A DNA stretch of 64,000 bases. It comes from Chitinophagaceae bacterium (lineage in GTDB: Bacteria; Bacteroidota; Bacteroidia; Chitinophagales; Chitinophagaceae). Made by a program: the position numbers and the translations under genes. The stretch is taken from assembly GCA_947504605.1 (NCBI GenBank), contig CANNJE010000005.1, positions 1-64,000 on the forward strand, in the 5' to 3' direction. The notes beneath the pieces were generated by a model. The model did not search any database. It was given only the letters and a program-made list of their open reading frames with translations, and was not told the DNA's origin. Positions 1 through 64,000 of the stretch are shown one piece after another; position 1 is the first letter of the stretch; every line of letters begins with the position of its first letter.

Positions 1-186
1 GTACAAAACCCATGGCAGGCAAATACATTAGAGTGGACAACTCCAATTCGTCCGGGACATGGTAACTGGCCTGGAGAAATTCCTGAAGTGCACCGTTGGG
101 CATATGATTATGCAAAACAAGGAAAAAATGGAGAAGATTTTATTCCTCAGAATGTGCCTGTAGGTGATGATGAAGAGAAGCACTAA
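1..186 (+). CDS. ctaD: Cytochrome c oxidase subunit I, C-terminal end (partial)
   Basis: Frame 1 is open from the window edge to a TAA at 184-186 and encodes the last 61 residues of a protein. The segment contains NPWQANTLEWTTP, the conserved C-terminal signature of heme-copper oxidase subunit I, followed by a short hydrophilic acidic tail. Subunit I carries the heme a/heme a3-CuB centre in the inner membrane. The genes directly downstream (heme O synthase, two subunit III genes, subunit IV) are the expected partners and support the call. The 5' part lies outside the window, so heme and copper ligands cannot be checked. Confidence 0.9.
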   Translation, partial: VQNPWQANTLEWTTPIRPGHGNWPGEIPEVHRWAYDYAKQGKNGEDFIPQNVPVGDDEEKH

Positions 187-248
187 GGGATAAATAGTAG
201 TAATTTATAAACATATAGGTTTTTAAACCTGATAATAGTTTTTTGAAA

Positions 249-1172
249 ATGAATCAGCAGCAAGAGAATAAAACTATTAACGATTCTATATCGTTCAGGT
301 TGGCTAGTAAAGCAAAGGATTATTTTACGCTCATAAAATTCACATTGAGTTTTATGGTCGTTTTCAGCACAGTGATAAGCTATTTGCTGGCACCAAATAT
401 ATCTTTTGATTTATTAAAAGTTCTTTTACTTTTTGTGGGAGGAATGCTAGTAACAGGTTCGGCCAATGCCATCAATCAGATATTAGAGAAAGATACAGAT
501 GCAATGATGAAACGTACTTCTACCAGGCCAATTGCCGATGGTAGGATGAGTGTGAAAGAGGGTTGGGTATTTGTAATCATTTCGGCTATACTTGGTTGTT
601 ATATCATGTACACGTTTAGTGTTGAGGCGGCATTAATCAGTTTGTTCAGTTTGATTTTATATGGTTTTATTTATACGCCATTAAAAAAAGTAAACTCAAT
701 AGCTGTTTTGATGGGGGCTATTCCCGGGGCCCTTCCCTGTTTGATTGGATGGGTTGCGAGTTTTGGAGAAAACCAACAACATAGCTGGGCTGGAGGATGG
801 ATACTGTTTGCGATTCAGTTTTTATGGCAGTTTCCTCATTTTTGGGCAATTGCATGGGTAGCACATAAAGATTACACTGCAGCAGGATTCAAACTGTTAC
901 CGAGTGATAAAGGACCAACAAAGTTCACAGCTATACAAACCATCATGTACAGTACGATGATGATACCTGTTGGAGTGTTGCCTTATTTTTATAAAATGAG
1001 CGGTGAAACAAGCATGTGGATTTGTTTGGGATGCAACCTCTTTATGGTTTTTGTGAGTGTGCAGTTGTTTAGAAAAATGGATGTGGCTGCTGCAAGAAAA
1101 GTAATGTTCAGTTCTTATTTTTATTTGATGATTGTCCTGTTAAGTTTATATGCAGACAAGATCAATGTATAA
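249..1172 (+). CDS. ctaB: Protoheme IX farnesyltransferase (heme O synthase)
   Basis: UbiA-family prenyltransferase that converts heme B to heme O by adding a farnesyl group, the first step towards heme A for the neighbouring oxidase. It is a polytopic membrane protein of about 307 residues, normal for CtaB/CyoE. The polyprenyl-diphosphate/Mg site is visible near residues 76-95 as NQILEKDTD...MMKRTSTRP, and the second conserved region as YTPLKKVNSIAVLMGAIPG. I prefer the ATG at 249; an in-frame TTG at 243 would add two residues. It lies 62 bases after the subunit I gene in the same direction. The next step, heme A synthase, is encoded separately at 35402. Confidence 0.95.
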   Translation: MNQQQENKTINDSISFRLASKAKDYFTLIKFTLSFMVVFSTVISYLLAPNISFDLLKVLLLFVGGMLVTGSANAINQILEKDTDAMMKRTSTRPIADGRMSVKEGWVFVIISAILGCYIMYTFSVEAALISLFSLILYGFIYTPLKKVNSIAVLMGAIPGALPCLIGWVASFGENQQHSWAGGWILFAIQFLWQFPHFWAIAWVAHKDYTAAGFKLLPSDKGPTKFTAIQTIMYSTMMIPVGVLPYFYKMSGETSMWICLGCNLFMVFVSVQLFRKMDVAAARKVMFSSYFYLMIVLLSLYADKINV

Positions 1173-1237
1173 TGTAGAGTACTAATGTTTGAATAAATAT
1201 TTAAGTAATAAATAAAATAACCTTTTTTGGTTGAGGA

Positions 1238-1804
1238 ATGAGTACAGTGGCTATAGTTTCAAATAATAAATTACATCCTCACAAGTTTACTTTGTGGGTG
1301 GCAATTGGGAGCATACTAATGATGTTTGCAGGTCTTACCAGCGCATATGTGGTAAAACGAAACCAGGCAAACTGGATAAGTTTTGAGTTGCCGGTTATGT
1401 TTTGGTATAGTACAGCGGCAATGCTGTTGAGCAGTATCAGTTTATACCTTGCAGCAAAGGCTTTTAAGGATCGCAGTATGGTAAAGTATCGTGTATTGAT
1501 TAGCACTACACTGGTACTTGGAGTTCTTTTTTTATTATTTCAAATAATGGGGTTTAGCCAATTATGGTATGCTGGATTAACCCTGCAGAGCAATGTGGCT
1601 TACTCTTTTTTATATGTGATTGTAGGTTTTCATGCCTTACATGTAATTGGAGGAATCATAGCATTAATAGTAATGTCGTTAAAAGCTTTTAGTGTTAAAA
1701 CAAAAATCTATAGTTCGGTACCTGTAGAATTAATGAGTACTTACTGGCATTTTGTAGATGTTTTATGGGTTTATTTATTGATTTTTTTATTGATGATTCG
1801 CTGA
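1238..1804 (+). CDS. Cytochrome c oxidase subunit III family protein (first of two)
   Basis: A 188-residue integral membrane protein of about five helices. The COX III signatures VGFHALHVIGGI and, near the C terminus, STYWHFVDVLWVYL are both present. Subunit III stabilises the catalytic core of the oxidase in the inner membrane. This protein is shorter than the second subunit III gene that follows 75 bases later. Tandem short and long subunit III genes are common in Bacteroidota caa3-type clusters, so the pair is probably not a recent duplication. Which one fills which position in the enzyme cannot be decided from sequence. Confidence 0.9.
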   Translation: MSTVAIVSNNKLHPHKFTLWVAIGSILMMFAGLTSAYVVKRNQANWISFELPVMFWYSTAAMLLSSISLYLAAKAFKDRSMVKYRVLISTTLVLGVLFLLFQIMGFSQLWYAGLTLQSNVAYSFLYVIVGFHALHVIGGIIALIVMSLKAFSVKTKIYSSVPVELMSTYWHFVDVLWVYLLIFLLMIR

Positions 1805-1879
1805 TATTAAATTAAAAAACTGTTGCTGTTAGAACAGTCAAAATACTTTGTACTAAATACTTGATACTAAATAATAATT

Positions 1880-2617
1880 ATGTCAACAACAACGATGCCG
1901 GCTGGCACTAAATGGTGGAGTGGGGGAAGAAGCCCCTTTAACGCCAGTTATGGAAAAGTAATGATGTGGTACTTTTTAATGAGTGATGCCTTTACATTTG
2001 GCGCATTCCTTATTAGTTATGGCACCATTCGTTTTAGCGTAAATAACTGGGCAGATCCTAACCATGTTTTTAATGCATTTCCTTTTGCGGGACACGCAAA
2101 TTTGCCGTTGGCATTTGTGAGTTTAATGACTTTTATTTTGATCGCCAGTTCTGTTACCATGGTATTGGCTGTTCACGAAGGTCATAATATGAACCGCAAG
2201 GGAGTGGAAAAATATATGATCTTAACGATCATTGGTGGTATCGCTTTCTTAAGTTGCCAAGCATGGGAGTGGACCCATTTAATTACCGGCGATCATGCGG
2301 TATTGGTAAACGGACAGGTGGAACATTGGGGCACTACAGTAGCAAAAAATCCCTGGGGACCAGAAGTTTTACATAACGGACAAGCGATTGCAACACCCGG
2401 TCCTATTGCATTTGGCGGGTACTTTTTCGGAATAACAGGTTTCCATGGTTTCCACGTATTTAGTGGTGTGGTTATCAATATCATCATGTATATCAAAACC
2501 AAAATGGGCCATTTTGATCAAAGGGGTCATTATGAAATGATAGAGAAAGCAGGGTTGTATTGGCACTTTGTAGATCTGGTATGGGTATTTGTATTCCTGT
2601 GTTTTTATCTAATATAA
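1880..2617 (+). CDS. ctaE: Cytochrome c oxidase subunit III (second, longer)
   Basis: A 245-residue membrane protein with COX III motifs: GITGFHGFHVFSGVVINII and, near the end, GLYWHFVDLVWVFVF. A hydrophilic loop of about 40 residues in the middle (around VNGQVEHWGTTVAKNPWGPE) separates the helices and is absent from the shorter paralogue upstream. It is part of the terminal oxidase of the aerobic respiratory chain. It starts with a clear ATG after a 75-base gap and is followed 48 bases later by the subunit IV gene in the same direction. Confidence 0.93.
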   Translation: MSTTTMPAGTKWWSGGRSPFNASYGKVMMWYFLMSDAFTFGAFLISYGTIRFSVNNWADPNHVFNAFPFAGHANLPLAFVSLMTFILIASSVTMVLAVHEGHNMNRKGVEKYMILTIIGGIAFLSCQAWEWTHLITGDHAVLVNGQVEHWGTTVAKNPWGPEVLHNGQAIATPGPIAFGGYFFGITGFHGFHVFSGVVINIIMYIKTKMGHFDQRGHYEMIEKAGLYWHFVDLVWVFVFLCFYLI

Positions 2618-2665
2618 CAAGCCCTTTTTACTAACGAATTATTTGAGAAAAATAAATAAAGAATT

Positions 2666-3109
2666 ATGTCAGCACATGTGTCATCTCCTGAAATTACATT
2701 TCATCCGGAACACTCAGGAAGTACAAAAAAAATCTGGAGAACCTTCTGGATACTATCACTTTTAACAATCATTGAATTGGTAATCGGATTGGTAATATAC
2801 AATATTCACAAAGGCGAAAATCCGAATGCAACATTGGTCCTTGCATTTAAAGGAATGGTTTGTATTCTTACAATGGCAAAAGCCTATTATATTGTTTCTA
2901 TTTTTATGCATCTTGGGGATGAGGTTAGAAATTTAATTATGACAATTGTAGTTCCCTTGGTATTATTTGTTTGGTTTATCATCGCTTTCCTTTCTGATGG
3001 GAATAGCTGGAAAAATCTGCGAAATACCAATGCAGGAAGCAAGCCCTATACAGAACAAAAAGTAGAACACAAAGCTCCTGCAGCTGTAGAACAGGGAGAT
3101 AAAAAATAA
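2666..3109 (+). CDS. ctaF: Cytochrome c oxidase subunit IV
   Basis: A 147-residue protein with three predicted membrane helices (roughly residues 27-47, 57-78 and 90-110). It has the conserved KAYYIVSIFMHLGDEVRNL stretch of prokaryotic subunit IV of caa3-type oxidases. The C-terminal 35 residues are hydrophilic and rich in Lys, Glu and Ala, as often seen in Bacteroidota. It is the last gene of the structural oxidase operon: a strong hairpin terminator follows 21 bases after the stop. Subunit IV is an accessory subunit and is not itself catalytic. Confidence 0.9.
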   Translation: MSAHVSSPEITFHPEHSGSTKKIWRTFWILSLLTIIELVIGLVIYNIHKGENPNATLVLAFKGMVCILTMAKAYYIVSIFMHLGDEVRNLIMTIVVPLVLFVWFIIAFLSDGNSWKNLRNTNAGSKPYTEQKVEHKAPAAVEQGDKK

Positions 3110-3130
3110 CTAATAAAATTGATATAACAT

Positions 3131-3166
3131 AACCATCATTTTCGCAAAGAGAATGATGGTTTTTTA
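3131..3166 (+). terminator. Rho-independent terminator after the oxidase structural genes
   Basis: AACCATCATTTTC and GAGAATGATGGTT form a long stem (one G-U pair) around a five-base loop, followed by a run of T. It sits just after the subunit IV stop and separates the structural genes from the assembly genes at 3259-5108. Some read-through is possible since the downstream genes are functionally related. Confidence 0.8.
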
Positions 3167-3258
3167 TTTTAAATAATAGCCGTCTCTATGAACTAATTTG
3201 TGCTGGAATAGCGAATTTTGTATCACAAATTTTATAGCACCATTTTAAAAATATTATT

Positions 3259-4038
3259 TTGAATATAAAAGGAATCGTCACATTATTACTGGTAATTTGT
3301 GTGCCCCTAACTGGATATTATATTGTAAAGTATTACAGTAAAGATGCTGTTCACATGCCCCGTCATTATTTTTATGACGATGTAAAAAAAGCTGAAAAGC
3401 GTGGTAAAACAATTGATGATACTATTTGGCATCAAGCTAAAAACATTTCCTTTACCAATCAAATGGGCAAAAAAGTTAGCCTGGATGATCTTAGGGGAAA
3501 AGTATTGGTTATCAATTTTTTCTTTACAAGATGCCCCAGCATTTGCCCGGGACTGACAAGGAATATGAAAAAAATTCAAAATTCATTTGTCAAGAATCCA
3601 GAAATTGTACAATTTATTTCCATTAGTGTAGACCCCGAACATGATAGCGTAGCTAATCTAAGAAAATTCGCTGACCGTTTTGAAGTGAACCATGATAGCT
3701 GGTGGTTTGTTACAGGCAATAAAAAAGAATTGTATGATTTTGCTTTTAACGAAGTAAAGGCAAGTATCGCAGATGTTAATGTAGACACTGCTTTTGTTCA
3801 TACAGAAAATTTTTTCCTACTAGACTCTAACAGGGTTGTAAGAGGATGGTACAATGGTTTTGATACTGTAAAACTTGCGCAACTGGCCAGAGATATTCCA
3901 ACTTTAATGTTGGAAAAAGATAAGAAGAGCCCATCTATTTTTAGAGAGTTTATTCCAATATTGCCGCTCATTTTTATCGGAATTGGATTTGTTTTAATAA
4001 TAACTTTAATGTTGAACCGTAATAAATACAAAGCTTAA
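3259..4038 (+). CDS. SCO1/SenC/PrrC-family copper chaperone
   Basis: Thioredoxin-fold protein that delivers copper to the CuA site of cytochrome oxidase. It is 259 residues long with an N-terminal signal anchor. The copper-binding CPSIC motif is at Cys92/Cys96 and the third ligand is His181 in the TAFVHTENF context. A hydrophobic segment at about 235-255 near the C terminus suggests a second membrane anchor. The start is a TTG: no ATG in frame would keep the signal anchor. It follows the oxidase operon and is spaced only 9 bases from the next gene, so it leads an assembly sub-operon. Confidence 0.92.
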   Translation: MNIKGIVTLLLVICVPLTGYYIVKYYSKDAVHMPRHYFYDDVKKAEKRGKTIDDTIWHQAKNISFTNQMGKKVSLDDLRGKVLVINFFFTRCPSICPGLTRNMKKIQNSFVKNPEIVQFISISVDPEHDSVANLRKFADRFEVNHDSWWFVTGNKKELYDFAFNEVKASIADVNVDTAFVHTENFFLLDSNRVVRGWYNGFDTVKLAQLARDIPTLMLEKDKKSPSIFREFIPILPLIFIGIGFVLIITLMLNRNKYKA

Positions 4039-4047
4039 GCTATATAT

Positions 4048-4638
4048 ATGATGACACCAGTATTACAAAAAAATGATCGAAAAGCGAAAACGCTGATTAT
4101 TATTGTATCCGTAATTGTTTTTGCAGCTGTAACTGTTTTAGGCAAATACAATCTAGCCGGAAAAGTTACCCTACCTTTTGATGACCGTATTTTTGCCAGT
4201 GCCAATGCGGTTATTAATGCAATGGTTTCTCTATTACTGATTGCAGGATTATGGTCTGTAAAGAATGGAAAACTGGAAGCGCATAAAAAGATTATGCTGA
4301 TAGCAATGACCTTATCAGTTTTGTTCCTACTTTCTTATATAGGGCATCATTTATTTGCGGGCGAAACAGCCTATGGCGAAACAGATGGTATAAAAGGTTT
4401 GAGTGATGTTGAGTTGGCTGCAGCCGGAAGCAAAAGAACCGTTTATCTACTTATTCTGTTAACCCATATTCCTTTAGCTGGTCTGGCTTTACCTTTTATA
4501 TTGTTCTCGGCTTATCGAGCCCTGATTGGAGAATACGATAAACATAAAAAACTGGTAAGAATTGTATGGCCCATTTGGTTTTATGTAGCAATAACAGGTG
4601 TAATTATTTATTGGATGATTAGTCCTTATTATAATTAA
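4048..4638 (+). CDS. DUF420 family membrane protein (CtaM-like)
   Basis: A 196-residue polytopic membrane protein with about five helices. Conserved histidines lie in helix contexts: LEAHKKIM, SYIGHHLFAGET, LLTHIPLAG and HKKLVRIVWPIWFYV. This pattern matches DUF420 proteins, which in Firmicutes include CtaM, needed for maturation of heme-copper oxidases. The location between a SCO copper chaperone and another small membrane protein supports an oxidase assembly role. Two ATG codons are adjacent at 4048 and 4051, and either could be used. Metal or heme binding by the histidines is an inference. Confidence 0.82.
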   Translation: MMTPVLQKNDRKAKTLIIIVSVIVFAAVTVLGKYNLAGKVTLPFDDRIFASANAVINAMVSLLLIAGLWSVKNGKLEAHKKIMLIAMTLSVLFLLSYIGHHLFAGETAYGETDGIKGLSDVELAAAGSKRTVYLLILLTHIPLAGLALPFILFSAYRALIGEYDKHKKLVRIVWPIWFYVAITGVIIYWMISPYYN

Positions 4639-4640
4639 AC

Positions 4641-5108
4641 ATGCCACAGCAACCACTTTCAAATATTAAGGCTTTGTCATTAATGCACTTTTCATTACTC
4701 TTTGGGCAGGTGATTTTTGCAGGAATTGCAGTTTACCTTATTTACACAGGAGCTTTTACTCCTGTAATAGAAAATAAAGAAATTCTATCAATGGTTGTGC
4801 CTGGAGCCATTGGATGGTCTGTTGCCTTTGTAATGCTGGCGTTTAGTAATTATAAAAAGAAAGTAGCAGCAATCAGGATGAATGAAGAATCGCTTTCGGA
4901 TAAATTAATAGCTTACAGGGCAGCAAATATCATACGCTGGGCAATACTGGAAGTGCCTGTATTGTCAACAATTGTTTGTTTTTTAATGACAGGTTTGCCG
5001 GTACTAATATTTAGTGTAGCCGCTTTTCTGCTTATATTTTTATATGCAAAACCCAGTGCTTATAAAGTTGCACAGGAACTTAGTATAAGCGAGGCTGATG
5101 TCGTTTAG
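4641..5108 (+). CDS. Small membrane protein of the oxidase assembly operon, function unknown
   Basis: A 155-residue protein with four hydrophobic segments (about 15-35, 45-65, 95-115 and 120-140) and no motif I can assign. It starts 2 bases after the DUF420 stop, so it is very probably co-translated with it. Unassigned four-helix proteins of this size occur at this position in oxidase clusters of related Bacteroidota, but that is recollection rather than something tested here. It ends only six bases before the convergent gene at 5115. Confidence 0.75.
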   Translation: MPQQPLSNIKALSLMHFSLLFGQVIFAGIAVYLIYTGAFTPVIENKEILSMVVPGAIGWSVAFVMLAFSNYKKKVAAIRMNEESLSDKLIAYRAANIIRWAILEVPVLSTIVCFLMTGLPVLIFSVAAFLLIFLYAKPSAYKVAQELSISEADVV

Positions 5109-5114
5109 AAACAG

Positions 5115-5864
5115 CTATAAATCTGCTGTTTTTTCTACAGCAATTCGGGTTTTGCCTATATGGGTTATTAGTACATTTAACGTTTTACCTATTTCAAGGG
5201 TTTGGGCTAGTGTAGCCATCGCTTCATTTTTATCCAAAGATATTTTTGCTGTTATTTTATCTGTCACAAGATTTAGGTAGATGCCATGTTCGGTAATATT
5301 GCTGATAGTGGCATCAATGGGGGTCTTACTTTTAAAGAGCTTAACGGCGGTATGAAATTCGGGTATATACTCGTTGTTTAGCAATGCAGCGGTTATCTTA
5401 TCTTTTTTTTCTAGATTTTCAAGCGAAAAAGTAACAGGTTCATTGAGTTCTTCTTCAGACGGGATTATCTGCCAGGGCGAAAAACTGATAGGAAAAAATA
5501 AATAGCTATCTATTTCTTTCACAAAATATTTGCCTTCGGCTTCCTTTAAATAACCGGTAAATTTATTGTTAATGGCCGCCTGATTGATTAATACATCCAA
5601 TGCGTTGTTATATAAAAAATCAATATTGGACGCCATCATTTTATCTCCCCTGTCTGTAATTTTCAGGGTAAAACTTACCACATCACCCATCAAAAAATGA
5701 TGCGTTTTTTTAATTAATTTTTTTTGCTTCTGGTCTTTTTGTATTTTATCATCTATACTACCTTTTACAGTCTTTTTCTTTCCATTTTGCTCATACTCAA
5801 TCATAGCATATTTTTTCTCATGATTGATAAAGGCAATTTTTCCGAGTATATCTGTTTTGCTCAT
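5115..5864 (-). CDS. Putative RNA-binding protein with cold-shock/S1-like (OB-fold) regions
   Basis: A 249-residue soluble basic protein. The first 75 residues (GKIAFINHEKKYAMIEYEQN ... GDVVSFTL) read like a degenerate cold-shock OB-fold. Residues about 175-245 (TPIDATISNITEHGIYLNLV ... IGKTLNVLITHIG) read like an S1-type OB-fold. The middle is unassigned. The architecture suggests RNA or single-stranded nucleic acid binding, but diagnostic aromatic residues are incomplete and the call is tentative. It converges on the oxidase assembly genes and lies 24 bases downstream of the alkyltransferase-like gene, possibly in the same transcript. Confidence 0.55.
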   Translation of the reverse strand: MSKTDILGKIAFINHEKKYAMIEYEQNGKKKTVKGSIDDKIQKDQKQKKLIKKTHHFLMGDVVSFTLKITDRGDKMMASNIDFLYNNALDVLINQAAINNKFTGYLKEAEGKYFVKEIDSYLFFPISFSPWQIIPSEEELNEPVTFSLENLEKKDKITAALLNNEYIPEFHTAVKLFKSKTPIDATISNITEHGIYLNLVTDKITAKISLDKNEAMATLAQTLEIGKTLNVLITHIGKTRIAVEKTADL

Positions 5865-5888
5865 AACTTATTTTTTAAGAATAGAAAT

Positions 5889-6278
5889 TTATAAACTCAG
5901 TTCTGTTGCAGGATCCCAGAAATGTTTTTCAAAGTCTATAATACTTTCATCTTTTACAAAGATGCCTTCTTTTTTTAGCAATTCCTCCATTAAGGTAGCT
6001 GTTGCAAAATGATGTTTACCCGTAAGCATTCCATTTCTATTTACAACCCTTTGTGCAGGAACTTTTGGTTTCACATTGTGCGCTGCGTTCATCGCCCAGC
6101 CCACCATCCTGGCAGATAGTTTTGTACCAAGGTAAGAAGCAATTGCTCCGTAAGATGTAACCCTGCCCTTTGGTATTTGCCGCACTATATCAAATACATC
6201 GCTATAAAAACTATAAGTTTTATCTACTGTTTTAGGGAGTGTTTCGATGATGTTTTTTGAAACGATTTTTTTCTTCAT
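5889..6278 (-). CDS. Alkyltransferase-like protein (MGMT/ATL family, no acceptor cysteine)
   Basis: A 129-residue protein matching the DNA-binding domain of O6-methylguanine-DNA methyltransferase: IPKGRVTSYGAIASYLG (residues 35-51), SARMVGWAM with the arginine finger at Arg57, and the active-site region PAQRV at 74-78. In true MGMT the last motif is PCHRV. Here Cys is replaced by Ala and His by Gln, so alkyl transfer is not expected. ATL proteins bind O6-alkylguanine and hand it to nucleotide excision repair. The start was set at the ATG at 6278 because the upstream extension is not family-like and overlaps the DUF5522 gene. Confidence 0.85.
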   Translation of the reverse strand: MKKKIVSKNIIETLPKTVDKTYSFYSDVFDIVRQIPKGRVTSYGAIASYLGTKLSARMVGWAMNAAHNVKPKVPAQRVVNRNGMLTGKHHFATATLMEELLKKEGIFVKDESIIDFEKHFWDPATELSL

Positions 6279-6316
6279 TGCATAAAAGGTACGACTAATT
6301 ACGAATTTATGGAATC

Positions 6317-6505
6317 TTAGCTCGCACCCAAACCCGATTTGGTTAATTCGCTTCTTTTCGGTTCGGGTACACATTCAAAATTGTAAGGGCAGTGCTTACA
6401 CCCATTGCCACAGCAAAATCCTTTTTTTAAATGGAAATTTTCTGTGAGTACAATATACCCTTGCGCATTATAATAAAAATCTTCGCCTTCTATTAGGTTT
6501 TGCAT
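6317..6505 (-). CDS. DUF5522-type cysteine-rich small protein
   Basis: A 62-residue protein whose core GFCCGNGCKHCPY carries four cysteines (Cys31, Cys32, Cys36, Cys39). The N-terminal part reads EDFYYNAQGYIVLTENFHL. The cysteine spacing is typical of DUF5522, a family of unknown function that may bind metal or an iron-sulfur centre (inference). It starts 4 bases after the trmB stop, so it should be co-transcribed with trmB, and the alkyltransferase-like gene follows in the same direction. Confidence 0.8.
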   Translation of the reverse strand: MQNLIEGEDFYYNAQGYIVLTENFHLKKGFCCGNGCKHCPYNFECVPEPKRSELTKSGLGAS

Positions 6506-6509
6506 ATAG

Positions 6510-7211
6510 TTAATTATCCAATTCTGTTTGTTTTAACTCTTCCTGCAATTGCTCATCTATGTCGGGAATGTTACCTGTTAACTTAAACTGCAGATAGTGA
6601 ATCCTTTTACTTTGTGCTATGTCAAGGTTTTCGTAATGCGTTTTTATATCCAATTCCGTTTTATGGGTGTTGGAATAAACATCTTCACTTTCATCAACAA
6701 GCGAAAGGCCATAGAGTTCAATAACTCTTTTGGTAAATTTATAAAGTTGGGGAGAATCAGTTTTTAAATGGATGCTACCATCTGGTTTAAGTAGTTTTTG
6801 ATAAAGGCGTAAAAATCTTGGGTGTGTTAATCTTCTTTTTGCTGTGGAGGTCCTGAGCTGAGGGTCCGGAAAAGTGATCCATATCTCATCAACTTCATTT
6901 GTTGTAAAATAATCTGTGAGCATTTCTATTTGTGTTCGTAGAAATGCGGCATTATTAAGTTGTTTTTCTAAAGCATATTTTGCTCCAATATACATTCGGT
7001 TACCCTTTACATCAACCCCAATAAAATTTTGTGAAGGGTGCATGGCTGCAAGACCAAGGGTATACTCCCCCCGGCCACAAGCTAGCTCCAAAACAACCGG
7101 ATTTTCATTTTGAAAGAATGACCGCCATTGTCCCTGCATATTGGAGGGATATTCCTTTACATTGGCAAAGGTTTTTATCTGGGCAAAACGAAGTAATTTT
7201 TTTTGTGCCAT
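6510..7211 (-). CDS. trmB: tRNA (guanine-N7-)-methyltransferase
   Basis: SAM-dependent enzyme that makes 7-methylguanosine at position 46 in the variable loop of tRNAs. It is 233 residues long, normal for TrmB. The SAM motif ELACGRGEYTLGLA lies at about 41-54 and FIGVDVKGNRMYIGAKYA at about 63-80. The family signature DEIWITFPDPQLR, followed by KRRLTHPRFL, is intact and contains the catalytic Asp of the FPDP motif. It is the first gene of the minus-strand group trmB-DUF5522-ATL, with a TAtaTTTG promoter box five bases upstream of the ATG. Confidence 0.95.
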   Translation of the reverse strand: MAQKKLLRFAQIKTFANVKEYPSNMQGQWRSFFQNENPVVLELACGRGEYTLGLAAMHPSQNFIGVDVKGNRMYIGAKYALEKQLNNAAFLRTQIEMLTDYFTTNEVDEIWITFPDPQLRTSTAKRRLTHPRFLRLYQKLLKPDGSIHLKTDSPQLYKFTKRVIELYGLSLVDESEDVYSNTHKTELDIKTHYENLDIAQSKRIHYLQFKLTGNIPDIDEQLQEELKQTELDN

Positions 7212-7216
7212 GGCTG

Positions 7217-7224
7217 CAAATATA
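7217..7224 (-). promoter_or_regulatory. -7 promoter box TATATTTG upstream of trmB
   Basis: The minus strand reads TATATTTG, a full match to the Bacteroidota -7 consensus TAnnTTTG, ending only five bases before the trmB ATG. No TTG at -33 with normal spacing is evident. If functional, the transcript would be leaderless or nearly so. Confidence 0.45.
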
Positions 7225-8034
7225 GAAAATTGTATGCGCCACTAAGTTTCTGGTCAAAAATTGAATTTTTAGAGCCTGTATTAATAATAGGATTATTCCA
7301 AAACATATGACTGTTGAAATGCACAGTGACTCTCCTATTTTAGAAAAATATAGTAATCAATATTGGGTCTGGAGAATTTAATATAATCATTTACCCTACA
7401 TAGTTTGCTGAATGCTATGAAACTTAGCGCATTGTAATTACCTGCTATACCAAAATGGAATGCTGATAGTCTATGGCAAACACAGCAAGAATTTCCATTA
7501 TTATCCCAGCCCACATACCTGTAGGTTATTTCAAGCTCTTATCTCTTTAAAAGCGCTTAATCTTGTTAGGCTATTTAAGACTCTAATACGACTCGCTTAA
7601 CAAGCTAGGAGGATTGTGATTGTACTTTTCTATAAGGTAAAAGCCTATGTGCTGCAGCATGCTTTTACACTTCATAGAATTTCAAGTAGCCCCTGTAACT
7701 ATCAATTATTTGTAGCAAAAAAACTATATCAAAACAGTACAAATACTAAATTTTACAATAGATTTTATGCGTACATTTTCATATTGATAATTTACCCCAT
7801 TCTGCCTCTGCCTCTATCTCCGTATCCCTTTCTTATAATGAAATCTTGCAGATATCCCTCTATGGGAATTAGTCAATTATTTGGTCCAATTAGAGTCCAG
7901 AAATATTAATAAAACAGGTCTTGTTTTGGGAAGTCGTGTTATAATTGGCCATTGGAAGAAAGGAATATTTATTATGGAAATATCCGACGCCACAAGGTTG
8001 GGTAAAAATTTCGTTGCATTAATAATTAACGACT
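7225..8034. other. Gene-poor AT-rich stretch
   Basis: About 810 bases between trmB and the first small exported protein. Open frames exist on the plus strand (7616-7909, 7881-8066), but their translations are low-complexity, lack any family feature, and the second runs into the next gene in another frame. I see no RNA gene, terminator or transposase remnant. The stretch may be decayed coding DNA. Confidence 0.5.
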
Positions 8035-8451
8035 ATGAAACTTATAATCTTACTACTACTGACTAACGCAGCATTCGCACAATTCAAAATTACCGGAAAC
8101 GATGCCGCAATTATGGGTTTGCAATTTACTGCCGGTTATGCACAGGGTTGGAGAGAGGAAGTGCTATACCATCCAAACGCACTTTTTATAAACCATCCAA
8201 ACCTTAACCGGCGATTTTGGGATAACAGGATTCAGTCTCCTTGTGGATTTCTTAATATGGAATGGAATGCTGACCACTTACTAAAATCAATCGTTACCAC
8301 ATCACATATAGCAGCTATAGTAATAAAAATTGGTGGCGAAAAAAAGAACTGGAAGCAATACGCTGTTGACGCTGTCAAATATTATGGTTCCTATAAACTC
8401 GGTTTTTTTGTATCATATAATTTAACTCACAAAAATAAATTTAAATTATGA
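8035..8451 (+). CDS. Small exported protein, function unknown
   Basis: A 138-residue protein with a short signal peptide (MKLIILLLLTNAAFAQ, cleavage predicted after Ala15). The mature part is rich in aromatic and Asn residues, with WREEVLYHPNALF near the start and repeated W, Y and H. A hydrophobic stretch ITTSHIAAIVIKI-like sits near residue 90. I do not recognise the family. Its stop overlaps the next gene's start (ATGA at 8448-8451), a sign of translational coupling. The pair lies in a gene-poor AT-rich region and may be accessory. Confidence 0.65.
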   Translation: MKLIILLLLTNAAFAQFKITGNDAAIMGLQFTAGYAQGWREEVLYHPNALFINHPNLNRRFWDNRIQSPCGFLNMEWNADHLLKSIVTTSHIAAIVIKIGGEKKNWKQYAVDAVKYYGSYKLGFFVSYNLTHKNKFKL

Positions 8452-8897
8452 AACCATTAATCATAACACTAATCTTGATTATCTCAATCCCAACATTTGC
8501 ACAGCCTTACTTTGGTATTGGCCTTCAAAATAAAGGCTACAATATGAATGCCGGCATCCTAGTAGATAAGATTGATGCTCAGATCAGTTTTAAAACACCC
8601 TTAAGCTCAGCTGAGGAAGCAAAGATTATTATTACATCTATCGGCCGCATGTTTAATATCAGTAATTTGGATACTGATAATTATTCTTTCACCCCCTCTA
8701 TTGGGGCTGCATGGTTAAAAAAAACAGACTTTACAGAATACGATCTAAAATCAAGTAACGCTTCTGTTTCAATTAATAAATTTATGCCTGCATACGGCTT
8801 AGAAATTAGCAAAGATGCCTACAAAGGTAGAATTTCGCTTGTGGCGAAGTACATAGACAAGATGTATTGGGGCGTAAACATGAGGGTGTTCTTTTAA
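8448..8897 (+). CDS. Small exported, possibly outer-membrane, protein
   Basis: A 149-residue protein with a signal peptide (residues 1-18, ending TFAQ). The mature part alternates polar and hydrophobic residues and ends in the aromatic pair FF (VNMRVFF), as in small outer-membrane beta-barrels. Segments such as YFGIGLQNKGYNMNAGILV and GRISLVAKYIDKMYWGVNM look like beta strands. No family is recognised. It is translationally coupled to the upstream small exported protein, so the two may work together at the cell envelope. Confidence 0.65.
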   Translation: MKPLIITLILIISIPTFAQPYFGIGLQNKGYNMNAGILVDKIDAQISFKTPLSSAEEAKIIITSIGRMFNISNLDTDNYSFTPSIGAAWLKKTDFTEYDLKSSNASVSINKFMPAYGLEISKDAYKGRISLVAKYIDKMYWGVNMRVFF

Positions 8898-9045
8898 AAG
8901 TAAAAATAATTTGTACTTCCAGATACGACACTGCTATCTTACAAAATGGGTATGTGACATTCTTAAATTGAATTTTGAGAGCCGGCATTTATAATGTCTA
9001 AATAAAAAACCAACTATTTATTTTTGTGCAATTCTCAATAAGGGC

Positions 9046-9112
9046 ACCGCTTTTTTGGTGTTTTCATCACAACAGAAACACGCTGCCCGATTGGTGATAA
9101 CACCAACAGCGG
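9046..9112. repeat. Imperfect inverted repeat in intergenic DNA
   Basis: TTGGTGTT followed by ATCAC on the left (9055-9070) pairs with GTGAT and AACACCAA on the right (9093-9106), with a three-base bulge. Flanking CCGCT (9047-9051) and AGCGG (9108-9112) extend the stem. It could be a small repeat element, a structured leader or a terminator-like structure, but no T run follows. The rest of 8898-9324 holds no gene; a TActTTTA-like box lies near 9270 before the T9SS gene. Confidence 0.45.
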
Positions 9113-9324
9113 CAGAAAAATAGAAAATTATATGAGGTATCATCTTTCTGGTAAAATGAAATATGTAAAAAATAAAACTTAATTAAAAATGTTAATGATA
9201 TCCATTCAGTAACAACAGTGTCCTTTTGTAGTAAAACAGCTCTCTAAATATCGAAAGATTGCTACACTGATACTTTTATTTTAATATAATTTTGTTACAT
9301 CCAATTGATAAAAAATCCAAACTC

Positions 9325-11556
9325 ATGTTAGTTAATTTCTTTAACAAGCGAATTCCCGGAAGAAAACTTTTATCCCGCCAGTTTTTATTTTATTTTTTGC
9401 CATTATTTATGATAGCCTTTACCACCATAAGTTATTCTCAACAAATAAATATTGGATCGGGGTCTCATCTTGTAATGAAGGGAAATTCTTATTTGGTAAT
9501 TAATAATGCAGCCTTAAAAAATGACGGAACCCTTAATACAGATACCGGTACCATTAAATTTACAGGTGATGCTGATACCAATGTAGCCTATATTTCCGGG
9601 GCAAATCAAAGTAATGTCAATAATATTATAATTAATAAAAGTGCTTATGGACTTTCTTTAAGAAGCGAATTTGTTGTCAAGGACAGTTTTGGAATTGTTC
9701 AGGGCATTTTATATAGCAATGGGTTTTTAACATTAAAATCTGATGCCAACAAAACTGCTACACTTACCGCCTTGCCAGTTGATGGTTTAGGCACCGCAAC
9801 TTCTTATATTTCCGGCAAAGTCAGTATAGAAAGATATATCAAAGCACACCGTGCATGGCGCTTACTAAGTGCTCCTGTAAAAAACACTGGAACTCCATCT
9901 ACGATTAATCAGGCATGGCAGGAAGCTGTTACTTCTGGTAATCCTAATGCTAACTATGGTATACATATAATTGGCGGAACAATAGCAAATGGCTATGATC
10001 AGGGGCCTACCTCCAACGCATCGGTAAAAGTTTACGATTATCTTACCAATTCTTTTGTACCCTTGCCTCCTGTTCCAGGAACCCATGTGCCTATTAGTAA
10101 TTACAGTGGTTATTTTGCATTTATATGGGGAAACAGAAGTGTAAATATCTTTAACAACAGTTTGCCTGCAACTCCTACTACATTAAGAATGAAAGGAGAG
10201 ATTAAGGCGGGAGATCAAATTATTCCTGTAAATGCTACAAATTATACTATACTAGGCAATCCATATCCTGCAGCGATTGATTTTGGACTCATTACCAAAT
10301 CAAATGTAAAAGATAGGTTTTATGCATGGGATCCTTTATTGGCAGGGGCATATGGAGTGGGAGGTTATGTTACCGTGAGCCGTAATGGAGATCATTACGA
10401 TGTTACAGGTAATGTAAGCTCTATTAGCCAACTTATTCCAAGCGGATCAGCTGTTATGATAGAGTCTCTTGATGGAGCTACTGTAGGTAGTGTAACTATA
10501 AAGGAGTCAAATAAGGCTAATTCTGGTAACCAGGGCCCACTTGCACGCAATGGTATTGATGAAAGAATAAGTACGCTTTTATATGAATCCAATGCTGATG
10601 AATCAAAATCATTGGTGGATGCTGTATTAACAACTTTTGATGCTGAAAACATTAATGAAATAGACTATTCTGATGCCCCAAAAATTGGCACAAAATATTT
10701 AGGACTTAAAAGGGGCAATGCTTTATTTGCAATTGAAAGAAGAAAAACAATTGAAACAAAGGATACGATTTACTTAAATATAAATGGTCTTAGTATCAGA
10801 AACTATAAATTGAATGCCATGATTTCAAATATGGAAACATCTGGTTTGCAAGCAATTTTAAAAGATCGTTATTCAGCCGTTTTAAATAATAAACTGCTTA
10901 ATATGAATGATAGTAATTTTATTGAATTTCAGGTGTCTACAGACCCAGCGTCATATGCAGCCAATCGTTTTAGTATTGTATTTGAATCATTGGGTCCTGT
11001 GCCAGTAATATTCAAAAATATAAAAGCATCCAAAAAGGAAGTTGGTATTTTGGTAAGTTGGGATATAGAAAATGAAATGAATGTAAATGAATATGTGCTC
11101 GAAAAATCATTAAATGGATTAAACTTTTATCCTCTTCATTCTAACTTTCCAACTTTAGATAATGGAGGAGCTATTACTTATTCTTACTTGGATGAGTCTG
11201 TGGTTGTTGGATATAATTTTTACAGGGTACGTTCAATATTTTTAGGAACTTCACCAAGTTATAGTGAAATTGTAAAAGTTAATGTAGAAGCTGTAGAACA
11301 TGGAATAAAAATTTTCCCCAACCCTGTTTCCGGAAGCCGCATAAATCTGATAATGATGGATCAGGTTAAAGGAAGTTACCAGTTGCGATTACTAACAACA
11401 AATGGTCAGGTAGTTTGTACAGATAAACTGATAGTTGATAACGCTAATTATAATTATTCATTTACAATTAAGCAGCAATTACCTAAAGGGTTATATCATT
11501 TGGAGATCATAAAACCAGATGACACTTCTGAAATTAAAAAAGTATTTATTAAATAG
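9325..11556 (+). CDS. Type IX secretion substrate with C-terminal sorting domain (type A)
   Basis: A secreted protein of 743 residues. It has an N-terminal signal peptide (about residues 12-38, ending TTISYSQ) and a long beta-rich body with many Asn, Gly and Thr. The body includes a segment beginning GKVSIERYIKAHRAWRLLSAP, which is common in such cell-surface proteins. An Fn3-like stretch (VLVSWDIENEMNVNEYVLEKS) follows. The last about 80 residues (GIKIFPNPVSGS ... LPKGLYHLEII) are a type A T9SS sorting domain, removed on export. The ATG at 9325 was chosen over the TTG at 9292 because it places the signal peptide at a normal distance. The substrate is unknown. Confidence 0.85.
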   Translation: MLVNFFNKRIPGRKLLSRQFLFYFLPLFMIAFTTISYSQQINIGSGSHLVMKGNSYLVINNAALKNDGTLNTDTGTIKFTGDADTNVAYISGANQSNVNNIIINKSAYGLSLRSEFVVKDSFGIVQGILYSNGFLTLKSDANKTATLTALPVDGLGTATSYISGKVSIERYIKAHRAWRLLSAPVKNTGTPSTINQAWQEAVTSGNPNANYGIHIIGGTIANGYDQGPTSNASVKVYDYLTNSFVPLPPVPGTHVPISNYSGYFAFIWGNRSVNIFNNSLPATPTTLRMKGEIKAGDQIIPVNATNYTILGNPYPAAIDFGLITKSNVKDRFYAWDPLLAGAYGVGGYVTVSRNGDHYDVTGNVSSISQLIPSGSAVMIESLDGATVGSVTIKESNKANSGNQGPLARNGIDERISTLLYESNADESKSLVDAVLTTFDAENINEIDYSDAPKIGTKYLGLKRGNALFAIERRKTIETKDTIYLNINGLSIRNYKLNAMISNMETSGLQAILKDRYSAVLNNKLLNMNDSNFIEFQVSTDPASYAANRFSIVFESLGPVPVIFKNIKASKKEVGILVSWDIENEMNVNEYVLEKSLNGLNFYPLHSNFPTLDNGGAITYSYLDESVVVGYNFYRVRSIFLGTSPSYSEIVKVNVEAVEHGIKIFPNPVSGSRINLIMMDQVKGSYQLRLLTTNGQVVCTDKLIVDNANYNYSFTIKQQLPKGLYHLEIIKPDDTSEIKKVFIK

Positions 11557-11975
11557 ATAAATATTTTTTTAGATATTTTTTCCAGTAATTATCGCTGCAA
11601 CAGGTTTTTCTGCGTGCTGTTATATTGAGATACGGCAACAAAAAAAGAATCAAACCACTGTTTTTTTTCTGAGATTCTCAGGGATTCATTATCGTAAATA
11701 GTGAAATTTTTGGTAATGCCATATATTCAGAAACCCCATTGATTAATAAAACTTTGACCATTGGATGCTATTCTTTTTAAAGCCTTTGTCTATCCTATGA
11801 ATTTTCTTATGTTGTTGAAAAGTCGTTAAACAAAACATACAGATGCAGAAATTAAATCTGCATTTTATTGCAGTTAATTTTTGTTATGAAATCTATATTT
11901 GATAATATAGCAGTTCAAAATTGCAATTTGTTATGTGGGTACATTTGTTATTTTTTGAAGTTGCGGAAGAAATAA
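11557..11975. other. Intergenic stretch without recognisable gene
   Basis: About 420 AT-rich bases between the T9SS gene and the terminator of the minus-strand RNA. A short hairpin (ATGCAGA at 11843-11849 with TCTGCAT at 11857-11863, then a T-rich tail) could act as a weak plus-strand terminator. No coding frame or other structure stands out. Confidence 0.45.
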
Positions 11976-12008
11976 AATTAAAAAAGCCTCCGTTTATTCA
12001 ACGAAGGC
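11976..12008 (-). terminator. Terminator of the minus-strand tRNA-like RNA
   Basis: Read on the minus strand, GCCTTCGTT and AACGGAGGC form a nine-base-pair stem (one G-U) with a five-base loop, followed by a T run and further AT. It lies ten bases beyond the 3' end of the tRNA-like structure. No minus-strand protein gene ends here, so it marks an RNA transcript. Confidence 0.8.
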
Positions 12009-12017
12009 TTTTAGAAG

Positions 12018-12195
12018 CTGTAGGGGAAGGGGTCGAACCTTCACGAGGCAGTTAGCTATAGTACAAAGTTCGGTGGTCGACCCCGGTCGGAATATTCACC
12101 TTACGGTGAACAATCCGGCTCTATGCTACGTTTATCCTGTTATCCTCACCCCCGAGACAAGGGGGCATGTCTGCCAAAAATTTCATCACCCCACA
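12018..12195 (-). ncRNA. Structured RNA with tRNA-like ends and a 106-nt variable region
   Basis: Reading the minus strand, TGTGGGG (12195-12189) pairs with CCCTACA (12025-12019) as a seven-base-pair acceptor stem with one G-U. U8-type T follows, then a D arm ATG/CAT (12186-12167) with GG in the loop and the GGCAGA sequence typical of class II tRNAs. An anticodon-type arm CCCCC-TTGTCTC-GGGGG (12165-12149) is next. A perfect T arm GAAGG-TTCGACC-CCTTC (12042-12026) joins directly to the acceptor strand; the discriminator would be G and no CCA is encoded. Between the anticodon arm and T arm lie 106 bases that fold further: GAGG/CCTC at the base, a nine-pair stem with two bulged A, and TTCACC-GTAA-GGTGAA. 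In anticodon position it shows GTC with U37, which is abnormal. It could be a highly modified tRNA gene or a tRNA-derived regulatory RNA. Family unknown to me. Confidence 0.6.
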
Positions 12196-12199
12196 GTAT

Positions 12200-12238
12200 A
12201 ATCGATCTTTATCGATTTGGTTTGATAAAACAAAGATA
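12200..12238 (-). promoter_or_regulatory. Promoter box and inverted repeat upstream of the tRNA-like RNA
   Basis: The minus strand carries TATCTTTG (12238-12231), a full match to the TAnnTTTG -7 box, about 36 bases before the tRNA-like 5' end. This implies a leader that would be removed by RNase P. Between them lies AATCGAT-CTTT-ATCGATT (plus strand 12200-12217), a seven-base inverted repeat. AATCGATT occurs again at 12334-12341, seven bases before the asnC start, which hints at a shared operator but is not proof. Confidence 0.4.
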
Positions 12239-12347
12239 AAGTAAATTGCCTTAATTTTAAAAATAATTCAACAAATATTTTGTAATTATAGAAATTAATC
12301 AAATATTTGCATTAATTATTGAAAATAATCTAAAATCGATTGTAAAA

Positions 12348-12821
12348 ATGGCAGCCAAATTAAATCTTGACAAACTTGATCTTCAAATCATTGAAGCAAT
12401 GATGCAAAATGCGGAGATCTCTTATGCAGAACTGGGTAAAAAACTCTTTGTAAGTGGTGGTACCATCCATGTGCGTATTAAAAAACTACAAGAGTTTAAT
12501 ATCGTTAAAGGTACAAGGTTAAGTGTAGACCTAAGACAGCTGGGATATGACATTACCGCTTTTGTGGGAATTTACCTGGAAAAAAGTTCCATGTATGATG
12601 CTGTTGCAGAAGACCTGAAGAAAATTCCAGAAATTATCAGGTTAAATTATACTACGGGCAATTATAGTATGTTTATAGAAATAGTTTGTAAAGACATTGC
12701 TCAGCTTCGTTATGTTTTACACGATGCGCTACAAAAAATAAAAGGTATTGAAAGAACAGAAACATTTATATCGCTGGAGGAAGGTTTTAGCAGAAATGTT
12801 CCGGTAGCTCCAGCCGATTAG
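12348..12821 (+). CDS. Lrp/AsnC family transcriptional regulator
   Basis: A 157-residue regulator. An N-terminal winged helix-turn-helix covers residues 1-60 (LDKLDLQIIEAMMQNAEISYAELGKKL...GTIHVRIKKL). A C-terminal RAM effector/oligomerisation domain follows at about 65-150 (DITAFVGIYLEKSSMYDAV ... GIERTETFISLEE). Lrp/AsnC proteins sense amino acids and often control their own gene and a few neighbours. It is divergent from the tRNA-like RNA, and an AATCGATT palindrome lies directly before its start. The effector cannot be inferred. Confidence 0.93.
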   Translation: MAAKLNLDKLDLQIIEAMMQNAEISYAELGKKLFVSGGTIHVRIKKLQEFNIVKGTRLSVDLRQLGYDITAFVGIYLEKSSMYDAVAEDLKKIPEIIRLNYTTGNYSMFIEIVCKDIAQLRYVLHDALQKIKGIERTETFISLEEGFSRNVPVAPAD

Positions 12822-12841
12822 AAAAAACAAATTTTTTATAG

Positions 12842-12886
12842 CCCCTCTCTATTTTTTCCCAAAAGGAAAAATTAGGAGGGGTTTTT
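12842..12886. terminator. Terminator between asnC-type gene and ABC permease gene
   Basis: CCCCTC (12842-12847) pairs with GAGGGG (12876-12881), and TTTTTTCC with GGAAAAA inside it. A T run follows on the plus strand. It terminates the regulator gene and overlaps the 3' end of the convergent permease gene. Confidence 0.7.
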
Positions 12887-13972
12887 CACATCTACTGCAT
12901 CCCTTAAACCATTGCCCAATAAATTAAAAGCCAGCACCAGCAGCATGATTGCAAACCCAGGAATAAGTGCCAGCATCGGATTATTGGTAATAATGAAATT
13001 GTAATTTTCTTTGATCATCAATCCCCAGCTTGGCTGAGGTGGCTGAACTCCTATACCTAAAAAACTAAGTCCTGCTTCTACAATAATGGCAGTGGCAAAA
13101 TTTCCTGCAGCAATTACCATTAATGGCCCCATAATATTGGGTAAAATATGGCGCAAAATAATGCGGCTGTTTTTATAACCAAGAGCCTTCGCAGCCTGTA
13201 CATATTCCAGCTCCTTGATAGCCATTACTTGCCCACGAACTAGGCGGGCAACACTTACCCACATCGTAAGTCCAACAGCGATAAAAATTTGCCAAAACCC
13301 TTTACCCAATGCCATGGTAATGGCAAATACGAGTAATAAGGTTGGGATACTCCAGGTAATATTCACCAGCCACATAATTATTTCATCAACCCATCCCCGA
13401 TAGTACCCAGCCAAAGCTCCCAACAGAATACCCAATGTGAGAGAAATCAAAACTGCAATAAGTCCTACAGCAAGGCTTACCCTAGTGCCAATAATCAGTC
13501 TGCTCATGATGTCTCTTCCAAAAGCATCTGTGCCAAGCCAGTATTTTTTTTCGATAATTTGTTCCTGAATTTTATTAGGGTCATTGTTGGTGAGCAGATT
13601 AATATTATAGGATTGCTGCACGGTAGTATCTTCATCAACATATTTTTCTACTAATAGAACGGAGCCATCAATTTTATAACTACTGATTGGTAAAAAGCTG
13701 CAGGATGAAGGGCTTCCAAAAAACATTTGGCTGAGCCATCCCGTCCTGGTAATTTTTTCCTCCGGAATTTTTAGAAAGAGTTGAGTATGGCCGGGTTTTT
13801 TTGCCTGAATCTCTACGGTTTGCATATCTGCAAATGGGGAATTGTCAGGAGCAATTATGTATCCAAAAATGGCAATAAAGATGGCAATAAAAATAACGAT
13901 TAGGCCTCCAAAAGCCAGCTTGTTTTTTTTGAGCCGTTTTATTATTTGCAGAGATGAGGTCGATGGAGGCAT
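12872..13972 (-). CDS. ABC transporter permease, OppC/DppC type
   Basis: Inner-membrane permease of the peptide/nickel importer family, 366 residues. The N terminus matches OppC_N (KRLKKNKLAFGGLIVIFIAIF). The family core starts at KYWLGTDAFGRDIMSRLIIGTRVSL, and the EAA loop that docks the ATPase is EYVQAAKALGYKNSRIILRH. Typical DppC proteins are about 280-300 residues. The excess is a periplasmic segment of roughly 95 residues (about 42-138) between helix 1 and the core. No second permease, ATPase or binding protein is adjacent, so the partners must be encoded elsewhere. A 52-base gap follows the glycosyltransferase gene. Confidence 0.88.
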   Translation of the reverse strand: MPPSTSSLQIIKRLKKNKLAFGGLIVIFIAIFIAIFGYIIAPDNSPFADMQTVEIQAKKPGHTQLFLKIPEEKITRTGWLSQMFFGSPSSCSFLPISSYKIDGSVLLVEKYVDEDTTVQQSYNINLLTNNDPNKIQEQIIEKKYWLGTDAFGRDIMSRLIIGTRVSLAVGLIAVLISLTLGILLGALAGYYRGWVDEIIMWLVNITWSIPTLLLVFAITMALGKGFWQIFIAVGLTMWVSVARLVRGQVMAIKELEYVQAAKALGYKNSRIILRHILPNIMGPLMVIAAGNFATAIIVEAGLSFLGIGVQPPQPSWGLMIKENYNFIITNNPMLALIPGFAIMLLVLAFNLLGNGLRDAVDVKNPS

Positions 13973-14024
13973 GCTGTAAAATACAATTGATTTTTAAATA
14001 ATGTAGAAAACTGCCATTTCGATG

Positions 14025-15191
14025 TTATTTCACTATTCGTTCTTTCCATCGGTAACTGCCAAATTTCCCTAGCCACCCGGCAATAATGGTGTAAACAATG
14101 TGAAATGGTTGTGCAAGGGGAAAATACCACAATAACTTTTCTTTTTTAAAAAATTGGGCAACAGGGTAAAGAAAAATAAGTTCTATGAATGTTTTAAGGC
14201 TTACCAAAATAAGCCAGCTTTTTAGGATGCACCCAATCTGATTGTTCATACGGCCAAGGACTGCGGCCCCAAGAATAAAAACCGGAATAAATAGTAACAC
14301 AACATTAAAAAAATATACTAATAGCAGTACCCAAAAAATCCGTTTGTCTTCATATTTATCTGCCTTACTGGCCCAGCGGATTCGCTGATTAAAAAAATCT
14401 TTTATCCCATGTACTGGGGCTGTTCGTATAATAACATCAGGCGATTTTAAATAGGCTATTCCGTTGGGGAACTGTTCAGCAATCTTGTGCATAAGCAGCA
14501 TATCGTCTCCGCTGGCAATGGCATCAATTCCTTGAAAACCATTTACTGTATCAAAAGCTTTGCGGGTATAGGCAAGATTGGCACCATTGCACATGCTATG
14601 CACTTTTTTATGTACAGCAGCACCGGTAATTCCCTGAAGGGTCATAAAGTCAAGCGCCTGAAAAATTTCTATAGGCTGTTTGTTGTTGTGGATGGAAACA
14701 GGCATCACGATTAGCTCAGGTTGAAAGGTTTCGTAAAACGAGGCAATGGTTTTTAGCCAGCTTGATTCTGCAACACAATCCGCATCGGTAGTTACGATCA
14801 ACTCGCCCTTTGCTTGTTGTATTCCAATTTCTATGGCTTTCTTTTTATAGGAGTTTATGGTCCCCTCCGGCATAAAATCTTTTAACGACAAGATTTTAAA
14901 ATTTGAATACTGCCTTACAATTTCTACTGTTAAATCGGTTGAATGATCATCAATCACAATTACTTCAAATAATTCTTTCGAATAGTTTTGTGCAAGCAAT
15001 GAGTTAAGCAGCACAGGTAAGTTATTTGCTTCATTACGGGCAGGTATCAGAACAGAAATGAAGGTTGCGGGTTCGAGTTCAGGAGTTGTTGCGATAAATA
15101 CCGGTATCTGTTTCCAGCCAAACCGATAGTATAAAAGCAAACCGCTGTATACAATAAGTAGTAAATAACTGAATAGTAAAATAAAAGTCAT
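14025..15191 (-). CDS. Membrane-anchored family 2 glycosyltransferase
   Basis: A 388-residue protein. It has an N-terminal helix (about 3-21), a GT-A domain with FISVLIPARNEANN (44-57), VIVIDDHSTD (77-86), the metal-binding DAD at 136-138 and QRIRW near 270. At least three C-terminal helices follow. This is the layout of processive or membrane-bound GT2 enzymes that build surface polysaccharide or glycolipid. The QRIRW box relates to the QxxRW motif of such enzymes. Donor and acceptor cannot be named. It is upstream of the ABC permease gene and possibly co-transcribed. Confidence 0.88.
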   Translation of the reverse strand: MTFILLFSYLLLIVYSGLLLYYRFGWKQIPVFIATTPELEPATFISVLIPARNEANNLPVLLNSLLAQNYSKELFEVIVIDDHSTDLTVEIVRQYSNFKILSLKDFMPEGTINSYKKKAIEIGIQQAKGELIVTTDADCVAESSWLKTIASFYETFQPELIVMPVSIHNNKQPIEIFQALDFMTLQGITGAAVHKKVHSMCNGANLAYTRKAFDTVNGFQGIDAIASGDDMLLMHKIAEQFPNGIAYLKSPDVIIRTAPVHGIKDFFNQRIRWASKADKYEDKRIFWVLLLVYFFNVVLLFIPVFILGAAVLGRMNNQIGCILKSWLILVSLKTFIELIFLYPVAQFFKKEKLLWYFPLAQPFHIVYTIIAGWLGKFGSYRWKERIVK

Positions 15192-15297
15192 ACAGGCTAA
15201 ATAATGGGATACCGTACAAGTGTGCGACGCAAGAATGATCCTATATGCACTGCTGCCGGTTCCACAAAAATAAATTTTATGAAACCAAAATAAATAT

Positions 15298-15325
15298 TAT
15301 CTTTATGTAGTTGCATAAACAACTA
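15298..15325 (+). promoter_or_regulatory. Promoter box with MarR-type operator
   Basis: TATCTTTA (15298-15305) resembles the -7 box TAnnTTTG. Directly after it, TAGTTG (15308-15313) and CAACTA (15320-15325) form an inverted repeat with a six-base spacer. The site covers the expected transcription start and ends one base before the marR-type ATG at 15327. MarR proteins bind such palindromes, so autoregulation is likely. Confidence 0.55.
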
Positions 15326-15326
15326 T

Positions 15327-15767
15327 ATGCCAAACAACCAATTTAAGAAAAGCGAACTATACAGTTTTATTACAGGTAAGGCCAGCACGGCTATTGCCCG
15401 CAGGCTGCAAAAGAATTTTAAGCAGGCTGGGGTGGATATTACCATTGAACAATGGAGTGTACTGTATCATTTATGGAAGGAAGATGGCATGAGCCAGCAG
15501 CAATTGTGTGAAGCAACATTCAGGGACAAACCAAGTATTACAAGGTTGGTTGATAATCTGGAAAAATTAAAGCTGGTAAAACGGGTTGCGTCTAAGGATG
15601 ACCGTAGGATTAATATGATCTATCTAACTCCGGAAGCAAGTAAGCTTCAGGAACAAAGTATGGAGCTTGCCAACCAAACCTTGAATGAAGCGCTGGAAGG
15701 TGTAACAAATGGTCAGGTAGAAATTGCAAAAGAAGTACTACAGAGGGTGTATGAAAATTTAAAATAA
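15327..15767 (+). CDS. MarR family transcriptional regulator
   Basis: A 146-residue winged-helix regulator. The recognition region is EDGMSQQQLCEATFRDKPSITRLVDNLEKLKLVKRV, followed by the beta-wing SKDDRRINMIYLTPEA. MarR proteins are usually repressors released by small aromatic or lipophilic ligands. The palindrome over its own promoter suggests autoregulation, and the acyl-CoA dehydrogenase gene 98 bases downstream in the same direction is a plausible target. The link to fatty-acid metabolism is an inference from position only. Confidence 0.93.
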   Translation: MPNNQFKKSELYSFITGKASTAIARRLQKNFKQAGVDITIEQWSVLYHLWKEDGMSQQQLCEATFRDKPSITRLVDNLEKLKLVKRVASKDDRRINMIYLTPEASKLQEQSMELANQTLNEALEGVTNGQVEIAKEVLQRVYENLK

Positions 15768-15865
15768 ATCCAATATCTCCCTATTCTGATTTCACTTTTA
15801 GATTTCAGTGCTTATGAAATAAACCGTACAATTCGTCATAAGAAATAATTTTAAAACTATAAATA

Positions 15866-17659
15866 ATGAGTACTCCTACATCAACAGCCAATACTTTAAA
15901 AGGCGGAGAGTGGCTAATTAAAGAAAGCATAGCGTTAGACACTTTTACTCCCGAAGATTTTAATGAAGAGCAGCAGATGGTTAAAGACATGTGCTTGCAA
16001 TTCATAGATTCAGAAATATTACCTGTGGTAGACCGTATTGATAAAATGGAGCAGGGGCTGATGCCATCATTGATGGTGAAAGCGGGTGAGCAGGGATTGT
16101 TGGGTGCTTCTATTCCCGAAGAGTTTGGTGGCTTGGGGAAAGATTTTATTACATCTACTTTGGTAAATGAAGGCTTGGGTGGAGGATTTTCTTTTAGTGT
16201 TGCAATCGCAGCCCATACGGGCATTGGCACATTGCCCATTTTGTATTTTGGTACAGAAGAACAAAAGAAAAAATTTATTCCAAAATTGGCTACTGGTGAG
16301 TGGAAAGGGGCTTACGGATTAACGGAGCCGAATAGTGGCAGCGATGCATTGAGTGCAAAAACGACCGCTACGCTTTCTGCAGATGGCAAATATTATTTAT
16401 TAAATGGACAAAAATGCTGGATTACCAATGGTGGTTTTGCAGATGTATACACCGTTTTTGCAAAAGTAGACGGGGATAAATTTACCGGCTTTATTGTAGA
16501 AAGAGGAACAGAAGGTTTTACGCAAGGTCCCGAAGAGCACAAGATGGGAATTAAGGGTTCTTCTACCGTTCAACTGTATTTTCAGGATTGCAAAGTGCCG
16601 GTTGAAAACCTATTGGGGGAAGTAGGGAAGGGGCATATCATTGCGTTTAATATTTTAAATATTGGCAGGTTAAAATTATGTGCTGCAGCATTGGGGGGAG
16701 CAAAGATGGCGCTTAGCAGTAGTATAACATATGCCAATACAAGAGAGCAGTTTAAAGTACCTATTGCGAGCTTCGGAGCGATTAAACATAAGTTGGCCGA
16801 AATGGCCATTCGAACATGGGTATGTGAAAGTTCACTTTATCGTACTGCTAAATGGATTGATGATAAAGAAACGGAACTAGAAACAGCGGGTAAACCTTTT
16901 AATGAGGCTCTGCTGGGTGCTGCTGAAGAATTTGCCATTGAGTGTGCCATGCTAAAAGTAGATGGTAGCGAAGTGCTGGATCTGATTGTAGATGAAGGTG
17001 TGCAAATACATGGGGGTAATGGATTTAGTGATGAATACATGATCAGTCGTGCATACAGGGATAGTCGTATTAATCGTATTTATGAAGGAACCAATGAGAT
17101 CAACCGCTTGCTCACAGTAGATATGATGTTGAAACGTGCCATGAAAGGAAAGCTGGATCTGATGGGGCCAGCAATGGCAGTATCTAAAGAATTAATGAGT
17201 ATACCGGATTTTGGCAGTGATGATGAAGGTGCTTTTGCTGCAGAGAAAAAAGTAATCGGGCAAATGAAAAAGGCCATTCTTATGACTGCGGGTGCAGCAG
17301 TACAAAAACTAATGATGAGCTTGAGTAATGAACAGGAAATACTAATGAATATTGCAGATATGAGTATTCTTACATTTAATGCAGAGAGCGCTTTGCTTCG
17401 TGTAATAAAAATGACGGAACAACAGGGCGAAGCTGCGGTATCATTACAAAAGGATATGATGCATTGTTATCTGAATGATGCAGTAGATGCTGTGAATAAA
17501 GCAGGTAAAGATGCCATTAACGCTTTTGCAGAAGGAGATGAACAAAGAATGATGCTGCTTGGTTTAAAGCGGTTTACAAAAATGGCTCCATATAACGGAA
17601 AAAATGCAAGAAGAAGAATTGCTGAAAAACTAATAGCAGAGAATAAATATCCCTGGTAA
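15866..17659 (+). CDS. Acyl-CoA dehydrogenase, long (VLCAD/FadE-like) form
   Basis: FAD-dependent first enzyme of beta-oxidation, 597 residues. The flavin and substrate motif GAYGLTEPNSGSDAL is near residues 148-162. IQIHGGNGFSDEYMISRAYRD is near 376-396, and RINRIYEGTNEINR carries the catalytic glutamate (Tyr-Glu-Gly-Thr). The C-terminal extension of about 180 residues beyond the catalytic domain is typical of the very-long-chain type rather than the 380-residue short-chain enzymes. A strong terminator follows the stop. Chain-length specificity is not readable from sequence alone. Confidence 0.92.
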   Translation: MSTPTSTANTLKGGEWLIKESIALDTFTPEDFNEEQQMVKDMCLQFIDSEILPVVDRIDKMEQGLMPSLMVKAGEQGLLGASIPEEFGGLGKDFITSTLVNEGLGGGFSFSVAIAAHTGIGTLPILYFGTEEQKKKFIPKLATGEWKGAYGLTEPNSGSDALSAKTTATLSADGKYYLLNGQKCWITNGGFADVYTVFAKVDGDKFTGFIVERGTEGFTQGPEEHKMGIKGSSTVQLYFQDCKVPVENLLGEVGKGHIIAFNILNIGRLKLCAAALGGAKMALSSSITYANTREQFKVPIASFGAIKHKLAEMAIRTWVCESSLYRTAKWIDDKETELETAGKPFNEALLGAAEEFAIECAMLKVDGSEVLDLIVDEGVQIHGGNGFSDEYMISRAYRDSRINRIYEGTNEINRLLTVDMMLKRAMKGKLDLMGPAMAVSKELMSIPDFGSDDEGAFAAEKKVIGQMKKAILMTAGAAVQKLMMSLSNEQEILMNIADMSILTFNAESALLRVIKMTEQQGEAAVSLQKDMMHCYLNDAVDAVNKAGKDAINAFAEGDEQRMMLLGLKRFTKMAPYNGKNARRRIAEKLIAENKYPW

Positions 17660-17682
17660 TAAAAAATTAGGGAGTAAATTTT

Positions 17683-17717
17683 ATAAAGCCACTTCAATAA
17701 TTTGAAGTGGCTTTATA
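17683..17717 (+). terminator. Terminator after acyl-CoA dehydrogenase gene
   Basis: AAAGCCACTTCAA and TTTGAAGTGGCTTT form a long perfect stem with a short loop, followed by AT-rich sequence. It lies 24 bases after the stop. Confidence 0.8.
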
Positions 17718-17844
17718 ATTTCCCAAGCATCCATTGCGAGCGATTTTACAATACCTTTTATACTTTTTTAGTATTGGCAATTTTACCAATCTGTTTCATA
17801 TCTCTTGTTATAACTTTACCAATAAGATCACTTATCTATTTACG

Positions 17845-19614
17845 ATGAAGCATAAAATAGTATTCGCCTGTTTTAAAATATTTTTTGTTTTTATTACATC
17901 CTTTGTTTTTTTACAAAGCAGTATTGCACAAGAAGCACCTTTTATAAAATTGGTCAATCCAACCAAGGATAAAATTGCGATAAGTGCCACACGCCAATTC
18001 ATCATTGGCAGCACCTGTAAAACCTGTACAGTTACTGTAAATGAAGAGCCAGTAAAAGTGTATAACAGCGGTGGCTTTGCGTATGAAATAAATATAGCTG
18101 GTGCCGACAGTGTTTTTATTGTAGAAGCCAAAGGGTTGAATAAAAAATCAATTGTAAAAAAACTGGTTTACAATTATACGGTACCCAAACAGGCAGAGGC
18201 TGTAAAAACATTTGATATAGAAAATATTCAAACCATTCCCGAAGGAAACCTTGTTTTAATGGCGGGAGATAAAATACAGTTCAGGGTAAAAGCATTGCCT
18301 GGCGCAAAGATTACTGCTTTTGGCACATTGCCACTTTATGAATTGCCTCCAACATTTTCGGGAGGTATGCAGGGTATTTATCAGGGTGAATATATTATTA
18401 CAGCCGCTGATAGTTTTTTATCTATCAAAATTCCTATCAGTCTTTCCGATTCGACCGGACAAATTATTACCAAACAAACAAAATACCAGTTTTCTGTTTT
18501 TTCAGCCCTTGCTTCTGATGTGGTGATGACCAAAGGAAGGCTTGCACATCTTGAATATGGCTTGGGCGACAACAGATTGGGTGGTGCAAAAATTGGATAT
18601 CTGGATAGCCTAATTCCGTTAAAAGTGATTGGTAAAGTTGGGGCTGATTACAAAATACAATTGGCCAAAAGCAGGATCGCTTATATCTCGGATGAATTGG
18701 TAACATTAATGCCGAAAGGTAGTTTTGCACCCTCTTCACTTACAGACTCCTGGACTGTTTATGGAGATGAAAAATACGATTATATAAATCTTAGTTTGTC
18801 TGCACGATTGCCCTATCAAAGTTTTCAGGAGTTAAATCCTTCTAAAATTATTGTGGATGTGTTTGGAGCTACCAATAATACCAACTGGATTTCGCAATTA
18901 CAAACTTCAAAGGAAATTGAAAATGTAGATTATGAACAAGTTGCAGACGATATTTTCAGGATTAAGATTCAGTTAAAACATGCACAGCATTGGGGCCATC
19001 AGATTTATTATAAAGGCAATACATTGGTTATAAAAATCAAACAGCAGCCCACAGCACTTACTCTTGATAAATTGGTTATTGCTTTAGATGCAGGTCATGG
19101 CGGCAGTAATACCGGAGCAGGCGGACCCACTGGGTCATCAGAAAAAGACCTGGCGATGGCGATTACTTTAAAATTGCAGAAAGCATTGCAGGCCGCAGGA
19201 GCAAAAGTGATCATGACAAGAACAAAAGAACAGCTGTTTGATAATAAGGAACGAATCCTTTTTTACAGGGATAGCTTACCTGATTTGCTGGTAAGTATTC
19301 ATTTAAACTCCTCTTCAGACCCGATTCGTTCTGGTGGAACAAGTACTCATTACCGTTATATAGGGAATAAAAAACTCAATACATTTATCAATCAGCGGAT
19401 GCAGGAGCTTGGGCTAAAACAATATGGGGTGGTAGGTTCTTTTAATTTTATGCTTAATAGCCCTACAGAGTATCCAAATGTATTGGTAGAATCACTTTTT
19501 ATCAGCAATCCGGCCGAAGAAGCATTGATTCTGGACGAAGCATTTCAACAGCAGATGGCAGACAAGATCCTGCAAGGAATAAGGGATTTTCTTGAAGATG
19601 CTTCCAATAAATAA
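17845..19614 (+). CDS. Exported N-acetylmuramoyl-L-alanine amidase (Amidase_3)
   Basis: Peptidoglycan hydrolase of 589 residues. It has a signal peptide (residues 1-28, ending SSIAQ), a beta-rich middle, an AMIN-like segment (NLSLSARLPYQSF ... TLVIKIKQQ) and a C-terminal zinc amidase domain of about 185 residues. Zinc and catalytic residues are visible in ALDAGHGGSN, GSSEKDLAMA, LLVSIHLNSS and VLVESLFISNP. It cuts the amide bond between MurNAc and L-Ala during cell separation or wall turnover. The ATG at 17845 was chosen over an upstream non-ATG start because it directly precedes the signal peptide. Confidence 0.9.
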   Translation: MKHKIVFACFKIFFVFITSFVFLQSSIAQEAPFIKLVNPTKDKIAISATRQFIIGSTCKTCTVTVNEEPVKVYNSGGFAYEINIAGADSVFIVEAKGLNKKSIVKKLVYNYTVPKQAEAVKTFDIENIQTIPEGNLVLMAGDKIQFRVKALPGAKITAFGTLPLYELPPTFSGGMQGIYQGEYIITAADSFLSIKIPISLSDSTGQIITKQTKYQFSVFSALASDVVMTKGRLAHLEYGLGDNRLGGAKIGYLDSLIPLKVIGKVGADYKIQLAKSRIAYISDELVTLMPKGSFAPSSLTDSWTVYGDEKYDYINLSLSARLPYQSFQELNPSKIIVDVFGATNNTNWISQLQTSKEIENVDYEQVADDIFRIKIQLKHAQHWGHQIYYKGNTLVIKIKQQPTALTLDKLVIALDAGHGGSNTGAGGPTGSSEKDLAMAITLKLQKALQAAGAKVIMTRTKEQLFDNKERILFYRDSLPDLLVSIHLNSSSDPIRSGGTSTHYRYIGNKKLNTFINQRMQELGLKQYGVVGSFNFMLNSPTEYPNVLVESLFISNPAEEALILDEAFQQQMADKILQGIRDFLEDASNK

Positions 19615-19661
19615 TTAGTATTATACGCTCAATGAGGTAGTAAAGACTTTAATCAAAATTG

Positions 19662-19669
19662 TACTTTTG
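19662..19669 (+). promoter_or_regulatory. -7 promoter box TACTTTTG before the response regulator gene
   Basis: A full match to TAnnTTTG ends five bases before the ATG at 19675, predicting a leaderless or very short-leader mRNA. A TTG at -33 with normal spacing is not seen. Confidence 0.45.
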
Positions 19670-19674
19670 TTGTT

Positions 19675-20310
19675 ATGCCGGAATTAAAAAAAATAGTTTG
19701 TATTGTAGATGATAAGTCCGACTTGCGTGAAGGGATGTGTATGATGATAGAGCTGAGTGAAAATTATGTGTTGGGAGGAAGTTATGCTAATGCAGAAGAA
19801 GCTATCAAAGAAATCTCTAGCCTGCAACCAGATGCTGTTTTGATGGATATTAATCTTCCCGGGGCCAGCGGTATAGCGTGTGTAAATGCATTAAAGAACC
19901 TGTTTCCAAATATGTTGTTTATGATGTGCACTGCATACGAGGATACCGATAAAATATTTGACTCTCTTAAAGCCGGCGCCAGTGGTTATATTTTAAAAAC
20001 AGAAGGTCCTGGAAAAATCATAGAAGCGCTAGATGATCTCATTGCCGGAGGAAGTCCTATGAGCAGCAGTATTGCCCGAAAGGTAGTAGCGAGTTTTGCA
20101 ATAATGGGAAAAGAAAATGCGCTCATTGAAACATTGAGCGACCGTGAAAAAATGGTACTGGACCAACTTGCCAAAGGCCTTATAGGAAAAGAAGTTGCAG
20201 ATGTACTGGACATCACCTGGGGAACAGTGCGAAAACATGTACAGAATATTTATAAAAAATTACAGGTCAATACAAGAGTGGAGGCTGTGAACCTTTACCT
20301 GAAAAGATAA
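19675..20310 (+). CDS. NarL/FixJ-type response regulator
   Basis: A 211-residue two-component regulator. The receiver domain has the acidic pair Asp12-Asp13, phospho-acceptor Asp58 in AVLMDINLPG and conserved Lys108 in GYILKTEGP. A C-terminal LuxR-type helix-turn-helix occupies about residues 145-205 (LSDREKMVLDQLAKGLIGKE ... WGTVRKHVQNIYKKL). It is followed after 60 bases by a histidine kinase gene in the same direction, which is the likely partner. Target genes are unknown. Confidence 0.94.
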   Translation: MPELKKIVCIVDDKSDLREGMCMMIELSENYVLGGSYANAEEAIKEISSLQPDAVLMDINLPGASGIACVNALKNLFPNMLFMMCTAYEDTDKIFDSLKAGASGYILKTEGPGKIIEALDDLIAGGSPMSSSIARKVVASFAIMGKENALIETLSDREKMVLDQLAKGLIGKEVADVLDITWGTVRKHVQNIYKKLQVNTRVEAVNLYLKR

Positions 20311-20370
20311 TTATCCTTTATTACAGTATTCTAAAACAAGCCATATTATCTCATTGGTATAATAACTTGC

Positions 20371-21693
20371 ATGAACCAGATAAGCGAATACTTTATTTAT
20401 TTCTTTGAAAGCGTAGCCTTTTTTATGGCCCTGTTTTTCTTTATTCAGTTTAGTATTCTAAGGCGTCTGGAATATCTCTGTTATGCACTTTATCTTTTAC
20501 TCTTAACTGTTTATTACCTACTGGCTATTCCCGAATTGTTTTTCGGAATTGATTACAATGACAAAACATCCATTGCAGGGTATGACTTGTTTAAAAGACC
20601 GGTTCAATTTTTAATCAGTGTTTTTTACAGTCTTTTTGTTACCTATTATCTTGGTCTTAAAAAAAGATCCAGACCACTTTACCGGCTGTTTAACTTCCTG
20701 TTGATATTGTATACTGTACTTAGTGCAGGTTGTCTCGCCGGCAATTTTTTTGGTATTGCTTATGATCCTTATTATTATTTTATCAGCCTGATACTTTTTC
20801 CTGTGCAGCTATATGTTGTTATAGCATTGTTTAAATACAAAGTTCCATATTCAAATTATGTTATTTGGGCAACCATTATTTTGCTATTGGGAAGTACCGT
20901 TACATTGTTATTATCGCTTTACCAAGCAAAAAATCCTGCAGGCATTATTAATAATGCCAATTCTTATATCCCGGTAATGATAAGTATACTCTTAGATATT
21001 TTTCTCTTTGCGGTAGCGCTGCAACGTAAAATTGCAGACAATGAAAAATCTTTGATTAACGCTGCTTATATGAGGCAGCAGGCTGTTATTTTGGAACGAG
21101 AAAGAATTATTGCTGATCTGCATGATGATGTGGGGGGAGGATTAAGCAGTATCCGGATGATGAGTGACCTTATGGCTCAGCAGCTACCGGATGATATAAA
21201 AAAAGGCCCGCTTAATTTTGCCCTTAAAATTTCAGCAACAGCCAAAGAGATTACACAGCGCATGAACACCATCATCTGGAGTTTGAATACAGAAAATGAT
21301 ACCCTTCAAAATTTTGTGGAATATGTAAGACAGTTTGGGGTTTCTTTTTTTGAGAATAGTTCGATACAATTTCAGAGTAGCATTTCACCAAGCCTTCCAC
21401 TGTTAAAAGAGTTAAGTGGTGTTCAGCGCAAAAATCTTTTCCTTGTAATCAAAGAAGCGCTGCATAATACCCTTAAACATTCTGGTGCTCAACACGCAAG
21501 AGTGACGGTTCAAATAGAAAATGGCGGCGTTGTTTATATTGAAGTAACTGATGATGGTAAGGGAATTGAAAAAAATAACAGTTTCGGCAATGGTCTGAAA
21601 AATATGAATAAAAGAATAGCAGAGATCAACGGCACTATCAGTTTTGAAAGCTACAATGGCACCCAAATAAAAATTACTGTTCCTTTAAACTGA
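20371..21693 (+). CDS. Membrane sensor histidine kinase (HisKA_3/LytS-NarX type)
   Basis: A 440-residue kinase. The N-terminal half has about six or seven membrane helices (residues 8-215). A dimerisation/phospho-acceptor region follows with ERERIIADLHDDVGGGLSS (phosphorylated His251), then a HATPase_c domain with NLFLVIKEALHNTLKHSGA (N box), VTDDGKGI and GNGLKNMNKRI. HisKA_3 kinases pair with NarL-type regulators, which fits the upstream gene. There is no periplasmic sensor domain of note, so the signal is probably sensed in the membrane. Confidence 0.92.
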   Translation: MNQISEYFIYFFESVAFFMALFFFIQFSILRRLEYLCYALYLLLLTVYYLLAIPELFFGIDYNDKTSIAGYDLFKRPVQFLISVFYSLFVTYYLGLKKRSRPLYRLFNFLLILYTVLSAGCLAGNFFGIAYDPYYYFISLILFPVQLYVVIALFKYKVPYSNYVIWATIILLLGSTVTLLLSLYQAKNPAGIINNANSYIPVMISILLDIFLFAVALQRKIADNEKSLINAAYMRQQAVILERERIIADLHDDVGGGLSSIRMMSDLMAQQLPDDIKKGPLNFALKISATAKEITQRMNTIIWSLNTENDTLQNFVEYVRQFGVSFFENSSIQFQSSISPSLPLLKELSGVQRKNLFLVIKEALHNTLKHSGAQHARVTVQIENGGVVYIEVTDDGKGIEKNNSFGNGLKNMNKRIAEINGTISFESYNGTQIKITVPLN

Positions 21694-21744
21694 TCTGCTT
21701 TTTTTCCACTTGTTTTTACCCTCATTTTATGTTTCTTCAATTAT

Positions 21745-21752
21745 TAACTTTG
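21745..21752 (+). promoter_or_regulatory. -7 promoter box TAACTTTG before the CMD-family gene
   Basis: A full match to TAnnTTTG ends 19 bases before the ATG at 21772. There is no clear -33 TTG at standard spacing. Confidence 0.45.
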
Positions 21753-21771
21753 CCTCTCAATTTTATAATTT

Positions 21772-22125
21772 ATGAGTAATCTGGTAAATGAATTTAACGA
21801 CTACCGTACAAGGATGAATGAACTCATCCTTAGTAAAGATAATTTGGTGATAAAAAGGCTCTGGAACCTGGATACAAATACCTATGCTGCAGGTGCGCTG
21901 GATGAAAAAACAAAAGAACTGATGGGCCTTGTGGCCAGTATGGTTTTGCGTTGTGATGATTGTATCAAATACCACCTGGGGAAGTCTTATGAATTGAAAG
22001 TAACTACTGCAGAAATGTATGAAGTGTTTGCGGTTGCCAATATTGTGGGTGGAACCATCGTTATACCACATACAAGAAGGGCTGCTGAATACTGGGAGGA
22101 ATTGCAAGCGTTAGATGGAAAATAG
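21772..22125 (+). CDS. Carboxymuconolactone decarboxylase (AhpD-like) family protein
   Basis: A 117-residue all-helical protein. The signature RCDDCIKYHLGKSYELKVTTAEMYEVFAVA (shown here in parts: RCDDCIKYH and AEMYEVFAVANIVGG) contains a CxxC pair at about Cys64/Cys67 and a nearby His. In AhpD these residues carry out disulfide-linked peroxidase reduction; other family members are decarboxylases. The CxxC favours an AhpD-like redox role, but the substrate is unknown. It has its own promoter box and shares a bidirectional terminator with the convergent TonB receptor gene. Confidence 0.87.
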   Translation: MSNLVNEFNDYRTRMNELILSKDNLVIKRLWNLDTNTYAAGALDEKTKELMGLVASMVLRCDDCIKYHLGKSYELKVTTAEMYEVFAVANIVGGTIVIPHTRRAAEYWEELQALDGK

Positions 22126-22146
22126 AAAACTATGATGTTTCATCAT

Positions 22147-22179
22147 AAAAATGCCCTGAGAAAACTCAGGGCATTTTTT
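22147..22179. terminator. Bidirectional terminator
   Basis: AAAATGCCCTGAG and CTCAGGGCATTTT form a perfect stem with an AAAA loop and T runs in both directions, between convergent genes ending at 22125 and 22197. Confidence 0.88.
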
Positions 22180-22196
22180 ATAATTTAGGAACTTCA

Positions 22197-25001
22197 TTAA
22201 AAACGCATCTGTAATTTTATAAACATCCTCCTGCCATTGGAGCCCATTTGAACCGCATCCCATGGGCCACCTGTTTCTCCGTCATAGGCAGAAAGTTTGG
22301 CGCCATTTACATAGCCTAAGTCGGGGTGTACGTTCAATAAATTATCAAATCCTACAAACAGGCTGGCTTGATTACAAAACTTATAAGAAGCATAAATATC
22401 GGTAACCATTTTGCCATTGTAATTAAATTGTTCGGATACGGTTGTATTGGGGTCAGCATCTAAAGAAACCAACGGAGGATAGGTGTTGGCATATCCGTAG
22501 CCCAATAAAATTATTTTTCCGAAATAAGTAAGATGTGCACCTGCTTTTATTTTTCTATTAAAACCATATTCAGCAGTCAATCCAAGTTTTACTGGAGGTG
22601 CCGAAGCCAATACAAATTTTTGTTCTCTATCGCTAAAGAAGGCTTGGCGTTCGTTGTATGTACTATTAAGGGCTGCCGGAACATTTACTTTATCAATTTT
22701 CATATTTTGCAAATTTCCTGCAAAAGTTAGATTGATGCTTTTGCCATTCCATTTCTTTGCATAATTTAAAAAGATATCCACGCCGGCATTGGTTGTATTT
22801 ACTGCGTTTGCAAAGAATTGTGCCTGGGCTACATTTAACTGATCAAGGATGGGTTGCAATGCAGTATTGCTGTTGTCAAACTGTCCCGAAAGTACTACCC
22901 TGTCTTTTATTTTTACTAAATAACCGTCTATTGTTATGGTAAATTCATTAGAGGGTTTAGCTGTAAATCCCAGACTAGCATTTACAGATTTTTCTTCTTT
23001 TAATTCTGGTATGCCTGCAGCCTTAGTAATGGGACTGTAATTAGGAGCAATTTTTACATCAAAAGAATTTCCTCCTTGCACATTCGTGAATGTATTACTG
23101 AAATTGATCTGCTGCAAAGACGGCGCCCTAAAGCCAGTACTTACAGAACCCCTGATATTTACTTTAGGAGAAACTTTATAACGGGTAGCCAATTTATAAG
23201 TTCCCAAAAATCCAAAGTCGCTGTAATTTTCCAGACGAACAGCACCACTCAACAACCATGCTTTGTTAGCATCCAGATCAGCCTGCACATAAAGCCCCTG
23301 ATTGGTTCTGCTATCTTTAACGGCATCTACGGGTTGAAATCCGGGAAAACCCTGCGAGCCTGCTGCTTTGTTATTTACAAGGTCATAATTAAAGTAGGAG
23401 TCTTTTTCTCCTTCATAAATTTTGTATTGTTCGTAGCGAAATTCCAGTCCGGCCGATAAACTTAACCCCTGTGCTACCGAAGTATAGGATCTGTTGAAGT
23501 CAAGGTTAGTGGTATTTTGTAAAAAACTAAATCCTCCATCATCAAAATGATTTTTATTGACACCCGCAGCTCCTAATGATGCATTGAAAGTTTTATCCCC
23601 GTAATAATGGAAATCATTTTTGCCAATTGTATTACTCAGATCCCAATCCCAGGCATTAATTTTTCCTTTAAAACCAACCGCTGTAGAAAGATCTGTGATA
23701 TTGGTTTGTATATGAGGATTAAAAACGGTATCAGCTAAATCACCAACAGTAGGAATACTTTTCATGATTGAAGGAACCCAAATGAGTTTACCATTGGCAT
23801 TTGTAGGAAACCTGGCAGGCCTAGAAGATGAAAGCACATTATATCCATGAAAACTTCTGCTGAAAGCAAATGCATCTGATGATTTATAATTATACCCTCC
23901 AAAGGCATAGAAGTTGGTAGAAGAAGTTAAAGGCGCCTCCATATTAAACATCAGCCCTCCGCTGGTTACACTGCCATCTCCATTGGCCCTTCGGCCGGGA
24001 TTGATAGGTAAAGCATTTTTATTATTAAGATTGGTATCTAAAACCTGACGATAGGTTTTTCCCTGAGTGAAATAAGTTCCAGAGAAATTGATAAATCCTT
24101 TTTCAGCAATTTTAAATCCTTTATTGACGCCAAAATTAAAAGCCTGGCCATCTATCCCATTTCCATAATCATATTGATTCTTTAAGTTATTGCTAAAATG
24201 GGTGTTATATTTTTTATCGTGATAACCAGAAAAGCCTGTATTGATCTGCCATAGATCTGTCGTCTTTTTTAAAACCAAGTTTATGACGCCGGAGATAGCA
24301 TCAGAACCATATTGAGCCGATGCACCATCTCTTAATATTTCCACACGGTCAATAGCCACTTCAGGAATAGCATTTAAATCGGTACCACTATTACCCCGGC
24401 CCCTAGTGCCAAATACTGCCACAAAAGCAGTTTGATGTCTGCGTTTTCCATTCACCAGCACAAGTGTTTGATCGGGCCCAAGGCCACGTAGCGTAGCAAG
24501 TTCTATTTGGTCGGCACCATCGCTTCCACTTTGTTTATTATAATTAAATGAAGGGGCGGCATAATTGAGCAAAGAAGTAAGATCGGGTCTTGCGGTAGTT
24601 TGCAAAGCATTACTCATACTAATCACATCTACCGGAACGGGCGATTCTAGTTTTACTCTTCCACCGCTCCTGCTTCCCAGCAATACTACTTGGTCCAGTT
24701 CTGTAGTTTGCGGCAGCATGAAAATGGTTGCCGTTTTATTGGTTGATATTTTTAATTGTTGAGAAGTATAACCTGTTGCAGAAATAATGAGTATGTCATT
24801 TAGCTTTGCATCAATTACAAAATTACCTAAGGCATCTGTTGCAGTGCCCACTTTACTCGACTTTACTATTACGGAAGCAAGCTCTATAGCTTGGCCTGTT
24901 TTGGCATCAGCAATTTTTCCCTCTATTTTTTGTGCATAAGAAGCGAATACTGATGAGAAGTAGATAAAAACTGCCAACAGCAAAGGTTTAATACTTTTCA
25001 T
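22197..25001 (-). CDS. TonB-dependent receptor with carboxypeptidase-regulatory-like N-terminal domain
   Basis: A 934-residue outer-membrane transporter. The signal peptide ends near SSVFASYAQ. It is followed by a CarboxypepD_reg-like domain (IEGKIADAKTGQAIELASVIV) and a plug domain (VISMSNALQTTARPDLTSLL ... LRGLGPDQTLVLVNGKRRHQT ... VEILRDGASAQYGSDAISGVI). A long beta-barrel rich in aromatic and Asn residues ends with FIKLQMRF, which has the C-terminal Phe typical of barrels. It has no SusD partner next to it, so it is not a standard SusC/D pair. The plug resembles receptors for siderophores, vitamins or other small ligands; the ligand is unknown. Confidence 0.93.
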   Translation of the reverse strand: MKSIKPLLLAVFIYFSSVFASYAQKIEGKIADAKTGQAIELASVIVKSSKVGTATDALGNFVIDAKLNDILIISATGYTSQQLKISTNKTATIFMLPQTTELDQVVLLGSRSGGRVKLESPVPVDVISMSNALQTTARPDLTSLLNYAAPSFNYNKQSGSDGADQIELATLRGLGPDQTLVLVNGKRRHQTAFVAVFGTRGRGNSGTDLNAIPEVAIDRVEILRDGASAQYGSDAISGVINLVLKKTTDLWQINTGFSGYHDKKYNTHFSNNLKNQYDYGNGIDGQAFNFGVNKGFKIAEKGFINFSGTYFTQGKTYRQVLDTNLNNKNALPINPGRRANGDGSVTSGGLMFNMEAPLTSSTNFYAFGGYNYKSSDAFAFSRSFHGYNVLSSSRPARFPTNANGKLIWVPSIMKSIPTVGDLADTVFNPHIQTNITDLSTAVGFKGKINAWDWDLSNTIGKNDFHYYGDKTFNASLGAAGVNKNHFDDGGFSFLQNTTNLDFNRSYTSVAQGLSLSAGLEFRYEQYKIYEGEKDSYFNYDLVNNKAAGSQGFPGFQPVDAVKDSRTNQGLYVQADLDANKAWLLSGAVRLENYSDFGFLGTYKLATRYKVSPKVNIRGSVSTGFRAPSLQQINFSNTFTNVQGGNSFDVKIAPNYSPITKAAGIPELKEEKSVNASLGFTAKPSNEFTITIDGYLVKIKDRVVLSGQFDNSNTALQPILDQLNVAQAQFFANAVNTTNAGVDIFLNYAKKWNGKSINLTFAGNLQNMKIDKVNVPAALNSTYNERQAFFSDREQKFVLASAPPVKLGLTAEYGFNRKIKAGAHLTYFGKIILLGYGYANTYPPLVSLDADPNTTVSEQFNYNGKMVTDIYASYKFCNQASLFVGFDNLLNVHPDLGYVNGAKLSAYDGETGGPWDAVQMGSNGRRMFIKLQMRF

Positions 25002-25256
25002 AGTGATGTTAATTTTGGTATTTAAATTTTAAATATAATGGATTATAAGGAGTTTCTGTTTAAACGTTATGGGGTTTAACCAAATAATAAAGTAGGCAAT
25101 ATCGCCATTGAAATCATTTTATTAACAAATTTTCTTTTCCAGTAATTTTTTGGCCCATTCTCATACTAGAAAGAGTAATCAAATGGAATCTTCAACATTT
25201 ACAAAACTTGGTATCAAAAATGGGCACTAACCTCAAGTATAATTTCTGTAAAAAGT

Positions 25257-25400
25257 CTATTTTTCCAATGCTGCTTTTTCATAGAACTAGGGATGATTTT
25301 GAATCCCTTTAATAGTAGGATCCTTATTATAGTAGGCCCCATTATCAGAAAATGGGTTATAAGTGCAGCCTACTTTAATATTTATCATTTTTGGTTTCAT
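25257..25400 (-). pseudogene. Short protein-like remnant or small gene
   Basis: From an ATG at 25400 the minus strand encodes 37 residues ending at a TAG (25287-25289). The translation has protein-like composition, including YNPFSDNGAYYNKDPTIKG. Beyond the stop, the same frame continues with FYEKAALEK and a second stop. This looks like the 5' end of a decayed gene or a very small protein. The surrounding 25002-25433 region otherwise holds only the divergent promoters of the TonB receptor and korB genes. I do not recognise the family. Confidence 0.35.
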
Positions 25401-25433
25401 AATATTTTACAAGAAAGCAGTTCAATTATTTAA

Positions 25434-25441
25434 TAACTTTG
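25434..25441 (+). promoter_or_regulatory. -7 promoter box TAACTTTG before korB
   Basis: A full match to TAnnTTTG ends 18 bases before the ATG at 25460. The -33 element is not obvious. Confidence 0.5.
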
Positions 25442-25459
25442 TGCCATAATCAAAAAATT

Positions 25460-26494
25460 ATGGCAGTAGAAACGATTGAAAAACCAGCCCTAACCCCTAA
25501 AGATTTTGCTACCGACCAGGAAGTACGCTGGTGTCCCGGTTGCGGAGATTATTCCATATTGGCACAGGTTCAAAAAGTAATGCCTACTCTTGGAATTCCT
25601 AAAGAAAATATAGTAATTGTGAGCGGTATTGGTTGTAGTAGCCGTTTCCCTTATTATATGAATACTTATGGAATGCATAGTATTCATGGTCGTGCAACAG
25701 CTGTTGCCAGTGGATTAAAAGCTTCTCGTCCCGATTTGAGTGTTTGGGTTGTATCAGGTGATGGAGACAGTTTAAGTATTGGAGGCAACCATACAATCCA
25801 TTTGCTTCGCAGAAATTTTAATATCAATATGCTGGTGTTCAACAACCAGATATATGGTTTAACCAAAGGACAATACTCTCCTACTTCAGAACAAAGTAAG
25901 GTAACCAAGAGTTCGCCAATGGGAAGTATTGATCATCCATTTAATCCTTTGGCTTTAGCGATGGGGGCCGATGCAAGTTTTATTGCACGTTCTATGGACA
26001 GAGATCCTAAACACCTTCAGGCAATGTTAATTCGCAGCCAGCTACATAAAGGAACTTCATTTCTTGAGATCTATCAGAATTGCAACATCTTTAATGATGG
26101 CGCTTTTGAAGTGTTTACAGAAAAGAGTAGTAAGGCTGAAGAAGTATTATTCTTGGAGCAGGGCAAACCATTGATCTTTGGTGCTAATCAAAATAAAGGT
26201 ATCAAACTAGATGGCTTTAAACCTGTAGTGGTTGAACTGGCCGAAGGTGCTTCTACCGATGATCTTTGGGTGCATGATGAAAAAGACTTTTACAAAGCAC
26301 AGATTTTGACCCGTATGTTTGATGATCCAAAATTAGCAGGTCACCTTCCAAGACCATTTGGTGTTTTTTATGAAACAGAAAGAGCCTGTTATGAAGATCA
26401 TATGGAAATGCAATTAGAAGAAGCCATTGCAAAAAGCGGCAAAGGTGATCTTGATAAATTATTAAGGGGAAGAGAAACCTGGACGATTGCATAA
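25460..26494 (+). CDS. korB: 2-oxoacid:ferredoxin oxidoreductase, beta subunit
   Basis: Thiamine-diphosphate subunit of a 2-oxoacid:acceptor oxidoreductase, 344 residues. The cysteine motif WCPGCGDYSIL (Cys25/Cys28) and the second conserved Cys in GIGCSSRFPYY bind an iron-sulfur cluster. The ThDP/Mg site is VSGDGDSLSIGGNH followed by VFNNQIYGLTKGQYSPTS. In Bacteroidota the enzyme typically acts on 2-oxoglutarate or a related acid and reduces ferredoxin. The alpha subunit gene, normally adjacent, is not in this window. The start at ATG 25460 was chosen over the TTG at 25439, which overlaps the promoter box. Confidence 0.92.
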   Translation: MAVETIEKPALTPKDFATDQEVRWCPGCGDYSILAQVQKVMPTLGIPKENIVIVSGIGCSSRFPYYMNTYGMHSIHGRATAVASGLKASRPDLSVWVVSGDGDSLSIGGNHTIHLLRRNFNINMLVFNNQIYGLTKGQYSPTSEQSKVTKSSPMGSIDHPFNPLALAMGADASFIARSMDRDPKHLQAMLIRSQLHKGTSFLEIYQNCNIFNDGAFEVFTEKSSKAEEVLFLEQGKPLIFGANQNKGIKLDGFKPVVVELAEGASTDDLWVHDEKDFYKAQILTRMFDDPKLAGHLPRPFGVFYETERACYEDHMEMQLEEAIAKSGKGDLDKLLRGRETWTIA

Positions 26495-26525
26495 TACTTC
26501 CCACCAGGGATATCATATAAATTAA

Positions 26526-26562
26526 AAGAAAGAAGCCATCAATTATTGATGGCTTCTTTCTT
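26526..26562. terminator. Terminator between convergent korB and asd
   Basis: AAAGAAGCCATCAAT and ATTGATGGCTTCTTT form a nearly perfect palindromic stem with T-rich sequence on the plus side. It serves korB and possibly asd. Confidence 0.85.
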
Positions 26563-26592
26563 TTATTGGACTTACTAAATCCCTATTTTAAT

Positions 26593-27588
26593 TTAAGCGT
26601 TTACAAAACCTCTTTTTACCAATTCTTCTGCTATTTGCACCGCATTGGTAGCAGCACCTTTGCGAAGGTTATCGCTCACCACCCAGCAGTTAAGTGTCTT
26701 TTGCTGACTTTCATCTCTTCGGATACGGCCTACAAAAGTATCATCTTTGTCCTGTGCAGTTAGTGGCATTGGATAAATAGCATTGGAAATATCATCCTGA
26801 AGGGTTACTCCGGGGCTACTGTGTAAAATGTCTTTTACTTCTGTAATACTGAAGTCGTTTTCAAATTCTATGTTTAATGCTTCGCTATGGCCACCCATTG
26901 TAGGAATACGCACACAGGTTGCTGTTACCCGGATAGAATTATCTTCCATGATTTTTTTGGTTTCATTCACCATTTTCATTTCTTCTTTTGTGTAACCATT
27001 TTCTATAAACACATCAATTTGTGGAATCACATTCAGGTCAATAGGGTATTTGTATGCCATTGGTCCTTCAATGCCCTTACGTTCGTTCATCATTTGTTCA
27101 ACTGCCTTTACACCGGTGCCTGTTACACTCTGGTAAGTGCTAACCACTACACGGTTTATTTTGAAGCGGTCGTGCAGGGGTTTTAGTACTACTACCATTT
27201 GAATGGTGCTGCAATTGGGATTGGCAATAATCTTATCTGCTGCAGTTAATACATGTGCATTTACTTCGGGTACTACCAGTTTTTTGGTTTCGTCCATGCG
27301 CCATGCGCTGCTGTTATCAATTACAGTAATGCCAGCATCGGCAAATTTTGGTGCCCACTCTAGTGATGTATTACCACCAGCCGAAAAAATAGCAATTGAC
27401 GGTTTTGCATCAATGGCATCCTGCATGCCTATTACCTTATATTTCTTTCCCTTAAATTCTATTTCTTTGCCTATAGATTTTTCAGAGGCCACGGGTAACA
27501 ATTCGGTTACCGGAAAATTTCTTTCTGCCAATACCTGTAACATTTTTGTGCCTACCAGTCCGGTGGCACCTACAACCGCAATTTTCAT
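26593..27588 (-). CDS. asd: Aspartate-semialdehyde dehydrogenase
   Basis: NADPH-dependent enzyme that reduces aspartyl phosphate to aspartate semialdehyde, the branch point to lysine/diaminopimelate, threonine and methionine. It is 331 residues long, normal for the family. The Rossmann motif VVGATGLVGTKML is at 5-17, the catalytic Cys126 is in IIANPNCSTIQM, and the catalytic His lies in PTMGGHSEALNIEF near residue 230. The 150-base leader contains a terminator hairpin with a competing pairing partner (see 27606-27753), so expression may be controlled by attenuation. Confidence 0.95.
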   Translation of the reverse strand: MKIAVVGATGLVGTKMLQVLAERNFPVTELLPVASEKSIGKEIEFKGKKYKVIGMQDAIDAKPSIAIFSAGGNTSLEWAPKFADAGITVIDNSSAWRMDETKKLVVPEVNAHVLTAADKIIANPNCSTIQMVVVLKPLHDRFKINRVVVSTYQSVTGTGVKAVEQMMNERKGIEGPMAYKYPIDLNVIPQIDVFIENGYTKEEMKMVNETKKIMEDNSIRVTATCVRIPTMGGHSEALNIEFENDFSITEVKDILHSSPGVTLQDDISNAIYPMPLTAQDKDDTFVGRIRRDESQQKTLNCWVVSDNLRKGAATNAVQIAEELVKRGFVNA

Positions 27589-27605
27589 TTGTTTTCTGGT
27601 TTTAA

Positions 27606-27753
27606 CTATAAAAAATAAGCCTCCCGTTTTTGGCGGAAGGCAGCTTTATCTTGATACAATCATGATATACTCAGTTCCGCCAGTGGCCCTGTTTATTATT
27701 AATTGTATGTTTTATCATTGTCATAATAGGAATCGAAAATACAGACAAAATTA
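27606..27753 (-). promoter_or_regulatory. asd leader with terminator/antiterminator-like pairing
   Basis: On the minus strand, TAATTTTG (27753-27746) is a perfect -7 box. Downstream, TGGCGGAA (27682-27675) is complementary to TTCCGCCA (27638-27631). The latter overlaps the left arm of a terminator stem, GCCTTCCG with CGGGAGGC (27641-27634 and 27626-27619, one mismatch), which is followed by TTATTTTTTA. The two pairings exclude one another, the layout of an attenuator or riboswitch expression platform. No known aptamer is recognised. The rest of 27754-27958 is AT-rich with a TATCTTTA box before the plus-strand gene. Confidence 0.5.
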
Positions 27754-27958
27754 TTAGTTACCAAAACGAATTTAATTATTTCCCAAATATGCAAGCCCCC
27801 ATTTTTATAATCCTCATTTTTTCTTTTTTCTTCTAAAGCCCTGTTCCGTCTACGTTTCAACTTTCTTATTTACCAGAATGCCTTTTTATTTTAATCCTTT
27901 TATTTTTTCAATAAATGCTATAATAAATATATTTTAAATATTATCTTTAAGAACCACT

Positions 27959-30607
27959 ATGATATTTATGATAAAAAAACTAATTCATACCCTCTGTGTT
28001 TTGGCCATTAGTTTGGCAGCACAAGCCCAGTTAACCGATCTGTTTACTGATGGCGATTTTTCTGCAAACCCAACCTGGGTGGGAAATACTGCAGACTTTA
28101 CCGTCAACACAAGTTTTCAGCTACAGAGCAATAACAGTGTAGCCAGCAGTAGTTTTTATTTGAGCACTGCCAGTAGCAAAGCCACGACAGCACAATGGGA
28201 TTTTTATTGCCAGTTTATTTTTAATACTTCGGGAGCCAATTATACAGATGTTTATCTTACCGCTTCTGCTAGTGATCTTACAGCCACAACTACTACTGGT
28301 TATTTTGTGCGCATTGGCAATACCGATGACGAAATTAGTTTGTATCGAAAAGATGCGGGCCTTGCTGCCATTAAAATTATTGATGGTGTTAACGGCAGCA
28401 CTAATACCAGCAATAACCAAATGCGGATAAGGGTTATAAGAAATGCAAGCAACGAATGGACATTGCTTAGAGATCTTACTGCAACAGGCGGCGGCTATAC
28501 ATCCGAAGGCAGTATTACAGATGCCAGTTATTTAACGTCTTCTTATTTTGGTATCTGGATCAGACAAAGCACGTCTTCTTTTTTTCAACATCATTATTTT
28601 GATGATATCATTGTATCCGATTATGTGCCGGATATAATAGCCCCAGCCATCCAGTCTGTAACCACAACTGCCGCTAATACTTTGGATGTATTGTTTAGCG
28701 AAGCGGTAGAACTTACAAGTAGCCAGCTAGCTGCAAATTATTCTGTCAGCAATGGCATTGGCTTTCCCACATCTGTTGTAAGAGATGCTAGCAATAATAC
28801 ATTGGTTCACCTGAGTTTTGCCAATAATTTCCCCAACAGAACCAATCTGCAGCTCACCGCAAATGGTATAAAGGATTTGGCAGGCAATACACTCAGCAAT
28901 GGCGTGGCAGGGTTCAATTATTTTTCCGCACTTCAATATGATTTAATCATAGATGAGATCATGGCCGATCCTACACCTCTGGTTGGCTTGCCCGATGCAG
29001 AGTGGATAGAACTAAAAAACACTTCTGGTTTCGACCTCAATCTTTTGGGTTGGCGCTTGGGCAAAGCATCTGCTCAAAGCGGTGCCCTTCCATCTTATCT
29101 TTTAAAAAAAGACAGTTTTGTATTGGTGTCTACAGGCAGTGCTGTGGCAGCATTGTCTGCTCTTGCGCCTACCATATCTGTAACCAGTTTTCCATCATTG
29201 GGTAATGCAGCGGATCTTTTGTATCTGCGTTCTCCACAAGGAAATATTGTTCATACCGTAAACTACACCGATGCATGGTACCAGAATGAATTAAAAAAAG
29301 CAGGAGGGTGGACATTGGAAATGATTGACACAAAAAATCCTTGTACCGGCATCAACAACTGGAAGGCAAGCACTGATATAAAAGGAGGAACACCCGGAAA
29401 AAAGAATACCGCAGATGCCATCAACGCAGATATAACAGCACCCAAACTTTTGCGGGCATATACTAACGACAGCATCAATATTGTGTTGGTATTTAATGAA
29501 TCATTAGACAGTGCCAAAGCATCCATTATTTCCGGGTATAACATCAGCGATGGAATAGCACTTCCGCAAAAGGCCATTCCTTTATCTTTCGCATTTAACA
29601 AGGTAGCCCTGCGGCTGGCCACACCTTTGCAGCGTAATAAAATCTATACGGTTACCGCCACTACTATCACCGATTGTGCAGGCAATACGATTGGTAGCAG
29701 TAATACAGCCCGTGTAGGTTTGTACGAAAATTTGTTGCCACAGGATATTGTGGTAAACGAAATTTTATTTAATCCCATAGCCTCCGGAAACGATTATGTA
29801 GAAATATACAACCGCAGCAACAAGGTCTTAACCTTAAAAAATGTCTTTGTTGCCAATCGAAATACTGCCTCAGCCATCAGCACTATAACCCAACTAAGTG
29901 CTGATGATTATTTATTGTTTCCGCAAGATTTTATGGTACTCACCGAAAATATCACACTGGTAAAAAACAATTTTGTGGTCAACAACCCAGATGCGTTTAT
30001 AGAACTAAATATGCCCTCCTATAACGACGATGCCGGCAATGTAATATTGCTAAATGAGCAAGGCATCGTGGTAGATGAGATTGCGTATAACAACAACTGG
30101 CATTTTAAACTTATTAGCAATGAAGAGGGTGTGGCTTTAGAAAGAATTAATTACAACGATAGCATAGCCGACGATCCACAAACATTTAACCTTAATGAGC
30201 AGGCGGCCAATTGGCATAGTGCAGCCAGTAATATTGGTTATGGCACCCCCACCTATAAGAATTCTCAGTATCGTATCAATGATGCTGTGTTGGGCACCAT
30301 CACAACATCGCCCGAAATCATCAGCCCCGATAATGATGGGCTTGATGATTTTGCAACCCTTCAGTTTAATTTTCCGCAGCCGGGTTATGTAGCCAATATT
30401 ACCATTTACGATGCAGCCGGTCGGCCGGTGCGATACCTGCAGCGCAATGCACTCTGTGGCAACACTGGTTATTTCCGTTGGGATGGACTGGCAGAAAAAA
30501 ACCAACCTCTCACGGCCGGCATTTATATTATTTATACAGAAGTGTTTAACCTACAGGGCAAAACAAAAAAGTTTAAAAATGTGATTGTGCTGGCCAGCCG
30601 GCGGTAG
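27959..30607 (+). CDS. Secreted lamin-tail-domain protein
   Basis: An exported protein of 882 residues with a signal peptide ending SLAAQAQ. The order is: concanavalin-like beta domain (about 30-215), Ig-like SbsA-type repeat (DIIAPAIQSVTTTAANTLDVLFSEAV), lamin tail domain (from IIDEIMADPTP, residue 327), second SbsA-type repeat (about 485-590) and second lamin tail domain (from IVVNEILFNPI, residue 596). A C-terminal FlgD-Ig-like domain follows (SPDNDGLDDFATLQF ... AGIYIIYTEVF). The last part resembles type B T9SS or gliding-associated C termini but ends in IVLASRR, so the export route is uncertain. Probably a cell-surface structural or binding protein. ATG at 27968 is an alternative start. 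Confidence 0.82.
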   Translation: MIFMIKKLIHTLCVLAISLAAQAQLTDLFTDGDFSANPTWVGNTADFTVNTSFQLQSNNSVASSSFYLSTASSKATTAQWDFYCQFIFNTSGANYTDVYLTASASDLTATTTTGYFVRIGNTDDEISLYRKDAGLAAIKIIDGVNGSTNTSNNQMRIRVIRNASNEWTLLRDLTATGGGYTSEGSITDASYLTSSYFGIWIRQSTSSFFQHHYFDDIIVSDYVPDIIAPAIQSVTTTAANTLDVLFSEAVELTSSQLAANYSVSNGIGFPTSVVRDASNNTLVHLSFANNFPNRTNLQLTANGIKDLAGNTLSNGVAGFNYFSALQYDLIIDEIMADPTPLVGLPDAEWIELKNTSGFDLNLLGWRLGKASAQSGALPSYLLKKDSFVLVSTGSAVAALSALAPTISVTSFPSLGNAADLLYLRSPQGNIVHTVNYTDAWYQNELKKAGGWTLEMIDTKNPCTGINNWKASTDIKGGTPGKKNTADAINADITAPKLLRAYTNDSINIVLVFNESLDSAKASIISGYNISDGIALPQKAIPLSFAFNKVALRLATPLQRNKIYTVTATTITDCAGNTIGSSNTARVGLYENLLPQDIVVNEILFNPIASGNDYVEIYNRSNKVLTLKNVFVANRNTASAISTITQLSADDYLLFPQDFMVLTENITLVKNNFVVNNPDAFIELNMPSYNDDAGNVILLNEQGIVVDEIAYNNNWHFKLISNEEGVALERINYNDSIADDPQTFNLNEQAANWHSAASNIGYGTPTYKNSQYRINDAVLGTITTSPEIISPDNDGLDDFATLQFNFPQPGYVANITIYDAAGRPVRYLQRNALCGNTGYFRWDGLAEKNQPLTAGIYIIYTEVFNLQGKTKKFKNVIVLASRR

Positions 30608-30754
30608 CAGCATCAAACCTACCTTCTTTTAATCCTTTGAATTAGTCCCTTAGTTGGAAGGGCTAAAATTTGAATAGCCACACAACATGCTTTTCCAAAA
30701 GGAATCCATAATTTGCCGTCAGTAATTAAATCCCATCCAATAAATCTTTTCAAT

Positions 30755-31239
30755 ATGCAATCACAAGAAACCAGTTCCGACCTCTTAAATAATTTCGACA
30801 ATCATATAGTAAGAGCAGAGAGTGGCAAGCGGCTTTAAATTATATTATAGACTTAGCTTTTTTTTATATGCTGGCCATAGTGGTAGGTATTTTTATAGCA
30901 ATCGCCTCACCCTCATCTGTAGAATCCTTAACAGATGATAGCAATCCAATAGGCGACAGGCTACTTGGTCTTGTACTTTATGGATTGTATATGTCGATAA
31001 TAGAAGCGTTGTTTAAAGGGAAATCTTTGGGCAAACTGATTACTCGCACACGTGCAGTAAATATGGATGGCAGTCGCATAACCGTGGGCACAGCTATTGC
31101 AAGAGGCTTTAGCCGTGCCGTGCCTTTTTGTGCTTTTAGTGCATTAGGCAGCCCTTGTAATCCATGGCAAGATAAATGGACCGATACTTTGGTGATAGAC
31201 GAAAGGCTGTCGGAAATAAATGCTATGCCGAAGTATTAA
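30755..31239 (+). pseudogene. RDD family membrane protein, interrupted by a single-base frameshift
   Basis: The frame from ATG 30755 encodes 27 residues up to a stop at 30836-30838. The -1 frame continues from 30835 with LNYIIDLAFFY and then the open frame through 31239. Together they give a normal RDD protein: N-terminal helix, GDRLLGLVLYGLYMSIIEALFKGKSLGK, and the basic ITRTRAVNMDGSRITVGTAIARGFSR motif. The C terminus includes DKWTDTLVIDE. Loss of one T in a CTTTTAAA-like run explains the break. It could be a true pseudogene, a programmed frameshift or a sequence error; only the 123-residue downstream part is open from an ATG (30868). Confidence 0.75.
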
Positions 31240-31296
31240 TTTATCTGATCGTTTTGCTTCGCAGTGAAATGAGTAAAAGCTTGGTGCCGGTATTTG

Positions 31297-31878
31297 TTAA
31301 TCATGTAGCACTTTATTCTTTTTATCGATATAAAACACTTTGTTGTTTTTTATGACCCTTGCTTCTCCGTTGGTAAAATTATCGCAGTAATCATACATGG
31401 CGGTAACGACCCAGTTTCCTTTGGTATCTATATATCCCCAAAAACCTTTGCTGTTGGATGTAGGAGCAAGCCCTTCGGTAAAGCTATGCGCATTGGAATA
31501 TGCATAAGGAATGACCAGTTCTCCTGCAGTGTTGATGAAGCCATAAAGATTATCTTTTGCAACTGCAGCCAGCCCTTCGCTAAAGCTGAGGGCGTCATCA
31601 AAAGCAAGTGCTGTTATAGCTTTACCCATACTATCGATAAACAACCACTTTGAACCTTTTCTTACGGCGGCAAATCCTTCATTAAAAGTGAGCCCCTCGT
31701 CATATTGCAGTTTAACTATTTCTACACCTTCTTTGTTTACGTAGCCAACCTTATTGTCTTTTTTAACTTTAGAAAGACCACAAATACAGTTATCTACATA
31801 GTCGTAATTTTTTTCCCAGTCCTGAGCAGCGGATGTCAATACAGGGAAAAACAGGAGTAATAACAATAGTTTTTTCAT
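31297..31878 (-). CDS. Exported WG-repeat protein
   Basis: A 193-residue protein with a signal peptide ending LTSAAQ, followed by four or five repeats of the WG/KWG type: KVGYVNKEGVEIVKLQYDEGLTF, KWLFIDSMGKAITALAFDDALSF, LYGFINTAGELVIPYAYSNAHSF and FWGYIDTKGNWVVTAMYDYCDNF, given here in abbreviated form as x-GYI-(D/N)-x-x-G-x-x-V/I. Each repeat is about 45 residues. WG-repeat proteins are presumed beta-propeller or beta-solenoid-like binding proteins, of unknown role. No paired gene is obvious nearby. Confidence 0.85.
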   Translation of the reverse strand: MKKLLLLLLFFPVLTSAAQDWEKNYDYVDNCICGLSKVKKDNKVGYVNKEGVEIVKLQYDEGLTFNEGFAAVRKGSKWLFIDSMGKAITALAFDDALSFSEGLAAVAKDNLYGFINTAGELVIPYAYSNAHSFTEGLAPTSNSKGFWGYIDTKGNWVVTAMYDYCDNFTNGEARVIKNNKVFYIDKKNKVLHD

Positions 31879-32049
31879 AACCTGTTTTTAAGGATGAATC
31901 AATAAAATGTTATACAAATTAGTTTACTCTATTCTGTAAAGCGATGACGGCTAATTGTGTAAAAGATGATTTTGGTAAGGTGGCGCAAAACTTGTTTTAG
32001 GGAGGCCGCTGTTTGTTATAAATATCTTTGAGTTATGTTATATACAATA

Positions 32050-32076
32050 AATAGGGCTGCATTAGGCAGCCCTATT
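32050..32076 (-). terminator. Terminator after the DoxX-like gene
   Basis: AATAGGGCTGC and GCAGCCCTATT form a perfect eleven-base-pair stem with a five-base loop and flanking T-rich sequence on the minus strand. It lies downstream of the gene ending at 32122. The remaining 31879-32049 holds no recognised feature. Confidence 0.8.
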
Positions 32077-32121
32077 TGTAAAAGAGTACATGATTCATTC
32101 ATCTATTAAAATAACGGTTCC

Positions 32122-32529
32122 TCAATCACTGTCTTCCAGATGAAAATGCTGGTGATGGGCTCCGGCAGCAATATGTAGTGCAAAACCGGTTATAGCCAGA
32201 TCTTTTAAAATACTGATAAATGCCAGCTGGCGCATATCGGCATCTCCTGCGTTGAGGTAATTAGGCACATGAATAGAAACGATAAAAAAGATAAGCATAA
32301 CAGCTAGCAAGTAACCTGTAAATTTTACATACTGATTGGTTAAAAAAGAAATGCCTACCAATACAAATGCACCACCAACAAAATAGGCCCACATAATGCC
32401 ACCAATAAGGGCTGCAGGTACATATACCATCAGGTCGCGTGGGTACATAAAATGAAAAACTCCAAAAATGATAAGCACAACCGATAGCATATAAATGGCT
32501 ATGCGGGAGATGATGTGATAATGTCTCAT
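32122..32529 (-). CDS. DoxX-like membrane protein with His-rich tail
   Basis: A 135-residue protein with four membrane helices. The pattern YMLSVVLIIFGVFHFMYP, VGGAFVLVGISFLTNQY and LAFISILKDLAITGFAL is DoxX-like. The C-terminal tail AAGAHHQHFHLEDSD contains several histidines and may bind metal. The ATG at 32529 was chosen because the upstream 15 residues of the longer frame add a second, unneeded hydrophobic segment. DoxX-type proteins have been linked to quinone or thiosulfate oxidation in some organisms, but most are uncharacterised. Confidence 0.75.
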   Translation of the reverse strand: MRHYHIISRIAIYMLSVVLIIFGVFHFMYPRDLMVYVPAALIGGIMWAYFVGGAFVLVGISFLTNQYVKFTGYLLAVMLIFFIVSIHVPNYLNAGDADMRQLAFISILKDLAITGFALHIAAGAHHQHFHLEDSD

Positions 32530-32616
32530 GTTGAAAATTTTATAAAAGGTAAAAAGTAAAATCGGTAGAAACAATGACTTTAGTCAGTTTACGATTTTAA
32601 AAAATGATCGCCTAGT

Positions 32617-32647
32617 AAAAAGCCACTCTAATAAAGGGTGGCTTTTT
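32617..32647. terminator. Terminator downstream of the 94-residue membrane protein gene
   Basis: AAAAAGCCAC and GTGGCTTTTT flank an unpaired loop. A T run follows on both strands. It lies ten bases beyond the minus-strand stop at 32657. Confidence 0.75.
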
Positions 32648-32656
32648 AAGAAATTG

Positions 32657-32941
32657 TTATTGTCCCATACGGTTTATATCATCATCAAAATCATCGGGTA
32701 TTTTTTCGAGTTGTGCTTGTACGATCAGGTATCCGCCAATGGCGCTCATAATTCCAATCAGTAAAATTCCAATCATATTATCGGCACCAAAAAGGATGAT
32801 GCCCAAAAACATCCCTAAAAATTCTGCGGCAATCCATGCACCAATGGTGGCAAGAATCCACTTTCCTTTTCTTTCTCCTTTTCTGAGAGCCATCTTGCCT
32901 ATATGTTTGCAAAGAAAGTAAAGTGCAATTATTTCGAACAT
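32657..32941 (-). CDS. Small membrane protein, function unknown
   Basis: A 94-residue protein. The N-terminal part is amphipathic or membrane-associated (FEIIALYFLCKHIGKMALRKG), followed by two helices (about 28-50 and 55-75) and an acidic tail (DDFDDDINRMGQ). Glycine-rich helices (AAEFLGMFLGIILFG) resemble small integral membrane proteins. I do not recognise a family. It has its own terminator and no close partner: it is 79 bases from the PfkB kinase gene upstream. Confidence 0.65.
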   Translation of the reverse strand: MFEIIALYFLCKHIGKMALRKGERKGKWILATIGAWIAAEFLGMFLGIILFGADNMIGILLIGIMSAIGGYLIVQAQLEKIPDDFDDDINRMGQ

Positions 32942-33020
32942 CTGTTATGTAGTTAAGAATGGCCTTCAACTCTGCGTAAATACAGGATTGAAGGCCATTG
33001 TTGTAAAATTTATTTTTCGG

Positions 33021-33944
33021 TTATACCAATGCAATATCAAAATTAACCAGCTGCACAAATTCTGCCAAACGGCCATCAATATCTTCTTTGGTAATTTCTT
33101 TCATACGATCTGGACCAAATTTTTCTACGCAGAAACTAGCCATGGCACTTCCTACAATAATGGCAGTTTTCATGTTTTCGAAACTGATGTCTTTAGTTTT
33201 GGCAAGGTAACCTATGAAGCCGCCTGCAAAAGTATCGCCGGCACCAGTTGGATCGTACACTTCTTCGAGTGGCAATGCTGGAGCGAAGAATACATTTTCT
33301 TCATGGAACAATAAAGCACCATGTTCGCCTTTTTTAATAATCAGGTATTTTGGGCCCATCATCATAATGCTGCGGGCAGCTTTTACGAGAGATACTTCAC
33401 CGCTCAGCTGTCTTGCTTCGCCATCGTTTACCAGCAGAACATCTACTTTTTTAATTACTTCTTTTAATTCTTCTAAAGCGATATCCATCCAAAAATTCAT
33501 GGTGTCCATTACGATTAGTTTTGGACGTACCCTCATTTGGTTAATGACGCTTAACTGTAGTTTCGGCATTAGGTTTCCCAGCATCAGGAACTCAGCTCCC
33601 TGGTAGCTTTCCGGAATGATTGGATTAAAATCTTCCAATACATTCAAATCGGTAACAAGGGTATCTCTTGTGTTCATATCAATATGATACTTACCACTCC
33701 AGAAAAAAGATTTTTTATCTGCTACTTTTTCAACGCCATCAGTTTCAACGCCACGGCTTCTGAGTTCTTCCATTTCTTCTTCAGGGAAATCATATCCTAC
33801 AATAGATACCTGCTGAACAGGCTGTATAAAGTTGCAGGCAGCATAGGCAACATAGGTAGCAGAGCCACCAATGATCTTATCTACTTTACCAAAAGGTGTT
33901 TCAATAGCATCAAATGCCATGGTGCCAACAGTAATAAGAGACAT
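33021..33944 (-). CDS. PfkB family sugar/nucleoside kinase
   Basis: A 307-residue ribokinase-fold kinase. PfkB signature 1 is GGSATYVAYAACNFI (about residues 25-39), and signature 2 is DPTGAGDTFAGGFIGYL near 230-246 with the catalytic Asp. The lid and substrate regions do not identify the substrate: ribose, fructose, adenosine or another sugar are all possible. The ATG at 33944 was chosen because the upstream 34 residues of the longer frame overlap the promoter (-33 TTTG and -7 TACTTTTG at 33980-34009) and are not family-like. Divergent from tsaC. Confidence 0.9.
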   Translation of the reverse strand: MSLITVGTMAFDAIETPFGKVDKIIGGSATYVAYAACNFIQPVQQVSIVGYDFPEEEMEELRSRGVETDGVEKVADKKSFFWSGKYHIDMNTRDTLVTDLNVLEDFNPIIPESYQGAEFLMLGNLMPKLQLSVINQMRVRPKLIVMDTMNFWMDIALEELKEVIKKVDVLLVNDGEARQLSGEVSLVKAARSIMMMGPKYLIIKKGEHGALLFHEENVFFAPALPLEEVYDPTGAGDTFAGGFIGYLAKTKDISFENMKTAIIVGSAMASFCVEKFGPDRMKEITKEDIDGRLAEFVQLVNFDIALV

Positions 33945-33979
33945 AGTTGAAGGTTTTGTGTGTGATTTTTTTTGCGTTG

Positions 33980-34009
33980 CAAAAGTAGCGCAATAAATGG
34001 AGGTTTCAA
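33980..34009 (-). promoter_or_regulatory. Promoter of the PfkB kinase gene (-33 TTG, -7 TACTTTTG)
   Basis: On the minus strand TTG (34009-34007) is followed by a 19-base spacer and TACTTTTG (33987-33980), an exact fit to the Bacteroidota sigma-ABfr promoter layout. The ATG is 36 bases downstream. Confidence 0.65.
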
Positions 34010-34099
34010 AAGGTTTAAGCAGTTTGGGAGCAGGGGTTAAACTCACAGGCCTTTAATGCAGTAAACTAAAAACGGAGGTATTTTAGTAATTTTACACTC

Positions 34100-34711
34100 A
34101 TGCTAATACAGATACATCCGGAGAATCCACAACCAAGGTTGATAAAGCAAGTAGTAGAATGCCTGCTCGACGGGGGTATTATTGCTTATCCAACAGATAC
34201 TGTTTACGGGTTGGGCTGCGATATTTTTAAACCAAAGGCCATCGAGAAAATTTGCAGAATTAAAGGAGTAGATCCTTCTAAGTCGCAGCTTTCTTTTATT
34301 TGCCGAGACCTTAGCAACCTAAGCGACTACACCAAAAGTATTGATACACCGCTTTATCGGGTCCTTAAATATTATCTTCCAGGGCCCTTTACTTTTATTC
34401 TTCCAGCCAGTAAGCAGGTGCCTAAAATACTACAAAGTAAAAAGAGTACCATCGGTCTTCGGGTTCCTGATAATGAAATATGCAGAAATATTCTGGACAG
34501 TTTAGGGCATCCTATTTTAAGTACTTCTTTGCCCGGTGATATGGTAGAGGATTATACCGATCCGGAGATCATACAGGAAAAAATGGGCCAGATGGTAGAT
34601 TTTATTATTGATGGCGGTATTGGTGGCATGGTACCGAGCACCATTGTGGATTGTACTACTGCCGAATGGAATGTCGTGAGACAGGGATTGGGTGTTTGGG
34701 AAGAAAACTAA
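34100..34711 (+). CDS. tsaC: L-threonylcarbamoyladenylate synthase (Sua5/YrdC/TsaC family)
   Basis: Makes threonylcarbamoyl-AMP from threonine, bicarbonate and ATP, the first step of t6A modification at A37 of ANN-decoding tRNAs. It is 203 residues long, a YrdC domain without the C-terminal Sua5 domain. Conserved motifs are GGIIAYPTDTVYGLGCDI (28-45), KAIEKICRIKGVDPSKSQLS in which Lys and Arg bind ATP, GPFTFILPAS and TIGLRVPDNEICRNILD. It has a compact start directly after a TAATTTTA box and is divergent from the PfkB gene. Confidence 0.92.
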   Translation: MLIQIHPENPQPRLIKQVVECLLDGGIIAYPTDTVYGLGCDIFKPKAIEKICRIKGVDPSKSQLSFICRDLSNLSDYTKSIDTPLYRVLKYYLPGPFTFILPASKQVPKILQSKKSTIGLRVPDNEICRNILDSLGHPILSTSLPGDMVEDYTDPEIIQEKMGQMVDFIIDGGIGGMVPSTIVDCTTAEWNVVRQGLGVWEEN

Positions 34712-34742
34712 TGTTTAGTATCTCAATTACTCCATTTAAAAC

Positions 34743-35330
34743 TTACCTGATAATATTAAAGCTTTTTCTGTGATATTGGCATAGTCCGTTTTCTGCAATT
34801 GCTTTTCTGTGCACAGCAGTGCCATAACCCTTGTTGCGATCCCAGCCATAGTGAGCATATTCCTTATGCAGTTGCTGCATATGTTCATCCCTGTAAGTTT
34901 TAGCAAGAATACTGGCAGCTGCAATAGAGGCATAAATACCATCGCCTTTTATAATACACTGGTGTTTTATGTTGGGGTACATTTTAAAACGGTTTCCGTC
35001 TATGAGGAGTTGTTGGGGTAAAATGTTTAATTGTTCTATGGCAAGATGCATGGCTTTAAAAGATGCCTGTAAAATATTGATACTGTCTATTTCATGGTTA
35101 TCGACAGATGCAACTGCAAATGAAATACTTTCTTTTTCGATGATGGGTCTTAGGATATCCCTGTTTTTTTCGTTTACCTGTTTGCTGTCATTTAATAAAG
35201 GATGATAAAAATCTTTTGGCAAAATAACGGCAGCTGCAAAAACCGGCCCGGCATAACAACCCCTGCCAGCTTCATCGACTCCCGCTTCTGTTTTGGTTTT
35301 ATCTAAAAATGGCGCTAACATATTGAACAA
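34743..35330 (-). CDS. rnhB: Ribonuclease HII
   Basis: Cleaves RNA in RNA-DNA hybrids and removes misincorporated ribonucleotides. It is 195 residues long, normal for RNase HII. The active-site start AGVDEAGRGCYAGPVFAAAV gives Asp19/Glu20 with the GRG motif. LLNDSKQVNEKNRD and the third acidic site around QLLIDGNRFKM follow. KGDGIYASIAAASILAKTYRDEHM contains the remaining conserved Asp region. ATG at 35330 or 35321 may be used. Convergent with tsaC. Confidence 0.93.
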   Translation of the reverse strand: MFNMLAPFLDKTKTEAGVDEAGRGCYAGPVFAAAVILPKDFYHPLLNDSKQVNEKNRDILRPIIEKESISFAVASVDNHEIDSINILQASFKAMHLAIEQLNILPQQLLIDGNRFKMYPNIKHQCIIKGDGIYASIAAASILAKTYRDEHMQQLHKEYAHYGWDRNKGYGTAVHRKAIAENGLCQYHRKSFNIIR

Positions 35331-35401
35331 ATATCCGTTTATTTTTTAAATATGTTTTCAATGCTTTTTAATCAGCCGGGGCTTTGTACCTTGTGCCAGA
35401 T

Positions 35402-36457
35402 ATGGAAAATTTAATACAGGAACGCAACAATAAACAGGTGGGAACCTGGCTTCTTTTGGGCGTTGCAATGATCATTGTGCAGGTATTAATTGGCGGCATA
35501 ACAAGGCTTACAGAATCAGGCCTATCTATTACAGAGTGGAAACCCATTACAGGAGCATTGCCACCTTTAAATGATGTGGCATGGCAGGCAGAATTTGACA
35601 AATACAGAACAACCGATCAGTTTAAATATGTACATCAATATTTTTCTCTTTCTGATTTTAAATTCATTTTTTTCTGGGAGTGGTTTCACCGTTTGTGGGC
35701 AAGGTTGCTGGGAGTAGTTTTTCTGATTGGGTTTGTGTATTTTATAATTAAGAAAAAATTTACCAAACAAATGATCACCCCCATGGTCGTGTTGTTTTTA
35801 CTGGGTGCTATGCAAGGGCTGGTGGGCTGGGTAATGGTAAAGAGTGGCTTGGTGCCTGAAAAGTTTTACGTGGGGCATGTGGAACTTACCACCCACTTAA
35901 TGGCTGCCATCATCTTACTTGGATATACTGCATGGTTTGCTTACAGTCTTTTTCCTTCTATGCGTTTAAAAGTGGAGCAACAAAATATCAGGAACTATCT
36001 TTATTTTATTCTGGCTATATTAATTGTTCAATTAGCGTATGGTGGTTTTATGGCAGGCTTAAAAGCGGCGGTATCTGCTCCTACATGGCCAGATATTAAT
36101 GGAAGTTTTATTCCTTCTTCCATGTCTGATCTTAGTCCATGGGCTCAGAATCTGATAAACAACCCAATTGCAATTCATTTTATTCACCGTAGTCTGGCAT
36201 ATCTTTTAATAATCATTGTGGCTTTGTTTTATGTTCAGTCAAGAAAAATAATTCATCATCTGCTTTTTAAAAAATGGAGCAATGCTTTAATGGTTTTGTT
36301 TTTAATACAGGTTTTGCTGGGGGTATTAACGGTATTAAATGCAACCAACAAAATCGCCTTGGTATGGCTGGGTGTAAGCCACCAGTTTGTTGCAATGATT
36401 ATCGTGTTGTGTTTGGTGGCATTGTTATTTCTGTTGAAGAAACCAGTGAGAGCATAG
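35402..36457 (+). CDS. ctaA: Heme A synthase (COX15/CtaA type)
   Basis: Oxidises heme O to heme A for the aa3/caa3 oxidase. It has 351 residues with eight membrane helices. Heme-liganding histidines are seen in FFWEWFHRLWARLLG, VGHVELTTHLMAA, AIHFIHRSLAYLL and GVSHQFVAMII. GGITRLTESGLSITEWKPITG is the family signature after helix 1. The length and four-His arrangement fit the eukaryote/proteobacterial type rather than the short Bacillus type. The ATG at 35402 was preferred over a TTG at 35384. It complements ctaB at 249, far away in the window. Confidence 0.94.
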   Translation: MENLIQERNNKQVGTWLLLGVAMIIVQVLIGGITRLTESGLSITEWKPITGALPPLNDVAWQAEFDKYRTTDQFKYVHQYFSLSDFKFIFFWEWFHRLWARLLGVVFLIGFVYFIIKKKFTKQMITPMVVLFLLGAMQGLVGWVMVKSGLVPEKFYVGHVELTTHLMAAIILLGYTAWFAYSLFPSMRLKVEQQNIRNYLYFILAILIVQLAYGGFMAGLKAAVSAPTWPDINGSFIPSSMSDLSPWAQNLINNPIAIHFIHRSLAYLLIIIVALFYVQSRKIIHHLLFKKWSNALMVLFLIQVLLGVLTVLNATNKIALVWLGVSHQFVAMIIVLCLVALLFLLKKPVRA

Positions 36458-36510
36458 TTTAATTTAGGCGAACATACTATTTTGCAGTATTTTTAGTTTA
36501 CTACTAATCG

Positions 36511-38730
36511 ATGAGAACCCGATTAAAAAATATCTATACTTTTTTTCCTGTACAACTTTTCTTACTTCATTTTAGAAAGTACCAGGTGTTATTGCTATTC
36601 TGGTATATACTGGGCAGTACCATCAGCAGTAATTTTTTAAAAAACTTTGGTGCCGATGCATTGTTTTTTGCCCCCGAATACCTAGGGTCCGTAAATATGT
36701 TGGGTGCATTTATAACCGGCGTGGCGCTAGGCGTTTTTTTTATGAGCTGGAATATTACCACGTTTATTCTTCATAGCAAACGGTTTAAATTTTTAGCTAC
36801 CACCAGCAATCCTTTTTTAAAGTATTGTATCAATAACAGTATTTTTCCGTTGTTGTTTCTTCTTTTTTACCTGGCAAAACTATACCGGTTTGATGACTAT
36901 AAAGAACTGATGAATTTTAATGAGATTCTAATCGTAATTGGAGGCATATTACTTGGAATCATATTTCTGCTGGCGGTTTCATTTGTTTATTTTTTTGGTG
37001 CAGACAAAACTATTAACAGGAATATGGTTGCTATCATTGGTAATCCGGAGCTGTTTAAAAAAACCTTTACTGGCAAACATTCCAAGTTGGATGAATTTGG
37101 ACTCAGTGTAAACTATTATCTCTCCGGTTCATTGCGATTGCGGAAAGTGCGTAATGTGGGACATTACCGGCAGGATTTTTTGGATACGATTTTTAAAAGG
37201 CATCATATTGCAGCCATTGTTTGTATGCTGCTTTCTTTTATATTTTTAGTAGTGGTGGGTTTTTTCCTAGAGTTTCGTTTTTTTGAAATGCCTGCGGCTG
37301 CAAGTATCCTTATATTTTTTGCTGTAATGATTGCTTTCATGGGGGCGCTTAGTTATTTTTTGCAAAGCTGGAGCCTGCCAGTTGCGATACTGCTTATTGT
37401 GCTTGTAAATTTTCTTTATCAAAATGAACTCATAGATCCCCGCAATAAAGCGTATGGATTAGACTATACCATTACAACTGATCAACGACCAGATTATAAT
37501 AAACAAAGCCTGCAGGATTTGTGTAACGCACCGCAGGTAGAAACAGATAAAGCTGCTATGATAAATGTGTTGGAAAACTGGAAGAAAAAACAACCAACCA
37601 AAAAACCCTTAATGATCTTTATTAATGTAAGTGGCGGTGGATTAAGAAGCGCAGCTTTTGTGATGAACACACTGCAACAGCTGGATAGCAGTACCAACGG
37701 AAAACTGATGCAACATACTTTTTTGATCAGTGGTGCCAGTGGTGGTATGCTGGCTGCTACTTATTACCGTGAGTTATACCGTAATAAACTGCGGGATTCT
37801 TCCTTACAACTTTATAACAGTAAATACAGTGATTATATCAGCACCGATCTTTTGAATCCTGTATTTACATCTATGATAGCGAGAGATATTTTTGCGCCTG
37901 TTCAAAAATTTTCGGTTGGCAATAACCGGTATATCAAAGACAGAGGATATGCTTTTGAAAAAAAATTAAGTGATAATACTGGAGGGTTGTTAAACATTCA
38001 GTTAAAGGATATTCAGGCAGACGAAACTGCCGCAAAAGTGCCATTGATTATTTTTAATTCTGTAATTAAGAGTGACGGGAGAAAACTATTGATTAGTACA
38101 CAGCCACTCAGTTTTATGATGAAGCCACGTCTTTTTCAAAATGACCCTACTATAAGTGCTGATGCGGTTGATTTTGCAGCGATGTTTAAAAAGCAACATC
38201 CTATGGATTTGGGTGTGCTTACCGCCATGCGGATGAATGCTACTTTCCCATATGTATTGCCCAATGTATGGTTGCCTAGCCATCCGGTAATAGATGTGAT
38301 GGATGCAGGATTGAGGGATAATGTTGGCACAGAAACCAGTTTAAGGTTTATCGATAATTTTAAGGAGTGGATAAAGAAAAACACTAGCGGCGTGGTTTTG
38401 CTTCAACTAAGAGATAGGCTCACAGACGAATGGCAACAGGACGGAACATCCCAATCGCTTACAGATATGATTGTTACCCCTGCTACCATGTTACAGCATA
38501 ACTGGTTTACTCTGCAAAATTATTATCAGGCAGATCAGTTTAGTTATTTTAACAGCGGAGATACATTGATCAATAAGATATCTATTTTATATAAGCCTGC
38601 ACAAATTGAAAAAGGGGCAGCTATTAATTTTCATTTATCAGCAAGGGAAAAACGGGATATCAAAGCATCTTTTTACAATGATATCAATGCAGCAGCGGTT
38701 AAAAAAATGCAGAACTTACTCAGGAATTAG
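36511..38730 (+). CDS. Patatin-like phospholipase with N-terminal membrane domain
   Basis: A 739-residue protein. The first about 310 residues carry six or more membrane helices and no recognised domain. The C-terminal half is a patatin-type acyl hydrolase: oxyanion hole SGGGLRSAAF (about 374-383), nucleophile elbow ISGASGGML with Ser near 408, and the catalytic Asp in VMDAGLRDN near 598 (DAG in place of the usual DGG/DGA). The substrate is presumably a membrane lipid. Its stop overlaps the convergent lipid-kinase gene by 11 bases, which places two lipid-acting genes side by side. Confidence 0.85.
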   Translation: MRTRLKNIYTFFPVQLFLLHFRKYQVLLLFWYILGSTISSNFLKNFGADALFFAPEYLGSVNMLGAFITGVALGVFFMSWNITTFILHSKRFKFLATTSNPFLKYCINNSIFPLLFLLFYLAKLYRFDDYKELMNFNEILIVIGGILLGIIFLLAVSFVYFFGADKTINRNMVAIIGNPELFKKTFTGKHSKLDEFGLSVNYYLSGSLRLRKVRNVGHYRQDFLDTIFKRHHIAAIVCMLLSFIFLVVVGFFLEFRFFEMPAAASILIFFAVMIAFMGALSYFLQSWSLPVAILLIVLVNFLYQNELIDPRNKAYGLDYTITTDQRPDYNKQSLQDLCNAPQVETDKAAMINVLENWKKKQPTKKPLMIFINVSGGGLRSAAFVMNTLQQLDSSTNGKLMQHTFLISGASGGMLAATYYRELYRNKLRDSSLQLYNSKYSDYISTDLLNPVFTSMIARDIFAPVQKFSVGNNRYIKDRGYAFEKKLSDNTGGLLNIQLKDIQADETAAKVPLIIFNSVIKSDGRKLLISTQPLSFMMKPRLFQNDPTISADAVDFAAMFKKQHPMDLGVLTAMRMNATFPYVLPNVWLPSHPVIDVMDAGLRDNVGTETSLRFIDNFKEWIKKNTSGVVLLQLRDRLTDEWQQDGTSQSLTDMIVTPATMLQHNWFTLQNYYQADQFSYFNSGDTLINKISILYKPAQIEKGAAINFHLSAREKRDIKASFYNDINAAAVKKMQNLLRN

Positions 38731-39622
38731 GCTGTAATAACCTAAATGCTTTTTCTATAATTTCAATTTTAAAAGAACTGCTTGTTGTTGCAGGGTCTCC
38801 GTCAATATGTAAAGGGGCATTTTCGGGATTGTCTATTTGTAAAGCTTTTGCCTGAAAGTAAAAGATATCTTTTTTCTTGAAAGTTTTTTCTGTGTTAGTA
38901 ATCTGTCCCAGTTTTATTTGGTGGAGTAAAGAATAGAGTAGTTTAAATTTACTCATTTTATTTACTATTACAATATCCAGAAGGCCATCACTGATGCTTG
39001 CTTTTGGCGCAATGGTCACATTGTTTCCAAACTGATTGCTGTTGGCAATACTTATAAAGAATGCTTCTGTTTTTATTTCAAGGTCTTTGATATGAATAAC
39101 AAAAGGGTGGGTTTTCGCAGAAAAATAATTCTTAATCGTGAGTTCTATATATTTAAGCACACCCCTAGTTTTTTGCTGAGCAAATTCATGAGCTACTTTT
39201 GCATCGAAGCCAATTCCGCAAAGCATACAACTAAAATCATTGTTGATATAAAAACCATCTACATATGACGCTGTTCCATTAAAAATAATATCGAGTGCTT
39301 TAGACGGATTGGTTGAAATTCCTGCAGCGAGTGCAAGGCCGTTGCCAGACCCCATAGGTATAACACCTACGTTTACATCTTTATTTTGCAGGGCAGCAGC
39401 CACTTGGTTGACCGTGCCATCTCCACCACAAACAATGATGTCTGTTATTTTTTCCAAGAGGATCTTCTCTTCCAGAAAACTATAATTACCATCTTCTCTT
39501 GTGTGCAGTATTTCGAAGGGTATATTTTCTGCAGCTGTTTTTGTTTCTATTAATTCCAGCAGCGACACTTTGTTTTTAGTGCCGGAGATTGGGTTAATAA
39601 AGTATATGAATTTGCGGGGCAT
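38720..39622 (-). CDS. Diacylglycerol kinase family (DagK/YegS-type) lipid kinase
   Basis: A 300-residue member of the DAGK_cat/YegS family, which phosphorylates lipids such as diacylglycerol. The nucleotide site DIIVCGGDGTVNQVAAAL and GVIPMGSGNGLALAAGI, the family GGDGT and GSGNGLA motifs, are intact, and INPISGTKNK is at the N terminus. The conserved C-terminal part includes PLHIDGDP. The ATG at 39622 was chosen because the preceding 21 residues of the longer frame are not family-like. The gene overlaps the end of the patatin gene by 11 bases on the opposite strand. Confidence 0.9.
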   Translation of the reverse strand: MPRKFIYFINPISGTKNKVSLLELIETKTAAENIPFEILHTREDGNYSFLEEKILLEKITDIIVCGGDGTVNQVAAALQNKDVNVGVIPMGSGNGLALAAGISTNPSKALDIIFNGTASYVDGFYINNDFSCMLCGIGFDAKVAHEFAQQKTRGVLKYIELTIKNYFSAKTHPFVIHIKDLEIKTEAFFISIANSNQFGNNVTIAPKASISDGLLDIVIVNKMSKFKLLYSLLHQIKLGQITNTEKTFKKKDIFYFQAKALQIDNPENAPLHIDGDPATTSSSFKIEIIEKAFRLLQPNS

Positions 39623-39739
39623 AAATAAATATAAATTGATACAGCCTAATTGAGGCATTGATAATGCCCAAAGGTATAAAAGCATTGATACTTTAAATAA
39701 AAGAATCCGTAAAAAATGCTATTTATTCCATATTTATTT

Positions 39740-40789
39740 CTACCATCTCATTAAAGCACTTGCCCATGTAAAGCCACTGCCAAAAGCTGCCACACACACA
39801 AGGTCTCCTTTTTGAATCTTACCTGCTTCCCATGCTTCTGATAATGCAATAGGAATGGATGCGGCTGTAGTGTTGCCATATTTTTCGATATTATTAAATA
39901 CCTGATCATCCCTAAGCTTTAATCTTTGTTGCACAAATTGGGAGATGCGAAGGTTGGCCTGATGAGGGATGAGAAGTTTTAGGTCGGCTGTTGTAAGATT
40001 GTTTTGTGTTAAGGCTTCATTAATTACTTCTGGAAATTTTACGACTGCTTTTTTAAAAACTGCAGGCCCATCCATAGTTGGATAGTTTTGAGCTTTATCT
40101 ATCATAGCATGGCTCATAAACATTTCACCAATTGGTGCGTCATCAAAATCTGCAACGGGCTCGGCAGTCCAATGATTGGCGTGGGTTCCGGGATTACACA
40201 TGGCCAGCATTTCAGCATTTTCTCCATCGCTGTGCAAGTGTGTGCTTAAGATACCTCTTCCCTCTTCTTTTGCTGGTTGCAAGACAACGGCTGCTGCACC
40301 ATCGCCAAAAATGACTGAAATATTTCTGCCCCTGGTACTAAAGTCAAGTCCGAAAGAATGTTTTTCTGAAGCTATCAATAAAATATTTTTATACATACCA
40401 GTTTTAATAAACTGATCTGCTACTGATAAGGCATAAACAAAACCACTGCATTGGTTGCGAATATCCAGTGCACCAATTTCTTTCATCTTTAATGCTCTTT
40501 GTACCAATACCCCGCAACCCGGAAAATAATAGTCGGGACAAATGGTAGCAAAAATGATAAAGTCCACCTCGTCTGTTGTGATACCTGCTCTTTCTATAGC
40601 AATTTTTGCGGCTTCAACACCCATTGTTGCAGTGGTTTCTTCTGTGCGGTGTGCATAGTGCCTTTCTTTAATACCGGTACGTTCCTGAATCCATTCATCG
40701 GAAGTATCCATGTATTGTAAGAGGTCATTATTAGTAACAATTTGTTTAGGAATATAATGTCCAATGCCGGCAATAATGGTTTGATTCAT
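39740..40789 (-). CDS. fabH: 3-oxoacyl-ACP synthase III (FabH-type)
   Basis: Condenses an acyl-CoA primer with malonyl-ACP to start fatty-acid synthesis. It has 349 residues with the full triad: Cys114 in IRNQCSGFVYA, His276 in LLIPHQANLR and Asn306 in EKYGNTTAAS. The N-terminal motif DEWIQERTGIKERH is typical of FabH. Two FabH-type genes are common in Bacteroidota, and starter-unit preference (branched, acetyl or longer) is not decided here; a specialised ketoacyl synthase III role is possible. The ATG at 40789 follows a short leader. Confidence 0.9.
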   Translation of the reverse strand: MNQTIIAGIGHYIPKQIVTNNDLLQYMDTSDEWIQERTGIKERHYAHRTEETTATMGVEAAKIAIERAGITTDEVDFIIFATICPDYYFPGCGVLVQRALKMKEIGALDIRNQCSGFVYALSVADQFIKTGMYKNILLIASEKHSFGLDFSTRGRNISVIFGDGAAAVVLQPAKEEGRGILSTHLHSDGENAEMLAMCNPGTHANHWTAEPVADFDDAPIGEMFMSHAMIDKAQNYPTMDGPAVFKKAVVKFPEVINEALTQNNLTTADLKLLIPHQANLRISQFVQQRLKLRDDQVFNNIEKYGNTTAASIPIALSEAWEAGKIQKGDLVCVAAFGSGFTWASALMRW

Positions 40790-40866
40790 ATAGCTATGAT
40801 TTAAATTGTATGATTGCAATCGAAAGTATAAATGTAAACCATTTAAGAAGGTTGCGCTTCATATTA

Positions 40867-41697
40867 TTAGTGTTGCATATAAGCCAGCAATTCCATAAAA
40901 CCTGCAATACCAATGTGAATAATCAACCCGCCCCAGATACTCTTTGTGTTGTAGCTGATAATACCCAATAATAAAGCGCCGAAAAAACTGCTGATAGCCT
41001 CTGGCATTGGTTTGCCTAAATGAATACAGCAATAAAAACATGCGGCAGGAACAATGGCATGTTTACCTGCTAAACGAATAAATGCCAGTATCAAAAATCC
41101 CCGAAAGAAAAATTCTATACTTAAAAAATCAAATGCATAACAAAGTTCGAATAGGAGAATATCCAATTTTTTGAAGATCAAAGAATCTCCAACAGCATTC
41201 ATTGCAGCAGGGTACTGTTTTAAAAATTCGGAGTTGTTGCTTGCCACAGCTATCAGCGGAAGCATTAACAATACCATTATTAGGTAGGGTTTGGTATTTA
41301 TGGTTTTGTTGAAGCCATAGAGGTTTTGTTCCTGTCTATCTTTTAACCACCAAATAATGGCTACTGGTATCATAATCAGCAAGGCTTTAGTAAAAAGGTT
41401 GGTAATAGCCAGCCAGTATATATTTTTATCTGCCAGAAAATGCTGCAGGATATAGTGCTGAAAAGAATAAAAATTTACCCTGAATGCAAAAAAAGCAGGG
41501 GCGCTTAAAATTAAAAAACCAAACCATTTATTTTTGAAATAAACAAGGCTAGGGTAGAATATAAACTGCATTAAATAGGCTAGTGCAAAAGGGACAAGGT
41601 ATAAAAAATAGGAAATTCCAAATTTTTGTAACCAGCTATATTTAGAGGCATCATTATTTATGTATGAGTAGTTTACATAAATAATGATGCCAAGCAT
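40867..41697 (-). CDS. CPBP-family intramembrane protease-like protein
   Basis: A 276-residue membrane protein with about eight helices. The CPBP/Abi core is in the second half: LSIEFFFRGFLILAFIR (motif 1, normally EExxxR) and FYCCIHLGKPMPE (motif 2, FxxxH), with a third conserved His in IWGGLIIHIGIAGF. The first Glu of motif 1 is replaced by Ile, while the Glu and Arg that follow are kept. CPBP proteins include type II CAAX proteases and bacteriocin self-immunity proteins; here neither a substrate nor a bacteriocin gene is adjacent. Confidence 0.78.
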   Translation of the reverse strand: MLGIIIYVNYSYINNDASKYSWLQKFGISYFLYLVPFALAYLMQFIFYPSLVYFKNKWFGFLILSAPAFFAFRVNFYSFQHYILQHFLADKNIYWLAITNLFTKALLIMIPVAIIWWLKDRQEQNLYGFNKTINTKPYLIMVLLMLPLIAVASNNSEFLKQYPAAMNAVGDSLIFKKLDILLFELCYAFDFLSIEFFFRGFLILAFIRLAGKHAIVPAACFYCCIHLGKPMPEAISSFFGALLLGIISYNTKSIWGGLIIHIGIAGFMELLAYMQH

Positions 41698-41802
41698 AAC
41701 CGTTATTAATAAAAAGTAACGGCAATTAAAATGCGATTTGTAGTAGGATCTTATATATTCAATAATGTCCTGCAGAAAAATTACTTTAAGTCGGTTGATG
41801 TT

Positions 41803-42804
41803 TTATTCTACGATTGTATTAAGTGTTTCCCATAACAAATCCTTCAGCTGCATTAGTCCCTGGCCGGTTACGGATGAAATAAAAATATGCGGAATATTTT
41901 TCGGCAATTCTTTTTCAATAGCTTCCTTTAGCTCGTCATCCAGCATATCTGATTTGCTTACTGCAATTACAAAATCTTTCTGCAGCATATCTGGATTGTA
42001 TTGTTCAAGTTCGTTTCTAAGAATATCGAACTCTTGTTTATGATCTTTACTGTCTGCAGGAATAAGAAAGAGTAAGACGGAGTTTCTTTCAATATGCCGA
42101 AGGAAACGGTGACCAAGGCCTTTGCCTTCTGATGCGCCTTCAATAATACCCGGAAGATCAGCAATACAAAAACTTTTGCCATCCCTGTAATCTACGATAC
42201 CCAACTGTGGTGTAAGGGTCGTAAAAGCATAATCAGCAATTTTTGGTTTGGCTGCTGTAATGGTGCTTAATAACGTAGATTTTCCTGCGTTGGGAAATCC
42301 AACCAGCCCCACATCGGCCAGCACTTTTAATTCAAGAATTTTAAAGCCTTCTTCACCATCCTCACCAGGTTGTGCATATTCCGGTGATTGGTTGGTAGCA
42401 GATTTAAAATTGCTGTTTCCCAATCCTCCACGGCCACCTTTCATTAGTATAATTTCCTGGCCATCATGTAAAATCTCTGCTTCTATTTCACCGGTTTCTT
42501 CATTTTTAGCAATGGTACCCAATGGAACTTCAATTATAATGTCTTTGCCCATTTTGCCGCTGGAGTTATTACCTGCTCCATTTCCACCATCTTCTGCTAA
42601 TACATTTTTATAATAGCGTAGGTGAAGCAGCGTCCACAATTGCGTATTTCCTTTTAAAATAATATGTGCGCCACGGGCTCCGTCACCACCATCGGGTCCA
42701 CCCAATGCAGTTAATTTATTACGCATAAAATGCTTACTGCCTGCTCCCCCATGTCCGCTTCGGCAGAAAATCTTTATCTGGTCTACAAAATTTGATCTTT
42801 CCAT
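41803..42804 (-). CDS. obgE: Obg-type ribosome-associated GTPase
   Basis: Essential GTPase acting in 50S assembly and stress control, 333 residues. The glycine-rich Obg fold is at 1-155 ([30 protein letters not shown]). The G domain follows with [14 protein letters not shown] (G1), TTLTPQLG (G2), DLPGIIEGA (G3) and AVSKSDML (G4). The short C terminus lacks the extended tail seen in E. coli. The ATG at 42804 was chosen from domain fit. It has an apparent GACCTTTG promoter-like box just upstream, one base off TAnnTTTG. Confidence 0.95.
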
Positions 42805-42861
42805 TGGGCGCAAAGGTCAGAAAAATTTATCCATTTTACCTGTAAACATTAAATTGTGTAA

Positions 42862-43254
42862 ATGAAACAACTCATTTTTCTCTTTTGTATAGCAGCCGTA
42901 AGTTGTTGTGGCACTAAAAAAAATCCTGTTAATGTAAATGGCACAAAGTCCGCAGCCAGACAAATACCTGTTTCTGAAAAGCCGTCTCCCTGTCTTGATC
43001 AACTTATTAGCCGTTATACGCAAGAGGAAAAACAAAATCCGCCCAGAAAGATATACAGTTACACCTATTTGGGTAAAACAGTTTATTATGTTACAGCTCC
43101 TTGCTGTGATTTTTTTAGTGATTTGTTTGACAATAACTGCCAATTAATGGGGCATCCGGATGGCGGAATTACCGGAAGGGGGGATGGAAAATTTCCTGAT
43201 TTTGATAAAGAGCGAACCAATGAAAAACTGCTTTGGGAAGACAAACGTTTGTAA
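42862..43254 (+). CDS. Small exported lipoprotein (DUF6970-like)
   Basis: A 130-residue protein with a lipobox at AVSCC, so it is probably anchored to the membrane by Cys15 or Cys16. The mature part has conserved-looking pieces: PCLDQLISRYTQEE, YSYTYLGKTVYYVTAPCCDFFSDLFDNN, abbreviated as YTYLGKTVYYVTAPCCDFF, and CQLMGHPDGGITGRGDGKFPDF. It resembles a Bacteroidota family of unknown function (DUF6970). The several cysteines may form disulfides. It sits between the obg gene (divergent) and the end of the paa operon (convergent, adjacent by one base). Confidence 0.75.
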   Translation: MKQLIFLFCIAAVSCCGTKKNPVNVNGTKSAARQIPVSEKPSPCLDQLISRYTQEEKQNPPRKIYSYTYLGKTVYYVTAPCCDFFSDLFDNNCQLMGHPDGGITGRGDGKFPDFDKERTNEKLLWEDKRL

Positions 43255-43848
43255 TTATTTTGTTTCGTTCCAGGTTTTATATTCTTGCTGAGATAAGTTC
43301 TTGCGGTCTTCGGGTATTTGTCTAAGAGGTTCACATTCCTTCCAGCCCTGTTTCATATCTGCCGGCAGTTGCTGATAAAGGGCAGTACCTTCCGATTTCC
43401 ATTGAATCATTTCATCCGTTACCGATTTAATGACTTTGCCAGGATTTCCCACAACGACACTTCTTGCAGGAATAATTTCATCTGCTTTGATAAATGTGAG
43501 TGCACCTACAACTGTTTCATCACCAAGTTGTACATTATCCATGATTACGGCATTCATTCCGATCAATGCGTTTTTGCCTATAGTGGCGCCATGAATGATT
43601 GCTCCATGACCTACATGTGCTCCGGTTTTTAATAATACGGTTACGCCTGGAAACATATGAATGGTACAATTTTCCTGCACATTACACCCATCTTCAATGA
43701 TGATCTGCCCCCAGTCGCCACGAATGGCTGCACCCGGACCGATATAACAATTTTTACCGATGATAACATTGCCGGTTACTGAAGCCAATGGGTGAATGAA
43801 TGATGATTCATCAATCACAGGTCTTATGGAGTTGAATTCGTAAATCAT
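43255..43848 (-). CDS. paaY: Left-handed beta-helix hexapeptide protein, PaaY-like
   Basis: A 197-residue gamma-carbonic-anhydrase-type protein. Hexapeptide repeats run from about residue 18 (PLASVTGNVIIGKNCYIGPGAAIRG) through HMFPGVTVLLKTGAHVGHGAIIHGATIG. Histidines His68, His86 and His91 sit where the metal site is expected. A helical C terminus follows. PaaY is a metal-dependent thioesterase that rescues CoA-bound dead-end products of phenylacetate degradation. It is the last gene of the paa operon; the stop abuts the convergent lipoprotein gene at 43254. Confidence 0.85.
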   Translation of the reverse strand: MIYEFNSIRPVIDESSFIHPLASVTGNVIIGKNCYIGPGAAIRGDWGQIIIEDGCNVQENCTIHMFPGVTVLLKTGAHVGHGAIIHGATIGKNALIGMNAVIMDNVQLGDETVVGALTFIKADEIIPARSVVVGNPGKVIKSVTDEMIQWKSEGTALYQQLPADMKQGWKECEPLRQIPEDRKNLSQQEYKTWNETK

Positions 43849-43869
43849 GGTAGGGTTAAATGGGTTTAC

Positions 43870-44304
43870 TTAATCTTTAATCAAAGGTTTATTGGTACGG
43901 AAACAAGTTCCTTTAAACAAAGCCACCACATGGTCATTCTGATTGGTAATACTAATATGGTATAACCCGGTAGATTTTCCATTGTGCAACTCTTTTGCTT
44001 CTGCAATTAAGATATCTCCCACATGTACTGGTTTGGTAAAGTTTATAGATGTATCTAACGCAACAGAAAGCACATTGCGGTTGTTGCATGCAAAGGCAAA
44101 GCAGCTGTCGGCCATTGAAAATGCAACGCCCCCATGAACAATTCCCAAACCATTGATCATCTCTGGCCTGATAGCCATTTTTATTTTACTATAACCCTCT
44201 TTTATTTCCAGCACTTCGATGCCAAGCCACTGGCTAAAAAGGTCATGCTGCATCATGTGCGCTACTACTTTTTCTGCTGCTAAATCTTTATTAGTTTCCA
44301 TCAT
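43870..44304 (-). CDS. paaI: Hotdog-fold acyl-CoA thioesterase, PaaI-like
   Basis: A 144-residue hotdog-fold protein. The active-site loop MINGLGIVHGGVAFSMAD (about 50-67) has the conserved HGG and Asp of PaaI thioesterases. PaaI hydrolyses aberrant hydroxylated phenylacetyl-CoA intermediates to spare CoA. It is located 21 bases upstream of paaY and 25 bases downstream of the enoyl-CoA hydratase-like gene, consistent with co-transcription. The N-terminal MMETNKDLAAEKVVAHMMQHD is typical too. Confidence 0.88.
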   Translation of the reverse strand: MMETNKDLAAEKVVAHMMQHDLFSQWLGIEVLEIKEGYSKIKMAIRPEMINGLGIVHGGVAFSMADSCFAFACNNRNVLSVALDTSINFTKPVHVGDILIAEAKELHNGKSTGLYHISITNQNDHVVALFKGTCFRTNKPLIKD

Positions 44305-44329
44305 TCATTTTTTACCTTGTATGTATCAA

Positions 44330-45106
44330 TTATTCTCCTTTAAACACCGGAACTCTCTTTTCAATAAATGCTTTTACGCCTTCATTATAATCGTATGTGT
44401 GTGCAGCTTTGTATTGTAATTCATCTTCTTTTAGTAATTGTTCTTCAAGTGAATTATTAAATGAGGCGTTTAATGCGGCTTTGGTATAGGCCAGTCCTTT
44501 TGTTGGCATTTGAGAAAGGGTTTCTGCAATTTTAAAACTTTCTGTTGCAAAGGTTTCATCTGGAAAAACTTTGTAAATCATCCCTATTCTTTCGGCTTCG
44601 GTTGCGTTTACTTTATCGCCCAGCATCATTAAGGCACTTGCTTTTGCGAAACCAATTAGTCTTGGCAATGTAAATGTGCCACCACTATCGGGTATCAATC
44701 CAATTTTACTAAATGCTTGAATAAAAGCGGCTGAAGAGGAAGCAACAACCACATCGCAGGCCAAAGCAATATTTGCTCCAGCTCCTGCTGCTACACCATT
44801 TACAGCGCATATAACGGGTTTTTCTATCAAACGAATTCTTGATACTATAGGATTATAATGCTCTGCAAGGATTACTTCAAAGCCCGGAGGATTTTCTCCA
44901 ACCAGCTCTCCAAGGTCTTGGCCTGCACAAAAAGCTTTGCCACTTCCTGTTAAATAAATTGCTCTAATGGCATCATCAGTTGTGCATTGATCAAGTATGT
45001 TTTGTAGCAAGAGGGCCATTTCACGGTTAAAGGCATTGAATTTCTCAGGCCTGTTAAGCGTAATAAGGGCGATATTATTTTTTACTTCAAAAAGTATCGA
45101 TGACAT
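44330..45106 (-). CDS. paaG: 2-(1,2-epoxy-1,2-dihydrophenyl)acetyl-CoA isomerase, PaaG-like
   Basis: A 258-residue crotonase-fold enzyme. The oxyanion-hole region is GKAFCAGQDLGELVG, and KIGLIPDSGGTFTLPRLIG contains the Asp (PDSGG) used as catalytic acid/base in PaaG. PaaG converts the ring epoxide to oxepin-CoA and later shifts a double bond. The ATG at 45106 was chosen because the upstream 46 residues of the longer frame are not crotonase-like. It lies downstream of paaD and upstream of paaI in the operon. A PaaF-like hydratase role cannot be fully excluded. Confidence 0.88.
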   Translation of the reverse strand: MSSILFEVKNNIALITLNRPEKFNAFNREMALLLQNILDQCTTDDAIRAIYLTGSGKAFCAGQDLGELVGENPPGFEVILAEHYNPIVSRIRLIEKPVICAVNGVAAGAGANIALACDVVVASSSAAFIQAFSKIGLIPDSGGTFTLPRLIGFAKASALMMLGDKVNATEAERIGMIYKVFPDETFATESFKIAETLSQMPTKGLAYTKAALNASFNNSLEEQLLKEDELQYKAAHTYDYNEGVKAFIEKRVPVFKGE

Positions 45107-45167
45107 ATTGTTTAAAGTTAATGATTTGTCCTTGCGGCAATTTACTAAACCTGTGCCGAGTAATAGA

Positions 45168-45659
45168 TTAATGACATTTAAAATAATCAAAAGGTTCTTT
45201 GCAATCGTAACATTGGTACAATGCTTTGCAGGCTGTGGATCCAAACTGGCTTAACAGTTTTGTGTTGTGAGAATGACATTGTGGACATTCAATATTTTCT
45301 TCCTTCATTCCTTTTTTGTCAGACTGATATTGCGGGGGAGCGATACCGTATTCCAATAGTTTTCTTTTCCCCTCTTCGCTCATCCAGTCGGTAGTCCATG
45401 CAGGAGAAAGAATGGAATGAAAGGTTATATTTTTGTACCCATGTTCTATCAACTTTAAACGAATGTCCATATTGATGGTATCCATGGCAGGGCAGCCTGA
45501 ATAAGTGGGTGTAATGGTTATTATAACTTCTCCGTTAATAATTTCTACTTTTCTGATAATGCCCAGATCATTTACAGACAATACAGGTACTTCGGGATCT
45601 GAAACCTGTTCAAGCAGTTTCCATATTTTTTGTTCTTCCTGTTTTTCTGTTGAAACCAT
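45168..45659 (-). CDS. paaD: Phenylacetyl-CoA epoxidase maturation protein PaaD
   Basis: A 163-residue MIP18/DUF59-family protein. The N-terminal domain has QVSDPEVPVLSVNDLGIIRKV and ITPTYSGCPAMDTI, which carries the conserved Cys used in iron-sulfur transfer. The C-terminal zinc-like region is CPQCHSHNTKLLSQFGSTAC ... YQCYDCKEPFDYFKCH, with the cysteine pairs at about 127, 130, 146 and 155 onwards. PaaD matures the iron-sulfur reductase PaaE or assembles the oxygenase. It sits 25 bases downstream of paaC. Confidence 0.92.
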   Translation of the reverse strand: MVSTEKQEEQKIWKLLEQVSDPEVPVLSVNDLGIIRKVEIINGEVIITITPTYSGCPAMDTINMDIRLKLIEHGYKNITFHSILSPAWTTDWMSEEGKRKLLEYGIAPPQYQSDKKGMKEENIECPQCHSHNTKLLSQFGSTACKALYQCYDCKEPFDYFKCH

Positions 45660-45684
45660 GGCTATTGATTAACGTTGTAAAAAA

Positions 45685-46452
45685 TTACCATTCAGCTCCC
45701 GGGTAGGTTCTTTGCAGGTATTGCATGTCGGATAAAATAAAGCCCATATGTTCGGTATGAATCCCGGTTTTTCCGCCTGTTTGCATAAATATATTTTCCG
45801 GAACCTTTAAGGTTGCTTCTTCTAAAACAATCTTTATTTTAGAGATCCATTTTTCTTTTATTGTTGAGTAATCTATAAAATTTTTCTCGTAGTCTGCAGG
45901 TATAAAAAATTCACCTGTGTATTGCCATATGTTTTGCAGGGCTTTGTTTATTTTTTCAAAACTTTCGGTTGTACCATCTCCAAGTCTGATCACCCATTCG
46001 CTGCTCCATTTTACATGGTAGGTGGTTTCTTTAATTGATTTTTCGGCGATTGCCGCCAGTTGTGTATCAGCACCAGTTTGTAAGTGTTTGAATACTTCAT
46101 ACTGGTATACGCTGTAAAAAAACTGTCTTAGCACAATTTGTGCCCAGTCAATATTGGGTATTTCGGTGATGAGCAGATTTTTATATTCTCTTTCTGTTCT
46201 TAGATAAGCAAGGCTGTCTTCAGTAGCAGTATTGCCAGTTATCAAAGCTGCATATTGATAAAAATTTCTTGCTTGCCCCAGAAGGTCTAGTGTAATATTG
46301 GTGATGGCAATATCCTGTTCCAGGATTGGTCCGTATGCGCAGCATTCTCCATTTCTTTGTGCAAGAATGAGATTGGTATCTGCAAGGTGCAGGGTGTAGT
46401 TGAGAAGTTGATTCATTTCTACGTTACTATTATCCATTAATAAATTATTCAT
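45685..46452 (-). CDS. paaC: Phenylacetyl-CoA epoxidase subunit PaaC
   Basis: A 255-residue ferritin-like structural partner of PaaA. Family features: LHLADTNLILAQRNGECCAYGPILEQDIAITNITLDLLGQARNFY (in part: GPILEQDIAITNITLDLLGQ), REYKNLLITEIPNIDWAQ and VKWSSEWVIRLGDGTTES. It lacks a complete di-iron site and stabilises PaaA in the alpha2-beta2-type complex. It begins 7 bases after the paaB stop. An internal ATG at 46416 (Met13) would give a more typical N terminus. Confidence 0.92.
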   Translation of the reverse strand: MNNLLMDNSNVEMNQLLNYTLHLADTNLILAQRNGECCAYGPILEQDIAITNITLDLLGQARNFYQYAALITGNTATEDSLAYLRTEREYKNLLITEIPNIDWAQIVLRQFFYSVYQYEVFKHLQTGADTQLAAIAEKSIKETTYHVKWSSEWVIRLGDGTTESFEKINKALQNIWQYTGEFFIPADYEKNFIDYSTIKEKWISKIKIVLEEATLKVPENIFMQTGGKTGIHTEHMGFILSDMQYLQRTYPGAEW

Positions 46453-46459
46453 TATTTTA

Positions 46460-46843
46460 TTACATATGCTTTACTTCATCTGGCAAATCATAAAAGGTAG
46501 GATGCCTGTAAACTTTATCTTCTGCAGGAGTATAAAAACTTTCTGCATCATCGGGGTTACTGGCATGAATGTATTTGCTTTCAACCACCCAAAGGCTTAC
46601 ACCTTCCTGCCGTCTTGTATAAACGTCGCGGGCATTTTCAATGGCCATGGTTGCATCGGCAGCATGAAGACTTCCAGCATGCTTATGATCAAGGCCCTGC
46701 TTGCTGCGGATAAATACTTCCCACAGCGGCCAGGTATCTTTACTTTCAGTAGCCGGGGCGGCAGTATTTTTTACATCACTGGCACCTGCTGTTACTTCAG
46801 GAATATCGCCATATAAAAACTTTTTAATAAAATATGTATTCAT
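46460..46843 (-). CDS. paaB: Phenylacetyl-CoA epoxidase subunit PaaB
   Basis: A 127-residue protein. It has WPLWEVFIRSKQGLDHKHAG (about 40-59), ENARDVYTRRQEGVSLWVV and SKYIHASNPDD, which are the conserved elements of PaaB. The protein is needed for activity of the PaaABCE multicomponent oxygenase and bridges PaaAC units. Its N terminus is longer than in enterobacterial PaaB (about 95 residues), with a 30-residue Ala/Lys/Thr-rich stretch, which is common in Bacteroidota. It is separated from paaA by an unrelated gene (46849). Confidence 0.92.
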   Translation of the reverse strand: MNTYFIKKFLYGDIPEVTAGASDVKNTAAPATESKDTWPLWEVFIRSKQGLDHKHAGSLHAADATMAIENARDVYTRRQEGVSLWVVESKYIHASNPDDAESFYTPAEDKVYRHPTFYDLPDEVKHM

Positions 46844-46848
46844 GATTG

Positions 46849-47265
46849 TTATTTTATTACTTGAATGTTATAAGATTTGTATTTAGATGAATCATCTTTA
46901 CTGATTTCCTCTCCATAAAATCTGTATTGTTTAATTATGGTATTTCCTGTTTTTAGCGGAATCAATATTAGGTCTTTGTCAATACTTCCACCATCCATGT
47001 TGTCGGGATTATTATCTGTTGTTTCTATCCTAATCAGTTTAATCAAATCCATGCTGTCTGTAACATCAAATCGGGTGCTGTGTTCAAATTCGCATCCACG
47101 GCAAGTACTTTCTGCTATCAAAAGGGTATCGATTAATTTCACTTTGTTAACCTTGTCTGAAGAAAGTAAAATGTAAGGGCTGTTTTTTTCTACTGATTTA
47201 TGTGTGAAATAATTATAGAAAAAAATAAGAGCACAGATACTGATGAACATGATGAGTTTTTTCAT
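46849..47265 (-). CDS. Unknown exported/membrane-anchored protein inside the paa operon
   Basis: A 138-residue protein with an N-terminal hydrophobic segment ([20 protein letters not shown]), probably an anchor. The rest is hydrophilic, with a CRGC motif (about 55-58) in AESTCRGCEFEHSTR and an Asp-rich part (ETTDNNPDNMDGGSIDKD). It shows no similarity that I recognise to any Paa protein. Its start overlaps the paaA stop by one base (TAATG), and paaB starts 5 bases after its stop, so it is firmly inside the operon. CRGC could bind metal or form a disulfide in the periplasm. Function unknown. Confidence 0.7.
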   Translation of the reverse strand: MKKLIMFISICALIFFYNYFTHKSVEKNSPYILLSSDKVNKVKLIDTLLIAESTCRGCEFEHSTRFDVTDSMDLIKLIRIETTDNNPDNMDGGSIDKDLILIPLKTGNTIIKQYRFYGEEISKDDSSKYKSYNIQVIK

Positions 47266-48206
47266 TATGCTGCTGTTTGTTTATTTTTTTTCTTTTCGGC
47301 ATAGGCTATTGCTGCTTCCCTAACCCACGCACCTTCATTATGTGCTTTATTTCTGGCATCCAGTCGTTGTCTGTTGCAGGGGCCATTTCCTTTTACAACA
47401 CTCCAAAACTCTTCCCAGTTTATTTCACCATAATCGTAGTGTTTTTTTTCTTCATTCCATTTAAGATCAGGGTCAGGTAATTTCATTCCAAGGAGTTTGA
47501 TCTGTTCTGCAATCATGTCTACAAAGTTCTGACGCAGCTCATCATTGGTTTTGCGTTTTATCTTCCACTTCATACTTTGATCGCTGTTGGTACTTTCACT
47601 GTCTTTAGGTCCAAACATCATCAGGCTTGGCCACCACCACCGGTTAATAGCATCCTGGCACATGGCTTTTTGTTCATCGGTTCCTTTGGATAACACCAAC
47701 AAGCTTTCAAAGCCCTGACGCTGGTGAAAACTTTCTTCTTTACAAATTCTTACCATTGCTCTAGCATATGGACCATAACTGGTTCTGCAAAGCATAACCT
47801 GATTTAGTATGGCAGCACCATCTACCAACCAGCCAACAGCCCCCATATCAGCCCATGTAAGGGTAGGGTAATTAAATATGGACGAGTATTTTGCCTTGCC
47901 GCTGTTAAGATCGTCAATCATTTGTTCTCTGCCGGTGCCTAGGGTTTCAGCAGCTGCATATAAATAAAGACCATGACCACCCTCGTCCTGTACTTTTGCA
48001 ATAAGGATGGCTTTGCGTTTTAAGGAAGGTGCTCTGCTTATCCAGTTGCTTTCCGGCAGCATACCAACTACTTCGCTGTGCGCATGCTGGCTTATCTGTC
48101 TAGTATTTGTTTTTCTATATGCTTCAGGCATCCAGTCTCTTGGCTCAATCTTAATTTCATTATCAATTTTATTCTGGAATGCTTTTTCTAAATCCTCTAT
48201 TGGCAT
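47265..48206 (-). CDS. paaA: Phenylacetyl-CoA epoxidase catalytic subunit PaaA
   Basis: Di-iron oxygenase subunit that epoxidises the ring of phenylacetyl-CoA. It has 313 residues, the usual length. Two ferritin-like ExxH sites are visible: [17 protein letters not shown] and [13 protein letters not shown]. Characteristic segments [19 protein letters not shown] and [14 protein letters not shown] are present. The C-terminal part [22 protein letters not shown] is typical. The stop overlaps the next gene start by one base. It lies 72 bases downstream of paaE. Confidence 0.95.
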
Positions 48207-48278
48207 AACTGGTATTTGAATGTGAAAATAATAAAACAGAATAGTGTTTATTAGTAATTTTTGTTTACGTTTTTATAA

Positions 48279-49361
48279 TTATTTAATATCAAAATCGATG
48301 ACTACATTTTCGCTTATCGGGTGGCTTTGGCAGGTAAGTATAAAGCCTTGTTCAACCTCTTCTGGTTCCAGAGCATAGTTCACATCCATACTTACTTGTC
48401 CACTTACTAATTTTGCTCTGCAGGAACAACATACCCCGCCTTTACATGCATACGGTAGGTCAGCGCCTTGGCTGAGTGCGGCGTCTAAAATATTAGATCC
48501 ATTTCGGCCAAGTGTAAAATCAAAGCTGCGTCCGTCGAGTTTTACAGTGATACTGCTTTGAGGACCACTATCTTTAGCAGCGATGCTGGCGCTACTCTTT
48601 TTTGTGGTATTGCTTTGGCCAGGAGTTGTAAATAATTCAAAATGGATGGTTTGTTTATCAATACCCAATTCTTCAAAGAATTCACCGGCTGCAAAAATCA
48701 TTTGTTCGGGGCCACACAAATAAATACTGTTAAACGATTTATAGGGAAGTAAATCTTGCAATGCTGTTAGTTTGGTCTTATCGATGCGTCCATAATTAAT
48801 GTCGGCATCTGTTTTTTCTCTGCTAAGAATATTGATAAAATTAAACCGCTCCATGTATTTATTTTTAAGACCTTCCAATTCTTCAAAAAAGATAATAGAA
48901 GAGCGACTTTTATTTCCGTAAACCAATGTGAATGCACTTTTAGGTTCTGTTTGGAGTGTATGTTTAATGATGGATACAATAGGAGTGATACCACTACCGG
49001 CAGCAATTGCTAGGTAAGTACCAACTCCACTGATTGCTTTTTTAGCATTAAATTTTCCAACAGGAGGTAGTACTTCCAGTATATCTCCCTTTTTCAAATA
49101 TTCGTTGGCAAATGAAGAGAACAACCCTCCTTCTACTTTTTTTATAGCCACTTTTATTTCTTTTTCATAAGGGGCTGTGCACAAAGAATAGGAACGTCTT
49201 AATTCATTATTGTTAATCGTTTTTTTTATAATAATATTCTGACCTTCTTTATATAAAAACAGATCACTTAGTGACTCAGGTATTTCAAAACATACCGAAA
49301 TACAATCAGAAGTTTCTTTTTGTATTTTCTTAATTTTAAGCGAGTGAAAATGAACTGCCAT
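48279..49361 (-). CDS. paaE: Phenylacetyl-CoA epoxidase reductase PaaE
   Basis: NAD(P)H-ferredoxin-type reductase feeding electrons to PaaA, 360 residues. The order is an FAD-binding domain (1-100, NNELRRSYSLCTAPYE with the RxYS motif), NAD-binding domain (ISGVGTYLAIAAGSGITPI, YLCGPEQMIF) and a C-terminal plant-type 2Fe-2S ferredoxin domain, with cysteines in LPYACKGGVCCSCRAKLVSG and FILTCQSHP. Its start abuts the tetR stop by one base, making it the first enzyme gene of the operon. Confidence 0.95.
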   Translation of the reverse strand: MAVHFHSLKIKKIQKETSDCISVCFEIPESLSDLFLYKEGQNIIIKKTINNNELRRSYSLCTAPYEKEIKVAIKKVEGGLFSSFANEYLKKGDILEVLPPVGKFNAKKAISGVGTYLAIAAGSGITPIVSIIKHTLQTEPKSAFTLVYGNKSRSSIIFFEELEGLKNKYMERFNFINILSREKTDADINYGRIDKTKLTALQDLLPYKSFNSIYLCGPEQMIFAAGEFFEELGIDKQTIHFELFTTPGQSNTTKKSSASIAAKDSGPQSSITVKLDGRSFDFTLGRNGSNILDAALSQGADLPYACKGGVCCSCRAKLVSGQVSMDVNYALEPEEVEQGFILTCQSHPISENVVIDFDIK

Positions 49362-49955
49362 TTATATATTAGTTAAACCTGTTAATAATTGATTGACCAT
49401 ATTGTTTTCCAATTCTTCTACCGAGATATCTTTTTTCTGTCGTTGCCAGAATTCAACTCCTCTAACAGCAGAAAGAATTGTAAGTACTGATACATAAGGA
49501 TGAACATTTTTTAATTCCTTTTTTAAAATTCCTTCCTTAACCAGTTGAACCATTTTGTTTTCATAAACTCTTCGTTGTTTTAAGAAATCACTTAAATAAG
49601 GTTCATCCAGGTATTTCCATTCGTTGTTGGCTACATATACTTCATCAAAGGAGTGTACCATCATTTTTATGTGGAAGCGGATAAGCTGCTCAAGTTTTTT
49701 TGTGTTAGATACTTTTGAAAGTTCTACCTCTTGTAGCTGAAGGGTAAACTCATTGGCTACACTGAAACAAATATGCTGCAACAATTCGCTTTTGCTAACA
49801 ATATGATTGTAGAGGCTGGGTGCCTCCACCCCTATAGTTAACGCAAGCTCTCTCATGGAACTTGCTTTAAATCCTTTTAATCTGAACAGGGCTGCTGCTT
49901 TTTTCAGAATGACGTCTTTTTTAGAGCCGTTTGCAATTGCTTTTATATTTCCCAT
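49362..49955 (-). CDS. TetR family regulator, probable PaaR-type repressor
   Basis: A 197-residue TetR protein. The helix-turn-helix lies at about 15-60 (VILKKAAALFRLKGFKASSMRELALTIGVEAPSLYNHIVSKSELL; in part: GFKASSMRELALTIGVEAPS). The ligand-binding C-terminal domain shows the helical pattern of TetR_C family members. It is transcribed as the first gene of the paa operon, and a palindrome overlapping its own -7 box (49966-49988) supports autoregulation. PaaR-type repressors respond to phenylacetyl-CoA; that ligand is inferred from position. Confidence 0.9.
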   Translation of the reverse strand: MGNIKAIANGSKKDVILKKAAALFRLKGFKASSMRELALTIGVEAPSLYNHIVSKSELLQHICFSVANEFTLQLQEVELSKVSNTKKLEQLIRFHIKMMVHSFDEVYVANNEWKYLDEPYLSDFLKQRRVYENKMVQLVKEGILKKELKNVHPYVSVLTILSAVRGVEFWQRQKKDISVEELENNMVNQLLTGLTNI

Positions 49956-49965
49956 AATATCATAA

Positions 49966-49988
49966 CAAAACTAACGCTTATTAGTTTT
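49966..49988 (-). promoter_or_regulatory. Promoter box and TetR operator upstream of the paa operon
   Basis: The plus strand has AAAACTAA (49967-49974), a six-base spacer and TTAGTTTT (49981-49988): a perfect eight-base inverted repeat. On the minus strand TAGTTTTG (49973-49966), a full -7 match, lies inside the repeat. A bound TetR protein would therefore block transcription. The site is 11 bases upstream of the tetR start. The following 49989-50448 is AT-rich and shows no gene. Confidence 0.6.
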
Positions 49989-50448
49989 TAAGTAGCTTAA
50001 AAAATTAATTTTTTACCTCTGTATATATAAATATGCAAATATATTTTTTAGGAAATATATTTTCTGAAAATTTTATAGCTATGGCGGAGAAAATTGGATC
50101 ATTACAATGTAAATAATAATTCAAATACAGTTATAGTTGTTCAAATCATGGGAAGTTATAAGTTTGGCCAGTTTTTCAACCAAAAAAGCTAAAATCGCCT
50201 AAAGAAAGCCTATTAATCAACAATTCAAACGAATAATTTGCCTAAAATTTAAGAATTACAAAAATAATTATTAAAAAATTAAAGAAAAGTGCTACTTTTA
50301 CAACCTACCGTATTCGATAGACCTCTCCAATATTATCTTATTAAAAGCTTTCAGGGCAATTTCTACCTTCCAATATTCCGACAACAATTCATTATTAAGT
50401 ATTTTATATATACCTCAACTTTTTTCTTGTGGTTTCAGAGGTAAGCAA

Positions 50449-50480
50449 GGCCGGTGATTTTTATCACTGGCCATTTTTTT
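50449..50480 (+). terminator. Plus-strand terminator without an annotated gene
   Basis: GGCCGGTGA (50449-50457) and TCACTGGCC (50464-50472) form a nine-pair stem (one G-U) followed by seven Ts on the plus strand only. No plus-strand protein gene lies upstream within 500 bases. It may end a small RNA starting near the TACTTTTA box around 50293, or serve the minus-strand gene weakly. Confidence 0.65.
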
Positions 50481-50488
50481 AAGTTGAA

Positions 50489-51151
50489 TTAATCAAGTGA
50501 ACGATTAATAAAATCAATTAAAGGTTTTACAGCTTTGAAAGATTTAGTGAGATCGCCTATAAAAGTTTTGCTTTTAAGTTCTGTATCGGAAATTTGTTTC
50601 ATTGCCACAAAACTTTTCAGCTTTAGAAATTCAAGGGCAGGATTATTTTCATCATAACCTTTTGGTGGTCTAACAAGACTATTGCTTTTATCAATGCCCT
50701 TTCGGAATTGTTTTTTAAAACTGATATTTCCAATAATCTTTTTCCACTCGTCAAAATTGTAGTCTATCTCCTGCCTTATTTTTGAAAGACCTTCTCCTTC
50801 TGGCATCCAAACTCCTGCTGCAATAAAGCTTTGGCCTGGCTCTATGTGAACATAATAACCGGCACCCGTTCCTTTTTTACCAGCTCTGTTAAAGTAGGCA
50901 GCCATGTTGTTTTTATAAGGACGTTTATCTTTACTAAAACGCACATCACGGTTTATTCTGAAAATACATTCTTTAGCCGTCAGATTGTTGATATCAGGGT
51001 CAAGGGAGCCAATTGCAACAATCATTTCTTCGACGGAAGTAATAAAAGCAGTTCTTGCATCATCGTATCTTTTTTTATTGGCATCAAACCAAACTTTACT
51101 ATTATTTAATTTGATGTCTTTTAAAAATTCTAGTGTTATTTTTTGGATCAT
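50489..51151 (-). CDS. DUF2461 (TIGR02453 family) protein
   Basis: A 220-residue soluble protein. The family pattern is clear: LEFLKDIKLNNSKVWFDANKKRYDDAR (in part: LNNSKVWFDANKKRYDDAR), ECIFRINRDVRFSKDKRPYKNNMAAYF and GAGYYVHIEPGQSFIAAGVWMP. The family is widespread and has no established biochemical function. The ATG at 51151 is preferred, because upstream residues of the longer frame do not match. Terminator-like sequence follows the stop on the minus strand. Confidence 0.88.
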   Translation of the reverse strand: MIQKITLEFLKDIKLNNSKVWFDANKKRYDDARTAFITSVEEMIVAIGSLDPDINNLTAKECIFRINRDVRFSKDKRPYKNNMAAYFNRAGKKGTGAGYYVHIEPGQSFIAAGVWMPEGEGLSKIRQEIDYNFDEWKKIIGNISFKKQFRKGIDKSNSLVRPPKGYDENNPALEFLKLKSFVAMKQISDTELKSKTFIGDLTKSFKAVKPLIDFINRSLD

Positions 51152-51230
51152 TTGAATAGGTAATTGAGTTGGTAAAATTAAAAAAGCCATCTCGTATTAG
51201 AGACAGCTATTTAAAAATATAGATGGGGCC

Positions 51231-51791
51231 TTAAATTCTCCCCCAGTTTTCTCCACTTTTAATACGATATAAAGTCATTTCGCTAACGGCGTACTTTTCT
51301 GCCATTTGTTTATATGTTAATTTTCTTTTAGGATTAGCAATAGTAGCTTTGATCGTTCTAACCTGTGCGGCGCTTAGTTTTAAGCCCTTTGTACGGGTGG
51401 CCTGGCGCTCTTTGTAGGCAATTTTATCAGGGCTGTTCTGCTGGTGCGTACCTACCTCAATAGTTGAGGACCATTTTAGATTTTTAAAGTTATTGTCTTT
51501 TTTATTGTGGTTTAAATGGATAACAAATTTGTGTTTGGGAGATTTTTTTGAACAAAATAATTTTGCAATTTCTCTGTGTATGTAAATTGTTCCGTTACCA
51601 CCTTCTATATGAAGATTGAGTGTACAATATCCTGAGGTGACAGAGCCATTCAACAGTTTGCCATCTGTTAAAATATCTTCTGTATAGCTGGCGGTACGGC
51701 CATGATTGGAAACTGCATATTTTTTTCTCAGGGTTTTATATCCTGCAAATTGAATCTGTTTCCAAACTTCTCCTGCATTTTTTTTGATCAT
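51231..51791 (-). CDS. Free-standing NUMOD4/HNH endonuclease-like protein with HTH
   Basis: A 186-residue protein. The N-terminal NUMOD4-like region (GEVWKQIQFAGYKTLRKKYAVSNHGR) is followed by a HNH_3-type region at 85-107 (KHKFVIHLNHNKKDNNFKNL then KW), typical of phage and homing-type nucleases. The C-terminal 45 residues (LSAAQVRTIKATIANPKRKL ... YKQMAEKYAVSEMTLYRIKSGE) form a helix-turn-helix for DNA recognition. In canonical HNH_3 the core reads VHHIDGNKxNN; here it reads VIHLNHNKKDNN, so the catalytic His positions differ (Ile for the first His). It could be a mobile-element relic or a domesticated nuclease. Confidence 0.8.
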   Translation of the reverse strand: MIKKNAGEVWKQIQFAGYKTLRKKYAVSNHGRTASYTEDILTDGKLLNGSVTSGYCTLNLHIEGGNGTIYIHREIAKLFCSKKSPKHKFVIHLNHNKKDNNFKNLKWSSTIEVGTHQQNSPDKIAYKERQATRTKGLKLSAAQVRTIKATIANPKRKLTYKQMAEKYAVSEMTLYRIKSGENWGRI

Positions 51792-51882
51792 AACATGCTG
51801 TTTTTATTATTAATAAACTTTCAGATGTTTTTCAAGAGGAATACCTTTGGATACGGGACTATAAATATAATATTTTATTTAA

Positions 51883-54030
<2,148 letters not shown>

Positions 54031-54080
54031 TTAAATATCGTAAAAAGGTAAAGTTATTTGTAACTGTAATTTGAAGTGGA

Positions 54081-55166
54081 TTATTTAACCTTGTTGAGGT
54101 GTTTTTGTAATACTTTTTTTAATTGTCGTTTTACTATCGCTCCCATTGTATTGCATTTGGAAAAATAGTTACAATCAAAATGACTATTTAATTCCTCTCT
54201 AAGCATTTTTATATTAGAAATGTCAGCTAATTCATCCTTTGCCATGATGTTAAACAATTCCAGCAATTGTTTTCTGCTTGAAAATACCCGAAGTGCCATT
54301 GCTGTTTGTTCTTCGGTTTGATATTGTTTGATAACATCGGCGCTGAGTGTTTTTAATACCAGATCAACGTATTCAAAATTTTCTCTAAAAAATTGTGGCA
54401 GGTAGAAATTTTTTCTTCCTTCGTATGATTGTTGATCAAAGTCGATTGCACGAATGCGGTATTGGTAATCTTCAATATCGGGTGTGATATCAATTACAAA
54501 ATTATAACTGCGCATATCGCCCAATAATCTTGCAAAACAGCGCTCATTGAATTTTACAAATTCCTTGGCTATACGAATCTTATTGGTTTCCGGTTGGTTT
54601 AAATAGTCTTCGAGGAAAACATCTCCGGGTATTCCGGGAATATGTTCTTCTACCAGTGTGTTTTTTTTGTCATACAAAAAAGTGATGCGGTTGGGGCTTA
54701 ATAAATTTTCAAGTTCAAGTCCGTAAATTCTGGAAGCGTCTGCAGTTTTTATATAATAATGATCATAATTATCATTAATCCTGTTTATGATGCGAATCCT
54801 GAAGGGAACACTGTTTCCAAATTCACAGAAGTCTATCCTTTCCACATCAAGGTGTTTAATAAAACTCAGATTTCCTTCGTGTTTTAAAATGGCATATGTT
54901 TTAATCAATCCCTCTCTTAGGTGTTCCATTTCTTTCAGATCATAATTGGCAGTTTCCCAGTGGGTAAGTTTGCCTTTTTTATTTTTTAAAGAGGTTGCAT
55001 ATCGGTGGTTTAGAAGATCCCTGTATGCAATGGGTAATGAAATTTCTCTTCCATACTGACGTAGGTATTTCTGTAAACCCTCACTTACCTTAAACTGATT
55101 CTTCTTTAGTTTAGGTTTGTCAGATTCATTGTTTATTCTGGCATTTATGATATTATCAAATTGCAT
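54081..55166 (-). CDS. Hypothetical protein with protein-kinase-like active-site motifs
   Basis: A 361-residue soluble protein with no named family that I recognise. Residues 137-152 (YYIKTADASRIYGLE) resemble a kinase beta-3 lysine (Lys140) followed by a Glu. Residues 214-222 (LLGDMRSYN) resemble the catalytic loop HGDxxxxN of atypical kinases (Asp217, Asn222). Residues 238-245 (IRAIDFDQ) resemble the metal-binding DFD (Asp242, Asp244). The preceding VEEHIPGIPGDVFLEDYL looks like a kinase hinge and N-lobe end. The C-terminal 90 residues are helical. It could be a small-molecule or protein kinase; without structure comparison that remains inference. Confidence 0.6.
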   Translation of the reverse strand: MQFDNIINARINNESDKPKLKKNQFKVSEGLQKYLRQYGREISLPIAYRDLLNHRYATSLKNKKGKLTHWETANYDLKEMEHLREGLIKTYAILKHEGNLSFIKHLDVERIDFCEFGNSVPFRIRIINRINDNYDHYYIKTADASRIYGLELENLLSPNRITFLYDKKNTLVEEHIPGIPGDVFLEDYLNQPETNKIRIAKEFVKFNERCFARLLGDMRSYNFVIDITPDIEDYQYRIRAIDFDQQSYEGRKNFYLPQFFRENFEYVDLVLKTLSADVIKQYQTEEQTAMALRVFSSRKQLLELFNIMAKDELADISNIKMLREELNSHFDCNYFSKCNTMGAIVKRQLKKVLQKHLNKVK

Positions 55167-55263
55167 AGGATAAAGATACGTTTGAAAATCATTTTAGCTG
55201 CGTATCTTATTAAAGGAACCTCCATCAAATCATTTACTTATTTTTATAAAAACAATTAAAATT

Positions 55264-56940
55264 ATGTCGTTAAAAAGTTCAGTTGATAATTTTAAATTAT
55301 TCTTTAATCTCAGGTTTTGGGCTTCCTTTTTTATGTGTGCTTTCTTTTTTTCGTCTTGCAAGTTTCGGGAAAAAGTGACGTTGCTGGTACATCATGCTAA
55401 TATTTATACGGTTGATAAAACATTTTCTACAGCCGAGGCCATGGCCATTCGGGATGGAAAAATAATTGCTATTGGCAGCAATGATGAATTACTTAAAAAA
55501 TATGAAGGAGAAGAAATACTGGATGCTGGGGGTAAAGTAATCTTTCCTGGATTTATAGATGCGCATTGCCATTTTACAGGGTTTGCAACCGACAAATGGA
55601 AATGCGACCTAGTTGGGACAGTTTCTTGGGAAGAGATCATAAAAAGAATGACTGAATATGGAAAAACTGCACCAATGCAGTGGATCTATGGTCGGGGCTG
55701 GGATCAGAACGATTGGACAGTGAAGGAATACCCTGATACAAAAATTTTAGACAGTCTTTTTCCCGACAGGCCTGTATATTTAAAACGAGTAGATGGGCAT
55801 GCAGCAATAGCTAATAGCGTTGCTTTAAAAATGGCAGGGATCAACGCTGTCACAAAAGTTACTGGAGGTAGTATTGAATTAAAGAACGGACAGCCAACAG
55901 GTATTTTAATTGACAATGCCATGGACTTGGTAGAAAGAAAAATACCGGCTATTAGTGATAGTTTGGCAAAAAAATATTTTGTAGAAATGCAGGCAACATG
56001 TTTTGCAGAAGGACTTACAGGTGTTCATGATTGTGGCGTGAGTGAACATACAATCACATTAATCGAAGAAGCACAAAAGGCTGGTGACCTTAAAATGAAA
56101 ATTTTTGCTTTGCTTTCAGATAACCCGGATTATTACGACCGATGGATAAAAAAGGGACGATATAAAAATGGCCGTTTAACGGTTGGCGGCTTTAAATTAT
56201 ATGCAGATGGCGCATTAGGCAGTAGAGGCGCATGTTTGCTAAATGAGTATAATGATAAAAAAGGCTGGAAAGGCTTTCTGCTAAGTGATAGTTCCTATTA
56301 TATGGACAAAGCAAAAAAACTAGCCGGCAGCAATCTGCAAATGTGTACGCATGCTATTGGCGACAGCGGCAACCGTATGCTGTTAAAAATATATGCTTCA
56401 GTATTAAAAGGAAAAAACAATAAACGTTGGCGTATAGAACATGCGCAGATAGTAAACGAGAATGATTTTACATTTTTTGCAGATTACAGCATCATACCTT
56501 CGGTACAACCAACACATGCTACCAGCGACATGTATTGGGCTGCTGACAGAGTGGGAGCCGAGAGGATGAAAGGAGCATATGCTTACAAAAAATTATTACA
56601 AACTAATAGCTGGATGCCGCTTGGAACCGATTTTCCGGTAGAGTATATTAGCCCTTTTAAAACATTTTTTGCAGCCGTAGTTCGTAAAGACGGAAAAGAT
56701 TTTCCGGCAGGAGGATTTCAAATGGAGAACGCCTTAAGCAGGCAGGAAACCATTCGAGGAATGACAATTTGGGCCGCTAAAGCAGCTTTTGAAGAAAAGG
56801 AAAAAGGGAGTCTTGAAATTGGGAAAGCTGCAGACTTTATTATTCTAGATAATGACCTGATGAAATGTGCAGAATCGACTATATTAAAAACGAAGGTTAT
56901 ACGTAATTATGTGAGTGGTGAATTAGTCTTTAAGCGATGA
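55264..56940 (+). CDS. Amidohydrolase family lipoprotein (YtcJ-like)
   Basis: A 558-residue metal-dependent hydrolase. A lipobox FFSSC at residue 32 predicts a membrane-anchored lipoprotein. The amidohydrolase metal sites are FIDAHCHFTG (His101, His103), THAIGDSGNRM and RIEHAQIVNEND, and ends LGTDFPVEYISP with the final Asp. YTVDKTFSTAEAMAIRDGKIIAIG is the N-terminal beta segment. The family (Amidohydro_3) includes enzymes for N-acyl or imino substrates, so the substrate is open. It is unlinked to its neighbours by operon, with the T9SS gene 171 bases downstream. Confidence 0.9.
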   Translation: MSLKSSVDNFKLFFNLRFWASFFMCAFFFSSCKFREKVTLLVHHANIYTVDKTFSTAEAMAIRDGKIIAIGSNDELLKKYEGEEILDAGGKVIFPGFIDAHCHFTGFATDKWKCDLVGTVSWEEIIKRMTEYGKTAPMQWIYGRGWDQNDWTVKEYPDTKILDSLFPDRPVYLKRVDGHAAIANSVALKMAGINAVTKVTGGSIELKNGQPTGILIDNAMDLVERKIPAISDSLAKKYFVEMQATCFAEGLTGVHDCGVSEHTITLIEEAQKAGDLKMKIFALLSDNPDYYDRWIKKGRYKNGRLTVGGFKLYADGALGSRGACLLNEYNDKKGWKGFLLSDSSYYMDKAKKLAGSNLQMCTHAIGDSGNRMLLKIYASVLKGKNNKRWRIEHAQIVNENDFTFFADYSIIPSVQPTHATSDMYWAADRVGAERMKGAYAYKKLLQTNSWMPLGTDFPVEYISPFKTFFAAVVRKDGKDFPAGGFQMENALSRQETIRGMTIWAAKAAFEEKEKGSLEIGKAADFIILDNDLMKCAESTILKTKVIRNYVSGELVFKR

Positions 56941-57110
56941 TTATTTTATCTAATTTTGGTTTTTCAAACCGCACAAAAACTGCGGTTTTAATTTAAATCA
57001 GAAAATAAAACAACAAGGATTTCGTTCATAGTTTACAGGAGTTTAAGATATGCTAAACTTATTTTCAATTAAAATAAGCGTTAGTGTTAATATCCTTTAG
57101 AACCACAAGC

Positions 57111-60038
57111 ATGATTAATATTTACAGGTTGAGGCCACTGGCCATTATAGTAGCATTGTTACTATCAGTATTTAGTTCATTTAAAACTAATGCTCAGGTA
57201 ATTATTTCGCAATATTACGAGGGTGCCGGTTTCAACAAATGGATAGAGTTAACTAATCTTGGAACGACTGCAGTAAATACTGCCTCTCCACAACTGAAAT
57301 TGGGATTGTGGTCTAGCAATGGTGATACAGGACCAATTAGTTTTTCTTTTCCCCTAAGTCAATCAATTAATTTGACTATTACAATTCCGGCTAAAGGAAC
57401 GGTGTTAATAGGAAATACAGGAAATGGTTCTGAATTGTCGTATTTAACAGCAACAAGTGCAGCTCAAACATCCAATACTGTTATAAATTTTAATGGTAAT
57501 GATGGTGTAGCACTATTAGATGCTTCTGATAATATTATTGATCAGTTTGGCTTGGGGATTAATGCAAAAGATATCAGTTATGTAAGAAATACTTCTGTTA
57601 CATCTCCGTCTGCAACTTATCTGGGAAGTGAATGGGCAAGCGCCAGTTTAGCTACTGTAAATGCTGCATTGTTTGGCAACAGTATCAGGTTGGGATATCA
57701 TTTATCTGTTGCATGTGCTTATCCGGCAGTTCAGCCTACGGCTCTTGCTTTTAATACATCTACATCATCTGTCATCAGCGGTTCGTTTGTTGCTGCAGCC
57801 AATGTGGATGAATACTTGGTAGTACAAAGTACCAACCCTGCTTATGCAGATGAACCTGTGGATGGTAATGTTTATAATATTGGCAATGTGATAGGAGATG
57901 GAATTGTTGTAGGCAGAAGTAATGCAACTACATTCAGTAGCATAGGGCTGTCTGCGAGTACTAATTATTATTATTATATTTTTTCTGTAAACAGTAATTG
58001 TATTGGTGGTCCTCTTTATTTGGTAGCATCTCCTTTGTCTGGAACTAAAGCAACCTTATCAAGCGCCTGTTCAACACCTTCCTCACAACCAACTTTATTG
58101 GCATTTGGCAATACAACTACCAATTCTATAGCGGGGTCTTTTACCGGTTCCGGGGCCGATGAATACTTGGTGATAAAAAGTACAAGTAATGCATTGTCTG
58201 CAACACCAGCAGACGGTACGGTATATACAGCAGGAGAAAATTTTGGAGGTGGCACAGTTGTGAGCAGGGCTGCTACTACTAATTTTATTGCCAGTGGCTT
58301 AACTGTATTTACCAATTATTATTTCTTTATTTATGCTGTAAACAGCAATTGTATTGGTGGGCCAAAATACCTGACGCTATCACCTTTGTTTGGTAACAAG
58401 AGCACTAATAGTAGTGCTTCTGGAGCTTTGAATGTATATTTTGGAAACCTGCATTCACACAGCAGTTATTCTGATGGTAATGCGGATGATGTTTCTAAAT
58501 TGCCATCGGATGATTATGCTTTTGCAAAAAATTCGATGTGTATGGATTTTTTGGGTATCAGCGAACATAATCATCCCGGTGCCGGTATGCAATTGGCTAG
58601 CTGGGCACCAGGAAAAACACAGTCAGCAGCAGCCACCAGTTCTAATTTTGTCGCATTACATGGTATGGAGTGGGGCGTTATTAGTGGTGGAGGGCATGTT
58701 ATCGTATACGGTATCGACTCTTTGATTGGCTGGGATGCAGGTCAATATCAGATTTATGTTCCCAAAAGTCTTTATATGGGTACAGGGGGATTGTTTGATA
58801 TTTTGAACAGGCACGGTGGTAATGCACTGGGCTATCTTGCACACCCAAACAGTACTGATTTTAATGATATTTTAGGAAGCGGATATGATCTTAGTGCTGA
58901 TGAAGCTATTGTAGGCTCTACTGTAGAATCGGGGCCTGCATTTTCAATAAATACAACTTATTCAGAACCTGCTTCAATGGCTGATTTGGGTTATTACAGA
59001 AGTATGCTGGCAAAGGGTTATCATCTTGGTCCAACCATTGATCACGACAACCATAATATGACATTTGGAAGAACGGCTAAAACAAGGCTTGCCATTCTTG
59101 CACCTGCATTATCAGAAAATGATTTACTGGATGCGATGAGGCGTATGCGATTTTATGCCTCGGAGGATTGTAATGCAAGGGTTACTTTTAATATCAATTC
59201 TCAGCCCATTGGAAGTATACTTACTCAACCCGGTGCTCCCTTTATAACTGTTAATACGGTTACAACTGCTCCGGTTTTATCCATTAAATTAATGAGTGGT
59301 GTGCCGGGAAGCGGCACTGCTGCTATAGAAATTACCAATTCAACAACTGCTAGTCTGAGTTATTCGGATCTAAGCCTTACTAATTTAAACCAGCGTTATT
59401 ATTACCTTGATATTACAGAAACAGATGGTACCCGCATCATAACTGCGCCCATATGGTACAGTAGGGATGATGCCATTGTACTTGCTTCGCCAACCATTAC
59501 TTCCTTTTTTGCAGTAAACGAAAAAGAAAGGGTTGTATTAAAATGGACAACCCAAAATGAAAGCAATAATGAAAGCTTTATGGTAGAACGCTCTACAGAT
59601 TTTGGACGTACTTATTTTACAATATGTAGTGTGGCTGGTAAAGGATATAATGATTTTATGAACACCTATGCATTTTCGGATATTCTGCCATTTGCGGGAG
59701 TTGCTTATTACAGATTGGTGCAGCGTAAGACAACCGGCGAACTACATTTTTCTGATGTTAGAATTGTAGATCGTGGAAAAAGAGCACAAACCTATTTTAC
59801 GATTTATCCAAATCCGGTTCAGGGAATTCTTACGATTAAAATGGTGGCGGCGTTACCAGAGAATGCTGTATTTGAAATATTTGATATGAGTGGTCGAAAG
59901 GTTGCTGTGAAAAATATAAAAATTATTACAGGAGAGCAAAACATATCAATGGATATGAGTCATTTGATTAAGGGAACGTATTTAATAAAAATACAGGCGG
60001 GTAACAAAACATCTACCCAGCTGCTTAATAAATTATAA
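57111..60038 (+). CDS. T9SS-exported PHP-type hydrolase (CehA/McbA-like) with lamin tail domain
   Basis: A 975-residue secreted protein. The order is: signal peptide (to about 28, FKTNAQ), a lamin-tail-like domain (VIISQYYEGAGFNKWIELTN, to about 200), two Fn3-like repeats of about 110 residues (VDEYLVVQSTNPAYA and ADEYLVIKSTSNALS), then a PHP-type metallohydrolase. The last has GNLHSHSSYSDGN (447-459), GISEHNHPG, LHGMEWG and TIDHDNHNM, with multiple metal-ligand His, Asp and Glu residues. An Fn3-like part and a type A T9SS C-terminal sorting domain (YPNPVQGILTIKM ... HLIKGTYLIKIQ, last 80 residues) follow. Probably a surface phosphoesterase; substrate unknown. The ATG at 57111 was chosen over GTG 57084. 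Confidence 0.87.
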   Translation: MINIYRLRPLAIIVALLLSVFSSFKTNAQVIISQYYEGAGFNKWIELTNLGTTAVNTASPQLKLGLWSSNGDTGPISFSFPLSQSINLTITIPAKGTVLIGNTGNGSELSYLTATSAAQTSNTVINFNGNDGVALLDASDNIIDQFGLGINAKDISYVRNTSVTSPSATYLGSEWASASLATVNAALFGNSIRLGYHLSVACAYPAVQPTALAFNTSTSSVISGSFVAAANVDEYLVVQSTNPAYADEPVDGNVYNIGNVIGDGIVVGRSNATTFSSIGLSASTNYYYYIFSVNSNCIGGPLYLVASPLSGTKATLSSACSTPSSQPTLLAFGNTTTNSIAGSFTGSGADEYLVIKSTSNALSATPADGTVYTAGENFGGGTVVSRAATTNFIASGLTVFTNYYFFIYAVNSNCIGGPKYLTLSPLFGNKSTNSSASGALNVYFGNLHSHSSYSDGNADDVSKLPSDDYAFAKNSMCMDFLGISEHNHPGAGMQLASWAPGKTQSAAATSSNFVALHGMEWGVISGGGHVIVYGIDSLIGWDAGQYQIYVPKSLYMGTGGLFDILNRHGGNALGYLAHPNSTDFNDILGSGYDLSADEAIVGSTVESGPAFSINTTYSEPASMADLGYYRSMLAKGYHLGPTIDHDNHNMTFGRTAKTRLAILAPALSENDLLDAMRRMRFYASEDCNARVTFNINSQPIGSILTQPGAPFITVNTVTTAPVLSIKLMSGVPGSGTAAIEITNSTTASLSYSDLSLTNLNQRYYYLDITETDGTRIITAPIWYSRDDAIVLASPTITSFFAVNEKERVVLKWTTQNESNNESFMVERSTDFGRTYFTICSVAGKGYNDFMNTYAFSDILPFAGVAYYRLVQRKTTGELHFSDVRIVDRGKRAQTYFTIYPNPVQGILTIKMVAALPENAVFEIFDMSGRKVAVKNIKIITGEQNISMDMSHLIKGTYLIKIQAGNKTSTQLLNKL

Positions 60039-60055
60039 AAGAAAATCCGATTTGT

Positions 60056-60085
60056 AAAGGCCCGGCATGTATGTCGGGCCTTTTT
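60056..60085. terminator. Terminator between the T9SS hydrolase gene and the minus-strand membrane gene
   Basis: AAAGGCCCG and CGGGCCTTT form a nine-pair stem with a ten-base loop, followed by TTT on the plus strand. It serves the convergent genes ending at 60038 and 60091. Confidence 0.85.
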
Positions 60086-60090
60086 ATGCT

Positions 60091-60753
60091 TTATTTATCA
60101 TCTTCGTCTTTCATAAATAAAAATTCTGCTTTGGTTATCCAAGAAAAACCAAATGCCATTAGGGCAAGGGATTCGAGCCAAAATACAGGATGTAAAGATT
60201 TACTCAGCGTTTCAAAAAAATACATACTTACGGCAATGCCAATAATGCATACAATCATAATAATGCCACAAACAAGATAAACCCTGTTTCGGTTATCTTT
60301 TTGTTTGGTGCGATTACCTGGTCCGGATTTTCTGAAAAGATAAATGGAGAAAAAAATAAAGACAGAAAAAAGCAGGGTAGCAAAAACAAAATGCATGCTA
60401 TGAACCAAATCATTGTTACTGGTTGTTGGGAATAGCGCTACACCTAGTGCGAAAATGCAGCCAAGGTTGGCGGTTATGCTGTCAATCCGCTCATATCCTT
60501 TATAAGCCATCAAAAAAAAGCCAAGGACAAAAAGGATGCCCACTAAAATATCTCCGGCTGTTCCATTATCATAATAATCACTAACCGATAACTCAATAGC
60601 CAAAGTATTATTGGTAATCAGATTACCGCAGATAAGTAACAAAGGCAGTAATATACCTGTGGCGCCAATTAAAATTCGAAGGGCGTAGTAGGAAATGATC
60701 TGATTATTTGTTGTTGGTTTTTTAATAGCAGAGGTTATATTTTTATTCATCAT
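60091..60753 (-). CDS. Six- to seven-helix membrane protein (DUF998-like)
   Basis: A 220-residue membrane protein. Its pattern is ALRILIGATGILLPLLLICGN, LSVSDYYDNGTAGDILVGILFVLGFFLMAYKGYERIDSI (in part: GDILVGILFVLGFFLMAYKG), MHFVFATLLFSVFIFFSIYLF and a last helix near 200. The N-terminal part after helix 1 with SxYY and a following GxFL-YKG resembles DUF998 proteins, which have no established function. ATG at 60753 or 60750. No operon partner: the next gene upstream is the ribosomal operon on the other strand. Confidence 0.65.
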   Translation of the reverse strand: MMNKNITSAIKKPTTNNQIISYYALRILIGATGILLPLLLICGNLITNNTLAIELSVSDYYDNGTAGDILVGILFVLGFFLMAYKGYERIDSITANLGCIFALGVALFPTTSNNDLVHSMHFVFATLLFSVFIFFSIYLFRKSGPGNRTKQKDNRNRVYLVCGIIMIVCIIGIAVSMYFFETLSKSLHPVFWLESLALMAFGFSWITKAEFLFMKDEDDK

Positions 60754-60995
60754 TAAAAAGTTTAGGTGGGAAAGATTGCTTCATCGAATAACTATAATAT
60801 AAAACCTAAATACAATATAATACTTGCTTTTTATATATGCAAGTCATAAAGGGTTTAATGCTGTTGTTTAAGCAGTTTGCTATCAAAAATGACTGATTTT
60901 ACACATTTATTTGATTAGATATAAAATAAATGTCAAAATATTTACTGATTATCAATGCGTTGTAAACTATGCTTAAAAAATACTTATTAATTTCT

Positions 60996-61027
60996 TTGGA
61001 AATGAGACTGCATCCCCCCTACCTTCG
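60996..61027 (+). promoter_or_regulatory. Promoter of the rplM ribosomal operon
   Basis: TTG (60996-60998), a 21-base spacer and TACCTTCG (61020-61027) fit the Bacteroidota -33/-7 layout with one substitution in the TTTG part. The ATG of rplM is 56 bases further. The rest of the 330-base gap 60754-60995 shows no gene. Confidence 0.6.
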
Positions 61028-61041
61028 CAATCCAAATTTTA

Positions 61042-61065
61042 AACCGTCGGGGATAGCTGACGGTT
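61042..61065 (+). promoter_or_regulatory. Hairpin in the rplM leader
   Basis: AACCGTC (61042-61048) and GACGGTT (61059-61065) form a perfect seven-pair stem with a ten-base loop, located between the promoter and the rplM ATG. No T run follows, so it is not a terminator. It may be a ribosomal-protein autoregulatory site; no known L13 leader motif from other phyla is recognised. Confidence 0.45.
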
Positions 61066-61083
61066 CATCTAAAAAAAAGAACA

Positions 61084-61539
61084 ATGAGCAAATTACATTT
61101 CACCACTAAACATGCGAACGAGGCTACCGTAAAACACGACTGGTACGTTGTGGATGGTACTAATCAAACCGTTGGTCGTATGTGCGCAAAAATTGCGTCC
61201 GTTCTCCGTGGTAAGAACAAAGCCTATTACACCCCACATGTTGATTGTGGAGATTTTATTATCGTTATTAACTGTGAAAAAGTAAAATTCACGGGTAATA
61301 AAATGGATGATAAAGAGTATTTAACTTTTAGTGGTTATCCCGGAGGTCAAAAAGGGGAAACTGCCAAAAATTTATTGAAGCGCAGACCTGAAGTGGTTAT
61401 CGAAAGAGCCGTAAAGGGTATGTTGCCTAAAAATCGTTTGGGTCGCCAGATGTACAAAAAATTATTTGTATATGCAGGTTCAGAACATCCACATGGCGCA
61501 CAGAAGCCAGCCGAGTTAACCTTTAATAAAATTAAATAA
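61084..61539 (+). CDS. rplM: Large ribosomal subunit protein uL13
   Basis: A 151-residue ribosomal protein that binds 23S rRNA early in 50S assembly. Family segments [27 protein letters not shown], with the conserved core [20 protein letters not shown] and [18 protein letters not shown], are present, as are [24 protein letters not shown] and [13 protein letters not shown]. It is the first gene of the rplM-rpsI-rpsB-tsf run, which is the conserved Bacteroidota order, with its own promoter and leader hairpin. Confidence 0.97.
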
Positions 61540-61596
61540 TTAAATAAGCTGTTAACCGATAGCTACTAGCTGTTGGGGAAAGCAAAAAAAATAACA

Positions 61597-61986
61597 ATGG
61601 AAAAGCAAAAAAACGCAGTTGGCCGCAGAAAAGAAGCCGTAACACGTGTTTTCCTTAGCAAAGGAGAGGGTGCCATTACCGTAAACGGAAAAGACTATAA
61701 AGTATATTTTCCGTTGGTATACCTGCAAAATCAGGTAGAAGCCCCATTAAAAACAGTAGAAGCTTCTGATAAATTTAATGTAGTTGTAAACGCTACAGGT
61801 GGTGGTGTAAAAGGACAGGCAGAAGCAACCAAATTAGGTATTGCACGTGCATTACTTGAAGTAAGTGCTGATTATCGCCCGGCTTTAAAAGCTGCTGGTT
61901 TATTAAAGCGTGACCCACGTGCTGTAGAGCGTAAAAAACCAGGTCGCAAAAAAGCAAGAAAGAGCTTCCAGTTCAGCAAACGTTAA
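61597..61986 (+). CDS. rpsI: Small ribosomal subunit protein uS9
   Basis: A 129-residue ribosomal protein. The N-terminal AVGRRKEAVTRVFLSKGEG and the central NVVVNATGGGVKGQAEATKLGIARAL are diagnostic. The basic C-terminal tail KKPGRKKARKSFQFSKR reaches the P-site tRNA. The ATG at 61597 was chosen over an upstream TTG at 61573 because it starts the conserved sequence. It follows rplM by 57 bases. Confidence 0.97.
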   Translation: MEKQKNAVGRRKEAVTRVFLSKGEGAITVNGKDYKVYFPLVYLQNQVEAPLKTVEASDKFNVVVNATGGGVKGQAEATKLGIARALLEVSADYRPALKAAGLLKRDPRAVERKKPGRKKARKSFQFSKR

Positions 61987-61990
61987 TAAA

Positions 61991-62061
61991 TGGATACTGG
62001 ATACAAGATGCCGGATACAGGATATTATTCTTATCAGGAATCCTGGATCCCGGATCTGGTA
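61991..62061. repeat. Heptad GGATAC repeat block forming an imperfect stem-loop
   Basis: Five consecutive seven-base units read TGGATAC, TGGATAC, AAGATGC, CGGATAC, AGGATAT (61991-62025). After a short gap three more units, TCCTGGA, TCCCGGA, TCTGGTA (62041-62061), are in the opposite orientation. The two blocks can pair (CCGGAT with ATCCCGG, CAGGATA with TCCTG). The element lies between rpsI and rpsB. Its regularity is not explained by coding or a terminator. Confidence 0.65.
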
Positions 62062-62094
62062 TCAAATTTTAAAAAAATACTTTAATAATAAACA

Positions 62095-62982
62095 ATGGAA
62101 AATAACACTTCCTTACAACAGCAACTTTTAGAAGCAGGCGTTCACTTTGGTCACTTAAAGAAAAAGTGGAATCCTAAAATGTTGCCTTACATTTTTGCTG
62201 AAAAGAAAGGTATTCACATCATCGATCTTAATAAAACTGTAGAAGGTTTGCAAGAAGCTGCAGCAGCTATGAAAGCTATTGCTCGCAGTGGTAAAAAGAT
62301 CATGTTTGTTGCTACTAAAAAACAAGCAAAAGAAATTGTGCAAGAAAGCGCAAAACGTGTAAACATGCCTTTTGTTACAGAACGCTGGTTGGGCGGTATG
62401 CTTACCAACTTCAATACTGTTCGTAAGAGCGTAAAGAAAATGCAGAGCATTGAAAAAATGCTTGCTGATGGTAGCGCAGAAAGTCTTAACAAAAAGGAAA
62501 GACTAACGCTTACTCGTGAAAAAGAAAAGATGGAAAAAGTATTGAGCGGTATTGCTCAAATCAGCCGTGTTCCGGCAGCTTTGTTCCTGGTAGATATTGG
62601 ACACGAGCACATTGCACTTGCTGAAGCAAAACGTTTAAACGTGACTACTTTCGGAATGGTAGATACCAACTGTGATCCAAACAAAGTTGATTTTGCTATC
62701 CCTGCAAATGATGATGCTACTAAATCTATTTCTATCATCGTAAACTATATCACTGCAGCAATTGCCGAAGGTTTGGCAGAGCGTTTAGCTGATAAAGATG
62801 ATGATGATCATAACGACAGCGACGAAACTCCTGAAGCTAAAGCAGCACGTTTTGAACAAAAACAAGGCGAAGGTGATGACAGAGGTAAGCGTGCACGAGG
62901 TGCAGCTCCAACCAAACGTCGTGTTCCGGGTCCTGGTGCAGGTGGAAGAAGACCAGCTGGCGGCCCAGGTGGTACGAGATAA
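62095..62982 (+). CDS. rpsB: Small ribosomal subunit protein uS2 with extended C-terminal tail
   Basis: A 295-residue ribosomal protein. The S2 core has LLEAGVHFGHLKKKWNPKM, VATKKQAKEIVQESAKRV, VTERWLGGMLTNFNTVRKSV and the C-terminal NYITAAIAEGLAERL. It is longer than the 240-residue E. coli protein by a tail of about 60 residues. That tail is acidic first (DKDDDDHNDSDE) and then basic and Gly/Pro/Arg-rich (KRRVPGPGAGGRRPAGGPGG). Such tails are known in Bacteroidota uS2 and may bind RNA. It is followed by tsf. Confidence 0.96.
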   Translation: MENNTSLQQQLLEAGVHFGHLKKKWNPKMLPYIFAEKKGIHIIDLNKTVEGLQEAAAAMKAIARSGKKIMFVATKKQAKEIVQESAKRVNMPFVTERWLGGMLTNFNTVRKSVKKMQSIEKMLADGSAESLNKKERLTLTREKEKMEKVLSGIAQISRVPAALFLVDIGHEHIALAEAKRLNVTTFGMVDTNCDPNKVDFAIPANDDATKSISIIVNYITAAIAEGLAERLADKDDDDHNDSDETPEAKAARFEQKQGEGDDRGKRARGAAPTKRRVPGPGAGGRRPAGGPGGTR

Positions 62983-63196
62983 AATCAGGCTTTGTTCAAA
63001 TGAAGTAGAGGGGAATTAAACCTTTTTTTAACTAGGTTTTTTCTCTAACGACTTCATAAAAGTTGGTCTTTATTTTGGTAAACACTATTTATCCAAACAG
63101 GTAAATAAAAAGTTCTTTAATTCAATTAATAATCTTTAAAATCAAGTATCTCTTAGCCCGATTCACTTTGGGGAATGCGATACAGGAGGTTTTATT

Positions 63197-64000
63197 ATGT
63201 CAATAACAGCAGCAGATATAAATAAATTACGCCAGGCTACAGGCGCAGGTATGATGGATTGCCGTAAAGCGCTTACAGAAAGCAACGGTGATTTTGAAGC
63301 AGCCATTGATTGGTTGCGCAAACAAGGCCAAAAGGTAGCAGCAAAACGCAGCGACCGTGAAGCAAAAGAAGGTGTGATCATTGCACAAACAACAGCAGAT
63401 CATAAAGCAGGTATCGTTCTTTGTATTAGTTGTGAAACTGACTTTGTAAGTAAAAATGCAGAATTTGTTGCATTTGCACAAAGCATTGCAGACGCAGCTA
63501 TCAGCAATGATGTAAAATCTGTTGAAGAATTAAATGCAGTTGAAATCAACGGTGCTAAACTAGCCGATTTGATCAATGACAAACTAGCAGCAATCGGCGA
63601 AAAAATTGGAGTGTCAAAATTCGAAAGAGTAGAGGCACCATATGTAGCAAGTTATATCCATGGCGCTTATCGTATGGGTGTATTGGTTTCATTAACCAAA
63701 GAAGCAGCAGAAGCTGGTAAAGACGTTGCTATGCAAATAGCAGCGATGAATCCTTTAGCTGTGGATGAAAGCTCTATTTCTCCTGAAACAATTGAAAGAG
63801 AAAAGAACATTGCTATTGAAATGATAAAAGCAGAAGGCAAACCCGCTGAAATGGCTGAAAAAATTGCAGCAGGAAAAATGAACAAATTTTTTAAAGACAA
63901 TACATTGATGGCCCAGGCTTTCGTTAAAGATGGTAACAAATCGGTGGCAGACTACCTTAAAGGTATTGATGCAGACCTAAAGGTTACTGATTTTAAAAGA
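63197..64000 (+). CDS. tsf: Elongation factor Ts (3' end cut by the window)
   Basis: Guanine-nucleotide exchange factor for EF-Tu. The frame is open for 268 codons to the window edge, with MSITAADINKLRQATGAGMMDCRKAL (in part: LRQATGAGMMDCRKAL at about 11-26) as the N-terminal family motif and CETDFVSKNAEF near 83-94. The remaining C-terminal residues lie outside. It is preceded by AGGAGG at 63184-63189, a clear Shine-Dalgarno sequence, uncommon in this phylum. The 214-base spacer after rpsB contains a short AAACCT/AGGTTT hairpin with T run (63018-63043). Confidence 0.96.
   Translation, partial: MSITAADINKLRQATGAGMMDCRKALTESNGDFEAAIDWLRKQGQKVAAKRSDREAKEGVIIAQTTADHKAGIVLCISCETDFVSKNAEFVAFAQSIADAAISNDVKSVEELNAVEINGAKLADLINDKLAAIGEKIGVSKFERVEAPYVASYIHGAYRMGVLVSLTKEAAEAGKDVAMQIAAMNPLAVDESSISPETIEREKNIAIEMIKAEGKPAEMAEKIAAGKMNKFFKDNTLMAQAFVKDGNKSVADYLKGIDADLKVTDFKR

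Follow-up and report, generated by a model that had tools for sequence, protein, structure and literature searches.

A tRNA-like RNA of Bacteroidota and large phages that joins aspartate and GatCAB determinants to a long variable domain

A 178-nt tRNA-like RNA is encoded on the minus strand of the analyzed DNA (the window, meaning the whole 64,000-nt stretch from a Chitinophagaceae bacterium). By its determinants alone, this RNA is a combination of the marks for charging with aspartate and the mark for amidation by GatCAB; the two reactions are inferred. It represents a large structured family that has no match in Rfam 15 and, as far as tested, no match to a described class, and on the evidence of its anticodon loop it is probably non-decoding. 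We consider it probable, though well short of certain, that the RNA is a tRNA-like, non-decoding carrier for GatCAB-dependent asparagine synthesis, in which charging, amidation, release and regulation are all inferred. The proposed reaction, itself inferred, would amount to known chemistry carried out on a carrier that is new and does not decode. If this is true, a widespread RNA class with no Rfam 15 match, mostly unseen by ARAGORN, would uncouple the tRNA-dependent making of an amino acid from decoding, large phages would have an amino-acid-supply RNA in their tRNA arrays, and there would be a concrete reason for GatCAB retention in bacteria with both AsnRS and GlnRS, a question discussed in PMC4206432.

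Structure, detection and distribution of the RNA family

Table 1. Features of the RNA locus and its flanks in the window.
Feature	Coordinates	Strand	Remarks
tRNA-like RNA	12017..12195	minus	178 nt, U1 (12195) to discriminator G73 (12018), plus encoded C74 (12017)
Acceptor stem, 5' strand UGUGGGG	12189..12195	minus	U1-A72 and G2-C71 are never-varying pairs
Acceptor stem, 3' strand CCCUACA	12019..12025	minus	A72 at 12019
D arm, Leu-like, 3-bp stem AUG/CAU	12167..12186	minus	C-A-G-A after G18G19
Anticodon arm CCCCC-UUGUCUC-GGGGG	12149..12165	minus	GUC at 12158-12156, U37, C38; loop 12160-12154
Variable domain, 106 nt	12043..12148	minus	covariation in bacterial and phage copies
Variable domain, inner order			base helix GAGG/CCUC, CAG/CUG, long helix GUAGCAUAGAG/CUUUGUACUAU, variable tip hairpin, GGGUCGACCAC hairpin
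T arm GAAGG-UUCGACC-CCUUC	12026..12042	minus	pair 50-64 changed on both sides in 22/61
-7-type box TATCTTTG, presumed Bacteroidota type, upstream of RNA	12231..12238	minus	sequence
Terminator-like hairpin with T-rich tail, downstream of RNA	11982..12012	minus	one found; shuffles 0.4
Lrp/AsnC-family regulator gene, divergent from RNA	12348..12821	plus	closest NCBIfam model AsnC

The elements that the first-pass annotation had read from the window, namely a seven-pair acceptor stem, a T arm of five pairs and a seven-nucleotide loop with TTCGA, a D arm with GG, the loop TTGTCTC and a variable region of 106 nt, are all present on the minus strand (Table 1). The full cloverleaf (7-bp acceptor stem and D, anticodon and T arms), taken as the criterion for tRNA membership, is thus complete. 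The predicted fold of this strand reaches -67.9 kcal/mol, whereas shuffled sequences average -53.8 (z -3.18); one of 200 shuffles did equally well.

Comparison of homologues supports this structure. When 61 homologues were scored against a manually specified structure, pairing was possible in 98.8% of cells, 15 of the 42 pairs changed on both sides (shuffled mean 9.7; none of 500 shuffles as high), and 174 cells were changed on both sides, compared with a shuffled mean of 43.8. Covariation of the acceptor stem (6-67), the T arm (50-64) and the variable-domain stems, whose absence would have refuted the first-pass annotation, was thereby found. In 36 phage copies aligned alone, the paired share of cells is 97.4%, compared with 77.0% for shuffles, and both partners are changed in 20 of 29 pairs (mean of the shuffles 15.2, maximum 18); this alignment omits identical copies, one copy that is cut off (L306) and three with mis-cut starts (L308, L313 and L321), and the phage consensus fold does not include the T stem. 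The D stem is constant in the 61-homologue set and covaries in the phage copies, and in every helix there are pairs of which both partners differ in copies from bacteria or phages. A small extra hairpin occurs in the D loop of some copies, namely L032 and L050 and the phage copies L298, L311 and L332.

The conserved part of the variable domain consists of GAGG/CCTC, CAG/CTG, GTAGCATAGAG/CTTTGTACTAC and the GGGTYGACCAC hairpin. The variable region had been described as structured: its GAGG/CCTC base is indeed conserved, but the TTCACC-GTAA-GGTGAA hairpin turned out to be a variable tip, which is replaced even in the second copy of the same assembly. Because the domain has its own conserved, covarying architecture, the idea of an unusual insertion in a tRNA fits less well, and an ordinary class II tRNA with an insertion was rejected; the other suggestion, a tRNA-derived RNA of new type, agrees with a conserved, covarying family without an Rfam match, as far as tested. 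The RNA resembles tRNA-Leu and class II tRNAs in the D-loop sequence GAAAT..GGCAGAC and the variable stem, and a covariance model of the family, R1, weakly matches tRNA-Leu; unlike these, it has G73 instead of A73, a GUC loop and a variable domain several times longer. Two intramolecular or intermolecular contacts were considered and set aside: a kissing dimer through the GGUCGACC loop palindrome, which is not kept in all copies, and pairing of the anticodon GUC with GAC of the variable-domain hairpin, which amounts to only three pairs.

Transcription had been inferred from flanking signals. Upstream lies TATCTTTG, which we take to be a -7 box of the Bacteroidota type, and the downstream terminator-like hairpin is present as well; a sigma-70 scan found no promoter. 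The motif TAnnTTTG occurs 15-75 nt upstream of the RNA in 135 of 258 copies, compared with a mean of 11.8 in 100 single-base shuffles.

Existing models do not report this RNA. ARAGORN gave no tRNA in the window, Rfam 15 at gathering scores gave zero families there and likewise on 12 further homologue loci, so that the second refuting condition of the first-pass annotation, a match to a known Rfam family with a different fold, was not fulfilled either. No match to tRNA appeared when 11950-12260 was scanned against Rfam at permissive settings, and the locus is absent from the 32 RF00005 matches in the source genome, whereas model R1, built from 61 copies, recovers 12017-12195. Like tmRNA, the RNA has tRNA-like ends and a large extra domain, and the two are close neighbours in some phage contigs; it differs in an intact anticodon arm, in an extra domain placed in the variable region and in the lack of a match to the tmRNA model (RF00023) at its locus. 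Identity with tmRNA was rejected, as the source genome has a separate tmRNA gene; it also has ordinary tRNA-Asp, tRNA-Asn and tRNA-Glu genes. Studies of bacterial tRNAs whose variable regions are very long may have been published outside the open-licence literature. Within that literature, to which the search was confined, no such RNA is named in the available parts of PMC7609411, PMC7590224, PMC9897764, PMC7162821, PMC4206432 and PMC9976931.

The family is widespread in the phylum. By blastn, which can miss divergent copies, the RNA was detected in 204 of 294 Chitinophagaceae genomes and 75 of 101 genera. Model R1 matches 158 of 395 phylum genomes, 41 of which, in seven families, were counted as members; weak matches of 72-87 nt were excluded as ordinary tRNAs because all four such loci inspected, the only ones inspected, were tRNA-Leu. 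A pattern scan of named genomes yielded at least 120 stretches with the RNA, nearly all from Bacteroidota by title; the matches listed include Chitinophaga, Mucilaginibacter, Pedobacter, Dyadobacter, Spirosoma, Algoriphagus, Saprospiraceae and others, and, outside Bacteroidota, one Ignavibacteriales MAG and one unplaced bacterium. Parsed bacterial copies are 108 to 210 nt long, and some genomes have long and short forms in tandem.

Three loci deserve separate mention. Elsewhere in the source assembly, a 3.2-kb contig (G000:C215, locus L003) contains an AsnC-like gene and a second RNA copy, 88% identical, which could be a paralogue or come from a contaminating relative (assembly contamination 3.46%). 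Phaeodactylibacter xiamenensis (L200) has the short form in five tandem copies. Locus L103 (2838-2914) is 77 nt long with U1-A72, G73-C74 and the loop CTATCTC but no variable domain, and might be a reduced member; having A34 and only 57.7 bits (a tRNA-Leu, L112, scores 58.6), it is doubtful, and it was kept among the 41.

Anticodon loop and identity determinants

Two sets of copies underlie the residue counts. The 266 parsed copies were extracted with patterns requiring GGCAG, UC..CG, TGT at the beginning and CA at the end (of 308 anchors, 5 were left unparsed; 2 bad parses were dropped), and the search patterns required U35 and C36, plus G34 for named loci. As these patterns preselected the copy ends, figures for U1, G2, C71 and A72 were taken from a model-aligned set of 120 unique copies (of 123; 84 bacterial and 36 viral) from 98 hand-chosen sources, left after 27 lower-scoring of 150 aligned rows, consisting of ordinary tRNAs, other tRNA-like phage elements and partial matches, had been dropped; 21 further model matches are outside the alignment.

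As a rule, decoding tRNAs have U33 and a purine at position 37. In this family, 258 of 266 parsed copies have a pyrimidine, U or C, at position 37, and residue 33 is U in 199 and C, A or G in 67, although U33 is present in all 36 unique phage copies; the window copy has U33 but U37, so that the combination of U33 with a purine 37 is not met. Since residue 37 is usually a pyrimidine and residue 33 varies, the RNA is predicted to be probably non-decoding. Non-proteinogenic tRNAs exist, such as staphylococcal tRNA-Gly for peptidoglycan; the RNA would be alike as a tRNA-shaped amino-acid carrier not meant for decoding, but differs from them in amino acid, partner enzymes and structure.

Encoded C74 is found in 266 of 266 copies, and 28 of the 30 listed tRNAs of the source genome likewise end N73-C74 without CA. 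In encoding C74 as the genome's tRNAs do, the RNA appears suited to CCA completion by the normal 3' maturation pathway.

According to PMC9976931, aspartate identity mainly resides in G73, G34, U35, C36 and C38, with G1-C72 and G2-C71 in addition in bacteria, and amidation of Asp-tRNA(Asn) is conferred by U1-A72, whereas G1-C72 and U20a prevent it in tRNA(Asp). U35, C36 and C38 are present in 266 of 266 parsed copies and G34 in 262 (partly preselected by the patterns). All 120 of the unique model-aligned copies have U1-A72, G2-C71 and G73-C74. The remaining acceptor pairs are not fixed: 3-70 to 7-66 all vary in phage copies, and 3-70 is nearly fixed in bacteria. Hence G73, G34 (262 of 266), U35, C36, C38 and G2-C71 are met as aspartate determinants, and the sequence requirement of GatCAB is met as well, with U1-A72 present and G1-C72 and U20a absent, the latter because C-A-G-A follows G18G19. 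Among the 30 listed tRNAs of the source genome, only tRNA-Asn and tRNA-Gln start with U, and tRNA-Asp starts with G. Some aspartate-related features are lacking: G1-C72 is missing throughout, and of 266 copies only 54 have G10, the other 212 having A (176) or U (36) at this position. Other amino acids were weighed too. A leucine acceptor was rejected for G73 instead of A73, and a glutamate acceptor because the genome's own tRNA-Glu has A73 and G34 of the RNA is nearly invariant; charging by SerRS, for which G73 and a long variable arm would be suitable, is not excluded.

The RNA shares with tRNA-Asp (GUC) the residues G34, U35, C36, C38, G73 and the pair G2-C71, and differs in U1-A72 for G1-C72, the lack of U20a, the Leu-like D arm, U37 and the 106-nt variable domain. 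The loop had earlier been called unlike that of any Asp tRNA. This was correct for residues 32 and 37, the only ones that differ from the loop of the source genome's own tRNA-Asp, but not for GUC and C38, which together with G73 are aspartate determinants. It might then be an unusual working tRNA-Asp that decodes GAC/GAU under some conditions, as GUC, C38 and G73, the occurrence of U33 in 199 of 266 copies and in every unique phage copy, the location of phage copies mostly near tRNA genes, and ARAGORN calls of tRNA-Asp for two of the shortest copies, L103 (as tRNA-Asp(atc)) and phage copy L310, would suggest. We regard this as very improbable: a pyrimidine at 37 in 258 copies and a residue other than U at 33 in 67 argue against decoding, an ordinary tRNA-Asp already exists in the genome and in several phage arrays, and U1-A72 in the presence of GatCAB would put asparagine at aspartate codons.

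GatB, asparagine supply and the AsnC-like neighbour

If the RNA is a GatCAB substrate, GatCAB is expected in the same genomes; this prediction was tested afterwards, with GatCAB judged from GatB alone (no search for GatA or GatC). GatB is present in 41 of 41 RNA-positive phylum genomes, or 40 of 40 without the doubtful L103, and in 1 of 17 chosen RNA-negative genomes of the class. The exception, G331, has no GlnRS and therefore needs GatCAB for glutamine. Outside the class, six of seven chosen RNA-negative genomes have GatB, four of them without GlnRS; G305 and G310, which have GatB and GlnRS with no RNA counted, are unexplained by the idea of a GatCAB substrate. These 24 RNA-negative genomes (17 in the class and seven outside) were hand-picked from 354. 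Within the 294 Chitinophagaceae genomes, 197 have both the RNA and GatB, seven the RNA only, five GatB only and 85 neither (GatB in 202 genomes, in 199 of which it passes the family cut-off); the co-occurrence counts were not corrected for phylogeny. Only three of the 12 mismatch genomes are at least 90% complete (G078, G290 and G076), and one of these, G078 (100% complete), has the RNA and lacks GatB.

AsnRS passes the cut-off in all 41 RNA-positive genomes and GlnRS in 34 of them, so that most can charge tRNA-Asn and tRNA-Gln without GatCAB, whereas the seven without GlnRS need GatCAB anyway. The asnA gene is present in four of the 41, and an asnB-family gene, which may or may not make asparagine, is over the cut-off in at least 36, so the RNA need not be the only asparagine source there; among the matches listed, G087, G022, G535, G602 and G476 have neither asnB over the cut-off nor asnA. 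One asnB type, matched in two profile pieces (~1-385 and 437-517), is found in at least 12 of the 17 RNA-negative class genomes and in no RNA-positive genome among the matches listed. This distribution fits a replacement, but does not prove it.

The main rival to the RNA as carrier is that tRNA-Asn is the true GatCAB substrate. In this route, known from Deinococcus, Thermus and Bdellovibrio, the carrier is a decoding tRNA-Asn charged by a relaxed or second, non-discriminating AspRS; it is alike in the U1-A72 determinant for GatCAB, and the RNA-positive genomes resemble it in having GatB beside AsnRS and mostly GlnRS. In PMC4206432, the retention of GatCAB in bacteria with AsnRS and GlnRS is discussed as serving asparagine supply or as possibly vestigial, synthesis through tRNA-Asn and a relaxed AspRS is demonstrated for Bdellovibrio, which has all three enzymes, and some Bacteroidetes genera are described with all three and no asparagine synthetase. 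The source genome's own tRNA-Asn also has U1-A72, and thus GatCAB could use it with a relaxed AspRS, which speaks against the RNA as carrier. In such a Bdellovibrio-like case the RNA would be an unamidated accessory, such as a transamidosome scaffold, for which its large variable domain could serve, a regulator or an asparagine sensor. We hold this to be unlikely, with a small chance remaining, for it leaves unexplained why aspartate determinants and the GatCAB pair, unvaried even in phages, are on the RNA, a separate molecule with GUC, an odd residue 37 and a large variable domain.

The gene divergent from the RNA encodes an Lrp/AsnC-family protein by Pfam. Against NCBIfam it scores 161.5 bits with AsnC and 62.4 with the next model, and the AsnC cut-off of 227 is not reached. 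An AsnC-like gene is divergent upstream of the RNA in 164 of 212 other loci and is the nearest upstream ORF in 163; this count omits 21 loci, mostly duplicates and also the window's own. Over all 233 loci, duplicates included, the regulator is divergent in 184; among the 49 without it, about a dozen are truncated close to the RNA. Close orthologues (at least 150 bits) occur in 44 of 395 phylum genomes, comprising 41 of 41 with the RNA and three without it (G295, G410 and G641); G031 and G155, family members listed without the RNA, gave no regulator match at E 1e-25. In some families, the regulator is unlinked to the RNA. At L276-L279 and L286-L288, the RNA is missing from its position next to the regulator. 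A different conserved sequence, short and reading GGTTTATA..., is found there upstream of the AsnC-like gene; it has a terminator-like hairpin and might be a further transcript under AsnC control.

In E. coli, asnC is divergent from asnA, which thus holds the place beside it. We give an even chance to a fuller account in which a dedicated non-decoding RNA carrier has its gene in the place of asnA beside asnC, an asparagine-sensing switch controls it, and copies in large phages sustain asparagine.

For the RNA as carrier, the following course is proposed. The RNA would be transcribed from its own promoter under the divergent AsnC-like regulator, for which synteny is observed and regulation inferred. 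It may then be processed at the 5' end and completed to CCA like the genome's tRNAs; G73-C74 is encoded, and the processing is presumed. AspRS would charge it with aspartate through G34, U35, C36, C38, G73 and G2-C71, an inferred reaction. GatCAB would amidate the aspartate to asparagine, accepting the RNA because U1-A72 replaces the G1-C72 and U20a of tRNA-Asp; the determinants and the co-occurrence with GatB are observed, the reaction is not. Finally, the asparagine might be released or handed on, a step that would supply asparagine and rests on inference only. The odd residue 37 and the variable domain would stop asparagine on a GUC RNA from entering aspartate codons, which is likewise inferred.

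Several points stand against the RNA as carrier. G1-C72 is missing and G10 mostly so, and the 106-nt variable domain might hinder AspRS. The replacement of G34 in 4 of 266 copies, the regulator's score under the AsnC cut-off, and genomes G078, G305 and G310 also count against it.

Viral copies

The RNA is carried by 44 IMG/VR contigs, 39 of which have a tRNA other than the RNA within 3 kb and three a tmRNA. Some viral pieces (L307, L308 and L335) have more than 20 tRNA genes, tRNA-Asp included, and a 636-kb phage record has one RNA copy, in a 24-kb neighbourhood for which ARAGORN predicts nine tRNAs. No AsnC-like regulator was found in the viral pieces inspected. That phages keep the RNA without the neighbouring gene suits a regulator rather than a protein partner. 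Phage copies, mostly located among tRNA genes, would perhaps sustain the asparagine supply during infection, as an inferred role.

The proximity of viral copies to tRNAs, with a tmRNA within 3 kb in 3 of 44 contigs, would also agree with an RNA that serves translation or defence and is unrelated to amidation, for example in ribosome rescue, as a decoy for tRNA nucleases or as a stringent-response sensor. This possibility is improbable in our judgement, as it does not predict the links with GatB and AsnC, and an ordinary tmRNA is present in the source genome.

A different group of elements was noticed in IMG/VR loci including L301, L305, L326 and L346. Their ends are fixed and tRNA-Leu-like (acceptor, D and T arms), and their middles are hypervariable and show no evident anticodon arm; the 66 elements longer than 95 nt have 63 distinct middles. 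For tRNA-Leu-like phage 3' ends, a 5' half lies upstream in 96 of 144, and L346 has five 3' ends in 5 kb. These elements look like tRNA-scaffolded variable RNAs.
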